The notes under the pieces were generated by a model. It searched no databases. It saw only the letters and a program-made list of their open reading frames with translations, and was not told the origin of the DNA. Shown in pieces: positions 1-59,948 of a DNA stretch of 59,948 nucleotides (position 1 is the first letter of the stretch; the number at the start of each line of letters is the position of its first letter). Both the position numbers and the translations under genes were made by a program. Origin of the DNA: an uncultured Lachnospiraceae bacterium (GTDB taxonomy: Bacteria > Bacillota > Clostridia > Lachnospirales > Lachnospiraceae); contig CACYMQ010000035.1 in NCBI GenBank assembly GCA_902775555.1, positions 1 through 59,948 of the forward strand, written 5' to 3'.

Positions 1-1
1 A

Positions 2-124
2 GACGAGGCTTGGAAAAGAGGAGTCACGGAAATCAGTCTGGATGCAACAGAGGAAGGACGTCCATTATATGAAAGACTTGGTTTTGCCGAGTCAACAGAA
101 GGGATGTTTCTTGTAAATAAGTAA
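2..124 (+). CDS. GNAT-family acetyltransferase, C-terminal fragment (start lies before the window)
   Basis: Forty codons remain, ending in TAA at 122-124. The fragment contains the stretch LYERLGFAEST followed by a short hydrophobic strand (MFLVNK), which is the usual end of a GNAT fold, where the tyrosine and the GF pair close the acetyl-CoA domain. The substrate cannot be inferred from so little. The family call rests on this one motif and is fairly secure; the role is unknown. Confidence 0.6.
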   Translation, partial: DEAWKRGVTEISLDATEEGRPLYERLGFAESTEGMFLVNK

Positions 125-220
125 ATAGAAAAAAGCACTGTTTTGCCTCCTTAAATAATGACCGTCGAGACTGTTGGTTTTTTTGGAAAAAAAGTCTGAT
201 CCATGATATGACATAACTGA

Positions 221-349
221 CACCCGCTTCAGAAACATGTGAGCTACTCCAGGGAGATAAAGGATGAGAAGGTACCTTATACGCTGCAGACCATTAAAAC
301 AAGGGAAAGTGATCACCATCATGTGGTGATCGGCGTGAGGCCGAAGTAA
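221..349 (+). pseudogene. Possible remnant: orphan C-terminus of an unknown protein
   Basis: The gap between the GNAT end and the next operon holds no convincing gene. In one plus-strand frame an open stretch without a good start runs to a TAA at 347-349 and reads like a protein tail (YTLQTIKTRESDHHHVVIGV). It resembles the end of PAS-type sensory domains that precede GGDEF domains, but this is only an impression. An inverted repeat (GATCACCA, 5-nt loop, TGGTGATC) lies at 311-331 within it. It could equally be chance. Confidence 0.2.
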
Positions 350-396
350 GACAGGAGAAAGGACACATTTTCATAGTGTTTTGCAATACAAAATGA

Positions 397-434
397 TATA
401 ATAAAGCCTGGGGTGACGCACCCCGGGCTTTTTT
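397..434 (+). terminator. Rho-independent terminator, preceded by a TATAAT box
   Basis: A GC-rich stem (AGCCTGGGGTG, 3-nt loop, CACCCCGGGCT) at 405-428 is followed by a run of T to 434. A perfect TATAAT lies immediately upstream at 397-402, with no good -35 partner, so a transcript starting there would begin inside the hairpin. This could be an attenuator-like leader for the response regulator operon or just a terminator of upstream transcription. Confidence 0.6.
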
Positions 435-472
435 GCAGTCTTAGATCCGGTAATACGATGGAGGGTACTGAG

Positions 473-1264
473 ATGATTACGATATCTGTTGATGATCAGG
501 AGAATACCGCGCAGGAAACCGCAAAGATGATGGATGAGGTGGATCCCGGCGGAGAGCATGTGGCTTTCTCCGAGGTGAAGCCGGCATTGGAATATGCGAA
601 GAAGAATAAGCCGGATGTGGCATGGCTTGATATCGAAATGCCGGGTATGTCCGGACTGGAGCTGTCCATGGAGATCAAGAAGCTGTCTCCGAAGACGAAT
701 ATCGTCTTCGTCACCGGACACGAGCGATTCGCTTATCAGTCTTTTAAGCTCCATGCCAGCGGATTCATCCTGAAGCCCTTCTCCATAGAGGATGTGAAAA
801 GGGAACTGGAGAATCTCCGGGAACCCGTGGAGAGAGAGATGACAGGTCTGCTCAGGATACAGTGCTTCGGGAATTTCGAGGTATTTGACAAGACAGGAAA
901 TGTAGTGAAGTTCAAACGCAGCAGAAGCAAGGAGATCCTGGCTTATATGGTGGACCGGAGAGGTGCGCTCTGTACGGTGGGAGAGTTATGCGGTGCAATC
1001 TTCGAGGACGAGGATGACCGGAAGTTCAAGAAACAGCTCCGGGTGTTCCTGTCCAGTCTCAGGGATGATCTGGATCAGGTCGGTGCGGGTGCGGTACTGG
1101 TGAAGGGCTGGAATGCCTATGGGGTAGACTGTTCCCAGCTGGACTGTGATTATCTGAACTATCTGAAGGGCGACAGTGTGGCGGTGAATTCCTTTATGGG
1201 AGAGTATATGCTGCAGTATTCATGGGCGGAAATGACGCTGGGTGAGCTGATCATGAAGCCCTGA
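473..1264 (+). CDS. Response regulator with receiver and SARP/winged-helix output domain
   Basis: 263 residues. Residues 1-125 form a CheY-like receiver with the phospho-acceptor Asp53 in VAWLDIEMPGMSG and the conserved Lys in LKPF. From residue 140 onward (LLRIQCFGNFEVFD) comes a winged-helix DNA-binding domain of the SARP/BTAD-related type common in Lachnospiraceae. ATG473 is chosen because GGAGGG lies about 7 nt upstream; a longer frame from GTG413 would start inside the terminator. It leads a three-gene operon with a membrane protein and a LytS-type kinase, its likely partner. The regulated genes are not evident. Confidence 0.85.
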   Translation: MITISVDDQENTAQETAKMMDEVDPGGEHVAFSEVKPALEYAKKNKPDVAWLDIEMPGMSGLELSMEIKKLSPKTNIVFVTGHERFAYQSFKLHASGFILKPFSIEDVKRELENLREPVEREMTGLLRIQCFGNFEVFDKTGNVVKFKRSRSKEILAYMVDRRGALCTVGELCGAIFEDEDDRKFKKQLRVFLSSLRDDLDQVGAGAVLVKGWNAYGVDCSQLDCDYLNYLKGDSVAVNSFMGEYMLQYSWAEMTLGELIMKP

Positions 1265-1294
1265 CAGGTGCAGGGAAAGGAACGAAAGTAGAAA

Positions 1295-2008
1295 ATGGCA
1301 AAGGACTTTGACTACAGGATCATGCGTGTCTTTTCCGTTGTTTTGTTCGGAACCCTTATTTTCACGGTCCTGAAGCTGGTGCTGTGGTTGTTCCAGGGAA
1401 ACGACGGAGGGTTGGGTGTGTCGATCTTCCAAAGTTCGAATGCATTTATGCTGTCATTCTTCTTTCTGGAAGATCTGGCGGTGATCGGGGTGTTCTTCTG
1501 TGTATACCGGATGGCGGGTTTTAATGTATGGTTCGATATCTCCGGAACGATGTTTCTCTGCCTTCTCTTCTCCGAAGTGATCACCGTTGTTGTGGAATGG
1601 CTGCTCGATTATATGGATGACAAGACTCTGGGGATCGTGATCCTGTACACCCTCGAGGTGTTGCCGCAGATCTTCCTTATGCTGGGAGTGCTCTTCATCC
1701 TAAACGGAGTCATTCAGATCCAGAAAGAAATGAAGGCCGGCAGTCAGAAGATCCTCCAATCCAGAAAACTCCGTCTGTACTGGGTCTTCGGTGGCGCAGT
1801 CGGCTTCCTGGCCAGTCTGATCCAGCGCCTCTTTAATGTGGCGGATCTGAGTCCCTCCGTTCAGCTGTATATAAAACTCGGGGCCGCGATGCTGATCGCT
1901 TTTTATCTGGTCATCTGTATATGGTTAAGTATCAGCATAAGAGGATTCTGCCATGAGTATTATATGTATCGCTATAATCGGGGAATAGGAGGTGGATCGG
2001 GTGATTGA
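1295..2008 (+). CDS. Polytopic membrane protein of unknown function in a two-component operon
   Basis: 237 residues with about six hydrophobic segments (beginning VVLFGTLIFTVLKLVLWLF) and a short basic tail ending in a Gly-rich stretch. No catalytic motif is seen. It sits between the response regulator and the kinase, and its stop codon overlaps the GTG start of the kinase, so the three are translated together. By position it may be a sensory or accessory partner of the kinase, but this is inference. I do not recognise the family. Confidence 0.7.
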   Translation: MAKDFDYRIMRVFSVVLFGTLIFTVLKLVLWLFQGNDGGLGVSIFQSSNAFMLSFFFLEDLAVIGVFFCVYRMAGFNVWFDISGTMFLCLLFSEVITVVVEWLLDYMDDKTLGIVILYTLEVLPQIFLMLGVLFILNGVIQIQKEMKAGSQKILQSRKLRLYWVFGGAVGFLASLIQRLFNVADLSPSVQLYIKLGAAMLIAFYLVICIWLSISIRGFCHEYYMYRYNRGIGGGSGD

Positions 2009-3230
2009 TCAGATCGAAAAAGACTATTCCATTTACTATCCCGTGGATGTGGTGAATCTGACGCTTTCGCTCATCTCACTGTTTCTCTGCGGGCTCATAC
2101 TCATCATTCTGATACAGATGCGAAAGGACAGGAAGAAGATGGGATGGGTCCTCATAGGTATCTCCCTTATCATGTGCGGACAGACCTTCCAGCTGGTCCT
2201 GGAAACTTCGGATGAGCGGTACATGATCCATGCCGCCTTCGCAAGGATGTGTTATGCGCTGGTGGCTCCCGTGTTCACGCTGTATTTCATCGAGACAGAA
2301 CAGGAATCCGGGGAAAAGTGGGATCACAGGTTCTGGCTGATGGTTCAGTTCCTCATCGCCGTATTGGTGGGGGCCACGGCGATCCTGGGTGAGTTTGGTT
2401 TCTTTACGGGACTCGCTTTCCTGTTCCAGTATGTGGTAGGGATCGTCATGCTGCTCATGTCCTCAAAGAGCATCAAGGCCAGTATGAGTTTCGTCATCGG
2501 TGAGATCTTTCCCATAGGAGCGGCCATAGGGGAAATGACCTATGAAGAGATCGACGTGGTGGGCTTCGGCATTACAATGCTGTATATGGTGGTATTCTTC
2601 AGTTATCAGCTGGAGACGGACAGGGAGATCCTGCAGAGTCAGGCGGAACTGTCGGAGAAGCGTGTATCCCTTCTGATGGAGCAGATCCACCCGCATTTTA
2701 TCTATAATTCCCTGCAGCAGATCGCACTGCTCTCGGATGAGGATGCGAAGGCGGTAAAGCCGGCCATCCTGAATTTCTCCGGATATCTCCGGCGCAAATT
2801 CCAGGCCCTGACCGGAGACTCCATGATCCCTTTTGAAGAGGAGATGGAGCACGTTGACATGTATATCGAACTGGCGGATATCCTGCCTTCCCGTAAGTTT
2901 GTGGTGGAGAAGGATCTTCAGGTGACGGACTTCAAACTCCCGCCCCTTACGCTTCAGCCTCTGGTTGAGAATGCGATCCAGTACGGGATCGGTATGAGCG
3001 AGGAAGGAGACCGGATCCGAATCCGGAGCTTTACGGAAGGCGGTTATATAAAAATACAGGTGATCGACGACGGCCATGGGAAGAAGACCCGGCTGCCCAC
3101 GCAAAAGGCATATAAGAGTGTGGGAACGGAAAATGTACGGACCCGGCTGAAACTGCTCTGTAATGGTGAACTGTCCATCCGAAAACTGGAACAGGGTACC
3201 GAGGCGGAGATACGGATCCCGGAAGGATAG
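2001..3230 (+). CDS. LytS-type sensor histidine kinase
   Basis: 409 residues. The N-terminal 200 residues hold six or seven membrane segments. The kinase core follows: the H-box QIHPHFIYNSLQQ with acceptor His232 in PHF, then the N-box LQPLVENAIQYGI, the G1 box VIDDGHG and GTENVRTRL, typical of the LytS/YehU class. GTG2001 is preferred because AGGAGG at 1987-1992 is spaced correctly; GTG1992 would overlap that site. The start overlaps the stop of the upstream membrane protein. It presumably phosphorylates Asp53 of the regulator at 473. The signal is unknown. Confidence 0.85.
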   Translation: MIDQIEKDYSIYYPVDVVNLTLSLISLFLCGLILIILIQMRKDRKKMGWVLIGISLIMCGQTFQLVLETSDERYMIHAAFARMCYALVAPVFTLYFIETEQESGEKWDHRFWLMVQFLIAVLVGATAILGEFGFFTGLAFLFQYVVGIVMLLMSSKSIKASMSFVIGEIFPIGAAIGEMTYEEIDVVGFGITMLYMVVFFSYQLETDREILQSQAELSEKRVSLLMEQIHPHFIYNSLQQIALLSDEDAKAVKPAILNFSGYLRRKFQALTGDSMIPFEEEMEHVDMYIELADILPSRKFVVEKDLQVTDFKLPPLTLQPLVENAIQYGIGMSEEGDRIRIRSFTEGGYIKIQVIDDGHGKKTRLPTQKAYKSVGTENVRTRLKLLCNGELSIRKLEQGTEAEIRIPEG

Positions 3231-3263
3231 GGGAAATGGTTCTCCACTTTTCCATGGGGTTAT

Positions 3264-3277
3264 GGTATAATAATACC
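3264..3277 (+). promoter_or_regulatory. Probable promoter with palindromic -10 region for the formate dehydrogenase locus
   Basis: A perfect TATAAT at 3266-3271 lies in the inverted repeat GGTAT-AATA-ATACC, 69 nt before the start of the flavoprotein gene. No strong -35 box is found 17 nt upstream, which suggests an activator-dependent or repressible promoter. The stretch just before it (3232-3252) can form a weak hairpin that may end the kinase operon. Confidence 0.4.
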
Positions 3278-3345
3278 GGTTGCTGCCGTGTGGCGGCCGG
3301 TCAAAAGGAAAAGGCAGAAATATAGAATCAAAGGGGAGTAACGGA

Positions 3346-5187
3346 ATGGAAAGAAGATTAGCAAAAAGGGGTAATATGCTGGATCGTATGGATATTGCCC
3401 TGAACAGATTCCGGTCACGTATGACATCATATCCGCCGGGCATGTGCCCGCTGGTCATGTACCGGTCGATCCTGCAGATGTCCATGAATCAGTCCTGCGG
3501 AAAATGTGTTCCCTGCCGGGATGGTCTTGTGGAAGCGGAAAGAATGCTTCGGGACATCCTGAACGGCGATGCAACAGAGGATACACCGGAGAAGCTGAGG
3601 AAGCTCTGCGTGATGATCTCCGAATCTTCGGACTGCGCCGTGGGCGTGGTCGCGGCGAATACCGTGCTGCACAGCCTCACGGAATTTGCGGACGAATATG
3701 AAAGCCATATCAAGAAGAAACGCTGCGTGGATGACAGCCGGCAGACGGTTCCCTGTATGACACTCTGTCCGGCCCATGTGGATGTTCCGGGCTATGTGGC
3801 ATTGGTAAAGAACGGGGACTATGCAGGAGCCATCAATATCATTCGGGACAGGAATCCCTTCCCCACAGCGTGTGCCATGGTCTGTGAACATCCCTGTGAG
3901 AAGAAGTGCCGCAGATCCATCATAGACCAGCCCATCAATATCAGAGGGCTGAAGAAATATGCCGTGGATCAGATCACCGCGGACCAGGTGAAGACTCCGC
4001 CGGCAAATGTGCCCACCGGAAAGACCATCGGTATCGTGGGAGGCGGACCCGCAGGCCTTACCGCCGCGTATTTCCTGGCACTGATGGGACATAAATGCGT
4101 GGTATATGATGAGCATGAGAAACTCGGCGGAATGCTGAGATACGGAATCCCCGAATATCGTCTTCCCAAGGCAAGACTGGATGAGGATATCCGTGCCATT
4201 CTTTCCGCAGGAGATATTGAGGTGAAGACCGGTGTCAAGGTAGGTCGCGATATTTCCGTGCAGGAGCTTCGGGATAAGTATGATGCGGTCTATCTGGGAC
4301 TGGGCGCACAGCTCGGAAACCGGATGCCGGTGGAAAATGTAAATGCGAAAAACGTGATCCCTGCCGCAGATTTCCTGCAGGCTGTGGCACGCGGAGAGAA
4401 GATCGATCTCTCAGGCAAGAAGGTAGCGCTGATCGGAGGCGGAAATGTAGCCATGGACGCCGCGCGTACGGCACTCCGTCTGAAGGCGGCCACGGTACGG
4501 GTATTCACAAGAAAGAGAGATGACTATACCGCACTTCAGTCAGAGATCGAAAGTGCATCGGAGGAGGGCGTTCGCTTCCGTACTCTTGTCTCCTTCCTGA
4601 ACCTGGAACAGGATAAGGAGGATCCCGAGAAGGTATCCGCACTCTGGCTGCAGCCGGAGATCGTGGGAGAATACGATGAGTTCGGTCTGGTAAAGACGGA
4701 ACATTCCTCTGCATATCCATATCGTGTTGAGTGTGATTATCTGATCCTGGGCGTCGGGCAGCGGTGTGACGTGGAAGCCTTTGATCAGGCAGGCATTCCC
4801 ACGGAACGCGGGCGGATCCTGGCAGATGAAAGCTGCGCCATCCGGGGGGTAGACGGGGTATTCTCAGGCGGTGACTGTGTTACGGGACCGTCCACAGCCA
4901 TCAACGCCATAGCGGCGGGACAGGTGGCAGCCCATAATATCGACGAGTATCTCGGATACCATCACAAGATCATCTGTGAAGCCGAGGCACCGCTTGCCAA
5001 GCCGAACCGTTGTATCCCTACGGGACGTGCGGAGATCGAGGAAAGGGATCCCTTCGAAAGAAGAGAGGATTTCGAACATGTGGAGATCCCCATGACACCG
5101 GAAGAAGCTTCCCGTGAGGCAGGCAGATGTCTCCGGTGCGATCATTTCGGTTGTGGTGCCATGGAAGGAGGTAGATGCGCATGGTAG
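3346..5187 (+). CDS. GltD-like FAD/NAD(P) oxidoreductase with N-terminal NuoF-type Fe-S domain
   Basis: 613 residues. Residues 35-115 match the C-terminal 4Fe-4S domain of NuoF (SCGKCVPCRDGL). Next is a GltD/DPYD-type Fe-S domain with repeated Cys (MTLCPAH, MVCEHPCEKKC), then the FAD fold (GIVGGGPAGLTAAYF), the NAD(P) fold (ALIGGGNVAMDAA) and a second FAD motif (GVFSGGDCV). The end, RCLRCDHFGCG, is a family hallmark. It probably passes electrons between NAD(P)H and the Fe-S chain of the adjacent formate dehydrogenase. ATG3346 has GGGGAG at proper spacing; 22 upstream in-frame codons lack a ribosome site. It overlaps the next gene. Confidence 0.85.
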   Translation: MERRLAKRGNMLDRMDIALNRFRSRMTSYPPGMCPLVMYRSILQMSMNQSCGKCVPCRDGLVEAERMLRDILNGDATEDTPEKLRKLCVMISESSDCAVGVVAANTVLHSLTEFADEYESHIKKKRCVDDSRQTVPCMTLCPAHVDVPGYVALVKNGDYAGAINIIRDRNPFPTACAMVCEHPCEKKCRRSIIDQPINIRGLKKYAVDQITADQVKTPPANVPTGKTIGIVGGGPAGLTAAYFLALMGHKCVVYDEHEKLGGMLRYGIPEYRLPKARLDEDIRAILSAGDIEVKTGVKVGRDISVQELRDKYDAVYLGLGAQLGNRMPVENVNAKNVIPAADFLQAVARGEKIDLSGKKVALIGGGNVAMDAARTALRLKAATVRVFTRKRDDYTALQSEIESASEEGVRFRTLVSFLNLEQDKEDPEKVSALWLQPEIVGEYDEFGLVKTEHSSAYPYRVECDYLILGVGQRCDVEAFDQAGIPTERGRILADESCAIRGVDGVFSGGDCVTGPSTAINAIAAGQVAAHNIDEYLGYHHKIICEAEAPLAKPNRCIPTGRAEIEERDPFERREDFEHVEIPMTPEEASREAGRCLRCDHFGCGAMEGGRCAW

Positions 5188-8003
5188 ATCAGAAGAACAC
5201 AGGGGTTGAACATGCAAAGACCTCAGATAGTGCCAGGATCGAGATACAGAAGAAGGCACAGCAGTTCAGCAATACAAGTATGGGGGAAAATGCTGACAGA
5301 AACCCCATTTATGTAACCATCGACGGAAAGAAATATGAAGCGGACCGGGGAGTGAAGATCCTGAATTTCTGTCGTGAGGTCGGCATCGAGATCCCTACCC
5401 TCTGTCACATGAAGGATTACAGTGATCTGGGTTCCTGCCGGCTCTGCATGGTGGAGATCGATGGCTATGACAAGCTTTTTGCCGCCTGCCGCACCAAGCT
5501 GGAAGACGGTATGGTGATCAACACACAGTCCGAGAGGCTGACGGAATACCGGAAGGAGATGCTGCGGCTGCTTCTTTCCAATCACAGTGTGGACTGTATG
5601 AACTGCCCGAAGAACGGGACCTGTCAGCTGCAGGAGCTGTGTAACCGGTATGACATTCAGGATACACCGTATCTGGGTTCCAGACGGAAGATCGAGAAGA
5701 AACTCCCGAAGATGGATGACAATCCGTATCTTTCTTACGATCCGAGTAAATGTATTCATTGCCAGCGCTGTATCAGTGCCTGCAACCGGGCTGCGGTCAA
5801 TCATACGCTTCAGAGCGGACGTACCGGTGTATTCCATACGGTGGAAACACCCTTTGGACCTGACTGGAAGCAGACGGGCTGCGAGTCCTGCGGAAATTGT
5901 GCCGCTGCCTGTCCTACGGGTGCCCTTACCCTGAAGCGTCAGAAGAAGTATCGGGAATGGGAGACCAAAAAGGTGCTTACCACCTGTCCGCACTGCGCTA
6001 CAGGCTGCCAGTTCTATCTGGTGGTAAAGGGAAATGAGATCGTAAATGTGGAAGCGGCCGACGGACCGTCCAACCACGGACTGCTTTGTGTCAAGGGCCG
6101 GAGTGGCAGCTTTGACTTTGTGAATTCACCGGATCGTCTGAAGACACCGCTCATCAAGAATAAAGAGACAGGGGAATTCGAACCCGCAACATGGGATGAA
6201 GCGATCTCCTATGTGGCTAAGCGTTTCATGGAACTGAAGGAACAGTACGGCGGAGATGCACTGGCCGGTTTTGCCTGCTCCCGTTCCGCAAACGAAGACA
6301 TCTACATGGTGCAGAAGATGGTACGTACCTGCTTCGGGACCAATAATACGGATAACTGTGCACGTGTCTGCCACTCCGCAACCGTGGCAGGACTCGCAAA
6401 GACCCTGGGATCCGGTGCCATGACGAATCCGATCTATGATATCACGCATGATGTGGATTGCATCCTGCTGGTGGGCTCCAATCCCGAGGAGGCACATCCG
6501 GTGGTAGGTATGCAGATCCGTCAGGCGGTGCAGCGGGGCACGCGGCTGATCGTAGTGGATCCGCGTTCCATCGGGTTGTCCAAAGATGCGGACATCCACC
6601 TGAAGTTGCGACCCGGTACCAATGTGGCCTTTGCCAACGGCATGATGCATGTGATGATCAAGGAAGATCTGATCGATCATGAGTATGTGGAGAATTTTAC
6701 GGAAGATTACGATAAGCTGAAGGCTCTGGTTGCCGATTATACACCGGAGAAGGTGGGCGAGATCTGCCACATCGATCCGGATATGCTGGTGGAAGCAGCG
6801 AGGATGTATGCGAAAGCAAATAAGGCTCCGATCATTTACTGTCTGGGTGTCACCGAGCATTCCACCGGTACCGAGGGCGTTATGAGTATGTCCAATATGG
6901 CGCTGCTCTGCGGTAAGGTAGGCCGGAGCGGCTGTGGCGTGAATCCGTTGCGTGGCCAGAACAATGTGCAGGGAGCCTGTGACATGGGAGCCCAGCCTAC
7001 GGACTATCCGGGATACCAGAAGGTTGACAAGCCGGAGGTGCGTGAGAAATTTGAGAAAGCCTGGGGTGTGAAGTTGAATCCGAATCCCGGATTGAAAGCG
7101 ACGGAGGTCTTCCCGGCTGCTATCGAAGGAAAGATCAAAGGGCTTTATATCTGCGGTGAGGATCCCATCGTTACGGATCCGGATACCGAACATATCCGGA
7201 AAGCGCTGGAAAGCCTGGACTTCTTCGTGATCCAGGAACTCTTCATGACAGAGACCGCCAAATATGCGGACGTGATCCTTCCCGGACGCAGCTATGCGGA
7301 GAAGGAAGGAACCTTCACGAATACAGAGCGCCGGGTTCAGAGGATCCGGACGGCGGTTACCGTTGAAGGGGATATGCGTCTGGATACGGATATCCTGATC
7401 GATCTGATGAATGCCATGGGTTATCCGCAGAAGCATCTTACGGCTTCGGAGATCATGGATGAGATCGCGTCGGTAACTCCGAGCTTCGCGGGAATCTCCT
7501 TCGAACGTCTGGATGCGGGCGAGAGCCTGCAGTGGCCCTGTAAGGATAAGACCACACTGGGTACACCGATCATGCATGTCGGTAAGCCTGCCCGTGGAAG
7601 AGCGCTTCTGTATCCGGCGGTATATAAGCCGTCACAGGAGCTTCCGGATGAAGCGTATCCCTTTGTCCTTACGACCGGACGTATCCTGTATCAGTATAAT
7701 GCAGCAGCCATGACATCCCGTGCACCGGGGCTTATGGAGATAGCCGGAGAGGGCTTTATCGAAGTAAACTATAAGGATGCGGACCGCCTCGGATTTAAGA
7801 ACGGAGAGAAGATCCGTGTCAGCAGTCGGCGTGGAAGCATTACAGCGACAGCAAGAGTGGGTAGAAAGGTTTCTGAAGGCGAGACCTGGATGCCATTCCA
7901 TTTCCCGGATTCTCCGGTCAACGTACTGACAAATGCGGCGCTGGATGAATTTGCCCGGATCCCGGAATATAAGGTTTGCGCTGTAAACATCGAAAAACTG
8001 TAG
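5181..8003 (+). CDS. fdhA: Formate dehydrogenase alpha subunit, NuoG-like, cysteine form
   Basis: 940 residues, soluble (no Tat signal). Order of domains: 2Fe-2S ferredoxin (SCRLCMVEID), NuoG-type His/Cys cluster (MNCPKNGTCQLQELC), two 4Fe-4S motifs (CIHCQRCISAC, CESCGNCAAAC), the molybdopterin Fe-S motif (CPHCATGCQF) and a long Mo-bisMGD domain. The active site reads ARVCHSATVAGL with Cys397 encoded by TGC at 6369-6371, where selenium enzymes carry Sec. It oxidises formate to CO2 or runs in reverse. ATG5181 is 8 nt from AAGGAGGT; ATG5175 is too close. Overlap with the upstream flavoprotein implies a complex. The large cofactor gene set downstream agrees. Confidence 0.9.
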   Translation: MVDQKNTGVEHAKTSDSARIEIQKKAQQFSNTSMGENADRNPIYVTIDGKKYEADRGVKILNFCREVGIEIPTLCHMKDYSDLGSCRLCMVEIDGYDKLFAACRTKLEDGMVINTQSERLTEYRKEMLRLLLSNHSVDCMNCPKNGTCQLQELCNRYDIQDTPYLGSRRKIEKKLPKMDDNPYLSYDPSKCIHCQRCISACNRAAVNHTLQSGRTGVFHTVETPFGPDWKQTGCESCGNCAAACPTGALTLKRQKKYREWETKKVLTTCPHCATGCQFYLVVKGNEIVNVEAADGPSNHGLLCVKGRSGSFDFVNSPDRLKTPLIKNKETGEFEPATWDEAISYVAKRFMELKEQYGGDALAGFACSRSANEDIYMVQKMVRTCFGTNNTDNCARVCHSATVAGLAKTLGSGAMTNPIYDITHDVDCILLVGSNPEEAHPVVGMQIRQAVQRGTRLIVVDPRSIGLSKDADIHLKLRPGTNVAFANGMMHVMIKEDLIDHEYVENFTEDYDKLKALVADYTPEKVGEICHIDPDMLVEAARMYAKANKAPIIYCLGVTEHSTGTEGVMSMSNMALLCGKVGRSGCGVNPLRGQNNVQGACDMGAQPTDYPGYQKVDKPEVREKFEKAWGVKLNPNPGLKATEVFPAAIEGKIKGLYICGEDPIVTDPDTEHIRKALESLDFFVIQELFMTETAKYADVILPGRSYAEKEGTFTNTERRVQRIRTAVTVEGDMRLDTDILIDLMNAMGYPQKHLTASEIMDEIASVTPSFAGISFERLDAGESLQWPCKDKTTLGTPIMHVGKPARGRALLYPAVYKPSQELPDEAYPFVLTTGRILYQYNAAAMTSRAPGLMEIAGEGFIEVNYKDADRLGFKNGEKIRVSSRRGSITATARVGRKVSEGETWMPFHFPDSPVNVLTNAALDEFARIPEYKVCAVNIEKL

Positions 8004-8070
8004 ATCGAAGAAATGGGTTGACATAATGCTAGTCCGGCTTGAAATCCCGGATATGGCATGAAAATGAGGC

Positions 8071-8106
8071 GGCACCTGTTCCCGGCAGGGATCAGGTGCC
8101 TTTTTT
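8071..8106 (+). terminator. Rho-independent terminator after fdhA
   Basis: The stem GGCACCTG (8071-8078) pairs with CAGGTGCC (8093-8100) and is followed by TTTTTT at 8101-8106. The 123-nt gap between fdhA and the TAXI gene holds nothing else convincing; a TTGACA at 8018-8023 has no matching -10 box at 17 nt. Confidence 0.85.
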
Positions 8107-8126
8107 GGAGTCTGGCAGGTAGAACT

Positions 8127-9137
8127 ATGAGAGGAAGAAGGACAGGCCGAAGGAAAAACTGCATATCGGCGATCGTGCTTTGTGTCGCATTACTGTTAAC
8201 AGCCTGTAAAGGCGGGAGTTCCGGACTTCGGCTGGGAACAGGAGATGAAGGAGGAACCTATTATACGTATTCGACGCATATGTCAGAGCTTCTGAAACCG
8301 GATCCGGACCTTCAGATCAAAACGACGGCAGGCTCCGTGGCAAATCTTCGGCTCATGAAAAAGGACTTTCTGGATCTATCCATTGTACAGAGCGATATCC
8401 TTGCCCGGGACAGTCAGGAGGATGCGGAGAATGTCTCCTACAGTGCCGTGGCGGGCCTTTATACCGAGGCGCTTCAGATCGTGGTCCGGCAGGATTCCGG
8501 GATCAGGGAAGTGGAGGATCTGAAGGGGCGGACGGTCTCCCTGGGCGAGGAAGAGTCGGGAGTCCGGAAAAATGCCGAAGAGGTCCTTCGCATGGCAGGG
8601 ATCAAAGAGAGTGACGTGGATCTGAGATACCTCTCCTTTACGGATTCCGCGGCATTGTTCAAGGAAGGCAAACTGGATGCTTTCTTTGTCATGGCGGGAG
8701 TTCCAACGAAGGCAGTTGAGAACCTGGCGAAGGATACGAAGCTCTGTCTTATCTCCATTTCGGAGGATGCAATCCGGTTCCTTAAGAACCTGAATCCCGA
8801 ATATACGGAATGCACGATCCCGGCCGGATGCTACGAGGGACAGGACGAAGAGGTGCGGACGGTCGGAGTCCGTGCGGTCCTGGTGGTCTCCAATTCGGTG
8901 GGCTCCTCCGAGGTGAAGAAACTGACGGAGAAGATCCTTTCCTGTTCCGGAGAACTGAACCGGGAGATCCTGACCGATGATGTCCTTACGCCCGAAGCGG
9001 CGGCAGAAAAGGTTCCCATCCCTTTCCATCCCGGAGCCGCAGAGTATCTGAAGGAACAGGGAGTGGAGGTTCAGGTGGCTTCCGTGAAGACCGCTAGCGG
9101 AGTCTTCGGCGGTCAGGATGAGGGAGGTGCAAAATGA
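8127..9137 (+). CDS. TAXI-family solute-binding lipoprotein
   Basis: 336 residues. A basic start and hydrophobic segment lead to a lipobox (LLLTACKGG), so the protein is lipid-anchored outside the membrane. The mature part matches TAXI receptors of TRAP transporters: LGTGDEGGTYYTYS at the front, TTAGSVANLRLM, a strand with SIVQSD, and a long middle lobe. ATG8127 is chosen because an earlier in-frame ATG (8058) lies before the terminator stem. Its stop overlaps the start of the GltS carrier in ATGA, while no TRAP membrane subunit is seen nearby. The ligand is unknown; TAXI proteins often bind glutamate-like carboxylates. Confidence 0.8.
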   Translation: MRGRRTGRRKNCISAIVLCVALLLTACKGGSSGLRLGTGDEGGTYYTYSTHMSELLKPDPDLQIKTTAGSVANLRLMKKDFLDLSIVQSDILARDSQEDAENVSYSAVAGLYTEALQIVVRQDSGIREVEDLKGRTVSLGEEESGVRKNAEEVLRMAGIKESDVDLRYLSFTDSAALFKEGKLDAFFVMAGVPTKAVENLAKDTKLCLISISEDAIRFLKNLNPEYTECTIPAGCYEGQDEEVRTVGVRAVLVVSNSVGSSEVKKLTEKILSCSGELNREILTDDVLTPEAAAEKVPIPFHPGAAEYLKEQGVEVQVASVKTASGVFGGQDEGGAK

Positions 9138-10321
9138 CATTTTCATTTGATATGTACCAGACCCTCGCCATTGCCACGGTGGTGCTGCTGCTCGGAGCAG
9201 GCCTCAAAAAGAAGGTCGGCCTTCTTCAGAAATTCTGTATCCCCGCACCGGTCGTGGGCGGTCTTCTGTATGCGCTGATCATGACAGTCCTTCATGCCGT
9301 CTGGGGGATCGAATTTAACTATGACGAAACCCTGAAAAATGTATGTATGGTGCTCTTCTTTACCTCTGTAGGGTTCCAGGCAAATGTGAAGATCCTGAAG
9401 GAAGGCGGGGTCAGCCTTCTCATATTTCTGGGGATCGTGATCGGTCTGGTATTTGTACAGAATGGTGCGGCAATCGCCATAGCAAAGCTTATCGGATCTG
9501 ACGCCAGGGTGGGAATGGCCACCGGCTCCATCCCCATGATCGGAGGACACGGTACCGCCGGGGCCTTCGGACCGATCCTGGAGGATTTCGGCTTCCGGGG
9601 CGCCACCACGGTCTGTACTGCGGCAGCGACCTTCGGACTGGTGGCGGGTTCTCTCATGGGAGGCCCCGTCGCCGAACGTCTGATCCGAAAATACGATCTT
9701 CTGTCCCGTACAAAGGAGGAAGATCCGACACTGCTGATCAATGAAGAGCAAAGACACCATCATCAGCCCGGTAAATATGCTTCCGCTACGTATCAGCTGG
9801 CCATCGCCATGGGGCTCGGGACATTGATCTCCTGGCTGCTGTCCCTGACGGGTATGACATTTCCGGTCTATATCGGAGCCATGATCGTGGCTGCGATCAT
9901 GCGGAATATCGGAGAGCACACGGATAAGATCACGATCCAGATCGGAGAGATCAATGATCTGGGGGGCATCGGCCTCTCCCTCTTTCTCGGGATCGCGATG
10001 ATCACACTGAAGCTGTGGCAGCTGACGGAGCTTGCGATGCCCCTGGTGATCCTGCTCATATCACAGGTGATCATCATGTATATCTTCTCCCGTTATATCG
10101 TATTTTTCCTTATGGGAAAGGATTATGATGCGGCGGTGCTTGCTGCGGGGATCTGCGGTTTTGGTATGGGAGCCACTCCGAATGCCATGGCGAATATGCA
10201 GGCGGTTACCGAGAAATACAGACCCTCCGTAAAGGCATACATCCTTGTTCCCATTGTAGGGAGTATGTTTGCAGATTTTATCAACAGCCTGGCTATCACA
10301 TTTTTTATCAATTATATTTAA
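9134..10321 (+). CDS. gltS: Sodium/glutamate symporter (ESS family, GltS-like)
   Basis: 395 residues of the usual length for GltS, with about ten membrane segments in two inverted halves. The two conserved Gly-rich re-entrant stretches are visible: GSIPMIGGHGTAGAFGP in the first half and ICGFGMGATPNAMANMQ in the second. The family carries Na+ and glutamate inward. Its ATG overlaps the stop of the TAXI lipoprotein gene, so the two are coupled in translation, and the binding protein may feed this carrier. Its presence in a molybdenum/formate locus is unexplained; the true substrate may differ from glutamate. Confidence 0.85.
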   Translation: MTFSFDMYQTLAIATVVLLLGAGLKKKVGLLQKFCIPAPVVGGLLYALIMTVLHAVWGIEFNYDETLKNVCMVLFFTSVGFQANVKILKEGGVSLLIFLGIVIGLVFVQNGAAIAIAKLIGSDARVGMATGSIPMIGGHGTAGAFGPILEDFGFRGATTVCTAAATFGLVAGSLMGGPVAERLIRKYDLLSRTKEEDPTLLINEEQRHHHQPGKYASATYQLAIAMGLGTLISWLLSLTGMTFPVYIGAMIVAAIMRNIGEHTDKITIQIGEINDLGGIGLSLFLGIAMITLKLWQLTELAMPLVILLISQVIIMYIFSRYIVFFLMGKDYDAAVLAAGICGFGMGATPNAMANMQAVTEKYRPSVKAYILVPIVGSMFADFINSLAITFFINYI

Positions 10322-10334
10322 GAGAGGGAAAAAA

Positions 10335-10667
10335 ATGGAAGAGAATAAATTACAGGTAAGCTACAACTCCGAGAATCTCGCTTTTCCGGAGATCATTGTA
10401 AAGGAGCAGAACCGGCATATGACCTACACACCCAGCGGCGTATGTTCCACACAGATCGATTTTGATCTGGATTCCGAAGGGAAGCTGCATAATGTGAGAT
10501 TCGTCAGAGGCTGCAACGGAAATCTGAAGGCCATCGGACTTTTGGTGGAAGGTATGGATGCGGCGAAGATCGCGGATATGCTGCGTGGAAATGACTGCAA
10601 CGGACGGGGTACATCCTGCGCGGATCAGTTATCGAAAGCGATCGATAAGGCACTGGCCGGGTCATGA
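10335..10667 (+). CDS. TSCPD domain protein (TIGR03905 family)
   Basis: 110 residues, nearly all one TSCPD domain: YTPSGVCSTQIDFDLD, FVRGCNGNLKAIGLLVEGM and the closing GRGTSCADQLSKAI with conserved Cys. TSCPD domains occur at the end of B12-type ribonucleotide reductases and alone in many Clostridia, where the function is not known; the Cys residues suggest metal or Fe-S binding. ATG10335 follows GAGAGGG. It follows gltS by 13 nt and belongs to the same transcript. Confidence 0.8.
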   Translation: MEENKLQVSYNSENLAFPEIIVKEQNRHMTYTPSGVCSTQIDFDLDSEGKLHNVRFVRGCNGNLKAIGLLVEGMDAAKIADMLRGNDCNGRGTSCADQLSKAIDKALAGS

Positions 10668-10669
10668 CA

Positions 10670-10745
10670 TCGAAGACCATCCGCCGAGCGCCGGCAGGAG
10701 CGTGACACCGAAGGCCATCCGCCGGGCGCCGGCAGGATCGTGACA
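10670..10745 (+). repeat. Two tandem 38-bp units in the TSCPD-mobA gap
   Basis: Units 10670-10707 and 10708-10745 differ at four positions. Each begins CGAAG, contains CCATCCGCCG and GCGCCGGCAGGA, and ends GTGACA. The centre holds a short palindrome (GCGCCGGC). They directly follow the TSCPD stop and lead to the REP-like element at 10784. No coding content. Confidence 0.8.
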
Positions 10746-10783
10746 CCCGGGACAGAGCATGAGTGATGCGGGAACATTCAGGA

Positions 10784-10850
10784 TGTCATCCTGAGCGAAG
10801 CGAAGGATCTTGGACCGAAAGATTCTTCGGGCTGCGCCCTCAGAATGACA
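10784..10850 (+). repeat. REP-like palindromic element, full copy
   Basis: The left arm begins TGTCATCCTGAGCGAAGCGA and continues AGGATCTT; the right arm, after a short loop, starts AAGATTCTTCGG and ends CTCAGAATGACA. The arms are imperfect inverted repeats, so the element can fold into a long hairpin. Further copies lie at 16610, 26411 and 29447. It lies in the intergenic space before mobA-mobB. Confidence 0.8.
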
Positions 10851-10869
10851 AGCGGAAGGAAATGAGACC

Positions 10870-12054
10870 ATGAAACAGAACCGGCTTCCGGCTTTCTCCG
10901 TAGGCATTCTTGCCGGCGGAAAAAGTACCCGGATGGGGCAGAACAAAGCCCTTATGACATATCGGAATGAGACGATGATCGAGAGGATCTCCCGGGAAAT
11001 GAAGGCTTCCGGAGAGGTTCTTGTTTCCGCGTCTGTTCGGGGACTCTATGAGGCGGATGGCATAAAGGTGGTTTATGACGAGGAGAAGGAGATCGGTCCC
11101 ATAGAGGGGATCCGTCAGCTGGTGAAGGCTTCCGGAGAGGAATATATCTTTATCTGCGCAGCGGATATGCCCTTCGTCAATATGGACATCGCAAAGTACC
11201 TGGCGGGGTACATTTCCTCGGATCATGACTGCTATGTGATCACGGATGAGGATCATGTACATCCTCTCTGTGCCATTTATTCGAAGAAGATCCTTCCGGT
11301 GATCGAAGAACTGATCCGGGAAGGAAAATACAGACTGATGGAACTCCTGAACCGTGTGAGGACCAGGTATATCAGTCTGGAGCATACGGATTTTGACCGG
11401 CGGGTGGTACGAAATGTGAATACGAAGGATGAGTTCCTTCGTCTGTCCCTGCCGGTGGTATTTGCCGTCAGCGGATATAAGAACAGCGGGAAGACCTGGC
11501 TGATCGAGAAGCTGATCAACGAGTTTATATCCGATGGATATTCGGTTGGTGTGCTGAAGCATGACGGACAGGATCATATCACCATGGCAGAAGGGACGGA
11601 TACCTTCAGGCATAGACAGGCGGGTGCCGTATCCACGCTGGTTTTTTCGGATACGCAGTTCGTGCTGACGGCGGATCTTCCGGAAGAAACGGGATCCGCG
11701 GGATGTACCTCCGGCGTTGTGGCCGGAGACGGGAGCCGGGAGAAAGCGGATGCCATGACCGGAATGAACGGGAAGGATGCAAAGACAGAAGCTTTCATCA
11801 AGGAACTATGTCTTCTGCCGGTTCCGCCGGATGTTATCCTGCTGGAAGGCTTTAAATCATCTGGGTATCCGAAGGTAGAGATCGTAAGACGCTCTGCCGT
11901 GCCGCACAGTGTTGCGGATCCCGATACCCTGATCTGTATATCGACCGATATTCTATCCCCGGAGGAAGTGTCATGCCCGGTGTATGACGTGGATGATGTT
12001 CAGGGGATTTTTTCATGCGTGAAGGCATATTTTCATCTGGATCCGGAGAAATAG
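10870..12054 (+). CDS. MobA-MobB fusion: molybdenum cofactor guanylyltransferase plus GTP-binding adaptor
   Basis: 394 residues. Residues 1-195 are MobA, with the nucleotide-binding motif LAGGKSTRMGQNKA and the metal site AADMPF. Residues 197-394 are MobB: P-loop GYKNSGKT at 202-209, LKHDGQD, and LLEGFK. MobA attaches GMP to molybdopterin to form the MGD cofactor needed by FdhA; MobB is a helper GTPase. A segment of about 35 residues (roughly 275-310, rich in Gly, Ala, Ser and charged residues) appears inserted in MobB. The gene overlaps the open frame leading to the MoeA-like gene downstream. Confidence 0.9.
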   Translation: MKQNRLPAFSVGILAGGKSTRMGQNKALMTYRNETMIERISREMKASGEVLVSASVRGLYEADGIKVVYDEEKEIGPIEGIRQLVKASGEEYIFICAADMPFVNMDIAKYLAGYISSDHDCYVITDEDHVHPLCAIYSKKILPVIEELIREGKYRLMELLNRVRTRYISLEHTDFDRRVVRNVNTKDEFLRLSLPVVFAVSGYKNSGKTWLIEKLINEFISDGYSVGVLKHDGQDHITMAEGTDTFRHRQAGAVSTLVFSDTQFVLTADLPEETGSAGCTSGVVAGDGSREKADAMTGMNGKDAKTEAFIKELCLLPVPPDVILLEGFKSSGYPKVEIVRRSAVPHSVADPDTLICISTDILSPEEVSCPVYDVDDVQGIFSCVKAYFHLDPEK

Positions 12055-12107
12055 GAGAAGCAAGGATGACAAGAGCCTTTGCAATTTACGGGAAAGAGGA
12101 CAAAATA

Positions 12108-13157
12108 ATGAAACTGATCGATACGACACAGGCTGTGGGGCACGTGCTCTGCCATGATATCACGCAGATCCTGCCGGGAAAGAGCAAGGGGCCCGTCTTC
12201 AAAAAGGGGCACGTTGTGACAGAAGAGGATATCCCGGTTCTGCTTTCCGTGGGGAAGGAGCATCTGTATGTGTGGGAGAAGACGGAGGGAATGCTGCATG
12301 AGGATGAAGCGGCAGAGATCCTTCGCCGGATCTGCATGGGCGGATCAACGGCCATGACGGCTTCCCTGCCGGCTGAGGGAAAGATCGAGATCCGGGCGGC
12401 CATCGACGGACTTCTGAAGATCGACCGGGAGAAGCTGATGGCAGTCAACAGCCTTGGGGAAATGATGATCGCGACGGTGCATGGAGATTATCCCGTGAAA
12501 AAAGGAGATAAACTGGCGGGCACCAGGGTGATCCCTCTTGTGATCGAAGAAGAAAAAATGAGGCGTGCCCGGGAGGTGGCGGGACAGGAGCCGATCCTGT
12601 CCATCCTGCCCTTCCGGCATGTCAGGTACGGACTGGTAACTACGGGGAATGAAGTGGCGGCGGGGCGGATCGAGGATGCCTTCGGTCCGGTGCTCCGAAA
12701 GAAAATGTCCGAATATGATACAGAATGCATGGGTCAGGTGATCCTTCCGGATGACCGGGAGAAGATCACGGAGGCGGTCCAGAACTTCGCAGAGGCGGGT
12801 GCGGACCTGGTTCTTTGCAGCGGTGGTATGAGTGTGGATCCGGATGACAAAACACCGGGAGCCATACGGGATACCGGTGCAAAGATCATAAGCTACGGAG
12901 CGCCGGTCCTGCCGGGAGCCATGTTCCTTCTGGGATATCTTACGAGGCCCTCCGGGGACAGAGACGGAAGGACGGTTCCGGTCCTGGGACTTCCCGGCTG
13001 TATCATGTATGCGAAGAGGACCATTTTCGATCTGGTACTGCCTCGTGTACTGGCAGGAGAACGGCTTGGCAGAGAGGAGCTCAGCCGCTATGGGGAAGGC
13101 GGATTATGCCTGTCCTGTGAGACGTGTCATTTCCCGAACTGCGGGTTTGGAAAATAG
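12108..13157 (+). CDS. MoeA/MogA-type molybdopterin-binding protein
   Basis: 349 residues, shorter than classical MoeA. It opens MKLIDTTQAVGHVLCHDIT and carries the MoCF-binding fold with the motifs LCSGGMSVDPDDKTPGAI and VLGLPGCIMY. It ends with a Cys-rich tail, CLSCETCHFPNCGFGK, characteristic of this clostridial family and possibly metal binding. It should insert molybdate into adenylated molybdopterin. ATG12108 fits the family N-terminus and has AGAGGA upstream; ATG12066 also has a usable site and would add 14 residues (MTRAFAIYGKEDKI). Confidence 0.85.
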   Translation: MKLIDTTQAVGHVLCHDITQILPGKSKGPVFKKGHVVTEEDIPVLLSVGKEHLYVWEKTEGMLHEDEAAEILRRICMGGSTAMTASLPAEGKIEIRAAIDGLLKIDREKLMAVNSLGEMMIATVHGDYPVKKGDKLAGTRVIPLVIEEEKMRRAREVAGQEPILSILPFRHVRYGLVTTGNEVAAGRIEDAFGPVLRKKMSEYDTECMGQVILPDDREKITEAVQNFAEAGADLVLCSGGMSVDPDDKTPGAIRDTGAKIISYGAPVLPGAMFLLGYLTRPSGDRDGRTVPVLGLPGCIMYAKRTIFDLVLPRVLAGERLGREELSRYGEGGLCLSCETCHFPNCGFGK

Positions 13158-13179
13158 TTGTTGATAAAGGATAAATCGT

Positions 13180-13692
13180 ATGAATGAATTTACACATATC
13201 AATCAAAAGGGTGAAGCAAATATGGTGGATGTGACGGCAAAGGAAGAGACACTACGATATGCCAGAGCATCCGGAGTGATCCATGTGGGCGAAGAGGTGC
13301 TTCGTGCGCTTGCCGGAGAGCAGGAAGAACTGAAGAAGGGTGATATCCTGGGAACGGCAAGGATCGCAGGCATCATGGCAGCCAAGAAGACAGCGGAACT
13401 GATCCCGCTTTGTCATACATTGTTACTGACGAAAGTGGAGGTTGATTTTGAAGTGGTGAAGGAGGAATCCCTGATCCGATGTACTTCCGAAGTCCGTCTG
13501 ACCGGCAGGACAGGTGCGGAGATGGAAGCCCTGACCGCCGTCAGCGTTGCGCTGCTTACCATTTATGATATGTGTAAGGCAGTGGATAAGAGCATGGTGA
13601 TGGATGCCATCCGTCTGGAGGAGAAGGACGGGGGACGCACCGGGCATTTTATCCGTTCGACGGAAAGAAGAGGAACAGGAGAAAATGAATAA
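13180..13692 (+). CDS. moaC: Cyclic pyranopterin monophosphate synthase MoaC
   Basis: 170 residues, normal length. MoaC motifs are complete: [18 protein letters not shown], the dimer/active-site segment [37 protein letters not shown] and the Lys-Ser pair in VDKSM. It makes cPMP together with MoaA, which is not in this window; nor are MoaD and MoaE. Its last codons overlap the start of modA by 8 nt, so pterin synthesis and molybdate uptake are expressed together. Confidence 0.95.
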
Positions 13693-14644
13693 CCGAAAAA
13701 ATAATGACCTGAGTGAAAGAAGAAACGAAAGAGGAAGAAAGCTTATAAACGAAAGAAAGTCCGGAAGGATCCGAATGTTCGGGCAGGTGATCAGGACCGG
13801 AGGATACAGGAAGGCTCTGGCCATGCTGCTTACACTGGGAATGCTCACTGTGACGGCAGGCTGTGGCAGCGGAGGGTCCTCTACGGAGAGGAAGGACGGG
13901 AAAGGGACAGAACCCCCGGCATCGACCGCGGCTCCGGCAGCAGAACAAACAGAACTCACCATACTCGCAGCTGCATCCCTTACGGATGTCTGCGGGGAGC
14001 TGAAGACCATGTATGAGGAAAGTCATAAGGGTGTAACGCTGACCTTCTCCTTTGCGGGATCCGGAGCATTGCAGACCCAGATCGAAGAGGGGGCCCCTGC
14101 TGACATTTTCATTTCCGCTGCAGAGAAGCAGATGAAGTCGTTAAAGGAAAAGGATCTGATGAAAGAAGACAGCATCTGTGATCTTCTGGAGAACAAGGTG
14201 GTACTTGTGACTCCGGCTGAGAACAGACCGGGGATCACATCCTTCGAGGATGTAAAGAAGGATGAGGTAAAACTGATCGGTCTCGGGGAAGTGGAAAGTG
14301 TTCCTGCAGGTCAGTATGCAAAGACCATCTTCACGTCGCTCAATATGTGGGACGTGGTTGAGAAGAAGGCGAATTTCGGAACGGATGTAAGGACTGTTCT
14401 TGGCTGGGTCGAGACCTCGGCGGTGGACTGCGGCGTGGTATATGCCACGGATGCCTATACCAGTGACAAGGTAAAGATCGTAGCGGAAGCGCCGGCGGGA
14501 AGCTGTGATCCCGTTATCTATCCCGCAGGCCTGGTGGCGGCGGGAAAGAATCAGGAAGCGGCACAGGAATTCCTGAACTTCCTGAAGAGTGATGAGGCCA
14601 TGAAGGTATTTGAGAAATATGGTTTTGTAAGTGCAGTGAAGTAA
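13685..14644 (+). CDS. modA: Molybdate-binding lipoprotein ModA
   Basis: 319 residues. A long charged N-terminus precedes the signal ([20 protein letters not shown]) with a lipobox Cys, so the protein is anchored outside the membrane. The mature domain begins [12 protein letters not shown] and has [13 protein letters not shown] and [10 protein letters not shown], the oxyanion-binding motifs of ModA. ATG13685 is spaced 5 nt from AGGAGA and overlaps moaC; ATG13775 with GGAAGGA upstream would give a more normal signal peptide and is a real alternative. The Ser/Thr/Pro-rich linker after Cys is ordinary for lipoproteins. Confidence 0.9.
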
Positions 14645-14692
14645 AACGGTGAAAACCGGTATTGTATTTCAAGAAGGAATATGAGGTAAACT

Positions 14693-15361
14693 ATGGATCT
14701 GTCACCTCTTTGGATATCATTAAAGATCGCGCTTACCGCTACGGTGGTCACCTTTGTACTGGGACTCGTGGCGGCCTGGGGCGTCATGTACCTGCGGAGG
14801 GCTAAATATATCGTGGACGGGATCCTGTCCATACCATTGGTTCTTCCTCCGACGGTGGTGGGTTTTTTGCTGCTGATCCTCTTCGGACAGAATTCCGCAT
14901 TTGGGCGGTTCCTTACGTCCATCGGACTGAATGTGATCTTTACCTGGCAGGGAGCGGTGATCGCGGCGGTAGTGGTATCCTTTCCGGTCATGTACCGGGG
15001 GGTGAGAGGTGCCATGGAGCAGGTGGATGAGGATCTGATCTATGCGGCGAGGACTCTGGGAATGAAGGAATTCCGGATCCTGCGCCACGTGATCCTCCCT
15101 TCCGCATGGCCGGGGATCGCGGCGGCCACCGTACTGTCTTTCGCGAGGGCCCTCGGTGAGTTCGGTGCCACGATCATGATCGCCGGCAATCTGCCGGGGA
15201 AGACACAGACCATGTCCGTTGCGGTCTATACTGCCATGCAGGGAGGAAACAGGGATCTGGCAATGAAATGGGTGCTGATCATCGTCGCTTTCTCACTGAC
15301 GATCCTGATCCTGATGAATTACTGGACAGGACGCGGGTTCCGGAAGAGACGGAAGGCATAG
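14693..15361 (+). CDS. modB: Molybdate ABC transporter permease ModB
   Basis: 222 residues with five or six membrane segments. The EAA loop that contacts the ATPase is clear (AARTLGMKEFRILRHVILP), and the end, LGEFGATIMIAGNLPGKTQT, is typical of ModB. It starts 48 nt after modA with GAGG about 8 nt upstream. It forms the channel of the ModABC importer that supplies molybdate to the cofactor enzymes around it. Confidence 0.93.
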   Translation: MDLSPLWISLKIALTATVVTFVLGLVAAWGVMYLRRAKYIVDGILSIPLVLPPTVVGFLLLILFGQNSAFGRFLTSIGLNVIFTWQGAVIAAVVVSFPVMYRGVRGAMEQVDEDLIYAARTLGMKEFRILRHVILPSAWPGIAAATVLSFARALGEFGATIMIAGNLPGKTQTMSVAVYTAMQGGNRDLAMKWVLIIVAFSLTILILMNYWTGRGFRKRRKA

Positions 15362-15378
15362 CGGGATGGAAGGGTGCG

Positions 15379-15468
15379 GAAACGAGGGACCCTGAAACGA
15401 AGGATGCTGAAACGAAGGGCCATGAAACGGTGGGTCCTGAGACGAGGAACCCTGAGATAGAAGATGCA
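15379..15468 (+). repeat. Six 15-bp tandem repeats in the modB-modC gap
   Basis: Six consecutive units, most starting GAAACGA or GAGACGA and ending in CCT or similar (15379, 15394, 15409, 15424, 15439, 15454), fill most of the 130-nt gap between modB and modC. One plus-strand frame reads them as pentapeptides of the type ETRDP, but this frame differs from modB and has no ribosome site. The last unit is diverged. Confidence 0.75.
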
Positions 15469-15491
15469 GGAGAAAATGGAGGACGGGCAGT

Positions 15492-16619
15492 ATGCTGCTT
15501 TCCGTGGATATAGAAAAAAGAATGGGTTCCTTCCGATTGCGAAGCAGTTTTACGGTGGACGGGGAATGTCTGGCCCTGCTGGGAGCGTCTGGCTGTGGGA
15601 AGACCATGACGCTACGGTGCATTGCGGGGATCGAGAAACCGGACCGGGGAAGGATCACTTTGGGAGACCGGGTGCTTTTTGATTCGGAGAAGAAGGTGAA
15701 TCTTCCGGCAAGGGAACGCGGTGTGGGTTACCTCTTTCAGAACTATGCGCTTTTTCCGAATATGACGGTCCGCCAAAATGTGACCTGCGTCGCAAAGGAC
15801 CTGTCATATGCGGAGGAGCTGCTGGAACGCTTCTGTCTTTCGGAGGTAGCTGAGCTGCTCCCTGCGGAGCTGTCGGGGGGACAGAGTCAGAGAACCGCGC
15901 TGGCAAGAATGCTCGCTACGAAGCCGGCGGTCCTGCTTCTGGACGAGCCTTTCTCCGCGTTGGACAATTACCTTCGGACCAGAATCGAGCATGAGATACT
16001 GGACCTCCTGGAAGATTTTCAGGGACCCTCCGTGCTGGTGACCCATGACAGAAATGAAGCATATCGTCTGGGCTCCAGGATCGGAGTGATGGATGACGGA
16101 AATGTGGTGGAGCTTCGACCGAAGGAGGAATTCTTTGACCGGCCGCAAACCGTAGCCGCAGCGAGACTGACCGGCTGCAAGAATATTTCCAGACTTGAGA
16201 AGGGGAAGGACGGAGGCCTTTGGGCTGCGGACTGGGGGATTGCACTTCCGAAGCAGGACATGGCAGATCCGCCGGAGAACCGGGTGGCAACCCATGAGGC
16301 AACCTATGAGGCAACCTATGTGGGGTATCGGGCGCATTATTTCGGGTTTGCGGGCGGAACCGGCTCCGGGCAGCAGGATACCGATACCGGGAACAGGGAC
16401 GGAGACGTCCGTATACAGTGTCGGACCAAACGGGTGATCCATGATACCTTCTCCGTGGTGATCTGCTTTACGGTCGAGGGAAATCTGTCGGAGGATCCGG
16501 ATGCGCTGCTTACCTGGATCGTTGATAATAAGAGCTGGGAAACCGTGAAGGATGCAGTGGAGTCCGGTTCCTTCGGATTGGAACTGTATCCGGAAAAACT
16601 GATGTGGCTGTCATCCTGA
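15492..16619 (+). CDS. modC: Molybdate ABC transporter ATP-binding protein ModC
   Basis: 375 residues. Walker A GASGCGKT at 31-38, Q-loop YLFQNYALFP, signature LSGGQSQRTALARML, Walker B VLLLDEPFSALD and the switch His in LVTHDRNEAYR are all present. After about residue 215 comes a regulatory C-terminal part that matches TOBE domains poorly and contains a short repeat (THEATYEATYVGYRAHYFGF). The last codons, reading LSS then TGA, lie within a copy of the REP-like element, so the present C-terminus appears to have been set by that element. Confidence 0.9.
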   Translation: MLLSVDIEKRMGSFRLRSSFTVDGECLALLGASGCGKTMTLRCIAGIEKPDRGRITLGDRVLFDSEKKVNLPARERGVGYLFQNYALFPNMTVRQNVTCVAKDLSYAEELLERFCLSEVAELLPAELSGGQSQRTALARMLATKPAVLLLDEPFSALDNYLRTRIEHEILDLLEDFQGPSVLVTHDRNEAYRLGSRIGVMDDGNVVELRPKEEFFDRPQTVAAARLTGCKNISRLEKGKDGGLWAADWGIALPKQDMADPPENRVATHEATYEATYVGYRAHYFGFAGGTGSGQQDTDTGNRDGDVRIQCRTKRVIHDTFSVVICFTVEGNLSEDPDALLTWIVDNKSWETVKDAVESGSFGLELYPEKLMWLSS

Positions 16620-16636
16620 GCGAAGCGAAGGATCTT
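16610..16636 (+). repeat. REP-like element, half copy overlapping the end of modC
   Basis: Same left arm as at 10784 (GTCATCCTGAGCGAAGCGAA, then GGATCTT). The TGA stop of modC (16617-16619) is part of it. The matching right arm is not present, so this is a half element. The rest of the gap to fdhD holds only the fdhD ribosome site. Confidence 0.8.
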
Positions 16637-16679
16637 ATAAATGATCGCCCGGCGAATTAAGTAAAAAAGGAATCGAAGT

Positions 16680-17486
16680 ATGGAAAGAAGATGGAACGAT
16701 CATGCAACCGGTTTGAAGACGAAAGACCGTATCACATTCCATAGAGTGGATGCATCCGGAAGGAGTGAGGTCCGGGAAGAGGAGATCATCTGTGAAAAGG
16801 AGATGGAGGTCTCCGTGAACGGAAGTCCCGCCTTCCGGCTGACCTGTACACCGGAGCATCTGCAGGAACTGGTGCTCGGCAGGCTTATGACAGAGGGGCT
16901 GATCCGCAGTATCGACGAGGTGGAACACCTCTTTATCTGCGGGGAAGGAAATATCGGAGAAGTGCAGATCTCGGGAGAACCGGTCTTCCGGCCTTACGGA
17001 GGAGCGGAACCCACCTGCTGTACCGGGAATCTTCAGCTGACGGAAAGAGAAGACCGAAGGGAGCCGGAGAAACTTACGGAGATGACTCCTGACATGGAGG
17101 AGGTCTTCCGGCTGGCAGAGCATTTCCGGAAGGACGGGGAACTCCACAGGAGTACGGGAGGAACCCACAGCTGTTACATCAGGCTGCCGGAAGGAGAGAT
17201 CCTTTCTTTTGAAGATATCGGGAGACACAATGCACTGGATAAAGCCGTGGGCGCCATGCTCATCCGGGAAGCGGATCCCGGAAAATGCATGCTGTTCACC
17301 ACCGGCCGCGTTGCTGCGGATATGGTAATGAAGACGGTCACGGCAGGGATCCCGGTGCTGGTCAGTAAGGCGGTACCTACAGACAGGGCGGTCCGTCTGG
17401 CAGGAAAGTACGGGCTGACGCTGATATTCAGGGCATGGCCGGATTCCTTCTGTCTTGCAGACCATTTGTCCGAACCGGCCGAATGA
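16680..17486 (+). CDS. fdhD: Formate dehydrogenase accessory sulfurtransferase FdhD
   Basis: 268 residues, standard length. Conserved FdhD stretches are seen: LVLGRLMTEGLI, STGGTHSC, FEDIGRHNALDKAVG, FTTGRVAADMVMK and PVLVSKAVPTDRAV. FdhD transfers sulfur from a cysteine desulfurase to the bisMGD cofactor and is essential for formate dehydrogenase activity. In the loop where E. coli has the CxxC pair, this protein has adjacent cysteines (PTCCTG), so the sulfur relay may use a different arrangement. It closes the formate dehydrogenase cluster. AAGGAA lies upstream of ATG16680. Confidence 0.92.
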   Translation: MERRWNDHATGLKTKDRITFHRVDASGRSEVREEEIICEKEMEVSVNGSPAFRLTCTPEHLQELVLGRLMTEGLIRSIDEVEHLFICGEGNIGEVQISGEPVFRPYGGAEPTCCTGNLQLTEREDRREPEKLTEMTPDMEEVFRLAEHFRKDGELHRSTGGTHSCYIRLPEGEILSFEDIGRHNALDKAVGAMLIREADPGKCMLFTTGRVAADMVMKTVTAGIPVLVSKAVPTDRAVRLAGKYGLTLIFRAWPDSFCLADHLSEPAE

Positions 17487-17527
17487 CCGTCAGGGCATCT
17501 TTCATCGTGAAAAACGAAAATAATCGG

Positions 17528-17556
17528 TAGACATAAGGGTTATCATCCTTTAAAAT
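17528..17556 (+). promoter_or_regulatory. Candidate sigma-A promoter for the thioester reductase operon
   Basis: TAGACA at 17528-17533 and TAAAAT at 17551-17556 are separated by 17 nt, 47 nt before the start codon. It lies in the 117-nt gap after fdhD and marks the boundary of the formate dehydrogenase locus. Confidence 0.5.
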
Positions 17557-17603
17557 AAAATCTGTATGGGGTTTTGATATTTCAATGGCAGGAGGCTGGG
17601 GAT

Positions 17604-18776
17604 ATGGCAGAATGGAAGATTCTTTCTCATAATTCATCGGAATATGTAAATGAGATCAAGGAGCCGGAAGACATCGGAAATGTGATACTGTTCGGGTCTA
17701 CGGGATTCCTGGGGATCCATGTACTGAAATACCTTTTGGATCATACCTTTAAGGATATATACTGCGTGATACGTCCGGGCGCTGATACGGCGGAAAAACG
17801 CCTGCAGAATATGCTGATGTATTATTTTGACGCACCCATGTGGGAACTGTTCGGCAGCAGGATCCGCTGCATTTCCGGAGATATCACGGACCCGGAGAGC
17901 CTGAAGGCACTGCAGTGGAATGAGTGTAAAACGGTCTTTAACTGTGCGGCATATGTGGATCAGGCGCCCAAAGGAAAGGACCCGGAGCTCACCAATGTGA
18001 AGGGTGTGGAGAATCTGATCGAAGCATGTCTCGCAAACGGGAAACGTCTTATCCATGTCTCCACCACAGCGGTAGCGGGGATCAATGAGAAGGGAGCGCT
18101 TCCCCCGGAAAAGAAGCTTTCGGAAAAGGAACTGGATATCGGACAGACAGTCAAGAGCCGTTATGTCAGATCCAAGTACAGTGCCGAAGAGGCTGTGCTC
18201 AAAGCCATAGAGGAAAAAGGACTGGATGCGAAGATCATCCGGCTGGGAAATCTGATGAGCCGTTACAGTGACGGAGAGTATCAGATCAAATTCGTAGCGA
18301 ACAGTTATCTCAGGCTTCTCAGAGCCTACGCTTTTCTGGGAAAGGTACCGGTCTCCGCACTTGATGAACCCGTTGAGTTCTCGCCGGTGGACTGCTCTGC
18401 CGAGGCGGTAGTGAAGCTGGCAACCACACCAAAGGACTTCACCGTGTTCCATGCAACGAACGGACATAAGGTACAGACAGGCGATGTGATAGAAGCTTTA
18501 AGGAGAGTCAATGTAGATATCGATGTCGTGGACGATGACGCATTTGAAGCGTATTGTAAGGAGGCGAAAAAAGTTGCTTCTTTGAAGGATCTGGTCTCCC
18601 TGATCGCCCACAGACAGCAGGAAAAGCATACGGTGGGAAGCTTTATCCGCCATACCAACCGGTTTACCACGAAAGCCCTTTACCGGCTCAGCTTCAAGTG
18701 GCCGATCATTACGGGCGATTATCTGAGCAATGCATTTCGTACCCTGGTGGAAATGGAGTTTTTCCCGGGTAAATAG
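17604..18776 (+). CDS. Stand-alone thioester reductase-like SDR protein
   Basis: 390 residues. An extended short-chain dehydrogenase fold with the NAD(P) motif GSTGFLG at 31-37, the following CVIRPG, ISGDIT, VFNCAAYVDQ, HVSTTAVAG and the catalytic pair Tyr187/Lys191 in YVRSK. The match is to the thioester reductase domains (NAD_binding_4 type) that release aldehydes from carrier-protein thioesters at the end of NRPS and acyl-reductase lines. No adenylation or carrier domain is present in this gene or its neighbours. AGGAGG precedes ATG17604. It is followed by STAS and SpoIIE-type genes, probably one operon. Substrate unknown. Confidence 0.8.
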   Translation: MAEWKILSHNSSEYVNEIKEPEDIGNVILFGSTGFLGIHVLKYLLDHTFKDIYCVIRPGADTAEKRLQNMLMYYFDAPMWELFGSRIRCISGDITDPESLKALQWNECKTVFNCAAYVDQAPKGKDPELTNVKGVENLIEACLANGKRLIHVSTTAVAGINEKGALPPEKKLSEKELDIGQTVKSRYVRSKYSAEEAVLKAIEEKGLDAKIIRLGNLMSRYSDGEYQIKFVANSYLRLLRAYAFLGKVPVSALDEPVEFSPVDCSAEAVVKLATTPKDFTVFHATNGHKVQTGDVIEALRRVNVDIDVVDDDAFEAYCKEAKKVASLKDLVSLIAHRQQEKHTVGSFIRHTNRFTTKALYRLSFKWPIITGDYLSNAFRTLVEMEFFPGK

Positions 18777-18807
18777 CCAATCAATATGAAATGAGGAGGA
18801 TGTAACT

Positions 18808-19110
18808 ATGAAGATTGAAGTAGCAATGAACGGGGATACCTGCATTCTGTTTCCTGAGGGATGGGTGGATTCGACAAATGCCGTCGAGCTGGAGCAGTCC
18901 ATCGCGGCTTACGTAGACGACTGTGATTCCATGATCCTGGATCTGGCAGGTGTGGATTATATCTCGTCTGCAGGACTTCGTGTGATCGTTGCGACACACA
19001 GAGAAATGGAGGAAAAGGGAGGTCTGGTACTTCGCAATGTTAACAGAAATGTTGCGGATATCATTAAGCTTACCGGTTTTGATGCAAAACTGAATATAGA
19101 GAAAGACTGA
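18808..19110 (+). CDS. STAS-domain anti-sigma factor antagonist
   Basis: 100 residues, one STAS domain. The phospho-acceptor region is DYISSAGLRVIVATHREM, with the SSAG motif whose first or second Ser is phosphorylated in SpoIIAA/RsbV proteins. A GAGGAGG site stands 7 nt before the ATG. It is 31 nt after the thioester reductase and 4 nt before the phosphatase/kinase gene, which by family should control its phosphorylation state. Its binding partner is probably that protein rather than a sigma factor encoded here. Confidence 0.9.
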   Translation: MKIEVAMNGDTCILFPEGWVDSTNAVELEQSIAAYVDDCDSMILDLAGVDYISSAGLRVIVATHREMEEKGGLVLRNVNRNVADIIKLTGFDAKLNIEKD

Positions 19111-19114
19111 TTTT

Positions 19115-21115
19115 ATGAAGAGATCCATATTTCGGAGGACCACCCGGCTGATCCTTATCCTGGTTTTGCTGTTCGACATCGCGCTGGTCGTTGTGTCCTA
19201 TAAACTGGCGTATGACCGAAGCTATTCCGACTGCGTGAACCAGCTGGAGAATGCAAGTGGAATGGTCGATGAGATGCTCAGTTATTATAAACTGGATTCG
19301 GATACATCCGATGAAGAGATCGAAGGCCTGGAGAACATCCTGACAAACCTGTGTGATCATCTGGATCTTCCGTACATCTACATCATCGAGGTCGATAAGT
19401 CGAAGAGTACGATACGATATCTGACCATAGGCTTTGGAGAGCAGGCAACGGAGGTGGCAAAAAAGGATCTGCGCCCGGGCTACGTGGATAAACTGGATCT
19501 TCCTTCGGAACTTCTGGAGGCATTGGACAACAGAGGACAGATGACCGTCCAGCATGTAAATAACGAATACGGGGAAACCCTCATCGGTTACCGGGCGGTA
19601 CGCGGGTATCACGACAATATGAAGGGTGAATTTGTTGTGATCGACGAACCCCTCGTGGTGGGAGTGGATATCTCTCTTTCCAGTGTCATGGATGAACTGA
19701 AAAGTAATTTTACCATCGTCACGATCCTGCTCCTGGTATTGTCCGTCGCTACCGTACTGGCCTGCATGCTTGTTCTGTATCAGAAGATATCAAAGCCTGC
19801 CCGTGCCATAAGCCGGAGAATGAGCAGTTTTGTTGAGGATTACGAAAAGGAATTTACGGAGCTGCCCGTTAAGGGTGAGGATGAATTCGCCGAAATGTCC
19901 CGGTCCTTCAATACTATGGCAGAGAATATCCATGAATACGTGGGAAATATCGAACGCCTGAACCGGGAGAAGCATAAACATGACGCGGAGATGGATATTG
20001 CAGGCAAGATCCAGCTGGGACTTCTGGGGCCGGCGAGGATGCGGACGGATGATTTCCGGGTCGATGCCAGAATGTACCCTGCAAAGGAAGTGGGGGGAGA
20101 CCTCTACGATCATCTGGTGCTGGATGACGGCAGACTCTTTCTTGCCATAGCCGATGTATCCGGAAAGGGGATCACGGCATCGCTCTTTATGTCCAGAGCG
20201 GTTACGCTGCTCCATCTGTATGCCAAACTGCATATTTCCCCATCCTGCATCCTGAAGGAATACAATGATACACTTTCCCAGCAGAATCCGGGGGGACTGT
20301 TCATTACGACCTTTGTAGCGATCTATGACCCGAAAACCATGGAACTTACCTACTCCAACGGAGGACACAACATTCCGTATGTGGTATCCGATACCCTGAT
20401 CCCTCTGGATGAGGCAAGGGGAGTGGCAGCAGGGATCTTCCCGGGAGAGACCTATAAGGAAGCAGTGGTCAAACTGAAACCGGGAGACCGCCTCTTCTTA
20501 TACACGGATGGTGTAAATGAGGCCGTAAGTCAGAGCGGGGAACTCTATTCCGTTGAACGCCTGGAGAAGAGGCTGATGGAATACCGGGAGAAAGGGGTGA
20601 AGAATTACGCTGCCCAGATCCTTCTGGATCTTAGGAGTTATGCGGACGGCGCAGAGCAAAGTGATGACATCACCATTCTTTCCATGCAGGTTCTGGACAG
20701 GAGGGAGAAGACCATTACACTGAAGGCGGCTGCTTCACAGCTTCCGCAGGTGAAGGAAGAGATCCTGAAGCTTCCCGTGGATGAGGATATGCAGAAGAAA
20801 CTGTACCTTGCTGCGGAAGAGATCTTCATCAATATCTGTTCCTATGCTTATGATGCTCCGGAGGATGTGGAAATGAAGATCCTCTGTGAGGAAGACTTTG
20901 CGGAACTGACCTTTACGGATCACGGAAGACACTTCGATCCCACCGATGATGTCCAGAAGCTGGAGGATTATGATTATGATCACAGGATCGGCGGACTCGG
21001 AAGATTTATCACATTTACCATTGCGGATGATTACCGATACAGGTATGAAGACGGAAAGAATATCCTTTGGCTGAAGTTCGTTATAGATAATAAGGAGAAA
21101 GAAGACGGAGGATAA
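19115..21115 (+). CDS. Membrane sensor with HAMP, SpoIIE/PP2C phosphatase and RsbW-type kinase domains
   Basis: 666 residues. Membrane segment near 10-32, an outside sensor domain to about 195, a second segment (IVTILLLVLSVATVLACMLV), HAMP to about 270, then a PP2C phosphatase (VGGDLYDHLVL, IADVSGKGITASLFMS, YSNGGHNIPYV, LYTDGVNEA) and a C-terminal HATPase of the RsbW class (AAEEIFINICSYAY, TDHGRHFDP, GGLGRFI). The two output domains have opposite actions on STAS proteins: removing and adding phosphate. With the preceding STAS gene this makes a compact partner-switching switch driven by an outside signal. Confidence 0.9.
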   Translation: MKRSIFRRTTRLILILVLLFDIALVVVSYKLAYDRSYSDCVNQLENASGMVDEMLSYYKLDSDTSDEEIEGLENILTNLCDHLDLPYIYIIEVDKSKSTIRYLTIGFGEQATEVAKKDLRPGYVDKLDLPSELLEALDNRGQMTVQHVNNEYGETLIGYRAVRGYHDNMKGEFVVIDEPLVVGVDISLSSVMDELKSNFTIVTILLLVLSVATVLACMLVLYQKISKPARAISRRMSSFVEDYEKEFTELPVKGEDEFAEMSRSFNTMAENIHEYVGNIERLNREKHKHDAEMDIAGKIQLGLLGPARMRTDDFRVDARMYPAKEVGGDLYDHLVLDDGRLFLAIADVSGKGITASLFMSRAVTLLHLYAKLHISPSCILKEYNDTLSQQNPGGLFITTFVAIYDPKTMELTYSNGGHNIPYVVSDTLIPLDEARGVAAGIFPGETYKEAVVKLKPGDRLFLYTDGVNEAVSQSGELYSVERLEKRLMEYREKGVKNYAAQILLDLRSYADGAEQSDDITILSMQVLDRREKTITLKAAASQLPQVKEEILKLPVDEDMQKKLYLAAEEIFINICSYAYDAPEDVEMKILCEEDFAELTFTDHGRHFDPTDDVQKLEDYDYDHRIGGLGRFITFTIADDYRYRYEDGKNILWLKFVIDNKEKEDGG

Positions 21116-21121
21116 TAGAAG

Positions 21122-21155
21122 GAAAAGGGAGCCGGACAGAGGCTTCCTTTTCTAT
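21122..21155 (+). terminator. Terminator after the SpoIIE-type gene
   Basis: The stem AAAAGGGAGCC pairs with GGCTTCCTTTT across a 7-nt loop, followed by CTATTTCTT. One mismatch in the stem; T tract is weak but the position between a stop codon and a strong promoter fits. Confidence 0.65.
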
Positions 21156-21163
21156 TTCTTCCT

Positions 21164-21192
21164 TTGATTGTTTGGTGTTCTTATGATATAAT
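21164..21192 (+). promoter_or_regulatory. Strong sigma-A promoter for the pyrophosphatase gene
   Basis: TTGATT at 21164-21169 and a perfect TATAAT at 21187-21192 with 17-nt spacing, 56 nt before the start codon. Confidence 0.75.
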
Positions 21193-21247
21193 AAATTGTT
21201 ATTTTAACCTGATACGGAAAAAGACTTCTGACCGGGAGGATCCATGT

Positions 21248-22891
21248 ATGGCAGAACGACCGACTTATATCATAGGACATAAGAATCCGGATACGGATTC
21301 CATAGCTTCTGCGATCGCTTATGAGTATTTGAAATCCCAGACGAATAACGGGATCTTTGTTGCGTCCCGTTGCGGAAATGTGAACAGCGAGACCCAGTAT
21401 GTTCTGGATCGTTTCGGATTTCTTCCGCCCCGGTTTATCGGTGATGTACGGACACAGGTCCGCGACATGGAAATGCGGAAGATCCCCGGTGTAAGCCAGG
21501 AGCTGTCTCTGAAGAGAGCCTGGGAGATCATGAAGAAGAACAGCGTTGTGACCCTTTGTATCACAGAGGGAAAGATGCTGAGGGCACTGATCACGACGGG
21601 TGATATCATGGAATCCTATATGGGTTCTTATGAAGCCAACACGCTTGCTGCGGCAAAGACAAGTTACCGGAATATCGTGGATACCCTGGACGGAGAGATG
21701 CTGGAAGGAAATATCGACGACATCCAGACGGAGGGCAAGATCCTGATCGGTGCTGGAACCCCGGATGCCATGGAGAAGCAGATCGCGCCACATGATATCG
21801 TGATCCTGGGTGACCGCTATGAATCGCAGCTCTGTGCGATCGAGATGGAAGCGGATAGTATCATTATCTGCGGCGGATCCCATGTGACGGAAAGTATCCG
21901 GCGGCTGGCGAGAGAGAAGGGATGCCGGATCGTGACGACGCCCCACAGTACATTTACGGTGGCACGACTGATCTTTCAGAGTATGCCCATCCGTTACTTC
22001 ATGAAGGATAAGGATCTTCTTACCTTTAAGAATGATGATTATATCGAGGATGTTCTTCCCATCATGGCTTCCACGAGACACAGGTATTTCCCTGTAGTGA
22101 ACTCGGCAGGCCATTATAAGGGTATGGTCAGCCGGAGGAATTTCCTGGGAGCCTCGAAGAAGAAGGTGATCCTTGTGGATCATAACGAGAAGAGTCAGGC
22201 GGTCAATGGTGTGGAGACTGCAGAGCTGCTGGAGATCATAGATCATCACAGGCTCGGGACCATAGCTACCGCGCGGCCGGTTTATTTCCGGAACCAGCCG
22301 GTGGGATGCACCTGTACCATCATTTACCAGATGTTCTGGGATGAGGGCATCGATATCCCGAAGGATATTGCGGGACTGATGCTTTCGGCCATCATTTCCG
22401 ATACACTGCTGTATCGTTCGCCGACCTGTACGGCGCTGGACCGGGTCGCAGGCGAGGCACTGGCTAAGATCGCGGAGGTGGATGCCGAAGAACTGGCAAA
22501 GGCCATGTTTACCGCAGGCAGTAATGTGGGTGATAAGTCGCCTTCCCAGATCCTGCATCAGGACTTCAAGAAGTTCACCGTGGGATCGCAGATCGTCGCA
22601 GTCGGACAGATCAGTACCATGGATTCCAACGAAGCGGCATTGATCAGGGACCGGCTGCAGCCTGAAATGGAAGACCTGAGAGAGAGGGAACAGACAGATC
22701 TGATGTTCTTTATGATCACCAATATCCTTCAGGAATCCTCCGATGTGCTTTTCGCCGGGTCAAATGCCGAGATCATTCTTGAGACGGGCTTTAATGTTAC
22801 GTCCAAGGATCATGTATGTGTTCACTTGCCGGGTGTCGTATCCAGGAAGAAACAGATGCTTCCGACGATCACAGATGCACTGCAGCTGTAA
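21248..22891 (+). CDS. Manganese-dependent inorganic pyrophosphatase with CBS and DRTGG domains
   Basis: 547 residues, the length of the regulatory CBS-type family II pyrophosphatases rather than the 310 residues of PpaC. Metal motifs of the DHH domain are at GHKNPDTDS (10-18), VDHNEK and the DHH at 332-334; the DHHA2 part lies at the end (SRKKQML). Between them sit two CBS segments around a DRTGG domain, which in known homologues bind AMP, ADP and Ap4A and tune hydrolysis of pyrophosphate. ATG21248 has GGGAGG upstream. Own promoter; followed by degV. Confidence 0.88.
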   Translation: MAERPTYIIGHKNPDTDSIASAIAYEYLKSQTNNGIFVASRCGNVNSETQYVLDRFGFLPPRFIGDVRTQVRDMEMRKIPGVSQELSLKRAWEIMKKNSVVTLCITEGKMLRALITTGDIMESYMGSYEANTLAAAKTSYRNIVDTLDGEMLEGNIDDIQTEGKILIGAGTPDAMEKQIAPHDIVILGDRYESQLCAIEMEADSIIICGGSHVTESIRRLAREKGCRIVTTPHSTFTVARLIFQSMPIRYFMKDKDLLTFKNDDYIEDVLPIMASTRHRYFPVVNSAGHYKGMVSRRNFLGASKKKVILVDHNEKSQAVNGVETAELLEIIDHHRLGTIATARPVYFRNQPVGCTCTIIYQMFWDEGIDIPKDIAGLMLSAIISDTLLYRSPTCTALDRVAGEALAKIAEVDAEELAKAMFTAGSNVGDKSPSQILHQDFKKFTVGSQIVAVGQISTMDSNEAALIRDRLQPEMEDLREREQTDLMFFMITNILQESSDVLFAGSNAEIILETGFNVTSKDHVCVHLPGVVSRKKQMLPTITDALQL

Positions 22892-22930
22892 AAGAATGAA
22901 ACAATAAAGATAAAGGAATCAGACAGAAAT

Positions 22931-23818
22931 ATGAGTGAGTTCACCCTGTTTACCGATGTAAATACCGATGTTCATCCGGCTTATGCAAAAAAGGAAGGGA
23001 TCATTATCCTTCCGCAGTATTATTATTTTGAAGACGGTGTTGTATACGGAGACGAGATCCTTCTGGATGAGGATACCTTCTATGCGAGACTGGAGGCGGG
23101 AGAGACTGCCAAATCCACCGGCTGTAACCCGGACAGGGTACGCCGGACATTTGAAGAAGAACTGAAGAAGGGCAGGGATATCCTGGCCATCATCTGCTCC
23201 TCCGGACTGTCCGGAAGCTACAGTACCTGCTATACCGTAGGTCAGGAGCTGGAGAAGGAGTACCCGGGCAGAAAGATCATTGTTATAGATTCCCTGAATG
23301 AGTCCGCAGGTGCGGGACTTATGCTCTATCTCGCAAGGGATATGCAGAAGGAAGGAAAGACCATGGAGGAGATCCGGGATCATGTCGAGTCCGTGAAACT
23401 GGATTTCAAGGCAATGTTTGTAGTAGATGATCTGAAATATCTTGTAAGGGGCGGGCGCCTGTCTCCCTTCAGCGGAGCTTTCGGCACCATGCTGGATATC
23501 AAGCCCATCCTGTTCCTGAATGTAGAAGGGAAGATCGTACCTCTGAAGAAGGTAAGGACGAGAAAGAGGGCTGTAAATGAGCTCCTTCGTATCGCAAAGG
23601 AGCTGGAGCCCGATGAGAGATATATGTATGTCGTACATACGCACAATGAAGCCTCCGCGCTGGAGCTGGCGGACCGGATCCAGAATGAACTGGGGATCAC
23701 GGTAAACCGGACCTATAATCTGGGCAGTATCAACAATACCATCGGTGCGCATACGGGCCCGAATGCGCTCGGGTTCGGATTCCTTGCGAAAAAGAATTGG
23801 TCGGATGTGAAACTGTAG
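22931..23818 (+). CDS. DegV-family fatty-acid-binding protein
   Basis: 295 residues, typical length. The opening strand FTLFTDVNTDV, the segment ICSSGLSGSYSTCYT and the later LKYLVRGGRLSPFSG match DegV/FakB proteins, which hold a fatty acid in a buried pocket and can present it to a FakA kinase. No fakA gene is nearby, so a role in phospholipid synthesis is only possible. It follows the pyrophosphatase by 39 nt. Confidence 0.9.
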   Translation: MSEFTLFTDVNTDVHPAYAKKEGIIILPQYYYFEDGVVYGDEILLDEDTFYARLEAGETAKSTGCNPDRVRRTFEEELKKGRDILAIICSSGLSGSYSTCYTVGQELEKEYPGRKIIVIDSLNESAGAGLMLYLARDMQKEGKTMEEIRDHVESVKLDFKAMFVVDDLKYLVRGGRLSPFSGAFGTMLDIKPILFLNVEGKIVPLKKVRTRKRAVNELLRIAKELEPDERYMYVVHTHNEASALELADRIQNELGITVNRTYNLGSINNTIGAHTGPNALGFGFLAKKNWSDVKL

Positions 23819-23933
23819 AGCATATTCCATGCCCTATGGGATCACTGCAACTCGGGCAGGATCGGGTCGTGCAGTCAGCGCGGCCCTTTCTTATTCCGGA
23901 GAGCGAAAACTGCCGGGAGGAGGCGGTATCACA

Positions 23934-25007
23934 GTGAGAGATATTTTGAATAAGCTGTGGGAAGGAACTAACCTGGAAGCCGCAGAGTACCTGGAACTGA
24001 TCCGCGGACGGCAGGAGCTCCGGGAGGAGGCAGCGGCCCTGGCCTGCCGACTCCGACAGAGATATTACGGGGACCGGGTCTTCATCCGCGGTCTCATTGA
24101 ATTTACGAATTACTGTAAAAACAACTGTTATTATTGCGGGATCCGTGCCGGAAATGTGCATGCGGAGCGCTACCGGCTTTCTAAGGAGGAGATCCTGTCC
24201 TGTGCAGATGAAGGGTATGAACTGGGATTTCGTACCTTTGTCCTTCAGGGCGGGGAGGATCCGGTGTGGACTCCTGAGGCTGTGGAACAGCTGGTGAGAC
24301 AACTGAAAAGCAGGCATCCGGATACGGCGGTCACCCTTTCCGTGGGAGAACATACGAGAGAGACCTACCGCCGATGGAAGGAAGCGGGAGCCGACCGTTA
24401 TCTGCTAAGGCATGAGACCATCAATAGGGCACATTATGATAGTCTTCATCCGGAGGAAATGGATCACGGGAACCGGCTCAGGTGTCTCAGGGACCTGAAG
24501 GAGCTGGGGTACCAGGTGGGGGCCGGCTTCATGGTGGGATCCCCCGGACAGAGGGAGGAGGATCTGGCGGAAGAGCTGTGCTTCCTTCGGGAATTCCGGC
24601 CGCATATGGTGGGGATCGGTCCCTTTATCCCGCATCAGGATACTCCTTTTGCACAGTATCCGGCGGGACAGGCGGAGCTGACGCTGTTCCTGCTGTCCCT
24701 GATCCGTCTTACACTTCCCCGGGTGCTGCTGCCGGCAACCACGGCACTGGGGACGGTGGATGCGGAAGGCCGTGAACACGGGATCCTTGCGGGGGCAAAT
24801 GTTGTGATGCCAAATCTGTCTCCGGTGGGAGTCAGAAAGAAATATATGCTGTATGACCATAAGATCTGTACCGGAGAGGAGGTGGCCCAGTGCATCGAAT
24901 GCCTGAAGGCGCGCATCCGGACCACGGGCTGCGAGATCGTGACCGATCGGGGTGACCATGTATCCCTGTGGGAAGAAAAGAGTCATCAGAAGGAGGAAGA
25001 AAAATGA
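23934..25007 (+). CDS. hydE: [FeFe]-hydrogenase maturation radical SAM protein HydE
   Basis: 357 residues. The radical SAM cluster motif is CKNNCYYC (Cys61, Cys65, Cys68) in the HydE context FTNYCKNNCYYCGIR, followed by GGEDP and the barrel motifs. HydE helps build the azadithiolate di-iron subcluster. GTG23934 is preferred, with GGGAGGAGG upstream; 35 further in-frame codons upstream (from 23829) do not look like HydE. The stop overlaps the hydG start in ATGA, so E and G are coupled. No hydrogenase structural gene is in the window. Confidence 0.88.
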   Translation: MRDILNKLWEGTNLEAAEYLELIRGRQELREEAAALACRLRQRYYGDRVFIRGLIEFTNYCKNNCYYCGIRAGNVHAERYRLSKEEILSCADEGYELGFRTFVLQGGEDPVWTPEAVEQLVRQLKSRHPDTAVTLSVGEHTRETYRRWKEAGADRYLLRHETINRAHYDSLHPEEMDHGNRLRCLRDLKELGYQVGAGFMVGSPGQREEDLAEELCFLREFRPHMVGIGPFIPHQDTPFAQYPAGQAELTLFLLSLIRLTLPRVLLPATTALGTVDAEGREHGILAGANVVMPNLSPVGVRKKYMLYDHKICTGEEVAQCIECLKARIRTTGCEIVTDRGDHVSLWEEKSHQKEEEK

Positions 25008-26400
25008 AGTATGATATGCATTCCCTGAAGGCAGGGGAGTTTATCAATGATGAGGAGATCCGGGAGACCGTTCATTTTGCGGATCAGCATAAGGATGATC
25101 TGCAGATGATCGATGCCATATTGGAGAAAGCAAAACTCCGTAAGGGGCTCAGTCACCGGGAGGCCAGTGTACTGCTGGCGTGTGAGGATCCGGAAAGGAT
25201 AAATGCCATTTATGATCTGGCAGAGCAGATCAAGAAGGATTTCTACGGGAACCGGATCGTGCTTTTCGCACCCCTGTATCTATCCAACTACTGTGTGAAC
25301 GGGTGCCTGTACTGCCCGTATCATTTGAAGAACCAACATATTCCGAGGAAGAAGCTGACCCAGGAGGAGGTAGCCCGTGAGGTCATCGCCCTGCAGGATA
25401 TGGGACATAAGCGTCTGGCCATTGAAGCCGGTGAGGATCCGGTGAACAATCCCATTGAATATATCCTGGACTGCATCCATACCATTTATTCCATTAAGCA
25501 TAAGAACGGAGCCATCCGCCGTGTCAATGTGAATATCGCTGCCACCACCGTGGAGAATTACAGGAAGCTGCATGAGGCCGGGATCGGGACCTATATCCTG
25601 TTTCAGGAAACCTATAATAAAGAGAATTATGAAGTGCTTCATCCTACAGGGCCTAAGCATGATTATAACTATCATACAGAGGCTATGGACCGGGCCATGG
25701 AGGGCGGGATCGACGACGTGGGGATCGGTGTCCTCTTCGGCCTGGATAATTACAGATATGAATTCGCGGGACTTCTCATGCATGCGGAGCACCTGGAAGC
25801 CGTGCATGGTGTGGGACCCCATACCATCAGCGTTCCCCGGGTGAAGCCGGCAGATGATATCGATCCTTCGGATTTCGATAATTCTCTCAGTGACGAGATG
25901 TCCGGATCGCGGTTCCCTATACGGGAATGATCATTTCCACCCGGGAGACCCCGGAGGTAAGAGAGAAGATCATCCGCCTGGGTGTCAGCCAGATCAGCGG
26001 GGGGTCCAGAACCTCCGTAGGCGGATATGCAGAGAAGGAACGTCCCCATGATACGGAGCAGTTTGATGTGTCCGACAACCGCACACTGGATGAAGTGGTG
26101 CACTGGCTGATGGAGGCGGGCTATATTCCCTCCTTCTGTACCGCCTGCTACAGGGAAGGGCGGACGGGAGACCGGTTTATGGAACTCTGTAAATCCGGCC
26201 AGATCCAGAACTGCTGCCATCCGAACGCACTGATGACTCTTAAGGAATTCCTGATAGATTATGCCACACCTGATACAAAGCGCCTGGGAGAAGAGGTGAT
26301 ACAGCGGGAGATCGGAACGATACCCAAGGAGAAGGTGCAGGAGATCGTCCGGGAACGCCTCGTAAAGATCGAGGAAGGGATCCGGGATTTCCGGTTCTGA
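25004..26400 (+). pseudogene. hydG: hydG, [FeFe]-hydrogenase maturation tyrosine lyase, split by a frameshifting deletion
   Basis: The first part (25004-25930) gives a normal HydG N-terminus with the radical SAM motif CVNGCLYC (Cys97, 101, 104) but ends early after DNSLSDEM. The rest continues in another frame: from 25903 it reads RIAVPYTGMIISTRE and runs to 26400 with the intact C-terminal cluster motif FCTACYREGRTGDRFM. Compared with family sequences, about eight residues are missing between SDEM and RIAV, so a deletion of roughly 25 nt shifted the frame near 25900. HydG makes CO and cyanide from tyrosine. Unless this is an assembly error, the enzyme is not made as one chain. The ATG25927 could allow re-initiation. 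Confidence 0.85.
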
Positions 26401-26410
26401 GATCCCGGTT

Positions 26411-26459
26411 TGTCATCCTGAGCGTTGCCCTTGTCATCCTGAGCGGAGCGAAGGATCTT
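26411..26459 (+). repeat. REP-like element, one and a half tandem left arms, in the hydG-hydF gap
   Basis: TGTCATCCTGAGCG at 26411 is followed by TTGCCCT and by a second arm TGTCATCCTGAGCGGAGCGA, then AGGATCTTT. The 74-nt gap between hydG and hydF is almost wholly this repeat. The hydF ribosome site (AGAGAGGAG) starts just after it. Confidence 0.8.
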
Positions 26460-26474
26460 TAGAGAGGAGAAACC

Positions 26475-27743
26475 ATGAGTTTAAATGATACACCGACAGC
26501 GGAGCGGGTTCAGATCGGCTTCTTCGGTCTCAGAAATGCAGGAAAGAGCAGTCTGGTCAACCGGATCACGGAACAGGAGGTTTCTCTGGTAAGTGAAGTG
26601 AAGGGAACCACCACGGATCCGGTAAAGAAGAGTATGGAGCTGCTTCCGCTTGGGCCTGTGACACTGATCGATACACCGGGCTTCGATGATGAGGGAAGTC
26701 TTGGGGATATGCGGGTCCGGAGGACCAGAGAGGTGATCGCGGTCTGTGATCTTGCGGTTCTTGTTACGGAGCATGAATCATATAATGCGGATGAGAAGGA
26801 ACTGGAACGTCTGATCCTGGAACGGGAGATCCCCTGCATCCGGGTCCGGACCAAAACGGATCTGAAGGATGCCCGGGAGCAGCTGTCGGAAGAGAGGGAT
26901 CCTGAGGTTTTGACTGAGAAGAGGGATCCTGAAGGTCTGCCGGAGGAGAGGAATCCGGAAGATCTTCCCCTCCTTGTCAGTTCGAAGGATGGAACAGGTA
27001 TCCGGGAGCTGAAGGAACGGATGGCCCATATTATGCAGAGCCGGGGAAAGAAACACCGTTTTGTGGCAGATCTGATCCGGCCGGGAGATATGGTGGTGCT
27101 GGTGATCCCCATTGATAGTTCCGCACCCAGAGGAAGACTGATCCTTCCCCAGCAGATGGCGATCCGGGATATACTGGATGCGGGGGCACTCAGTCTTGTG
27201 ACCGGCGTGGAAGAACTGCCGCAGGCCCTGAAGGGGCTTACGAAACCTCCGGCTCTGGTGATCACGGATTCCCAGGCCTTCGGCCGGGTGGCAAAACTGC
27301 TTCCGGAAGAGATTCCACTTACATCCTTCTCCATCCTGATGGCCCGATATAAGGGCTTTCTGAAGCAGGCGGTGGCCGGCGCGGATGTGCTGGACAGGCT
27401 GCCCGATAAGGCACGGATCCTGATCAGTGAGGGCTGTACCCATCACCGGCAGTGTGAGGATATCGGAACCGTAAAGCTCCCCAAATGGATCCGGGAATAT
27501 ACCGGGATCGAACCGGAATTCACATTTACCGGGGGACATGCGTTCCCGGAACAGATCCGGACGTACGATCTTATCATACACTGCGGAGCATGCATGCTGA
27601 CGGATCGGGAGGTACAAAACCGCATGGAACGGGCAGAGAGGGAAGGAGTTCCCTTTACCAACTACGGGACAGCCATCGCACGGATGCATCATATACTGGA
27701 CAGAAGTCTCCGGCCCCTTGCGGGACTGCTGGAAGAGGAATGA
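26475..27743 (+). CDS. hydF: [FeFe]-hydrogenase maturation GTPase HydF
   Basis: 422 residues. The GTPase domain has the P-loop GLRNAGKSS (18-26), switch KGTTTDP and LIDTPGFDD. A 27-residue insertion made of three 9-residue repeats lies at 139-165, just after the KTDL base-recognition motif. The C-terminal scaffold domain keeps all Fe-S ligands: Cys321 and His323 (CTHH) and Cys370/Cys373 (HCGAC). HydF is the scaffold that receives the subcluster from HydE/HydG and hands it to the hydrogenase. It looks functional, unlike hydG upstream. Confidence 0.92.
   Translation: MSLNDTPTAERVQIGFFGLRNAGKSSLVNRITEQEVSLVSEVKGTTTDPVKKSMELLPLGPVTLIDTPGFDDEGSLGDMRVRRTREVIAVCDLAVLVTEHESYNADEKELERLILEREIPCIRVRTKTDLKDAREQLSEERDPEVLTEKRDPEGLPEERNPEDLPLLVSSKDGTGIRELKERMAHIMQSRGKKHRFVADLIRPGDMVVLVIPIDSSAPRGRLILPQQMAIRDILDAGALSLVTGVEELPQALKGLTKPPALVITDSQAFGRVAKLLPEEIPLTSFSILMARYKGFLKQAVAGADVLDRLPDKARILISEGCTHHRQCEDIGTVKLPKWIREYTGIEPEFTFTGGHAFPEQIRTYDLIIHCGACMLTDREVQNRMERAEREGVPFTNYGTAIARMHHILDRSLRPLAGLLEEE
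26889..26969 (+). repeat. Three 27-bp in-frame repeats inside hydF
   Basis: Units start at 26889, 26916 and 26943 and encode EERDPEVLT, EKRDPEGLP and EERNPEDLP. They lengthen the loop between the KTDL motif and the next GTPase strand. Confidence 0.85.
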
Positions 27744-27767
27744 AAAAACATAATAGGACAGTTTCAG

Positions 27768-27806
27768 GAAACCTTAAAAAACTTTTTTGTTTTTTAAGGT
27801 TTCTTT
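27768..27806 (+). terminator. Hairpin terminator after hydF
   Basis: A perfect 15-bp stem (GAAACCTTAAAAAAC at 27768-27782 and GTTTTTTAAGGTTTC at 27789-27803) with a T6 loop. The arms are A/T-rich, so it may act on both strands. It separates hydF from the VTC gene. Confidence 0.75.
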
Positions 27807-27856
27807 CAGTTTCACGGGTTATCATGGCATCATCAACAGAGAGAGGAGGAGTGGTC

Positions 27857-28627
27857 ATGAGTAATTATCAGGAAATCTTTCAGAGAACCGAGATAAAGTA
27901 TCTGATCAGCGAAGAGCAATATACGGAACTTCGAAAGAGGCTTAGTAAGATGGCAGAGGTGGATAAGTACGGGGAAACGGATATCCTGAACATTTACTAT
28001 GACACTCCGGGCTTCGAACTGATCCGGGCGTCCTTGGAGAAGCCGGTTTACAAAGAGAAGCTCCGGCTGAGAAGCTACGGGACGGCGACAGAGGATTCCA
28101 CATCTTTTATCGAGATCAAGAAGAAATATAAAGGCGTTGTATATAAGCGCAGGATCGATGCCCCTTATACCGATGCGAAGGAGTATCTGGACGGAAGGTC
28201 AGATCTGGAACAGAATTGCCAGATCAAAACGGAGATCGATGCTTTCCTTGACGGATACAGGGGACTTCGGCCGGCGATGGCCATTTCCTATAAAAGGATC
28301 GCCATGGCGGGTACAGAGGATCCGGAATTACGTATCACATTTGACAGGGAGATCCTTTGGAGAACCGACAGACTGGATCTTCGGGAAGGCGCAAAGGGAG
28401 AAGATCTTCTGAAGCCGGGACAGAGGCTGATGGAGGTCAAGATCGCAAATGCCTTTCCCATGAAGCTGGCAAGGATATTCAGTGAACTGGGTATCTTTCC
28501 GGTATCCTTTTCCAAATACGGAAGAGGATATGAGATCATGGCGCAAAGGCAGATGGCGGTATCGCAGGTCTGCAGACTGGCCGGCCTTGCGGCGTCGGAA
28601 GGAAGAAAGGAGGTAGCTTATGTTTGA
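27857..28627 (+). CDS. VTC-domain (polyphosphate polymerase-type) protein
   Basis: 256 residues, one VTC-like tunnel domain of the CYTH/TTM group. Charged residues line the strands, as in RTEIKYLIS, KEKLRLRSYG, FIEIKKKYKG, YKRRID, ISYKRIAM and LMEVKI. In yeast this domain makes polyphosphate; in Clostridia it is usually found with a DUF4956 membrane protein and a CotH or Cthe_2159-like surface protein. Here the DUF4956 gene follows with an 8-nt overlap. ATG27857 has GAGGAGG upstream; an open frame reaching back into hydF is not used. Confidence 0.85.
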   Translation: MSNYQEIFQRTEIKYLISEEQYTELRKRLSKMAEVDKYGETDILNIYYDTPGFELIRASLEKPVYKEKLRLRSYGTATEDSTSFIEIKKKYKGVVYKRRIDAPYTDAKEYLDGRSDLEQNCQIKTEIDAFLDGYRGLRPAMAISYKRIAMAGTEDPELRITFDREILWRTDRLDLREGAKGEDLLKPGQRLMEVKIANAFPMKLARIFSELGIFPVSFSKYGRGYEIMAQRQMAVSQVCRLAGLAASEGRKEVAYV

Positions 28628-29303
28628 ATCCGGTTTTTTTAATACGATCTTTACAGAAAGTACACTCAGTGGAACTGATTTCCTGATCGCGACCTGCTGC
28701 TCTGTGATCTGCGGTCTGGTCATTGCCCTCCTGTATAATATCAGAAATCACAGTTCCAAGAGTTTTCTTATTACCCTGGCGGTACTTCCGGCAGCGGTAC
28801 AGATGGTGATCATGCTGGTCAACGGAAATCTCGGTGCCGGCGTAGCGGTGGCAGGGGCCTTCAGTCTGGTCCGCTTCCGTTCCGCACCGGGCCGTGGCCA
28901 GGAGATCGCCTGCATCTTCCAGGCTATGGCAGTCGGCCTTGCCACAGGCATGGGCTATATCGGGATCGCGGCTATATTTACCGTCCTGATCTCCGTTATC
29001 ATGCTGGTCCTGAATCTGACGGGGATCGGTGACTCCTCAAACGGAGAGAGGATCCTGAAGATCACGGTCCCCGAGAATCTGGACTTTGAAGGAAAGTTCG
29101 ATTCCGTCTTTGATAAGTACCTGGACCGCTATACCATAGAGGAAGTGAAGACCGTCAATATGGGAAGTCTCTATAAGATCAGCTACCATGTGTTTACCAG
29201 GCCAGATATTTCCATCAAGAGCATGATGGACGAGTTGAGAGCAGGAAACGGAAATCTGGAGATCAGTCTCTCCCGTCCGGTCACATCCATGGACGAGCTA
29301 TAA
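28620..29303 (+). CDS. DUF4956 membrane protein
   Basis: 227 residues. Three or four membrane segments at the front (ATCCSVICGLVIALLYNI, then LVNGNLGAGVAVAGAFSLVR) and a soluble C-terminal domain. The motif SLVRFRSAPGRGQEI is the hallmark of DUF4956. It overlaps the VTC gene; the conserved pair is thought to work together at the membrane, perhaps in polyphosphate or polymer handling, but the function is not established. Confidence 0.88.
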   Translation: MFESGFFNTIFTESTLSGTDFLIATCCSVICGLVIALLYNIRNHSSKSFLITLAVLPAAVQMVIMLVNGNLGAGVAVAGAFSLVRFRSAPGRGQEIACIFQAMAVGLATGMGYIGIAAIFTVLISVIMLVLNLTGIGDSSNGERILKITVPENLDFEGKFDSVFDKYLDRYTIEEVKTVNMGSLYKISYHVFTRPDISIKSMMDELRAGNGNLEISLSRPVTSMDEL

Positions 29304-29369
29304 ACAGGCGTCAGCTGTCGAAAGGCAGTTCATGCATACATCTCATAATCTCTTTACACTTTTGACCAT

Positions 29370-29412
29370 GCACCGGCAGTCAGTCCCCCTTTCCTGACTG
29401 TCGGTGCTTTTC
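29370..29412 (+). terminator. Terminator after the DUF4956 gene
   Basis: GCACCGGCAGTCAG at 29370-29383 pairs with CTGACTGTCGGTGC at 29394-29407 (one G-T pair), followed by TTTTCTT. The remaining gap to the MATE gene holds a REP-like element and a palindromic operator. Confidence 0.9.
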
Positions 29413-29446
29413 TTGTGTAGTGTACGATATGGTGTGTGGCAATCAA

Positions 29447-29476
29447 TAAAGATTCTTCGCTTCGCTCAGAATGACA
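29447..29476 (-). repeat. REP-like element, inverted half copy
   Basis: AAAGATTCTTCGCTTCGCTC followed by AGAATGACA: the same arm as at 10784, 16610 and 26411 but in the opposite orientation. It lies between the terminator at 29370 and the MATE promoter. Confidence 0.8.
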
Positions 29477-29500
29477 GGGGTGTGTCATATCGGCGGTTGT

Positions 29501-29534
29501 ACGGGTATACAAATATACCCGTAAATGTTACAAT
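29501..29534 (+). promoter_or_regulatory. Palindromic operator overlapping the MATE promoter
   Basis: ACGGGTATA (29501-29509) and TATACCCGT (29514-29522) form a perfect 9-bp inverted repeat around CAAA. A -10 box TACAAT lies at 29529-29534, and the -35 position (TATACA, 29506-29511) falls inside the palindrome. This is the layout of a site for a dimeric repressor (MarR or TetR type). No such regulator gene is adjacent. Confidence 0.65.
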
Positions 29535-29593
29535 ATAAGCGTTACATGTGCGGCTGTCAGGCCGTGGGAGACAGGATCGGGAGGCAAAGATCG

Positions 29594-30967
29594 GTGGCAA
29601 AAACCATAGATATGACGACCGGCTCACCGGGGAAGCACATCTTACGATTTGCTGTTCCGTTGCTGTTGGGGAATCTGTTTCAGCAATTCTATAATATGGT
29701 GGACACCGTGATCATCGGTCAGAATCTGGGAACCTCGGCGCTGGCATCTGTGGGTGCCACTGGTTCGATCTGCTTTATGATCATCGGCCTTTGTCTCGGG
29801 ATCTGCGCAGGCTTCGGTATACCGGTATCCCAGCGGTTCGGAGCCAGGGATTACAGCGAGATGAGACGTTATGTGGCAAATGCGGCATGGGCATCCATCG
29901 GTCTGTCTGTCATCATTACCACGACGGTCCTTATCCTGTGTGATGATATCCTTCAGGCCATGAATACGCCGGGGGATATCTATGACGGAGCCTATACCTA
30001 TGTTTCCATTCTTTTTATGGGCATCCCTCTTACGATCATGTATAATCTCTGCGCCAGCGTGGTCCGGGCCATGGGGGACAGCAAGACGCCGCTTTATTTC
30101 CTGATCATTTCATCCCTGCTGAATATCGTACTGGATCTGGCACTGGTGGAGCCGTTCGGTATCGCCGGCCCGGCCTGGGCTACGGTGATCTCTCAGGGTG
30201 TATCCGGCGTACTGTGCCTGATCTACATGAGGAAGCGATACAAGATCCTTCGGATGCAGCCGGGAGAAGCACATCTCTCCTTTCGCCATGTCGGAAGGCT
30301 CCTGATGCAGGGACTTCCCATGGGACTGCAGTATTCCATAACGGCGATCGGAAGCGTGATCCTTCAGAGTTCCGTGAATGATCTGGGCTCCAACTACGTG
30401 GCAGCCATGGCGGCGGGACAGAAGATCTCCATCTTCTTCTGCTGTCCGTACGAAGCACTGGGAAATACCGCCGCGACTTACGGCGGACAGAATATCGGCG
30501 CCGGTCGTCCGGACCGGATCAATAAGGGTGTAAAGGCACTCCTTCTGTATGGGTTTATCTACGCGGCTGCCGCTGCGGTGATCCTATTCCTGTTCGGAGG
30601 AGCGCTGTCCAGGCTGTTTATGGACCAGCCGGATCCCTTTATAGAGGAAAATGCACATTTGTTCCTGAAATTTAATTCTTCCTTTTATGCGCTTCTGGCC
30701 ATCGTAAATATCGTGCGGTTTATGATCCAGGGGATGGGATATTCCATACTGGCCATCACGGCCGGCGTATTTGAGATGGTCGCCAGGGCTCTGGTGGGAT
30801 TTGTATTCGTAGGTCTCTACGGTTTCCCGGCGGCATGCATGGCGAATCCGGCGGCGTGGATCGCTGCCGACATTTTCCTGATCACCGCCTTTATCCTGAT
30901 CGTCAGAAGAGAAAAAAGGAAGGTCGAACTATACAGAATTCAAAGGCAGGCAGGAGGTAGCGAATGA
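29594..30967 (+). CDS. MATE-family efflux transporter
   Basis: 457 residues with twelve membrane segments. MATE signatures are seen: FAVPLLLGNLFQQFYNMVDT near the start and GQNIGAGRPDR in the second half. These carriers expel cationic drugs or metabolites with Na+ or H+. GTG29594 is preferred, 9 nt from GGGAGG; a start at 29525 lies before the -10 box and is unlikely. Its stop overlaps the ATG of the GH3 gene (ATGA), so both are made from one transcript under the palindromic operator. Confidence 0.88.
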   Translation: MAKTIDMTTGSPGKHILRFAVPLLLGNLFQQFYNMVDTVIIGQNLGTSALASVGATGSICFMIIGLCLGICAGFGIPVSQRFGARDYSEMRRYVANAAWASIGLSVIITTTVLILCDDILQAMNTPGDIYDGAYTYVSILFMGIPLTIMYNLCASVVRAMGDSKTPLYFLIISSLLNIVLDLALVEPFGIAGPAWATVISQGVSGVLCLIYMRKRYKILRMQPGEAHLSFRHVGRLLMQGLPMGLQYSITAIGSVILQSSVNDLGSNYVAAMAAGQKISIFFCCPYEALGNTAATYGGQNIGAGRPDRINKGVKALLLYGFIYAAAAAVILFLFGGALSRLFMDQPDPFIEENAHLFLKFNSSFYALLAIVNIVRFMIQGMGYSILAITAGVFEMVARALVGFVFVGLYGFPAACMANPAAWIAADIFLITAFILIVRREKRKVELYRIQRQAGGSE

Positions 30968-33513
30968 GAAAACACATGAGGAAACATTTGATCGGTCATA
31001 CCCTGGCCGCGGCAATGGCGCTGAGTCTTTTTACACCGGGCTGTGCAAGGGCAGAGGCGTCTGCGGATCCCACACCGGAGGGGATCCTGAAGGATATGTC
31101 TACCGAGGAAAAGGTCAGCCAGATGATCATGCCGAGTATACGACGCTATCGGCCGGAGGGTGCGGAGAAGTCCGGGTATGTAACGGTTCTTCCCGACGAA
31201 CTGAAAGACTATCTGGGTACCCACAGTTTTGCCGGCGTTGTCCTTTTCTCGGAAAATACGGAGGGTACCGAACAGACGGTACGCCTGATCGATTCCCTCC
31301 AAAACGCGAATACCGCATCGCAGGTACCCGTACAGTATTTCGTTTCCATCGATCAGGAGGGAGGTACCATCGCCCGCCTGAATGAATGCGTTCAGGGCCC
31401 CGGAAATATGGCGCTTTCAGCTACGGGAGATCCGAACAACGTAACGAAGATGAATGAGATCATCGGGCAGGAACTGTCAGCCCTCGGTTTCAATATGAAT
31501 TTCAGTCCGGTGGCCGACGTAAACAACAATGCGGCGAATCCCATCATCGGAGCCCGCTCCTTCTCGGATGATCCCCAGGTGGTAAGTGCTTATGCAAAGC
31601 TCAGTATGGATGCGCTGGAGAAAGAGGGGATCATCGGATGCGCAAAGCATTTCCCGGGGCATGGTGACACAGGGACGGACAGCCATACCGGTCTCCCCTG
31701 TATCGATAAGAGTTATGATGAGATAAAGAAGCTGGAACTGCTTCCCTTCTCAAACCTGGTGAACAGCGGAGCCGAGATGATCATGACGGCGCATATCCAG
31801 TATCCGCAGATCGAAAAGGAGACCTATATCTCCAAGAAGGACGGAGGGGTCATCTCTCTTCCGGCTACCCTGTCCGGGACGATCATTACGGATATCCTGC
31901 GGGGTGATATGGGCTATCAGGGCGTAGTGGTAACGGATGCGATGAATATGGATGCCATTTGGGATCATTTTAGTCCGGAGGATTCCATGGAGCTTGCCAT
32001 GAGGGCAGGCGTGGATATCATACTGATGCCGGTGGAACTCACAACGAAGGAAGCCAGAGACGGTATGGACGGCCTGATCAAACTGATGGCGGCGAAGGCG
32101 GAGAAGGACAGCGGGCTGATGGAGAAGATCGACGCGGCAGTACTTCGTATACTGAAGCTGAAGGAGGAACACGGTCTGCTGTGGACATATAAAAGCGGCG
32201 ATGTGGAAGCACGGGTCGCCGATGCAAAGCGCATCGTCAGCACGAAGGCCAATCATGGCACGGAGTGGGATATCACAAAAGCGTCCATGACACTGGTAAA
32301 GAATGATGATCATACACTTCCTATCACAGGTAAGAATAAGAAGGTGGTGATCCTGACAGCCTATGGGGATGAACCCCTGCCGATGGAATATGCGGTGGAC
32401 CTGGTACGCCAGGAAGGGAAGCTGCCGGAGGGCAATACCTATAAGGTGTACTGCTGCAGAGGCATGGATACGGCCGAAAAGAAGCCGGAGGTCCTGGACT
32501 GGGTGAAGGATGCGGACGTGGTCGTGGCCATTTCGGAAATGTACAGCAGCAGTTTCCTGACCGGAAGTTATGCTTCCATGCTGGATGATGTGATCCTAAA
32601 GACCCATGAGCATGGCGGAAAGGTCGTCGTGATGAGTGTCTATCATCCCTATGATGTGGCAAGGTTCCAGGACGCGGACGCCATCATGATCACTTACGGG
32701 TGCCGGTCCATGAATCTGGATCCGAGAACGGATACGGAACCCATGAAGCGCTACGGGCCCAATATGGCAGCGGCTCTTTATCTTATGCTGAAGGAAGAAG
32801 CACCCACGGGAAAACTCCCGGTGAAGATCCCGAAGCTGAATGCGGCGAAAGACGGATACAGCAGTGAACTGCTTTATGACAGAGGCTTCGGACTGACTTA
32901 TGAGAAGGAGCCGGAAGAGCCGGATAAGCCGGATGAACCCGGGGTTTCCTATTCCTCCGAGTGGGTGAATGGTCTCTGGTATGAAAAGAACGGAACACAG
33001 ACCTATAAGTATAAGGGAAGCTGGAAGAAGAACAGCAAGGGCCGGTGGTTTGAGGATACCTCCGGCTGGTACCCGAAGAACCGTTGGCAGAAGATTGACG
33101 GAAAGTGGTACTTCTTTGACCGCTCCGGTTATATGGCGAAGGATGAATGGAGACAGGGGTATTATCTGAATCCGGACGGAAGCTGGACCTATCAGCCGAA
33201 GGCCAAATGGGAGAAGATCAAGTGGAACTGGTTCTATAAGGACAGCAGCGGGAAACAGCCCGTGAACAGCTGGCAGAAGATCGACGGAAACTGGTATTTC
33301 TTCAAAAAAGACGGTTCCATGGCCTCGGCGGAATACGTCAAAGGTTACTGGCTGAATGAGAGCGGAAGCTGGACCTATAAGAAGAGATCGTCCTGGCATA
33401 AGAACAGTAAGGGCTGGTGGTACGGAGAAAAAGCCGGCTGGTATGCAAAGAGCATGGAACTGACCATCGACGGTAAGGAATACCGTTTCGATGCGAAGGG
33501 CTATATGAAATAG
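30964..33513 (+). CDS. Secreted GH3 beta-N-acetylhexosaminidase with choline-binding-type wall repeats
   Basis: 849 residues. A signal peptide (HTLAAAMALSLFTPGCARA) is followed by a GH3 barrel: SIDQEGG, KHFPGHGDTGTDSHTGLP at 228-245 (the Asp/His acid-base loop of NagZ-type enzymes) and nucleophile Asp325 in VVTDAMNMD. A C-terminal alpha/beta domain follows, then from about 655 a set of aromatic repeats (GWYPKNRWQKIDGKWYFF and relatives) that bind teichoic-acid choline or the wall. It should trim GlcNAc from peptidoglycan or glycans at the cell surface. The start is coupled to the MATE gene. Confidence 0.9.
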   Translation: MRKHMRKHLIGHTLAAAMALSLFTPGCARAEASADPTPEGILKDMSTEEKVSQMIMPSIRRYRPEGAEKSGYVTVLPDELKDYLGTHSFAGVVLFSENTEGTEQTVRLIDSLQNANTASQVPVQYFVSIDQEGGTIARLNECVQGPGNMALSATGDPNNVTKMNEIIGQELSALGFNMNFSPVADVNNNAANPIIGARSFSDDPQVVSAYAKLSMDALEKEGIIGCAKHFPGHGDTGTDSHTGLPCIDKSYDEIKKLELLPFSNLVNSGAEMIMTAHIQYPQIEKETYISKKDGGVISLPATLSGTIITDILRGDMGYQGVVVTDAMNMDAIWDHFSPEDSMELAMRAGVDIILMPVELTTKEARDGMDGLIKLMAAKAEKDSGLMEKIDAAVLRILKLKEEHGLLWTYKSGDVEARVADAKRIVSTKANHGTEWDITKASMTLVKNDDHTLPITGKNKKVVILTAYGDEPLPMEYAVDLVRQEGKLPEGNTYKVYCCRGMDTAEKKPEVLDWVKDADVVVAISEMYSSSFLTGSYASMLDDVILKTHEHGGKVVVMSVYHPYDVARFQDADAIMITYGCRSMNLDPRTDTEPMKRYGPNMAAALYLMLKEEAPTGKLPVKIPKLNAAKDGYSSELLYDRGFGLTYEKEPEEPDKPDEPGVSYSSEWVNGLWYEKNGTQTYKYKGSWKKNSKGRWFEDTSGWYPKNRWQKIDGKWYFFDRSGYMAKDEWRQGYYLNPDGSWTYQPKAKWEKIKWNWFYKDSSGKQPVNSWQKIDGNWYFFKKDGSMASAEYVKGYWLNESGSWTYKKRSSWHKNSKGWWYGEKAGWYAKSMELTIDGKEYRFDAKGYMK

Positions 33514-33539
33514 AGACAGGAAGGCACGGATGAAATTTC

Positions 33540-34913
33540 TCAGGAGGGATCCCCTGAGGTGTTCTTTTGCTGATCTCCGGATTTGTCTTCTCCCAGATCC
33601 TCCGGGAGGATATAGGACAGGATCAGAGCGACCACAAAGACCACCGCTACAACATTTGTACTGAAGATGTCCTGAACGATCATGGGAAAGTTCTTCCAGA
33701 TACCGGTCTCGCTTGCGGCTGTCATTCCGACACCCAGGGCGAGAGACAGGGCCGCAATGGTGATATTCTTTTGGGAGAAGCCGCATTTTGCGATCATCTG
33801 CATACCCGAGAGGAGGATCTGTCCGAACATGAGGATCGTGCAACCCCCCAGCACAGGCTGTGGTACGGATGCAAAGAACTGTCCGATGGGCGGGAAGAAT
33901 CCTGCCAGCACCAGGATGGCCGCACCGGTCATGATGGTGAAACGGTTTACGACATGGGTCATGGCGACCAGACCGACATTCTGGGAGAAAGAGGTGATGG
34001 GGGGACAGCCGAAAAGGGATGAGACAGAGGACATGAAGCCGTCTGCCGCTATGGATCCGGAAAGCTCCTTCTCAGTGGCATTTCGCCCGAGACCGCCGGA
34101 GGCCAGAGCAGAGGTATCGCCGATGGTTTCCGTGGCGGAAACAAGATAGATGACAAAGAGGGACAGGATCGGTCCGAAACGGAATACCGGTTCATAGATC
34201 AGAAAATGCGGTAAGGTAAAGAAACCACCGCTCCAGATGTCAGCAAGATCGACCATTCCCAGACAGACAGAGAGGATATATCCGCCGATCAGTCCGGCCA
34301 GGAAGGCCAGCGAACGGGAGACTCCCTTGACGAAGATCATCCACAGGAGAGCAATGGTCAGTGTGACAAAACCCACCAGAAGATTCTTCAGCGAACCGTA
34401 ATCCTCCGTATACCCCCCGCCCAGGGAACGTGTACCCACGGTGAAAAGGGAGAGCCCGATCCCGCAGACCACGGTGGCAGGAACGATGGGCTTGATATAT
34501 CGGACGACCTTACGCAGCCCGAGACCCAGAACGCCTTCCATAAGACCGCCGGCCAGAACGGATCCGATGACCACCGGATAACCGAAGTTCGCGGCAATGG
34601 TGCAGAGCACGGATACAAAGGTGAAGCTGATCCCCATTACGATGGGCAGCCCGGATCCGATCCGCCATATCGGGTAGAGCTGGATCAGGGTGGCGATACC
34701 GGCGATGAACATGGCATCCTGGATCAGATGTCCCAGCTCCGTGCCGGCGATGGCGGGACTTGCAGAGGAAGCGATGATGGTGATGGGGGTCAGATTTGCC
34801 ACGAACATGGCAAGAACGTGCTGAAGACCATAGGGGATCGCACGACCGAGAGGTACCCGTCCGTCCAACTGATAGATGTTTTTCACATTTCCGCTCTTTT
34901 TTCTGCCGGACAT
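33540..34913 (-). CDS. NCS2-family xanthine/uracil permease
   Basis: 457 residues with about fourteen membrane segments. NCS2 motifs are evident: the first-helix GLQHVLAMFVANLTP, SATETIGDTSALA (the Glu that binds the base) and GCPPITSFSQNVG. It lies 18 nt downstream of xpt on the same strand, so xanthine is the most likely substrate. The gene ends convergently with the GH3 gene, 26 nt away; no clear terminator is seen in that small gap, though CTCAGG/CCTGAG at 33539-33558 forms a short stem. Confidence 0.9.
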   Translation of the reverse strand: MSGRKKSGNVKNIYQLDGRVPLGRAIPYGLQHVLAMFVANLTPITIIASSASPAIAGTELGHLIQDAMFIAGIATLIQLYPIWRIGSGLPIVMGISFTFVSVLCTIAANFGYPVVIGSVLAGGLMEGVLGLGLRKVVRYIKPIVPATVVCGIGLSLFTVGTRSLGGGYTEDYGSLKNLLVGFVTLTIALLWMIFVKGVSRSLAFLAGLIGGYILSVCLGMVDLADIWSGGFFTLPHFLIYEPVFRFGPILSLFVIYLVSATETIGDTSALASGGLGRNATEKELSGSIAADGFMSSVSSLFGCPPITSFSQNVGLVAMTHVVNRFTIMTGAAILVLAGFFPPIGQFFASVPQPVLGGCTILMFGQILLSGMQMIAKCGFSQKNITIAALSLALGVGMTAASETGIWKNFPMIVQDIFSTNVVAVVFVVALILSYILPEDLGEDKSGDQQKNTSGDPS

Positions 34914-34931
34914 AAGGCCCCCTCCGTAGTA

Positions 34932-35507
34932 TCAGTCGCGGAAAATGATCTTTCCGTCGTCTGTCATTTCATCTATGATGGCAAGAGAGGTAACAGAGAT
35001 GCCCTGATCTCTGAGGATCTTTCCGCCATCCTGGAATCCTTTCTCGATACAGATTCCCACTCCTTCCACCGTGGCTCCTGCATCCCGGCATAACTGTAAC
35101 AGTCCCAGCATGGCATTTCCCGTGGCAAGGAAGTCATCTACGATCAGAACATGATCCTCTGCAGACAGGTAATCCCTGGAGATCGTGACCTGATAATCCT
35201 TTTTGTAGGTATATGAGGTGACAGTTGCCGTGTAGAGATCATTTCCCAGATTCAGGCTCCGGGATTTCTTTGCAAAGAGCACGGGGACTCCGAAGGATCT
35301 GGCAACAGAACATGCAATGGCTATACCGGAGGATTCGATAGTCAGGATCCTGGTGATCCCGCGATCCTTGTATGCTGCGTAGAATTCTTCACCGATCCGG
35401 TCCATCAGAGTCACATCGATCTGATGATTCAGGAATCCGTCAACCTTCAGTATCTGTCCGGGGAAGACCCGACCTTCCGTCAGGATCTTGTCTTTCAGCA
35501 ATTCCAT
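34932..35507 (-). CDS. xpt: Xanthine phosphoribosyltransferase
   Basis: 191 residues, the usual Xpt length. The opening MELLKDKILTEGRVFPGQILKVD, the PRPP-binding loop VLIVDDFLATGNAM and the end GISVTSLAIID match the family closely. It converts xanthine and PRPP to XMP. It is first of a two-gene operon with the NCS2 permease. GGAGG precedes the start. No purine riboswitch is seen in the leader; control may instead be through the palindrome at 35544. Confidence 0.95.
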   Translation of the reverse strand: MELLKDKILTEGRVFPGQILKVDGFLNHQIDVTLMDRIGEEFYAAYKDRGITRILTIESSGIAIACSVARSFGVPVLFAKKSRSLNLGNDLYTATVTSYTYKKDYQVTISRDYLSAEDHVLIVDDFLATGNAMLGLLQLCRDAGATVEGVGICIEKGFQDGGKILRDQGISVTSLAIIDEMTDDGKIIFRD

Positions 35508-35539
35508 ATCAGCCTCCTGGTCATAGTAAAGATAGTATT

Positions 35540-35568
35540 ATTTTATCCCAGATCAGGGATATATACAA
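35540..35568 (-). promoter_or_regulatory. xpt promoter with palindrome between -35 and -10
   Basis: On the minus strand TTGTAT (35568-35563) and TAAAAT (35545-35540) are spaced by 17 nt. The inverted repeat TATCCC-N6-GGGATA at 35544-35561 fills the spacer, a position where a bound repressor would block the polymerase. On the plus strand a TATAAT at 35616-35621 probably serves the GGDEF-EAL gene. Confidence 0.6.
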
Positions 35569-35670
35569 GCACACATTCTTTGTAATTTCCTATCGTTTTC
35601 AAGGGAATAATGTGATATAATATTAAATTGGAAATTTGGATTTTTTGAAGGGACCGAGAGGGGCTGTTAT

Positions 35671-37212
35671 ATGGGCAATACCATAGACAAATTCTATGAT
35701 TTTCTGGAGCGTATGGTGAGTGTGACACATGACGCCGGAGGATTTGACAGGGAGAAGTATGTCCGGCTCGTGCAGGAGATCTGCGTATATTATGATCTGG
35801 CAAAGGGTGACGTGGAATTCTATAAGAATGTTTCATATGAGAAAAAAAAGGACGGCATCGTCTACTGTGACTTCGACAACGGGAAGGCGGACCGGATCCT
35901 GGTTCAGACCAGAGTTGTATCTGCAACCCAGGCTGTGATCAAGGGAACCATTTATGTTTCCGAGGATAGAGGAACCGTGAGTGATACGGATAAGCTGCGG
36001 ATCGGGCTGCTTCTGAATCTGATCCTGGCTTTCGTAAGCAGGCGTCGTCTGCTGGTCAGTCTGGAACAGTTCGGATTTACGGATCTGGAAGGATATCCGA
36101 ATTTCCGGGCCTTTGCACGGTATCTTGAGATCCATAACGATAGAGACCATTTAAAGGATAAATGTGCATTTCAGTATGATCTGCACAATTTCACCATGGT
36201 GAATGAAGAGATCGGCCGTGAGAACGGAAATGTGGTCATGAGGAACTATCATCGCATGGTTGCGGAAGCCTGCGGTGAAGAGGGGATCGTATGCCGGCTG
36301 GGAGGCGATAAGTTCATCGGAGTCTATCCGAGGAACAGAGAAGAGAAAGTTCTGGAGATCTTTTCAGGAGTTCCGGTCACTTTTACGGGGCTCGAGGAAC
36401 GGAGGATCTTCCTGTCCGCGGCTGTGGGGATCTTTCGTATTCCGGAGGGATTTGTGCTTCGGAATAATGGGGATGTCATGGACAAGATCGCCATGACAGG
36501 TGCGATCGCAAAGAAGCAGGAGGACGGGGCCGTCGTTTTCTATGATGAGAAGATGAAGGCCATGAGGGGACATATGCACTGGGTGCAGAGCAAGTTCCGA
36601 AGGGCTCTGGAAGCGGAAGAATTCCGGGTTTACTATCAGCCGAAGGTGAATATCCATACCAAAGAGATCGTGGGAGCCGAGGCTCTGTGCCGCTGGTTCC
36701 ATAAGGATCAGCTGATCCCGCCCCTGGATTTTATACCCATCCTGGAGCAGAATACGGATATCTGCGATCTGGATTTCTATATGCTGGATCATGTCTGCAG
36801 GGATATACGAAGACGGCTGGACGAAGGAAGGCATGTGGTCCGGATCTCCGTGAATCTTTCAAGAAAACACCTGGTGGATGTGGATCTTCAGGAACATATC
36901 ATGAGCATTATCGACCGGTATGACATACCGCATCAGTTTATCGAGATCGAACTTACCGAGACCACAACGGACGTGAGATTCCGTGATCTGAAGAGGGTTG
37001 TCAGCGGTCTGCAGGAACAGGGGATATCCATGGCAGTGGATGACTTCGGTATAGGCTATTCCTCCCTGAACCTGATACGTGAGATCCCCTGGGACGTACT
37101 GAAGATCGACAAGTGTTTCGTACCCCAGGATGATGACCAGTCAAGCAGTATCACAAATGTAATGTTCCGGCACGTGGCATTTCGACAGGCCGTTACCGGT
37201 GGAAGAGTTTGA
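35671..37212 (+). CDS. GGDEF-EAL protein with degenerate GGDEF and truncated EAL domain
   Basis: 513 residues, cytoplasmic. Residues 1-125 form an unrecognised sensory domain. The GGDEF motif is replaced by GGDKF (211-215), so cyclase activity is doubtful. The EAL domain has EAL at 337-339, ELTETTTD, and VDDFGIGYSSLN, but after KIDKCFVPQ and ITNVMFRHV the reading frame shifts and stops. The expected segment with the catalytic AEGVE-type motif is missing, and the normal family ending reappears out of frame at 37178-37243. An internal deletion of roughly 150 nt is inferred. It is unlikely to hydrolyse c-di-GMP as it stands. Confidence 0.85.
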   Translation: MGNTIDKFYDFLERMVSVTHDAGGFDREKYVRLVQEICVYYDLAKGDVEFYKNVSYEKKKDGIVYCDFDNGKADRILVQTRVVSATQAVIKGTIYVSEDRGTVSDTDKLRIGLLLNLILAFVSRRRLLVSLEQFGFTDLEGYPNFRAFARYLEIHNDRDHLKDKCAFQYDLHNFTMVNEEIGRENGNVVMRNYHRMVAEACGEEGIVCRLGGDKFIGVYPRNREEKVLEIFSGVPVTFTGLEERRIFLSAAVGIFRIPEGFVLRNNGDVMDKIAMTGAIAKKQEDGAVVFYDEKMKAMRGHMHWVQSKFRRALEAEEFRVYYQPKVNIHTKEIVGAEALCRWFHKDQLIPPLDFIPILEQNTDICDLDFYMLDHVCRDIRRRLDEGRHVVRISVNLSRKHLVDVDLQEHIMSIIDRYDIPHQFIEIELTETTTDVRFRDLKRVVSGLQEQGISMAVDDFGIGYSSLNLIREIPWDVLKIDKCFVPQDDDQSSSITNVMFRHVAFRQAVTGGRV

Positions 37213-37243
37213 AAGCCGGCTGGACTCCGGAAGTTACGAATAG
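37178..37243 (+). pseudogene. Out-of-frame C-terminal remnant of the EAL domain
   Basis: In the frame shifted by one base relative to the preceding gene, the sequence reads HFDRPLPVEEFESRLDSGS and ends with TAG at 37241-37243. FxRPLPxxEFE is the standard end of EAL domains of this type. It overlaps the last codons of the truncated gene. Confidence 0.8.
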
Positions 37244-37276
37244 AAGACCGGCATTCCCGCCGGTTGGGAGGATAAA

Positions 37277-37711
37277 ATGGAATATCGGTTTTACGGATGG
37301 CAGCAGGCGACGGTTCCTGCAGTCAGTGCGGAATACCCCGGGATCCTGACTCCGCGCGGTCTCTATGACGCACTATGCTCCGTATGGTGTGAGTATACAT
37401 GTGCGCCCCGGCTCCGGGAGGAATGGAGCATGGAGAATCAGACCCTCGGTCAGTGCTCCATAACCGCATTTCTTGTACAGGATATCTTCGGAGGAGAGGT
37501 CTATGGGATCCTTCGTCCCGGAGGTAATTATCATTGCTACAACGTTGTGGGTGATGCTGTATTCGATCTGACTTCGGAGCAGTTCGGGGATGAGATACTT
37601 TCTTACCGGGACAATCCCCTTCAGACGAGGGAGGAGCATTTCCGGAAGGAAGAGAAACGTCAGCGTTATGAATACCTGAGGAAAAGCCTGAAGGACATGC
37701 TAATGAAATAA
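37277..37711 (+). CDS. Small YunG-like protein
   Basis: 144 residues, no signal peptide or membrane segment. The conserved order is Cys in LGQCSITAFLVQD, His in GNYHCYNVV and Asp in VFDLTSEQF. This resembles YunG-type proteins of Bacillus and has the Cys-His-Asp layout of a papain-like fold, though activity is not proven. It lies 65 nt after the EAL gene and 14 nt before the LacI-EAL gene, possibly in one transcript. I cannot assign a role. Confidence 0.6.
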   Translation: MEYRFYGWQQATVPAVSAEYPGILTPRGLYDALCSVWCEYTCAPRLREEWSMENQTLGQCSITAFLVQDIFGGEVYGILRPGGNYHCYNVVGDAVFDLTSEQFGDEILSYRDNPLQTREEHFRKEEKRQRYEYLRKSLKDMLMK

Positions 37712-37725
37712 TAGATGGTGACACT

Positions 37726-40700
37726 ATGACAGAGAAACAGATCGCAGTGCTGATGGCGCAGCCGGATGAGCCCTATCAGCAGGAACTGATCAGGGGAATG
37801 ATGGAGAAGGCAGAGGAATTCAATTGCCGGATCACGGTCTTCTCCATGTATATCAAATATCAGAATAATGAAGAACGTGAGGTAGGGGATTCGAATATCT
37901 ATAATCTGATCCCGTATCAATTATTTGATGCCGTCGTTCTTTTCTCGGATCTGATACAGACCCCCGGAGTGGAGCGGAAATTGCAGGAGAAGATCCATCG
38001 GGAGTTTCACGGCCCGGTGATCTGTGTCGATATGGACAGCGAGTATTTTTACAGCTTCTGGACGGACGGATATGACTCGGTGTATGCGGAGGTCTCTCAC
38101 CTCATCGAGGTACATCGGAAGAAGGATATCGCTTATCTTACGGGACGAAAGAATCATGTACATTCCGTACGGCGCCTTCAGGCTTATCAGGATGCCATGG
38201 AGGCCCATGGTCTCAGCGTGCGGAAGGACAGGATATTCTATGGGGATTTCTGGTATACCAGCGGAACGGGCTGTGCGGAGGTACTGCTGAGACACAGAAA
38301 CGAACTCCCGGAAGCTGTGGTCTGTGCCAATGACTGTATGGCGATCGGACTCGCAGAGGCGCTGGATAAAAACGGAGTGAAGATCCCGAAGGATATCCTG
38401 GTGGCGGGATACGGAACATCCAAAGAAGGACAGGCAAGTCCCACTTCCCTGACCTCCACATATATACCGGCTCCCTACTACGGAGGGTATGTTCTGGAGA
38501 CTGCAATGAAAATGCTTCGGGGAGAGGAGCCGGAAGAGCCCCATGCGGAAGGCGCACTCTTCGTGGGCGAAAGCTGTGGCTGTCATCCGAAGATGGATTT
38601 CCTGAATACCAGGAGAGCAGGATGGAGGACCAAGGATTCCGAGGAAGGACATGAGTCGATCCATAATCATCTTCTCGAGGATCTCATGCTGGCTACCTCT
38701 TTCAAAGAACTGCTCCACACAGCCTATGAATCCATTCATTACCTTCGGGAGATCCGGGGGCTGGATATCTGTCTGGATCCGGTATGGATGAATGCGGAAC
38801 AGTTGATACAGCAGGGCTTCCGGAACGTGGGTTATCCGGAGCAGATGGTGAGTGTCCTTTCCTATGATTCGGAGGACAGCTCCCGCTGCAAGGTGGGATT
38901 TGATCATTTGTTCCCCACATCGACTCTCTTTCCGAACCGGGAAGAGGAGGGACGGCTCACCTATGTAATGCCCCTCTTCTTTGAGGAGAAATCCTTTGGA
39001 TATGCACTCCTTCGATATACGGAGGAGTCCGCAGGATATGAGTCAGTGACCAGACTCTGGTTGAATACACTGATGCAGGGGATCGAAGCCTTCAGAAGAG
39101 AACTGATCATCCATCATCTGGAGAAACAGAATGCTGTCTATCCGGTAAAGACCTACTCCGCAAATACCGGTGATGATACGGTGGATACCAGTGGTCTTTC
39201 AGATGAAGAGATCGAGGAGATGGATGAAGTAAAGCGGATCCTGGACGAGAATCTGCTGACCTATTATTTCCAGCCCATCGTGAATTCCATAGACGGAGAG
39301 ATCTATTCCTATGAAGCACTGATGCGGTCCGGCACGGAGAAGAAGATCTCACCCCTGTCTATCCTGCATTACGCGGATCTTCTCCACAGGCTGCCCGACG
39401 TGGAGAAGGCGACCTTCCGGAATGTCCTCGATATATATGCCAATCACAGGAAATGGTTCGGAGAGAAAAAGGTCTTTATCAACAGCATTCCGGGCTGCGA
39501 ACTGAAGTACAGTGATTTTGTCGGCGTGGAGCAGCAGCTCATGGAAAATGCGGATCATGCGGTTGTTGAGCTGACGGAGCAGGCGGAACTCACGGACGAG
39601 AAACTGGGCTTCATGAAAAGCCAGTATAAGAAGCTGGGCGTGCAGATGGCTGTCGACGATTACGGGACCGGCTATTCCAATGTCAGCAATCTGCTCCGGT
39701 ATATGCCGGATTACGTGAAGATCGACCGGTCGCTTCTTTCGGAGATACAGAACAGCCTTCAGAAGCAGCATTTTGTAAGAGAGATCATAGATTTCTGTCA
39801 TTCAAATGAGATCATGGCCCTTGCCGAGGGAGTTGAAACGAAGGAGGAACTGCGGACGGTGATCCTCCTGGGCGCGGATCTGATCCAGGGATACTATGTC
39901 GCACGACCGAATCCGGAGGTCCTTCAGTCGGTAAACAGCCAGGTAAGAATGGAGATCAGCCGGTTCCATCAGGAGAAAGAGGATGGCTCTCTGGATGAGA
40001 CCTATATGGCCGGTAGTACCAACCGGATCTCCCTCTCCAGACTGGCAAGGGAGAAGAAGTCCACGATCCTGATCGGTGACAAGGATGCAACCTTCCGGGA
40101 TATCACCATCGTGGGAACTCCGGGGGAAGAAGCCGGAATCCACATCGAGGTTATGGAAGGCTTTGACGGAAGGATCACTCTGGAAAATGCATGCCTTTCG
40201 AATATCAAGATGAGACCCTGTATCCTCATGGCGGAAAACACTCACGTGACCCTGTGTCTGAACGGGGAGAATCGTATGACCGGCGGAGGGATCCGTGTTC
40301 CGGAGGATTCCGGGCTTGCGGTGGAAGGAGATGGAAGCCTGAAGATCTCTCTGGCAGGGTCGGAACTGTATGCTATCGGTAACTCCGCTGACAGAGGACA
40401 CGGAAATCTGGAATTCTATCAGGACGGTGAACTGATCATAGAAGCGGACGGACAGACCACCATAGGCATCGGTTCCGGTATGGGTGGAAATACGGCGATC
40501 CATAAAGGAAAGTACACGATCCGTATGAGCGGAGACGAGGGTGTGGCTATCGGATCCCTCAGGGGGAACCAGCCCATTAAGATCCATGACTGTGATATGA
40601 AGATCTCCACCAAATTCTATAAGGGTGCTTATATCGGAAATGTGGAAGGGGATGCTTTCGTGAAGATATGGAGATCCCTGGTCCGCTTTAACTGCAGCGG

Positions 40701-41046
40701 AGGGATGGTTTCCGTCATCGGGTCCCTGTCCGGAAGCATGGCGGAGATTGAAATGAATGATCTTGCCGTTTACATCGATATCAGTTCGGAGCACAGTACC
40801 GGCATCGGCAGTCTGCTGGGAGCCACCAGGATCCGTTTCGGTTCCGCCGGCTTCAATTATAAAGGTGCGGGAAGACAGGCGCTGGTATACGGAGGCGATG
40901 GTGAGGATACGGAGATCGAGCTGAACAGCGTGGATGTGGTAGTCGATCTTCATTCCGATCTGGGGAGATTGACAAATGCCCCGAAGGAAAAGATAAAGAT
41001 GTCCTATGGACGTTCGGTTGTGACCATAAACGGACAGGAACAGTAA
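37726..41046 (+). CDS. LacI-type sugar-sensor / EAL phosphodiesterase / beta-solenoid protein
   Basis: 1106 residues, soluble, no signal peptide and no DNA-binding helix. Residues 1-290 are a LacI/GalR-type ligand-binding domain (VVCANDCMAIGLAEALDKNG, ILVAGYGT, GESCGCH). A linker domain to about 500 is followed by an EAL domain with YEALMRSG near 530, VDDYGTGYSNVSN, and LAEGVETKEEL near 700, so it should degrade c-di-GMP. Residues 760-1106 are short Gly/Asn-rich strands repeating about every 20 residues (VAIGSL, AYIGNV, SVIGSL, TGIGSL), which suggests a right-handed beta-solenoid. Tail to tail with a sensor of the same type carrying GGDEF. Confidence 0.85.
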   Translation: MTEKQIAVLMAQPDEPYQQELIRGMMEKAEEFNCRITVFSMYIKYQNNEEREVGDSNIYNLIPYQLFDAVVLFSDLIQTPGVERKLQEKIHREFHGPVICVDMDSEYFYSFWTDGYDSVYAEVSHLIEVHRKKDIAYLTGRKNHVHSVRRLQAYQDAMEAHGLSVRKDRIFYGDFWYTSGTGCAEVLLRHRNELPEAVVCANDCMAIGLAEALDKNGVKIPKDILVAGYGTSKEGQASPTSLTSTYIPAPYYGGYVLETAMKMLRGEEPEEPHAEGALFVGESCGCHPKMDFLNTRRAGWRTKDSEEGHESIHNHLLEDLMLATSFKELLHTAYESIHYLREIRGLDICLDPVWMNAEQLIQQGFRNVGYPEQMVSVLSYDSEDSSRCKVGFDHLFPTSTLFPNREEEGRLTYVMPLFFEEKSFGYALLRYTEESAGYESVTRLWLNTLMQGIEAFRRELIIHHLEKQNAVYPVKTYSANTGDDTVDTSGLSDEEIEEMDEVKRILDENLLTYYFQPIVNSIDGEIYSYEALMRSGTEKKISPLSILHYADLLHRLPDVEKATFRNVLDIYANHRKWFGEKKVFINSIPGCELKYSDFVGVEQQLMENADHAVVELTEQAELTDEKLGFMKSQYKKLGVQMAVDDYGTGYSNVSNLLRYMPDYVKIDRSLLSEIQNSLQKQHFVREIIDFCHSNEIMALAEGVETKEELRTVILLGADLIQGYYVARPNPEVLQSVNSQVRMEISRFHQEKEDGSLDETYMAGSTNRISLSRLAREKKSTILIGDKDATFRDITIVGTPGEEAGIHIEVMEGFDGRITLENACLSNIKMRPCILMAENTHVTLCLNGENRMTGGGIRVPEDSGLAVEGDGSLKISLAGSELYAIGNSADRGHGNLEFYQDGELIIEADGQTTIGIGSGMGGNTAIHKGKYTIRMSGDEGVAIGSLRGNQPIKIHDCDMKISTKFYKGAYIGNVEGDAFVKIWRSLVRFNCSGGMVSVIGSLSGSMAEIEMNDLAVYIDISSEHSTGIGSLLGATRIRFGSAGFNYKGAGRQALVYGGDGEDTEIELNSVDVVVDLHSDLGRLTNAPKEKIKMSYGRSVVTINGQEQ

Positions 41047-41057
41047 CGGAGAACATG

Positions 41058-41088
41058 AAAAGGAGCGGTCGATGTGACCGCTCTTTTC
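41058..41088. terminator. Bidirectional terminator between the EAL and GGDEF sensor genes
   Basis: AAAAGGAGCGGTC and GACCGCTCTTTT form a 12-bp stem around GATGT. Flanking A and T runs let it work for both converging genes. Confidence 0.85.
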
Positions 41089-41121
41089 TGATGTGCGCCA
41101 TGGGGAAGATATTCCACCCGG

Positions 41122-43080
41122 TCATCCGGCAGCGCCCGGTTTGGGCTGCTCCTTCTTCAGACGTTTTATTGTATACATCTTATCATCGGCAGTCTTCAGA
41201 GCCTTCATGATATCCAGGTCATCTCCCAGTGTGGCCGTGTAGATACCGGTACTTGTGGTGATGGTATAGGGAAGATCGGAATGAAGGTTGAAGTCCTCCA
41301 GAAGGAAATCGATCTGCTTTGCAATGGCCTCCGCATCACATTCTCCGATGATGACGGAGAACAGTTCGTCGCCGCCGAAGCGGGCGGAGAGCGCTTCCTT
41401 CGGGCAGGATTCCGTCAGTGCCGAAGCGACTGCCGCTATGGCACGGTCTCCTTCCGCATGACCGAAATTATCATTGATATATTTCAGCCCGTCAAGGTCC
41501 GACATGATCATGGTAAAGGGCTTTCCCTGATTCTCCTCTTTGTTCCGGACCTCCTGAAATACCTTCTGGAAACCGAGACGATTATATAATCCGGTAAGTG
41601 CATCATGCTTATACATATCATCCATCTGTTTCAGAAGATGTCTCTGATACTGCAGGTTGATGAAGGTTCCGATCCCCATGCTGATGGCATTTGTCACAAT
41701 GGACGCACGTGAGTAATCGGTAATGGTGAAGTCCGGGAAAAAGAAGCACTCGAATCCGATGGGCTTGTTCATGTAATCCAGCGCACTGAAGATCAGAGGA
41801 TATTTCGAATCTGTCAGCTTGATGATCCGGTCGCGGTAATTCCCTGCCAGAACGGTTTCCTTTGTATTTACTTCCGTATCGAAGAACAGTTCCTTTGGCA
41901 GCGGAGCTTCATCCTGCCGTCCTGTTTCCTGATATTTCATCTCCGCGTATTCGGAATCGAAGAGCAGATGGAAGTCGGGAGTGTGATCCCGGTCAGACTC
42001 AGTCATGAAATAATTATCCTTCAGCTCAAAGATGTTACGGTTTATGATCGTAAGGGAGTACCAGGTCTTATAATTGAGGATATGGGATGCCATTTCCCAC
42101 AGACTGCTGCTGGTCTCCATATTTGAAGAGATCTCATACAGGATCCGCATATCGTCCTGATGTCGATAGAAGTTGTTGTTAAAACTGGAAACCAGGCTCT
42201 GGGTAGAGGATGCGTGGCTTTCACAGCCACAGGATTCGTTCGGGATGAAAAACGGTTCGATGAAAGTGTCCTGTATCTCTTCTCCGGCGGCCGCACGAAG
42301 CGCCAGTTTGCCGGATGCCTCCGCAAGCAGGGGAATGACACAGCTGGCAGTCGTGATCTTGGGCGTGGTGAAGAATACTTCATCGTAGCCGTCGAAGCCC
42401 GAGACAAGTACATCTTCGGGAACCCGGTATCCGGCTTTTTGAAGCGAATCGATGACGTTGATGGCCATGATATCATTTGCACAGATGATCGCATCCGGGA
42501 TCACATCCCTCTTCAGGATCTTCTGCATGGCTACCTTTGTGGGATCGGCCCAGAAGTGTCCGTAACTCAGCATGCTGTTATCAAAAGGGATCCCGTTTTC
42601 GGCCAGTACCTTTTTGAAGATCTCGATCCTCTGATCCGAGAAGAAATTATCCGGCAGACCGGCCATGATATGCGGGCGCTTTACCTGATGATGCTCGATG
42701 ATGTGACGGGTAACGGTTTCAAAACCCGAGGCATAGTCGAAACTGACCTGGGTCGTGCCTTCGTAGTGCCCGTCCACAATGATGACGGGGACATCCGCAT
42801 CTTTTGCCCTGTCAATGATGCGATTGGAAATGGTATGACTCTTGATCTTTTCATCCAGGATGAGGATACAGTCCAGATCCTCATACGGAAGAAGATCGAA
42901 GATATAGGTTTCCGCCGGGATCATTTCTTCTTCCCAATAAATGTCATTATTGATCGTGAAGATCATAAGGGCACAGGAATCCTCCTGCAGAGTCCGGTTC
43001 AACAACTGAATATAGTTGAAGATCTGCAGATCATAGATCCTTGACGCACATAATGCAATTAGTTTTTTTCCATTTATCAT
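41122..43080 (-). CDS. LacI-type sugar-sensor / GGDEF diguanylate cyclase
   Basis: 652 residues, soluble. Residues 1-285 are a LacI-like ligand-binding domain without a DNA-binding helix (AIICANDIMAINVIDSLQKAG, ending NESCGCES, the same ending as in the EAL neighbour). A middle GAF-like region follows, then a GGDEF domain from about 490 (KHDALTGLYNRLGF) with active-site FGGDEL at 568-573. It should make c-di-GMP in response to an internal ligand, probably a sugar. It ends 76 nt from the end of the LacI-EAL gene. A weak ribosome site (GGGATC) precedes the ATG. Confidence 0.88.
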   Translation of the reverse strand: MINGKKLIALCASRIYDLQIFNYIQLLNRTLQEDSCALMIFTINNDIYWEEEMIPAETYIFDLLPYEDLDCILILDEKIKSHTISNRIIDRAKDADVPVIIVDGHYEGTTQVSFDYASGFETVTRHIIEHHQVKRPHIMAGLPDNFFSDQRIEIFKKVLAENGIPFDNSMLSYGHFWADPTKVAMQKILKRDVIPDAIICANDIMAINVIDSLQKAGYRVPEDVLVSGFDGYDEVFFTTPKITTASCVIPLLAEASGKLALRAAAGEEIQDTFIEPFFIPNESCGCESHASSTQSLVSSFNNNFYRHQDDMRILYEISSNMETSSSLWEMASHILNYKTWYSLTIINRNIFELKDNYFMTESDRDHTPDFHLLFDSEYAEMKYQETGRQDEAPLPKELFFDTEVNTKETVLAGNYRDRIIKLTDSKYPLIFSALDYMNKPIGFECFFFPDFTITDYSRASIVTNAISMGIGTFINLQYQRHLLKQMDDMYKHDALTGLYNRLGFQKVFQEVRNKEENQGKPFTMIMSDLDGLKYINDNFGHAEGDRAIAAVASALTESCPKEALSARFGGDELFSVIIGECDAEAIAKQIDFLLEDFNLHSDLPYTITTSTGIYTATLGDDLDIMKALKTADDKMYTIKRLKKEQPKPGAAG

Positions 43081-43295
43081 TTTGATCCCAACGTATGTTT
43101 TTTAGCATATACATTACACATTATATCACCATCCCTTCCGTCCTTCAATAGTATGAAAATGGTGAAGAACAGAGATTTTTTGTCAAAAAAACGGGTGAGA
43201 TCCCGGCTTTGTTCGCTTATGTGGTATGTAAGCTTTTGTTCGACCCCAAGATATGGGAATTAAAAAAAAGATGACAGAAAAGTTGTATTTCCATA

Positions 43296-43336
43296 TCGAA
43301 AAATAAAAACAAATGTAGTATAATAGAACTACATTT
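43296..43336 (+). promoter_or_regulatory. Palindromic operator over the -10 box of the EPKK-repeat gene
   Basis: AAATGTAGT (43311-43319) and ACTACATTT (43328-43336) form a perfect 9-bp inverted repeat. The -10 box TATAAT (43319-43324) lies between the arms, and the -35 position has only TCGAAA (43296-43301). The AT-rich gap 43081-43360 also holds the start region of the divergent cyclase gene; nothing else is recognised in it. Confidence 0.65.
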
Positions 43337-43360
43337 ACGTAAATTGGAGGGGGTTTGTGT

Positions 43361-44626
43361 ATGAAACCATTCAGGAATGCCTATGAAGCGATCAAAAGAT
43401 TGCTTTCCAAAATATTCTCAAAGGAGGAACAGGGGGTAGAAAACCAGCCCGGACCGAAGGCCGAACCGACACCGGAACCTGCCCCGAAGCCTGCTCCGGA
43501 GCCGAAGAAGGAGACAAAACCGGAGCCGAAGAAGGAGGAAAAGCAGGAGCCGAAGAAGGAAGCAAAGCCGGAGCCGAAGAAGGAAGCAAAGCCGGAGCCG
43601 AAGAAGGAAGCAAAACAGGAGCCGAAGAAGGAGGCAAAGCCGGAGCCGAAGAAGGAGGCGAAAGCAGAGCCCAAGAAGCCGGCGCAGAAGAAGTCCGAAA
43701 AGACTGCGGAAGAGGATATGGAGGCATATGTTCGGGAGTCCGAGCGTAAGGAGCAGGCAGCCTATGCGGCGGAGGCAAAGCGTCGTGCAGAGCGTGCTGC
43801 CAAGCGTGAAGCGGAGGAGAAGAAAGCCGAACAGAGAGCCGCCAGAAGAGAGATGGAAGCACAGGCCGGTATGGGTGTAAGGCGTGTGACCGATCCTGTA
43901 ACAGGTGAAGAGGTTCCTCTCGGAGCACTTCCTTCCAGAGCCACATATCTTAAAAAGTACAGCAAGATCGCATCCACATCCGACGATGTGATCCTTTCCG
44001 TCAATTCCATTCTCAGACATCCGGATATGCCGAAGAATATCGTTATCCTGGGTAAGAACGGATTCGGTACCGTAAGAGTCGGTGAGGATTTTGCCCGCAG
44101 CTTCTATGCAATGGAGCTGGTAAAATCCGATAAGATCGCAAAGATCAGGGCAAAGCAGCTGAACAAGATCAGTCTGGAGAAGCTGGACGGTCTGAAGGGC
44201 GGATGTCTGATCATCGAGAACGCAGGTCTGGTTCAGCCGGAGAAGCTGGTTGAGGTCATTAAGAATGCGGAACCCGATGTGAACGATTATGTAGTGATCC
44301 TGACGGGCGAGATCGACTCCCTGGCGCGTTTCTTCGAGGACAATCAGGAGATCGTGGATCAGTTCATTTATCTGGTCGGTATCCACAAGATCAAAGAGAA
44401 GGGAATGCTCTCCCTGGCACGCGGCTATATCAAGGAGAAGGGTTATACCGCAGACAAGCCTGTATATGAGCAGCTGAAGGAATCCCTGCAGGGAATGGAG
44501 GCCGGAAATATCGACCGGTTCCTCGAGTTCCTGGATAAGGTTATGGAGACTGCCGACAGCCGTGAAGCCTCCGAGGGCAACGGCGGACGTCACGAAGTAC
44601 TTGTAGAGGATGTACGTCGTGCATAA
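43361..44626 (+). CDS. EPKK-repeat protein with degenerate AAA-type ATPase domain
   Basis: 421 residues. After a short amphipathic start (NAYEAIKRLLSKIFSK) come eight copies of an 8-residue repeat EPKKEAKP (47-110), then a long charged helix rich in Ala, Glu, Arg (to about 175). Residues 185-421 look like an AAA module of the SpoVK/CbxX class, but the Walker A reads GKNGFGTV (231-238) without Lys-Thr, and the Walker B region reads GCLIIENAG, with Asn in place of Asp-Glu. It probably does not hydrolyse ATP and may act as a scaffold. GGAGGG precedes ATG43361. Function unknown. Confidence 0.65.
   Translation: MKPFRNAYEAIKRLLSKIFSKEEQGVENQPGPKAEPTPEPAPKPAPEPKKETKPEPKKEEKQEPKKEAKPEPKKEAKPEPKKEAKQEPKKEAKPEPKKEAKAEPKKPAQKKSEKTAEEDMEAYVRESERKEQAAYAAEAKRRAERAAKREAEEKKAEQRAARREMEAQAGMGVRRVTDPVTGEEVPLGALPSRATYLKKYSKIASTSDDVILSVNSILRHPDMPKNIVILGKNGFGTVRVGEDFARSFYAMELVKSDKIAKIRAKQLNKISLEKLDGLKGGCLIIENAGLVQPEKLVEVIKNAEPDVNDYVVILTGEIDSLARFFEDNQEIVDQFIYLVGIHKIKEKGMLSLARGYIKEKGYTADKPVYEQLKESLQGMEAGNIDRFLEFLDKVMETADSREASEGNGGRHEVLVEDVRRA
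43499..43690 (+). repeat. Eight 24-bp coding repeats (EPKK octapeptide)
   Basis: Units begin GAGCCGAAGAAGGA and repeat every 24 bp, with the last one diverged. The minus strand has a matching open frame rich in FGSGFASF, which is a by-product of the repeat. Confidence 0.85.
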
Positions 44627-44656
44627 TTAACCGGATCGGTTTTATAAGAGTATAGG

Positions 44657-44690
44657 AAAGATCTCTGCTGTGCGGAGGTCTTTCTTTTTT
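44657..44690 (+). terminator. Terminator before hisS
   Basis: AAAGATCTCTGC pairs with GCGGAGGTCTTT (12 bp with two G-T pairs) around TGT, followed by CTTTTTT. Confidence 0.85.
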
Positions 44691-44701
44691 CGGGGATTGG
44701 T

Positions 44702-44715
44702 GGTATAGTTATACC
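44702..44715 (+). promoter_or_regulatory. Palindrome in the hisS promoter region
   Basis: GGTATA-GT-TATACC is a perfect 14-nt palindrome that includes a possible -10 box (TATAGT at 44704-44709), 32 nt before the hisS start. No T-box structure is seen in the short leader. Confidence 0.4.
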
Positions 44716-44746
44716 CAGTATTTTTTCAGACAGGAGAATCGAAGCT

Positions 44747-46030
44747 ATGGCAATGAAGAAGAAACCGGTAACCGGCATGAAGGATATCCTTCCCGGGGAG
44801 ATGGAGATCCGGGATTATGCGATCGGGCTCATCAAGGAGACCTACAAGAGATTCGGATTCACATCCATGGAAACACCGGCGGTAGAGCATATAGAGAATC
44901 TGTCCTCTAAACAGGGCGGAGAAAATGAAAAACTGATCTTTAAGATCCTGAAAAGGGGAGAGAAGCTGAAGCTTGCGGAGGCATCCTCTGAGTCGGATCT
45001 GGTGGACGGAGGGCTTCGTTATGACCTGACGGTGCCTCTCTGCCGTTATTATTCCAATAACGCAAATGAGCTGCCCAGCCCGTTCAAGGCATTGCAGATG
45101 GGGCCTGTATGGAGAGCGGACCGGCCCCAGAGAGGAAGATATCGCCAGTTCATGCAGTGTGATATCGATATACTCGGAGAGCCTTCCATACTGGCAGAGA
45201 TCGAACTGATCCTGGCAACCACCACATTGCTGGGTAAGCTTGATTTCAGCCATTTCACCATCCGGATCAATGACCGGAGGATCCTCCGGGCCATGGTGGA
45301 CTATGCAGGTTTTACAGCTCCTGCAGGGGCGGAGGCTGTAGATTATGACGGCATATTCATCACACTTGATAAAATGGACAAGATCGGTTTGGACGGTGTA
45401 CGCGGGGAACTGGTGGAGGACGGATACGAGGAGGCTGTTGTCGATAAGTATCTGGAACTCTTCCGAAGGATCTCGGGAGACACGGCCGGACTCAAGATGC
45501 TGCGTGACACACTGGGAGATATCCTCCCGGCAGGGATCACGGAGGATCTCTCCACCATCATGGACAGTGTGGAGGGAGCAAAGGAAGCGGACTTCCGTGT
45601 GGCATTTGATCCGACGCTTGTGCGTGGAATGTCCTATTATACCGGTCCCATTTTTGAGATCTCCATGGACGAATATGGCGGATCTGTTGGCGGAGGCGGC
45701 CGGTATGATGAGATGATCGGCCGTTTTACGGGACAGCCCACACCGGCCTGCGGTTTTTCCATAGGGTTTGAGCGGATCGTCATGCTGCTTCTTGAGAGGG
45801 ATTTCAAGGTGCCGGGAACCAAAGGACGGACCGCTTACCTGATCGAGAAGGGGATGCCGGGGGACAAGCTGGCTGCCATTCTTGCAAAGGCGAAGGCGCT
45901 CCGGAGCGAAGGTGAGGAGATCAATATCGTCATGATGAAGAAGAATAAGAAGTTCCAGAAGGAACAGCTGACGCAGGAGGGATATACGGAGATCAGAGAA
46001 TTCTTCAAAGATCGTGAGATCGATGCATGA
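44747..46030 (+). CDS. hisS: Histidine--tRNA ligase
   Basis: 427 residues, standard length. Class II motifs are present: PVTGMKDILPGEM at the start, YDLTVPLCRYYSNN, GPVWRADRPQRGRYRQF (motif 2), the histidine-binding segment LVRGMSYYTGPIFEI and SVGGGGRYDEM with GFSIGFERI (motif 3). The anticodon-binding domain follows. It charges tRNA-His. CAGGAG lies upstream of the ATG; ATG44753 is also possible. No aspS follows, unlike in many Firmicutes. Confidence 0.95.
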   Translation: MAMKKKPVTGMKDILPGEMEIRDYAIGLIKETYKRFGFTSMETPAVEHIENLSSKQGGENEKLIFKILKRGEKLKLAEASSESDLVDGGLRYDLTVPLCRYYSNNANELPSPFKALQMGPVWRADRPQRGRYRQFMQCDIDILGEPSILAEIELILATTTLLGKLDFSHFTIRINDRRILRAMVDYAGFTAPAGAEAVDYDGIFITLDKMDKIGLDGVRGELVEDGYEEAVVDKYLELFRRISGDTAGLKMLRDTLGDILPAGITEDLSTIMDSVEGAKEADFRVAFDPTLVRGMSYYTGPIFEISMDEYGGSVGGGGRYDEMIGRFTGQPTPACGFSIGFERIVMLLLERDFKVPGTKGRTAYLIEKGMPGDKLAAILAKAKALRSEGEEINIVMMKKNKKFQKEQLTQEGYTEIREFFKDREIDA

Positions 46031-46108
46031 CGGAAAACCTTCGGAAGACCGGGAGACCGATGCATGACGGGATCCCCATCGGGCTGCGATATAATTATAT
46101 ACTGTGAG

Positions 46109-46140
46109 AAAAAACTGCTGTCATCTGCGGCAGTTTTTTT
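46109..46140 (+). terminator. Terminator after hisS
   Basis: AAAAAACTGC at 46109-46118 pairs with GCAGTTTTTT at 46130-46139. The 240-nt gap from hisS to the next gene also has GATGCATGACGG twice (46021 and 46060 areas); otherwise nothing is recognised. Confidence 0.85.
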
Positions 46141-46271
46141 GATCCGGAAAATATTTTTTTAAATTCAGTTTTGTTTAAGGTTGACTGTGTATAGTACAGC
46201 CATACAAAGAAAAAAGCAGCCGGAAACCGGCAGCAAAGAAAGGGAATATCCTGGGAAGGGAGGACATCGAT

Positions 46272-47735
46272 ATGCATAAAAAATTTACATCCTTATTCGT
46301 AGCACTTATTCTGGCAGGTGCACTGGCAGCTTGCGGAACGGCATCAGCAGAAAACACAGGTTCCTCCGGCGGAACCACGTCGGCTGCAGCATCGTCTGCG
46401 GCAAAGAGCGGGACCACGGAAGGAAGTGAGACCACGGAAGGAAGCAGCACGAAGAAAGATGAAGCTTCCGGATCCGAAACCACAGCCGCAAAGGGAGAGG
46501 AAGAGACCCAGGCGGTAACGGCGGTGACCGCTTCGGGAGGAATGATCGATGTCTCCGATCTTTTCTCGGAGAGAGATCTGAAGCAGACGGCGGATACGAC
46601 GGATGCAGAGACCCTCACGGTAAGTGACGGGCAGGATATCAGCATTACGAAGGAAGGCGTATATGTGATCAGCGGCAGTGCTTCCAATGTGACCATATCC
46701 GTGGAAGTGACGGATGAAGAGAAGGTCCAGCTCGTTCTTGACGGAGTCAGCATCACAAATGAAACGAAGCCCTGCATCTATGTAAAGAACGCGGACAAGG
46801 TTTTTGTTACGACCACCGGGACGGAAAGTAGCCTTTCCGTGACGGGAACCTTTGTGGCTGACGGAGAGACAAATACGGACGCAGTGATCTTCGCAAAGGA
46901 TGATCTGGTACTGAACGGACAGGGAACTCTGAATATCAGTTCTACGGACAATGCCATCAGCTGCAAGAACGATCTGAAGGTTACAGGCGGAACCTATAAT
47001 ATCAGCTGCAGCCACAGTGCGCTGGAAGCGAAGGATTCCATTTCCGTGGCAGACGGTACCCTGAATATCACCTCCTGCGTGGACGGTCTTCATGCAGAGA
47101 ATGACGATGACAATTCCACCGGACAGATCGTACTTCTTGCCGGGACCATGAATATCAAGGCATCGGATGATGCGATCCATGCAACCACGATCCTCCAGGT
47201 GAATGGCGGGACCTATGATATCACGGCGGCTGAGGGACTGGAAGCCACCGTCATCCAGATCAATGACGGACAGCTGTCCATCTCCGCTTCCGACGACGGG
47301 ATCAATGCAGCAAAGAAATCCGATTCCTACACGCCGAAGGTGGAGTTCAACGGCGGGTACACCAAGGTCGTCATGGGAGCAGGAGATACGGATGGTGTGG
47401 ATTCCAACGGTGATATCATCGTGAACGGCGGGACCATTGACGTATCCGGACAGTCTACCTTCGATTTTGACGGAACGGGAACCGTAAATGGAGGAACCGT
47501 GATCGAGAACGGCACAGAGACCAATACCCTGACAAACCAGATGATGGGCGGCGGCATGCACGGCGGCGGTATGCGCGGCGGCGATATGCAGGGCGGAGCG
47601 GACGGTACCATGCCGGAAAGACCGGAAGGAACAGACGGTAGCATGCCGGAAGGAAAAGGCGGTGATATGAACGGCGGCATGTTTCAGCGTGGAGGAAAAG
47701 GCGGACGGGGTATGAAACCCGGTACCGAAGAATGA
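46272..47735 (+). CDS. Cthe_2159-like beta-helix carbohydrate-binding lipoprotein
   Basis: 487 residues. A lipobox signal (ALILAGALAACGTAS) is followed by a Ser/Thr/Gly linker of about 65 residues. Residues 90-420 are repeated short strands with Asp, Asn and Gly turns (ISITKEGVYVISGS, VQLVLDGVSIT, LNGQGTLNISS, IKASDDAIHA, ISASDDGINAA), the pattern of the Cthe_2159 polygalacturonate-binding beta-helix. The end is rich in Gly and Met. In other Clostridia such proteins sit beside VTC and DUF4956 genes, here 17 kb away. It is likely on the cell surface. Confidence 0.85.
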   Translation: MHKKFTSLFVALILAGALAACGTASAENTGSSGGTTSAAASSAAKSGTTEGSETTEGSSTKKDEASGSETTAAKGEEETQAVTAVTASGGMIDVSDLFSERDLKQTADTTDAETLTVSDGQDISITKEGVYVISGSASNVTISVEVTDEEKVQLVLDGVSITNETKPCIYVKNADKVFVTTTGTESSLSVTGTFVADGETNTDAVIFAKDDLVLNGQGTLNISSTDNAISCKNDLKVTGGTYNISCSHSALEAKDSISVADGTLNITSCVDGLHAENDDDNSTGQIVLLAGTMNIKASDDAIHATTILQVNGGTYDITAAEGLEATVIQINDGQLSISASDDGINAAKKSDSYTPKVEFNGGYTKVVMGAGDTDGVDSNGDIIVNGGTIDVSGQSTFDFDGTGTVNGGTVIENGTETNTLTNQMMGGGMHGGGMRGGDMQGGADGTMPERPEGTDGSMPEGKGGDMNGGMFQRGGKGGRGMKPGTEE

Positions 47736-47757
47736 CAGGAAAGGATACGGTTGGAAA

Positions 47758-47790
47758 CGGCAGCGGGCTCTTCGCTGCCGCTTCTTTTTT
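47758..47790 (+). terminator. Terminator after the Cthe_2159-like gene
   Basis: CGGCAGCG (47758-47765) pairs with CGCTGCCG (47773-47780), followed by CTTCTTTTTT. Confidence 0.9.
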
Positions 47791-47858
47791 CTTGCCCCTG
47801 AATTTAGGATATGATAGAGTTAAGGAAGACGCTGGGGAAGGGACCTGTCAGAGGATTT

Positions 47859-48605
47859 ATGGAACACGGACTGAGCAGAACTGTCATAAAATATATAGCA
47901 GCATTTACGATGGTGATCGATCATGTCGGGATGCTGTTTTTTCCGATCACGACATTTCCGGGGCTTCTCTGCCGGATCATAGGGAGGTTCACGGCTCCTA
48001 CCATGTGCTTCTTTCTTGCAGAGGGGTATGAGTATACAACCTCCCGGAAGAAGTATATCCTGAGGCTGCTGATCTTTGCGGTTTTATCCCAGCCGGCGTA
48101 TGCCCTTATGAATTACGGGGCGTCCATCCCTCCGGGGGAGACTGCGGGGAGCACCATATGGAAGGCATTTCTGCATCCGGATTTCAATGTGCTCTTTACG
48201 TTCCTTTTCTCCTTCCTGATCCTTTATGTCTATGATATGGTGCCGGGCTTCAACCGACGCTGCATCCTGATGGGACTTCTGCTGGGTGCCACCATGTTCT
48301 GTGACTGGGGACTCGTTGCACCCCTGTATGTTCTGGCATTTCATATTTACAGAGAAAACCGCAGGGAACGGCTGAAGTGGTTCGTGATCATTACCCTGGG
48401 TGCCCTGGCAATGTATGTCATGTTCTGTATCGCGTCCGGTAAGAACTGGTACGGACAGTTATGGGAAGCGGGGCTGTTCCTTTTTATCCCGGTGCTGTTC
48501 CTTTATAATGGGAAGAAAGGAAGCGGGGCGGCATTTCATAAATGGTTTTTCTATTTCTTTTATCCGCTGCAGGCGCTGATCCTTTGGGCGGCCGTTTTTT
48601 TCTGA
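47859..48605 (+). CDS. TraX family membrane protein
   Basis: 248 residues with seven or eight membrane segments. It opens MEHGLSRTVIKYIAAFTMVIDHVGM, split in the protein as LSRTVIKYIAAF then MVIDHVGMLFF, which is the TraX/acyltransferase-like hallmark, and has GRFTAPTMCFFLAEGY. TraX acetylates F pilin in E. coli, but chromosomal copies in Firmicutes have no known substrate. ATG47859 has AGAGGA upstream, slightly close; ATG47811, in frame, would add 16 residues and has a poorer site. Confidence 0.82.
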   Translation: MEHGLSRTVIKYIAAFTMVIDHVGMLFFPITTFPGLLCRIIGRFTAPTMCFFLAEGYEYTTSRKKYILRLLIFAVLSQPAYALMNYGASIPPGETAGSTIWKAFLHPDFNVLFTFLFSFLILYVYDMVPGFNRRCILMGLLLGATMFCDWGLVAPLYVLAFHIYRENRRERLKWFVIITLGALAMYVMFCIASGKNWYGQLWEAGLFLFIPVLFLYNGKKGSGAAFHKWFFYFFYPLQALILWAAVFF

Positions 48606-48697
48606 GCGGTAGCGGAAAAATGTGGTGTATATGAGAAAATCATGATAAAATATTTCCGTAGCGCGTGAACCGGACCATCCGGTGACGGAGATACGGG

Positions 48698-49930
48698 ATG
48701 AAACAGAGTTTTGAATGGGGGGAGCATATGCCGAATACAAAACAGACCGGTATGAATTTTGCAGCTGCATTTCTCTTTGCGGTGATCTTGGTCTTTCGGG
48801 CGATCGCACTTGTAAATGTGTACAAAAACATCAGATATGCAAGCGCCATCCCGGGGAAGACCGCATTGCTCTTTTGGGTCTGTCTGATCGTTGATACCCT
48901 GATCGTTCTTGCAATCCTGGGTGCTATCGTGTTCCTGTGCATGGGGGATATGACCAGGTATGGATGGATGGCGATCGTGGTCGGGGCAGGTATGGCAGTG
49001 GAGTACGGGTTGTTCGTGATCCTGCTTCTTTCGTCGGCAGGCAGGTACAGTTTTCAGGTTGTATTTGACTGGCGGGTCATCCTGATCTTCAGCGGGATCG
49101 GACTGCAATGCGCGACCTATATCCATTCGGGACTCACTTCAAAGCGGTATGAGGAAGGAAACCAGCTCGGGAATAAATGGCTGACAGCGCCGGTCATGTA
49201 TATCCTTTCTCTTGTCCTTATGTTGATCCCCGTTCTGGCCGTGAAGGCGGATCTGTCGGAATATCTGTCCATCAGCGGATCAGGCAGCCAGTCTTCCGGG
49301 CAGACCATTACCCTGCTGGCCATTTATTTCCTGGCATTTCTGACGGTGGGACTGCATCTGAATATCCGTGCCAAGAAGGAAGGGATCTATGGGAACGGGC
49401 AGAGACCTGCAGTCCGGGGAGTGCCTGCCTATAATGCGAATCCCTATGCACCGTTTAATAATCCGGTACAGGGTGGAGTGCCTTACCCTCAGCAGGGAGG
49501 AACTCCTTACGGCGCGGCACCTTATCAGGGAGGAGCGCAGTACGGGGCTGCGGCAGCTTACCGGGGGGGAGCACAGTACGGAGGCGCGGCACCTTATCAG
49601 GGAGGAGCGCAGTATAATGGCGGATCATCCTACCAGGGCGGAGCGCAGTATAACGGCGGGTCATCCTACCAGGGCGGAGCGCAGTATAATGGCGGATCAT
49701 CCTACCAGGGCGGAGCGCAGTATAATGACGGGTCATCCTACCAGGGAGGAGCACAGTACGGAGGCGCAGCGCCGTTTTCACCGGAGCCGTCAAAGGGCGG
49801 ATCCATCTCTGCCGGTTTCGGGGATGGGGGATCCGCGGATTCGGCACATTCGGATCATGGCCGCTCAGACTATGGAAGCACCTATGATGATCCCTATCAG
49901 GGATATTTCAAACCTACAGATGATAGATAA
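48698..49930 (+). CDS. Membrane protein with Gly/Tyr/Gln-rich repeat tail
   Basis: 410 residues. Residues 15-230 hold about six membrane segments (FAAAFLFAVILVF and others). From about 245 the chain is a low-complexity cytoplasmic tail with seven 12-residue repeats (YQGGAQYNGGSS) at 276-359, then a Ser/Asp/Gly-rich end. ATG48698 has GGAG at 7 nt; ATG48728, with GGGGGGAG just before it, is an equally good start. I do not recognise a family for the membrane part. Repeats of this kind can drive self-association. Confidence 0.7.
   Translation: MKQSFEWGEHMPNTKQTGMNFAAAFLFAVILVFRAIALVNVYKNIRYASAIPGKTALLFWVCLIVDTLIVLAILGAIVFLCMGDMTRYGWMAIVVGAGMAVEYGLFVILLLSSAGRYSFQVVFDWRVILIFSGIGLQCATYIHSGLTSKRYEEGNQLGNKWLTAPVMYILSLVLMLIPVLAVKADLSEYLSISGSGSQSSGQTITLLAIYFLAFLTVGLHLNIRAKKEGIYGNGQRPAVRGVPAYNANPYAPFNNPVQGGVPYPQQGGTPYGAAPYQGGAQYGAAAAYRGGAQYGGAAPYQGGAQYNGGSSYQGGAQYNGGSSYQGGAQYNGGSSYQGGAQYNDGSSYQGGAQYGGAAPFSPEPSKGGSISAGFGDGGSADSAHSDHGRSDYGSTYDDPYQGYFKPTDDR
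49523..49774 (+). repeat. Seven 36-bp coding repeats
   Basis: Units of 36 bp start with TATCAGGG or TACCAGGG and encode YQGGAQYxxxxx. The central four are nearly identical. They are in frame and coding, so not a CRISPR. Confidence 0.88.
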
Positions 49931-49950
49931 AGGCCGGAAGGAGAGAAGGT

Positions 49951-50979
49951 ATGAAGGTATGGGAAGGCTACACGAAGGGTGTGAATCTGGGAGGCTGGAT
50001 CTCTCAGTATGCAAAGTATGACGAAGAGCATTTTCGGAGTTTTATCACGGAAGCGGATTTTCCGGAGATAAAGCGGCTGGGATTTGATCATGTGCGGATC
50101 CCGGTGGATTATCCGCTTCTGGAAAATGATGAGGGAGAAGAGAATCCTCTCGGTATAGAGATCCTGAAGAAGGCACAAGAATGGTGCCATACCTATGGCC
50201 TGAAAATGATCATAGATATGCATGAGGTATATGGTTATTCCTTTGATCCGCTGAAGAAGGAAATGGACCGGGAGAAATTCTTCTATGATGAGGAACTTCA
50301 GGAGAGATTCTTTGCCTTATGGTCCCGCCTGGCGAAAGCGTTCGGGGATGATCCCGACACGGTGGCGCTGGAACTCCTGAATGAAGTGGTACTGATGGGA
50401 GTGGCGGACGCCTGGAATGTGGTGGTTTCCAAGGTGATCGATGTGATCCGTAAGGACGCACCCCGCTCCTGGATCGTGGTAGGCGGTGTCTGCTACAATG
50501 CCATAACCAGTGTGAAGCTTCTGGATCCTCCGAAGGATGACAGGATCGTTTATAATTTCCACTGCTACGAGCCGATCATCTTTACCCATCAGGGAGCTTA
50601 CTGGGTTGATGGCATGCCCTCTGATTTCCGGATCGGTTATCCCGACAGTCTGGAGAAGTACCGTGAGGAGAGCCAGAAATATGCCCGTGATCTGGTGGGA
50701 GCGCTGTATGACAGGGCCGTGACCAGTATCGGACCGGAATTCTTCGAGGATCTTTTTACTCCGGCGGTCGAGGCTGCGGAATCCTTCGGAGTTCCGCTTT
50801 ACTGCGGAGAGTACGGAGTCATCGAACTGGCGCCCATGGACAGTGCGCTTCGCTGGTTCCATGATATACACGGAGTCTTTGAAAAGTACCGGATCGGTCG
50901 TGCGCTCTGGAATTACAGAGGGAAGGATTTCGGGCTTGTGGATCCTTATTATGACTCCATCCGGGAGAAGATATTATAG
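49951..50979 (+). CDS. Cytoplasmic GH5-type glycoside hydrolase
   Basis: 342 residues, one TIM barrel of the cellulase family. Opening GVNLGGWIS, the early Arg in VRIPVDYPLL, the acid-base Glu145 in LELLNEVV, FHCYEPIIFTHQG and the nucleophile Glu287 in YCGEYGV are all present. There is no signal peptide, so it would act inside the cell on short oligosaccharides or glycosides. The exact substrate (beta-glucan, mannan, other) cannot be told. It starts 20 nt after the repeat-tail membrane protein with GGAG upstream. Confidence 0.88.
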   Translation: MKVWEGYTKGVNLGGWISQYAKYDEEHFRSFITEADFPEIKRLGFDHVRIPVDYPLLENDEGEENPLGIEILKKAQEWCHTYGLKMIIDMHEVYGYSFDPLKKEMDREKFFYDEELQERFFALWSRLAKAFGDDPDTVALELLNEVVLMGVADAWNVVVSKVIDVIRKDAPRSWIVVGGVCYNAITSVKLLDPPKDDRIVYNFHCYEPIIFTHQGAYWVDGMPSDFRIGYPDSLEKYREESQKYARDLVGALYDRAVTSIGPEFFEDLFTPAVEAAESFGVPLYCGEYGVIELAPMDSALRWFHDIHGVFEKYRIGRALWNYRGKDFGLVDPYYDSIREKIL

Positions 50980-51015
50980 ACCGTATCAGCGTTTCAAAAC
51001 GGGAAAGAAGGATCT

Positions 51016-51696
51016 ATGAAATATAAATGTCCATGCTGCGGATGTTATACTTTGGAAGAACCAAATGGCAGGTATGAGATCTGTCCCGTATGCTTTTGGG
51101 AGGATGATCCCAAAGCGGTGGAGACCCCGAATATCGCATTCGGTGCAAACAATGTCAGCCTGAAGGTTGCAAAGAAGAATTACAGAGAGCTGGGGGCCTG
51201 CAGTCCGGATGTGCAAAGATCCGTGCGTGCTCCGGAACCGGCCGAGCTGGATCCGGCAGGCGCGATGACGGTGATCCGTGCTTCGGAGCTGTGGCAGCTG
51301 GCAGGAGTTTATTATGTCCGGATCCGTGCAAATTCCAAACGCTACGGGATCGAACTTTCCACGGAGTTTGATGAGCATGATACAAAGGATACCCGCTATA
51401 TCCTGCTGATGGACGGACACCTTCCGGCAGCCACCTGCCGGCTCTATCCCGCTGACCAGGGATATATGATGATGGGGCGGATAGTGGTGCTTCCGGAATA
51501 TGAAAGAAGAGGTGTCGGAAGCCGGGTCATCCGGGAAGGCGAGAATTGGGCCAGGGAACTGGGATATGATACCATCGTCATAGAGGCAAGAGCCATTCTG
51601 GCAGATTTCTATGAAGCCAGAGGGTATTCCCTCCATTCCAAGCATCTGATCCACAGGGAACCTTTTGATTGCGTCCAGATGGCAAAACGGTTATAA
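51016..51696 (+). CDS. CPCC zinc-ribbon-like domain fused to a GNAT acetyltransferase
   Basis: 226 residues. Residues 1-70 are a CPCC domain (CPCCGCYTLEE, YEICPVCFWEDDP, GANNVSLKVAKKNY), with two CxxC pairs that probably bind zinc. Residues 80-226 are a GNAT domain of the ElaA/YjcF type with the acetyl-CoA loop VLPEYERRGVGSRVI and the ending FYEARGY. The combination in one chain is unusual to me. Substrate unknown. It stands alone after the GH5 gene. Confidence 0.8.
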   Translation: MKYKCPCCGCYTLEEPNGRYEICPVCFWEDDPKAVETPNIAFGANNVSLKVAKKNYRELGACSPDVQRSVRAPEPAELDPAGAMTVIRASELWQLAGVYYVRIRANSKRYGIELSTEFDEHDTKDTRYILLMDGHLPAATCRLYPADQGYMMMGRIVVLPEYERRGVGSRVIREGENWARELGYDTIVIEARAILADFYEARGYSLHSKHLIHREPFDCVQMAKRL

Positions 51697-51718
51697 TGAC
51701 CGCATGATAAATATGAAA

Positions 51719-51750
51719 ACAGCCCGCCCGGTGTTATGGTGGGCTGTTCT
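51719..51750 (+). terminator. Terminator-like hairpin after the CPCC-GNAT gene
   Basis: ACAGCCCGCC pairs with GGTGGGCTGT (one G-T) followed by TCTATCGT; the T run is short. Confidence 0.6.
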
Positions 51751-51835
51751 ATCGTAAAAAACATACGGAGAGAATAGAAGAGTCCGGGCACCGTTGCGAA
51801 TGTACAGCGGATCCGGTGGAAAAGAGATTCGGTAA

Positions 51836-52888
51836 ATGAGAACGAGGTCCCGAAAACTCCATAGTGGTTTCCGCATTCTTGCTGCAGTGTTTTTCCTGAT
51901 CACCTGTCTCCTGGCAGGTCAGGGGAAAGCATCCGAGGCCGCCTATCCGGAGCTTCGGTCCATGGATCAGCTGTACGCGGAGATGCTGGATCAGATCTAT
52001 ACCAGGGAAGTGACCCGGTACTACACGGTGAAGGACCAAAGCCTGAGGGACCGGATGGTGAACATGAAGCTGGATACGCTGGCGGCACATTTTGATGAAA
52101 CGGATCCCTTAAGGAGCGGCTGCTATCTTTGCTATTATGTGGAAACGGTCTATCTGTCCTATTACGGAACGCAGTTCAAGGTCATGATCAAATTCCCGCA
52201 TTCCAAGGACGATATGGACCGGCATTTCGAGAAGATGAAGAAGCTGGCGGGGGAGCTTCGCGGGGAAACCGAATTTGACACCGTTAAGAATGTGCATGAT
52301 TATCTGATCGATAACTTTGAATATGACAGAAAGACCACGATGGTGAATCATACGGATATCGACGGATTCCGGGACGGGGAGATGGTCTGCTCGGGCTACA
52401 GTTTGGCGGCTTATTATCTTCTGAATTCTGCCGGTGTGAAGACGCGGGTCATCACCGGAAGCGGCGGCTCCGGGGCAGATGTGGAGAACCACATGTGGAA
52501 TATGGTCCGGGTGGACGGGAAATGGTACAACCTGGATGTGACCTGGGATGACGGGGGAGGAACCCGCAAACTGTATGATTACTTCCTGAAGAGTGATGCG
52601 GATTTCCCGGATCATAAGAGGCTGGGCAGGTGCGATACGGAAGAGCTTCGGAATATGGTTTCGGATACTTCCTATTCCCTACCGGTCAATATGACATTTT
52701 TACGCCCCATGTATATCCTGTCCGCGCTGCTTTTACTCCTGATCCTGTTCCTTGCTGTGAGAGGGGCCAGAAGAAGGAAGGCAGTGACGGAATACAGGGG
52801 CTACGTGATCGAAGATACGGATCTCTATGAAGGTTCTCCGGAACGGGATTATGAGAGCTGGAAGGACGGAGGAAACGGATATGTATGA
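51836..52888 (+). CDS. Membrane-anchored transglutaminase-like protease
   Basis: 350 residues. N-terminal signal segment (ILAAVFFLITCLLAG), an extracellular domain, then a transglutaminase core with Cys185 (GEMVCSGYSLAAYYLL), His219 (ENHMWNMV) and Asp234 (WYNLDVTWDD), and a C-terminal membrane segment (YILSALLLLLILFLAV) with a short cytoplasmic tail. The triad is complete, so it may cut or crosslink proteins at the outer face of the membrane. Its end overlaps the start of the next gene, a membrane-anchored protein that could be its partner or substrate. Confidence 0.85.
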   Translation: MRTRSRKLHSGFRILAAVFFLITCLLAGQGKASEAAYPELRSMDQLYAEMLDQIYTREVTRYYTVKDQSLRDRMVNMKLDTLAAHFDETDPLRSGCYLCYYVETVYLSYYGTQFKVMIKFPHSKDDMDRHFEKMKKLAGELRGETEFDTVKNVHDYLIDNFEYDRKTTMVNHTDIDGFRDGEMVCSGYSLAAYYLLNSAGVKTRVITGSGGSGADVENHMWNMVRVDGKWYNLDVTWDDGGGTRKLYDYFLKSDADFPDHKRLGRCDTEELRNMVSDTSYSLPVNMTFLRPMYILSALLLLLILFLAVRGARRRKAVTEYRGYVIEDTDLYEGSPERDYESWKDGGNGYV

Positions 52889-53489
52889 GAAGAAGAACCC
52901 CAACCGCTTATGGTACGTGATCATCGGGGTGGTAGTCGGAACACTTGTGCTGCTTGGAATACTGGCGCTGCTGGTAAACAGTATGAAGAAGGATATGGAG
53001 GAGGCCTCGACCCGGACGACGGAGACCGTTACAACCGGAGCGGCGGGAGAGGCAACCACGGAAGCGGTCAGCGGAAAGGATGGAGTGTCCACGGAAACAG
53101 CCGGCGGGAAGGATGGAGTATCCACGGAAACGGTCGGCGGGAAGGATGGGGTATCCACGGAAACGGCCGGCGGGACGGTTGCCGCAGCGTCGGATCCGGG
53201 GGCAGATCCCGCCGGTGAGAAGACCCTCCGATTCAGAAACCGGAAATATAAGGATCAGCATTATACCAAGCACGGGGAAGAGATGGGATTTACGGATGCG
53301 GATGCTTATGAAGCGGCAGCCAGCGACGTGGTAAACGATCCTTCCAGTTTACATAAAATCGAGAAAGAGGACGGGGACGATGTGTACTACAGAGAGGCGG
53401 ATAATGCATTTGTAGTCGTATCTACCGACGGATATATCCGCACATTTTTCTATCCCAACGGGGGAAAGAAGTATTTTGACAGGCAGTAA
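52881..53489 (+). CDS. Membrane-anchored protein with repeat stalk and toxin-like C-terminal domain
   Basis: 202 residues. One membrane segment (10-32, YVIIGVVVGTLVLLGILALL) places the C-terminus outside. A Thr/Gly-rich stalk contains three 11-residue repeats (GKDGVSTETAG, 63-95). The last 85 residues read KDQHYTKHGEEMGF, AYEAAASDVVNDP, DDVYYREADNAFVVVS and DGYIRTFFYPNGG. This order (His127, Lys130, His131, then a strand and an RTFF end) resembles nuclease-like domains of the Barnase/EndoU/colicin group in polymorphic toxins. No immunity gene is evident. ATG52881 has GGAGG; it overlaps the transglutaminase gene. Confidence 0.6.
   Translation: MYEKKNPNRLWYVIIGVVVGTLVLLGILALLVNSMKKDMEEASTRTTETVTTGAAGEATTEAVSGKDGVSTETAGGKDGVSTETVGGKDGVSTETAGGTVAAASDPGADPAGEKTLRFRNRKYKDQHYTKHGEEMGFTDADAYEAAASDVVNDPSSLHKIEKEDGDDVYYREADNAFVVVSTDGYIRTFFYPNGGKKYFDRQ
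53067..53165 (+). repeat. Three 33-bp coding repeats in the stalk
   Basis: Units at 53067, 53100 and 53133, nearly identical, encoding (V/A)xGKDGVSTET. Confidence 0.9.
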
Positions 53490-53495
53490 GAGACG

Positions 53496-53537
53496 GATCA
53501 TACAGGTGGGAGATATGCTGTATGATCTTTTTTTTTT
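53496..53537 (+). terminator. Strong terminator after the stalk protein
   Basis: GATCATACAG (53496-53505) pairs perfectly with CTGTATGATC (53518-53527), followed by ten T. Confidence 0.93.
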
Positions 53538-53585
53538 ACGGGTCTTGAGGTACCGAAAAGGTTCCTATTGTAAAGGATTTTTAAT

Positions 53586-53614
53586 TTGACTTTGTGAATG
53601 GAATTGTATACTAT
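53586..53614 (+). promoter_or_regulatory. Promoter for the RND exporter
   Basis: TTGACT at 53586-53591 and TACTAT at 53609-53614 with 17-nt spacing (or TATACT with 15 nt), about 50 nt before the ribosome site. Confidence 0.6.
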
Positions 53615-53664
53615 CGAAAATGACTGTTTTTTGTTTTATGAATGTAGAATAAAAGGAGACCATC

Positions 53665-56600
53665 ATGCTATCTAAATTCAGTGTAAAGCGCCCGTATACC
53701 GTATTGGTGGGCGTGGTCATGATTTTGGTGCTTGGTTATGTGGCATATACGAGAATGACGGCGGATCTCCTGCCGAACATCAGCTTCCCGTATGTGATCA
53801 TCATTACCGTAGACCCGGGTGCCAGCCCGGAGGAGGTGGAGGGAGACATCACCGCCAAACTGGAGTCCAGTCTGGCCACCACTTCCAACCTGAAAACACT
53901 GCAATCCATGTCCAGGAACAGTATGTCCCTGGTGATCCTGGAGTATGAGCAGACAGCGAACATGGATTCTACCATGATCGAACTGCAACAGAAGCTGGAT
54001 CAGGTGAAAACCACATTTGCGGAAAATGTGCAGGCGCCCATGGTCATGCAGATCAATCCAGACATGCTTCCCATCATGGTGGCTGCCATCGGTGTGGAGA
54101 ATATGGATCCCACGGAGATCACCACGTATGTGGATAATAATATCACCCCTCAGCTGGAAAGTATCGAGGGTGTGGCTTCCGTAACCGCTACCGGCGGTAT
54201 CGTGGAGACCATTCAGGTTACCCTGAATCAGGATAAGATCGACAAATTGAATGATAAGGTCATGGAGGAGGTCCGCAGCCAGTTCAAGGAAGCCGAGGAT
54301 GAGATCAAGAAGGGCAAGGACGAGATCGAAAGCGGCAAGGCCGAGCTGGAGAGCGGGAAACAGGCACTTGCAAATAAGATCAGCGAGGGCGAGACCCAGC
54401 TGAATACGCAGAAGATCCAGCTCTATACCACAGCTTCGGATCTGGACCGGCAGTTGGTGGAACTGCAGGCCAGCCAGCAGGGACTGGACAACGGGATCAA
54501 ATCCCTGACTCAGGCAGCTGATGGTGTAAAGAAACTGAAGGATGGCATCGCCCAGCTGGATGCCGGCATCAAAGAGATGAAGGCGCTGCAGGAGTCACTG
54601 ACACCCCTGGCGGCCATGACAGATGAGGAACTGCTCGCGGCAACGGGCATGACCCGGGAAGCATATAACAAGCAGATGGCAGAACTGGCGGCAAAGATCA
54701 CGGCTGCAGAGGCTCAGAAGGAGGCCCTGCAGGCCCAGCTGGATACCACAAATCAGCAGATCACCACCATGAGCCAGTCCATGAATCTGTCACAGTATGG
54801 GATCAAACTGAAGTCTGTGGATGATCTTCCGGAAGCGATCAAGGCACTGGAGGCAGCCAAGGCCCAGGTGGCAGTGGGTATCAATACGATCCAGGAAGCG
54901 AAGAAACAGGTCGAGGCAGGAAAGGCTACCATCGACCAGGCCCTTACGGCACTTAATAAGAGCGAGATCCTGGGATCCCTGCAGATCAGCGACGCTTCGA
55001 CCAAGTTGATCACGGGTGCGGCTGCCCTGGATAATGCCGAGAAGACCATGGACACCACCAAGGCGGATGCAGAGGCAAAGGCAGATATCAACTCCGTTCT
55101 CTCTGCGGATGTGATCCGTCAGCTGCTGGTGGCACAGAACTTCGATATGCCGGCCGGTTATATCAATGAAGAAGAAGGAAGCTATCTGATCAAGGTAGGT
55201 GAGTCCATTAAGACCGTAGATGATCTGGAGAAGCTGGTCCTTATCGATCTGGGTATGGACAGCATCGGAAAGGTCTATCTGACGGATATCGCGGATGTGG
55301 AGGTAAAGGACAATTCCGACAGATCCTATGCACGGGTAAACGGTGAGCCCGGCCTCCTGCTTACTTTTGAGAAGCAGACGGGATATGCCACCGGTGATGT
55401 GACGGATGCGATCCTGGCGAAGTTTGAAAGTCTTGAGAAGACAGAGGAGGAGAAGATCCATTTCTCCACCATGATGAACCAGGGTGTCTACATCGACATG
55501 ATCGTAAAATCCATCCTGCAGAATATGGGGATCGGAGCGATCCTTGCGATCCTTGTGCTGATCCTGTTCCTCCGGGATTTCCGGCCGACCCTGATCATCG
55601 CATGTGCGATCCCGCTATCCGTGGTATTTGCGGTGGTACTGATGTACTTCTCAAATATCTCGCTGAATATCATTTCCATGTCCGGTCTTGCACTGGGTAT
55701 CGGTATGCTGGTGGATAACTCCATCGTTGTTATTGAAAATATCTTCCGACTGCACAAGGAAGGCATGTCGGTAAAGAAAGCCTGTGTGAACGGTGCCAGC
55801 CAGGTGGCAGGCGCCATCACCTCTTCGACCCTGACCACCGTCTGCGTATTTGCCCCCATCATATTCACGGAGGGTATCACCAGACAGCTGTTCGTGGATA
55901 TGGGTCTTACCATTCTCTATACACTGGCTGCCAGCCTGGTTGTGGCTCTGACCCTGGTTCCCGCCATGGCACAGGGCGTTCTGAGACGGCCGAAGGAGCT
56001 GAAGCACGGGATCTATGAAAAGTTCCTGAACGGCTACGGACGATTCCTCAGAAAGGTGATGAAACTGAAGATCCTGGTATTCCTTCTGGCTATCGGCCTT
56101 CTTATGCTCAGTGTTTATCTGTCCCTCAGCAGAGGAACCGCATTCATGCCGGAGATGACATCCACCCAGGTGACGGTCACTCTTTCGGCACCGGAGGAAG
56201 AAACCCGTGAATTTGAGGAAATGACGGGATACTCCGACACACTGATGGAACGGCTGAAGGATGTGCAGGAGATCGAGACCATTGGTGCCATGGTCGGATC
56301 GGGAACGCTGCTTTCCGGTATCGGCGGAGGGATCGGTGGCGGAAGCAGTGGCGGCTCCGGAGGTACTACATCCACAAATGTGACCATGTACATTCTTCTG
56401 GATCAGAAGTCCGACATTTCCAATGAAGCGATCAAGGAAAAGATCCTGAATGCCGCTGAAGGACTGGACTGTAATGTAAAAGTAAATACCTCCATGATGG
56501 ATATGAGCATGCTTTACGGCTCAGGCGTATCCATTCAGGTGCGCGGACGTGACCTTGCGAAGCTGCAGGAGCTTGCCCGCCTGGTAGGAGAGAAGCTGGA

Positions 56601-57858
56601 AAGCGTGGAAGGTGTTACCGATGTAAACAACGGTCTCCGGAATATGGAGAAGGAGGTTTACATCTCTGTAGATAAAGCAAAGGCTGCCAAGTACGGTATG
56701 ACGGTAGCACAGGTATTCCAGCTGATCTATAAGAAGACGGCGGAGACCTCTTCTTCCATGAAGCTGAGTACCGCATCCAAGGATTATGAGGTTTACGTGA
56801 ATTCCGCGGAACAGGCATCCATGACCAAGGATGATCTGTCCAAAATGACATTTACCTATAAGGATCAGAAGACAGGGGATGAGGAAGAGGTTCCTCTTAC
56901 CCGGGTGGCAGAGATCGGAGAGCGGGAAGAACTGTCCGTGATCAATCGTGAATCCCAGACACGTTATATCCAGGTCAGCGGAAAAGTGGCTGAGGGTTAT
57001 AACGTAGGTCTTGTCGGAAATGATGTGGAAAAGGTCATCAAGGACATAGAGGTGCCGGAGGGATATTCCATCAAGATCGGCGGTGAAAATGAAGCCATTA
57101 ACGATGCCATGGGACAGCTGGTCCTGATGCTGCTTCTGGCGGTCATCCTGATCTACCTCATCATGGTGGCCCAGTTCCAGAGCCTTCTGTCACCATTCAT
57201 TATCATGTTCACGATCCCGCTTGCTTTTACGGGTGGTTTCTTCGCCCTGTGGATGACGGGAAGTGAGATCAGCGTGATCGCCCTTATCGGCTTCGTCATG
57301 CTGTCCGGTATCATCGTAAACAACGGTATCGTGCTTGTAGATTATGTAAACCAGCTCCGCCGCCAGGGCATGGCCAAGAAGGATGCCATCATTGAGTCTT
57401 CCAAGACACGTCTTCGTCCGGTACTGATGACGGCTCTGACCACCATCATTTCCATGTCCACCATGGCTGTCGGAATGGGACGTGGTTCGGAGATGGCACA
57501 GCCCATGGCGATCGTAACCCTGGGTGGTCTGATCTATGGTACATTGCTTACGCTGGTGGTTGTTCCCTGTATCTATGATGCGCTGAACCGTGAGAAGGAT
57601 ATGCGGGAAGAGGATATCGAGATCGTAAAGGCCGAGGAGGATCCGGATCTTGCCATCGAGGATCCGACGGTCATGATGCAGACTGCAGGGGCAGCTGTTA
57701 CAGTGGATCCCGGAGCATCTGCCGGAGGCTATGATTCGGGTGCGGGCTCCGGAGGCTATGCTGCCGGAGAGGTGCCGGAGCATTACGGAACGGAACGTCC
57801 GGTGGACGGCAGCAATGCCGGAATGACGGACGGAGGACCGGGAAACGGTAATATCTGA
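53665..57858 (+). CDS. RND-family efflux permease with large coiled-coil insertion
   Basis: 1397 residues against about 1030 for a usual HAE/AcrB-type pump. It starts KFSVKRPYTVLVGVVMILV and has the two sets of membrane helices with VLILFLRDFRPTLIIA, GIGMLVDNSIVVIEN (the proton-relay helix) and LMVAQFQSLLSPF. Between the first porter parts, residues about 190-470 are a long Lys/Glu/Gln/Ala-rich insertion predicted to form coiled coil. A Gly/Ser-rich loop lies in the second large loop, and a Gly-rich tail ends the chain. GGAG precedes the ATG. No membrane-fusion protein gene is adjacent. Confidence 0.88.
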   Translation: MLSKFSVKRPYTVLVGVVMILVLGYVAYTRMTADLLPNISFPYVIIITVDPGASPEEVEGDITAKLESSLATTSNLKTLQSMSRNSMSLVILEYEQTANMDSTMIELQQKLDQVKTTFAENVQAPMVMQINPDMLPIMVAAIGVENMDPTEITTYVDNNITPQLESIEGVASVTATGGIVETIQVTLNQDKIDKLNDKVMEEVRSQFKEAEDEIKKGKDEIESGKAELESGKQALANKISEGETQLNTQKIQLYTTASDLDRQLVELQASQQGLDNGIKSLTQAADGVKKLKDGIAQLDAGIKEMKALQESLTPLAAMTDEELLAATGMTREAYNKQMAELAAKITAAEAQKEALQAQLDTTNQQITTMSQSMNLSQYGIKLKSVDDLPEAIKALEAAKAQVAVGINTIQEAKKQVEAGKATIDQALTALNKSEILGSLQISDASTKLITGAAALDNAEKTMDTTKADAEAKADINSVLSADVIRQLLVAQNFDMPAGYINEEEGSYLIKVGESIKTVDDLEKLVLIDLGMDSIGKVYLTDIADVEVKDNSDRSYARVNGEPGLLLTFEKQTGYATGDVTDAILAKFESLEKTEEEKIHFSTMMNQGVYIDMIVKSILQNMGIGAILAILVLILFLRDFRPTLIIACAIPLSVVFAVVLMYFSNISLNIISMSGLALGIGMLVDNSIVVIENIFRLHKEGMSVKKACVNGASQVAGAITSSTLTTVCVFAPIIFTEGITRQLFVDMGLTILYTLAASLVVALTLVPAMAQGVLRRPKELKHGIYEKFLNGYGRFLRKVMKLKILVFLLAIGLLMLSVYLSLSRGTAFMPEMTSTQVTVTLSAPEEETREFEEMTGYSDTLMERLKDVQEIETIGAMVGSGTLLSGIGGGIGGGSSGGSGGTTSTNVTMYILLDQKSDISNEAIKEKILNAAEGLDCNVKVNTSMMDMSMLYGSGVSIQVRGRDLAKLQELARLVGEKLESVEGVTDVNNGLRNMEKEVYISVDKAKAAKYGMTVAQVFQLIYKKTAETSSSMKLSTASKDYEVYVNSAEQASMTKDDLSKMTFTYKDQKTGDEEEVPLTRVAEIGEREELSVINRESQTRYIQVSGKVAEGYNVGLVGNDVEKVIKDIEVPEGYSIKIGGENEAINDAMGQLVLMLLLAVILIYLIMVAQFQSLLSPFIIMFTIPLAFTGGFFALWMTGSEISVIALIGFVMLSGIIVNNGIVLVDYVNQLRRQGMAKKDAIIESSKTRLRPVLMTALTTIISMSTMAVGMGRGSEMAQPMAIVTLGGLIYGTLLTLVVVPCIYDALNREKDMREEDIEIVKAEEDPDLAIEDPTVMMQTAGAAVTVDPGASAGGYDSGAGSGGYAAGEVPEHYGTERPVDGSNAGMTDGGPGNGNI

Positions 57859-57975
57859 CAGCAGCAGTTCAAGGGCCGAAGGACCGGTCAAGGATCATAG
57901 GAATTATAACAGGGGACGGATCTTTGTGCCGCCCCCTGTCTCGCATAGAGGCAGCTGAAGGGAGGATGAATACTT

Positions 57976-59109
57976 TTGGAACCGGAGCTTACGACACTTT
58001 GTTACATAGAGAATGAGGACAGATATCTCATGCTCCATCGTGTGAAGAAGGAGCATGATATCAATAAGGATAAATGGATCGGCATCGGAGGACATTTTGA
58101 AGGAACGGAGAGTCCGGAGGAATGCCTGCTCCGGGAGGTACGGGAGGAAACGGGCCTTACCCTTACGGATTACCGGTATCGCGGGATCGTGACCTTTGTG
58201 TCCGGGGACTCGTGCCTGGAATATATGTCGCTCTATACGGCGACAGGCTATAAGGGAGAGCTGAAGGAATGCGATGAAGGGACGCTGGAATGGATCCCGA
58301 AGGAATCGGTATATGATCTGAATCTCTGGGCCGGGGACAAGCTCTTCTTCCGCCTGCTGGAGGAGGAACGCCCATTCTTCTCACTGAAGCTGGTTTATGA
58401 TGCGGAAGGGACACTGTGCAGGGCTGCCCTGGACGGAAGGGATCTGGAGCTGCTGGATGTTCTGGACGAAACCGTTCCGGACGCAGCTATGCCGGATGAA
58501 GCCATGCCGGAGGCGGAGCCTTTGCGGAACAGGAAGGGCTCCGGTGCTGCCGCGGGCGTATTTCCGTATAACGGAGGAAAGGTGCTGCAGCTTCCGGTGG
58601 CAGAGGTTCAGGAAAGAGATACCGTTCACCGGCTGGGACTCCTTCATGCTACGGTGCATATGTGGGTGGTCCGCACAAATGAGGCAGGGAAAAGAGAAGT
58701 CCTCCTGCAGAAACGGAGCCGGAACAAGGATTCCAATCCCGGATGCTGGGATCTTTCTTCTGCAGGTCATATCGCAGCGGGAGATGAAAGACTGCATGCA
58801 GCTGTCCGGGAACTCCGGGAAGAGCTGGGAATCCGGGCGGAACCCGGGGAACTCACTTACATCGGTCATACCAGGCGGAAGACGATGAAGCCCTTCTACG
58901 GAAAGATGTGGCCCGATAATCAGATCAGTTATGTTTATCTCTATCAGGGAGAGGTTGAGATCGACCGGATCACCCTGCAGGAAGAGGAAGTGGAAGAGGT
59001 CCGGTGGATGGAGCCGGAGGAGGTTTTCCGTCGTCTGGAGGACCCGCATTTCAAAAACTGTCTGAATCCGGGGGAGATCGAACTGCTGATGCAGAGCCTG
59101 GACCGCTGA
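57976..59109 (+). CDS. Tandem Nudix hydrolase
   Basis: 377 residues. The first Nudix domain (1-145) has the full box GHFEGTESPEECLLREVREE followed by TGL, in a MutT/8-oxo-dGTPase-like context (MLHRVKKEHDINKDKWIGIG). The second (225-377) has GHIAAGDERLHAAVRELREE followed by LGI, in the context of IPP-isomerase/YfcD-like proteins (QKRSRNKDSNPGCWDLS). Both look catalytically complete. No in-frame ATG lies at the right place; TTG57976 with GGGAGG upstream is the start. The real substrates are unknown. It ends convergently with the methyltransferase gene. Confidence 0.85.
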   Translation: MEPELTTLCYIENEDRYLMLHRVKKEHDINKDKWIGIGGHFEGTESPEECLLREVREETGLTLTDYRYRGIVTFVSGDSCLEYMSLYTATGYKGELKECDEGTLEWIPKESVYDLNLWAGDKLFFRLLEEERPFFSLKLVYDAEGTLCRAALDGRDLELLDVLDETVPDAAMPDEAMPEAEPLRNRKGSGAAAGVFPYNGGKVLQLPVAEVQERDTVHRLGLLHATVHMWVVRTNEAGKREVLLQKRSRNKDSNPGCWDLSSAGHIAAGDERLHAAVRELREELGIRAEPGELTYIGHTRRKTMKPFYGKMWPDNQISYVYLYQGEVEIDRITLQEEEVEEVRWMEPEEVFRRLEDPHFKNCLNPGEIELLMQSLDR

Positions 59110-59151
59110 CGTGAGGACGGGAAGACCGTTTTGAACGGATGGCGGAGATTG

Positions 59152-59184
59152 AAAAAGGCGTCCCGGACCGGGAACGCCTTTTTT
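59152..59184. terminator. Bidirectional terminator between converging genes
   Basis: AAAAAGGCGTCCCGG and CCGGGAACGCCTTTTTT pair around GA, with A and T runs on both sides. Confidence 0.9.
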
Positions 59185-59213
59185 CTGTGTCTCATGTGTA
59201 CACGAAGGATATG

Positions 59214-59825
59214 CTATTTTGCGGGTGGTTTAGGGAGGATACGGTTTACATTTACCATATAATCCAGAAATTCCTGCCCGAAGCGTTTGAACAGCTCCTT
59301 CTCCTCGGTTTTCTTCAGCATAACTGTAAGAAGGATCCAGAGCAGAATGGGAATGACATACATATAGACATTTCCCGAGATGAAGAGGGCACCGGTGCAT
59401 ACGAAGAGGATCGCTGCGTAGATCGGATTCCTCGTCCATGCGTAGATCCCGCCGGTACAGAGTTTTCCGGCATTCAGGTAATCATCGATCCGGATACCGA
59501 AGACGGCTTTCCAGTAAATGAAGAGCCCTATGAGGATCAGGATCACACCGAGTCCCAGATAGGAATATTTCAGGAACGCACTGTCGGGGATGCCGGATTC
59601 AAAGATCCATTTCTTTCGAAGAAGGATGCCGGCTATGGTGAGGACTATGGCGATCAGACCGAAGACCGGACCGATGCCGTAGGTCGACATGGGGACCTTG
59701 ATATCCGTGGCAACGATGGGCGCAAGCTCATCGTTTTCGATGTCGGAGTAATCGTCCTCCTCGCGGTCATACTCCCGATCCTTGATCCTGTCCGTGATGC
59801 TTCTGCTCTTCTTTTCTTCAGACAT
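59214..59825 (-). CDS. ICMT/PEMT-type membrane methyltransferase
   Basis: 203 residues. A charged cytoplasmic start of about 45 residues is followed by four or five membrane segments. The family motif GIYAWTRNPIYAAILF and the closing KTEEKELFKRFGQEFLDYM with NRILP bind S-adenosylmethionine in isoprenylcysteine and phospholipid methyltransferases. It could methylate a lipid or small molecule. Its upstream region (59826-59948) holds a ribosome site and nothing else that I recognise before the window ends. Confidence 0.85.
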   Translation of the reverse strand: MSEEKKSRSITDRIKDREYDREEDDYSDIENDELAPIVATDIKVPMSTYGIGPVFGLIAIVLTIAGILLRKKWIFESGIPDSAFLKYSYLGLGVILILIGLFIYWKAVFGIRIDDYLNAGKLCTGGIYAWTRNPIYAAILFVCTGALFISGNVYMYVIPILLWILLTVMLKKTEEKELFKRFGQEFLDYMVNVNRILPKPPAK

Positions 59826-59948
59826 ATTCTAACCTCACTTTCAAATCATGATGGCTATTTACCAACTCGTGGTTGATATTTGTAAATTCCCGAAGCTTTT
59901 CTGCCCCGGTCCTTTAATGGCACTAGCCTAATGCCTCTACCTGATCTA

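What the first reader, a model, noticed from the sequence alone, without database searches (positions are those of the whole stretch)
37726..41046. EAL phosphodiesterase carrying a C-terminal beta-solenoid and an N-terminal LacI-like sensor
The last ~350 residues of this cytoplasmic c-di-GMP enzyme are short Gly/Asn strands with recurring IGSL/IGNV turns, a beta-solenoid pattern normally found on secreted polysaccharide-binding proteins (one such protein is encoded at 46272). A solenoid attached to an EAL domain inside the cell, together with a sugar-sensor domain, suggests a phosphodiesterase that reads or docks on a polymer or assembles into a scaffold. I know of no described system of this kind.
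Basis: partly seen in the sequence, partly recalled or inferred. Interest (0 to 1): 0.78.

Follow-up and report, generated by a model that had tools for sequence, protein, structure and literature searches.

The report
Signalling enzyme with beta-solenoid tail
A gut-type bacterium makes an internal enzyme that breaks down a signalling molecule and carries, at its end, a coiled beta-strand rod related to rods found on secreted proteins; the combination recurs in related bacteria, and what the rod does there is not known.

Summary
ORF 37726-41046 encodes 1106 residues with no signal peptide or membrane span: LacI-type sensor, GAF-like middle, EAL phosphodiesterase with its catalytic residues, and a C-terminal beta-solenoid (about 759-1106; AlphaFold pLDDT 94, pTM 0.91, ~28-residue rungs). 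No Pfam family covers it. Profile comparison ties it to secreted 'GIGG' beta-helix proteins (98.8%, E 5.7e-17) and more weakly to the Cthe_2159-type protein at 46272. It is not a one-off: 3 copies in this genome, 52 of 61 genus genomes, 28 of 397 family genomes, two further families of the class. In 46 of 53 ORFs from the family and class searches it follows an EAL domain. The sensors before it vary (LacI, LacI-GGDEF, GNAT, GGDEF, or a short leader), and kin in the same EAL clade lack it. So it is an optional, conserved module tied to the EAL, not to the sugar sensor. I favour a protein-docking role over reading a polysaccharide; neither is tested. My paper searches found no description of this architecture; EAL enzymes with accessory domains are a known kind.

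The parts
37732..38586 (+). LacI-type periplasmic-binding-protein-like sensor, residues 3-287, without the LacI helix-turn-helix
   Evidence: Pfam Peripla_BP_3 E 6e-21, Peripla_BP_1 E 1.1e-17; no HTH family at E <= 1
38587..39210 (+). middle region, residues 288-495, probably GAF-like
   Evidence: 5 of 22 relatives match GAF_2, best E 8.8e-4; the window copy does not; no solved relative by profile below E 0.4
39217..39930 (+). EAL phosphodiesterase domain, residues 498-735
   Evidence: Pfam EAL E 1.3e-50; E530, N586, E615, D644, D645, E701, Q721 invariant in 22 proteins and K665 in at least 90%, likewise in 38 aligned EAL domains; aligned to RimA 6ifq; that these are the catalytic positions is recalled
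39931..39999 (+). helical linker between EAL and solenoid, residues 736-758
   Evidence: helix in both models, with low confidence at the start of the first
40000..40365 (+). N-terminal cap of the solenoid, residues 759-880 (GEN..GGI.VP..S.L..EG.G.L)
   Evidence: model; part of the stretch shared with secreted GIGG beta-helices
40366..40968 (+). seven solenoid rungs of 28-31 residues with IG[S/N] turns, residues 881-1081
40969..41043 (+). C-terminal end of the solenoid, residues 1082-1106
   Evidence: model
41122..43080 (-). convergent gene: LacI-like sensor plus GGDEF diguanylate cyclase, 652 aa, a possible opposing enzyme
   Evidence: GGDEF E 1e-29, Peripla_BP_3 E 1.3e-15; a 60-63% identical homologue lies beside the solenoid gene in L004 and L079 and a 34% one in L106; none was found in the fetched stretches of L005 and L082

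Best explanation
A cytoplasmic c-di-GMP phosphodiesterase with a C-terminal beta-solenoid related to the beta-helix repeats of secreted Clostridia proteins. Supported by calls: the fold (by prediction), the kinship, the EAL linkage, the changing N-terminal modules, absence in some kin, purifying selection. Inferred: a small ligand, probably a sugar, binds the LacI-type lobe; the change passes through the GAF-like region to an EAL dimer that cleaves c-di-GMP; the solenoid is a separate rod that neither senses nor catalyses but holds the enzyme on a protein partner or on other copies of itself, so that c-di-GMP is drained locally. This would suit a genome with 16 EAL matches, where enzymes need a way to keep their signals apart.
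For: Fold: pLDDT 94, pTM 0.91. Kinship with secreted beta-helices: HHalign 98.8%, E 5.7e-17; 20 column shuffles at most 0.7%; these secreted proteins were themselves found by the solenoid profile, at up to E 3e-15 for one genome. EAL linkage: 34 of 36 ORFs in the family search and 12 of 17 new ORFs in the class search. Varying N-terminal modules. Optional module: of 44 EAL places above 300 bits in 397 family genomes, 34 carry it (one only its cap, one cut by its contig) and 10 do not. EAL tree of 91 rows (55 with, 36 without): 5 changes of the label against a mean of 28.6 in 500 shuffles. EAL plus solenoid modelled together: pLDDT 91.3 but pTM 0.62, so no fixed packing is predicted. Solenoid dN/dS 0.08-0.16 in the 3 of 5 pairs with usable dS. 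Own genome: 16 EAL matches, one a contig-edge fragment, 3 with solenoid; 5 c-di-GMP-I riboswitches, no PilZ.
Against: No partner is identified and no binding test exists; docking is argued by elimination. The reversed secreted profile still scores 38.8% and E 3e-4 and the reversed solenoid profile 29.8%, so part of the likeness is composition and repeat pattern. The low pTM comes from a monomer with 53 rows and could hide a dimer contact. Rungs 3-7 vary more (mean column entropy 2.42-2.67) than positions 21-135 of the cap (1.92-2.23) (inward and outward faces not separated), which weakens the case for one conserved partner. Foldseek found no match at E <= 0.001: best 0.024 in PDB and 0.008 in BFVD. 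The ligand is a guess.
Confidence: 0.45

Rival explanations
1. The solenoid self-assembles, end to end or side by side, and makes the phosphodiesterase a cluster or filament that raises or switches its activity, as cytoplasmic bactofilin solenoids gather their clients (recalled).
For: Predicted cytoplasmic beta-solenoid with regular rungs; three copies in this genome could co-assemble; EAL activity depends on dimer state (recalled).
Against: No bactofilin family among the 25 of 26 Pfam families shown for 47 members; nothing here tests assembly.
Confidence: 0.2
2. The solenoid binds an intracellular polysaccharide such as glycogen, or an incoming oligosaccharide, and tunes the enzyme.
For: Kinship with secreted beta-helices and, weakly, with Cthe_2159, which Pfam calls carbohydrate-binding; LacI-like sensor.
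Against: Of seven columns with at least 70% Phe, Trp, Tyr or His, three lie in the rungs (residues 882, 892, 930), all in the first two rungs. The module does not follow the sugar-type sensor. Binding by the secreted relatives used here is not shown in any call.
Confidence: 0.15
3. The solenoid is a passive tail left by a domain fusion.
For: Absent from kin in the same EAL clade; diverges faster than EAL (36-37% against 60-64% identity between the window protein and its two paralogs); dN/dS above that of EAL in all 3 usable pairs; one copy (L074) keeps only about 130 residues.
Against: dN/dS 0.08-0.16 is far below 1; EAL-linked copies in two further families of the class; present in 52 of 61 genus genomes.
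Confidence: 0.1

Closest known systems
Secreted 'GIGG' beta-helix proteins (two of three used here match Pfam PF18889 Beta_helix_3)
   Same: Cap motif and first rungs align over 149 columns
   Different: Those proteins carry no EAL and look secreted; the window domain reaches no Pfam family at E <= 1 and sits in a cytoplasmic enzyme
Cthe_2159 carbohydrate-binding family (PF14262), as at window 46272
   Same: Weak alignment of 63 cap columns, above its controls
   Different: Lipoprotein-like secreted protein; 2 of 47 solenoid members match the Pfam model weakly, best E 0.0032
EAL phosphodiesterases such as RimA (PDB 6ifq)
   Same: EAL domain and catalytic residues, profile E 5.7e-39
   Different: The matched 257-residue chain has no LacI sensor and no solenoid
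YkuI-type EAL proteins with the accessory domain YkuI_C
   Same: YkuI_C is an intracellular domain found in c-di-GMP enzymes (passages of PMC8846402); its place after the EAL is recalled
   Different: YkuI_C is CACHE/PAS-like, not a solenoid
LacI-GGDEF and LacI-GGDEF-EAL proteins of the same bacterial family
   Same: Same sensor type; the EAL ones belong to the same EAL clade
   Different: End 15-24 residues after the EAL domain
Bactofilins (recalled)
   Same: Cytoplasmic beta-solenoid
   Different: No sequence link found among the families shown

Membership tests
EAL c-di-GMP phosphodiesterase | EAL domain with metal- and substrate-binding residues | tested here: met
   identity of the positions recalled
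EAL c-di-GMP phosphodiesterase | hydrolysis of c-di-GMP to pGpG | not testable with these tools
   needs purified protein
LacI-type ligand-binding domain | Peripla_BP_1 and Peripla_BP_3 above the curated cut-off | tested here: met
   64.9 bits against 22.2 and 75.7 against 26.5
LacI-family transcription factor | N-terminal helix-turn-helix | tested here: not met
   no HTH family at E <= 1; the protein starts in the sensor
Beta-solenoid | stacked rungs of regular length | tested here: met
   by prediction: strands and 27-31 residue spacing
Right-handed parallel beta-helix | handedness and a significant fold match | tested here: inconclusive
Pfam Beta_helix_3 (PF18889) | score over the curated cut-off | tested here: not met
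   window domain: 0 families at E <= 1; not among the 25 of 26 families shown for 47 members
Secreted GIGG beta-helix superfamily | profile-profile homology above controls | tested here: met
   98.8%, E 5.7e-17; shuffles at most 0.7%, reversed 38.8%
Cthe_2159 (PF14262) | homology to the family | tested here: inconclusive
   2 of 47 members, best E 0.0032; HHalign 69.7% with the 46272 protein
Bactofilin | match to its Pfam model | tested here: not met
   absent from the 25 of 26 families listed at E <= 1 for 47 members
Polysaccharide-binding protein | binding of a glycan | not testable with these tools
   only column conservation examined

The most novel reading that the evidence does not exclude
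A secreted adhesin-type beta-helix was taken into the cytoplasm of Clostridia and turned into an assembly rod for c-di-GMP enzymes: phosphodiesterases with interchangeable sensors are gathered through a common solenoid into clusters or filaments that create local c-di-GMP sinks.
Probability: 0.15. Interest if true: 0.78.

Novelty: new variant of a known kind. Interest (0 to 1): 0.52.

Why it matters
How cells with a dozen or more c-di-GMP enzymes keep their signals apart is an open question; local signalling through direct interactions is one explanation (abstract of PMC5635695). Here a recurring, separable, well-predicted module marks much of one EAL clade, with natural solenoid-free sisters as controls, so a localisation role can be tested directly. 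If confirmed, it also shows a secreted-type beta-helix put to use inside the cell.

Tried and rejected
Rejected: a chance Gly/Asn-rich stretch; a one-genome oddity or assembly fusion; a domain tied to the sugar sensor; a known c-di-GMP output domain (no Pfam match to the solenoid; none among the 25 of 32 NCBIfam families shown).

Led nowhere: PDB sequence profile of the solenoid, one hit at E 0.47, and of the middle domain, one at E 0.43; Foldseek in PDB and BFVD, nothing at E <= 0.001; Rfam on the window, no match. Paper searches gave no description of an EAL-solenoid protein; I saw listings only, capped at 8 of 105 and 8 of 121 papers, and the library holds open-licence papers only. A ninth search was for Cthe_2159. 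I saw passages of PMC8846402 and the abstract and outline of PMC5635695, no whole paper. Solenoid dS was saturated in 2 of 5 pairs, and is 0.9-1.2 in the other three, so those ratios are rough. Inward and outward faces of the rungs could not be separated because no coordinates are given.

Full report
Observation. The ORF 37726-41046 on the + strand gives 1106 residues. Pfam places a LacI-type sensor at 5-284 and EAL at 502-728 and nothing on the last 350 residues; none of the 25 of 32 NCBIfam families shown reaches them. The protein has no helix-turn-helix match, no signal-like start and no membrane-like stretch. Six IG-type turns recur every 27-31 residues, more pairs than in any of 20000 shuffles, although glycine autocorrelation alone has no clear peak at 28. 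AlphaFold2 on 47 relatives predicts a regular all-beta coil with pLDDT 94.0 and pTM 0.91.

Relatives. Three copies of the C-terminal domain lie in this genome. A profile of five sequences finds it in 52 of 61 genomes of the genus and 28 of 397 of the family, own genome included in both. A profile of 47 finds it in 17 of 391 genomes of the class, including two further families with EAL-linked copies, and in 4 of 398 of the phylum, three of which had been found before; the fourth is marginal (E 5e-4). These samples overlap. In some searches at most five candidates per genome were scored, so counts are lower bounds.

Linkage. One search lists 36 distinct ORFs; 34 have EAL before the domain. The other two (L075, L077) are weak, E above 1e-6. 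One search adds 17 new ORFs: 12 are EAL-linked and five are not. Of these five, L113, L115 and L119 start with signal-like sequences by eye and L114 is a contig-edge fragment; L116 was not recovered at E 0.01. Linkage was not checked for every genus copy; the genus copies that I fetched as longer stretches and examined (window, L004-L007, L078-L085) all have EAL.

Architectures. Proteins scanned one by one show LacI-EAL (window, L046), LacI-GGDEF-EAL (L053, L063, L065, L066, L073, L074, L112, L118), GNAT-EAL (L062, L076), GGDEF-EAL (L064; L070, L071 and L110 with GGDEF scores below the curated cut-off), EAL with a short leader (L052, L055, L057, L106) and EAL with an unassigned N-terminus (L067, L069). 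L059 runs off its contig and is left out.

Origin. The domain aligns with secreted GIGG beta-helix proteins over 149 columns at 98.8% and E 5.7e-17. The seven rows come from three proteins, which the solenoid profile itself had found (best E 3e-15, 2e-13 and 1e-10, each for one genome), so this comparison extends that search rather than standing apart from it. The reversed secreted profile gives 38.8% and E 3e-4, the reversed solenoid profile 29.8% and E 6e-4; 20 shuffles stay at or under 0.7%. Two of the three proteins carry Pfam Beta_helix_3. The neighbour at 46272 is a Cthe_2159-type protein with a signal-like start and a weaker link, 69.7% against 0.5% reversed. The own genome has one open frame of 1513 residues with Beta_helix_3 repeats below the cut-off.

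One EAL clade. An EAL profile made from solenoid proteins scores 253-420 bits in 58 rows with solenoid (55 distinct) and about 100 or less in 19 rows without. That set was picked mostly by the solenoid, so I searched with the EAL of the clade in the same family sample (at most seven candidates per genome scored): 83 places pass E 1e-45, 44 of them above 300 bits; 34 of these are the solenoid ORFs (L074 with only the cap, L076 cut by its contig) and 10 are not. I fetched 20 of the 49 places without a solenoid match, including all 10 high scorers. Nine of the ten end 15-24 residues after EAL; the tenth, L149, is cut by its contig. The tree of 91 EAL domains needs 5 changes of the label, at least 4 forced by well-supported branches. 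One gain and four losses would fit, but the tree cannot tell gain from loss. Solenoid-free proteins sit beside solenoid-bearing ones: L143 and L147 with L058 (starred branch), L141 and L142 with L053 (support 94/65, not starred). L141, L142 and L147 are LacI-GGDEF-EAL proteins.

Selection. In the three pairs with usable solenoid dS (0.9-1.2), dN/dS is 0.083, 0.161 and 0.152 for the solenoid, against 0.065, 0.057 and 0.072 for EAL and 0.096, 0.108 and 0.084 for the part before EAL. The domain is kept, more loosely than the EAL.

Mechanism. The EAL carries the full set of catalytic residues (positions recalled). The EAL-solenoid model keeps high local confidence with pTM 0.62, as expected for two domains without a fixed arrangement. 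Conserved aromatic or His columns are few in the rungs, three of 201 positions. The solenoid travels with EAL and not with one sensor. I therefore favour a tether to a protein partner, with self-assembly next and glycan binding third. This ranking is inference. The own genome has 5 c-di-GMP-I riboswitches over the cut-off and no PilZ match; read by eye, genes after four of the five look like surface proteins or a type IV pilin, and no clear gene was seen after the fifth, so c-di-GMP output here is probably adhesion.

Neighbourhood. A convergent LacI-GGDEF cyclase follows at 41122-43080. A 60-63% identical gene lies beside the solenoid gene in L004 and L079 and a 34% one in L106; none was found in the fetched stretches of L005 and L082. 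An opposing pair with related sensors is plausible and not shown.

Known or new. A review of c-di-GMP sensing says that domains of the periplasmic-binding clan are prevalent in these enzymes while only one has been studied there, and names the LacI-like one as a putative solute sensor (passages of PMC8846402). No paper in the listings of eight searches joins EAL with a beta-solenoid. I file it as a new variant of a known kind: an EAL phosphodiesterase with an accessory module, not described in what I searched, that recurs across families.

Noticed in passing
window 35671-37212 (+): GGDEF-EAL ORF whose EAL domain stops at Pfam position 188 of 236 and then reads unrelated sequence; by eye the last part of EAL is not in the three forward frames of 37050-37330.
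   Followed up: partly
window 37277-37711 (+); L079 7362-9506 (-): YunG-family ORF alone in the window; in G402 the syntenic gene is a YunG-PAS-GGDEF-EAL fusion, so YunG may serve as a sensor module of c-di-GMP enzymes and the window copy may lack an enzyme part.
   Followed up: partly
L062 3918-6281 (-) and L076 2537-3859 (+): GNAT acetyltransferase fused to EAL plus solenoid (L076 ends at its contig edge), a combination I do not recall.
   Followed up: no
L126 172-3183 (-) and L131 631-2307 (-), own genome: Two other EAL proteins of this genome with long tails after EAL (436 and 281 residues) that match neither the solenoid nor a Pfam family at E <= 0.01.
   Followed up: no
own genome, 5 places: c-di-GMP-I riboswitches; by eye, genes after four of them look like a cell-wall-binding repeat protein, a type IV pilin, a surface locus and a repeat-rich secreted protein; no PilZ domain in the genome.
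   Followed up: partly
window 43355-44626 (+): 423-aa protein with a KPEP-rich N-terminus and no Pfam match above cut-off, 82% identical near hisS in L004 and L079.
   Followed up: no
L074 4215-4604 (-): Solenoid reduced to about 130 residues, its cap, in G004; a possible intermediate of loss.
   Followed up: no
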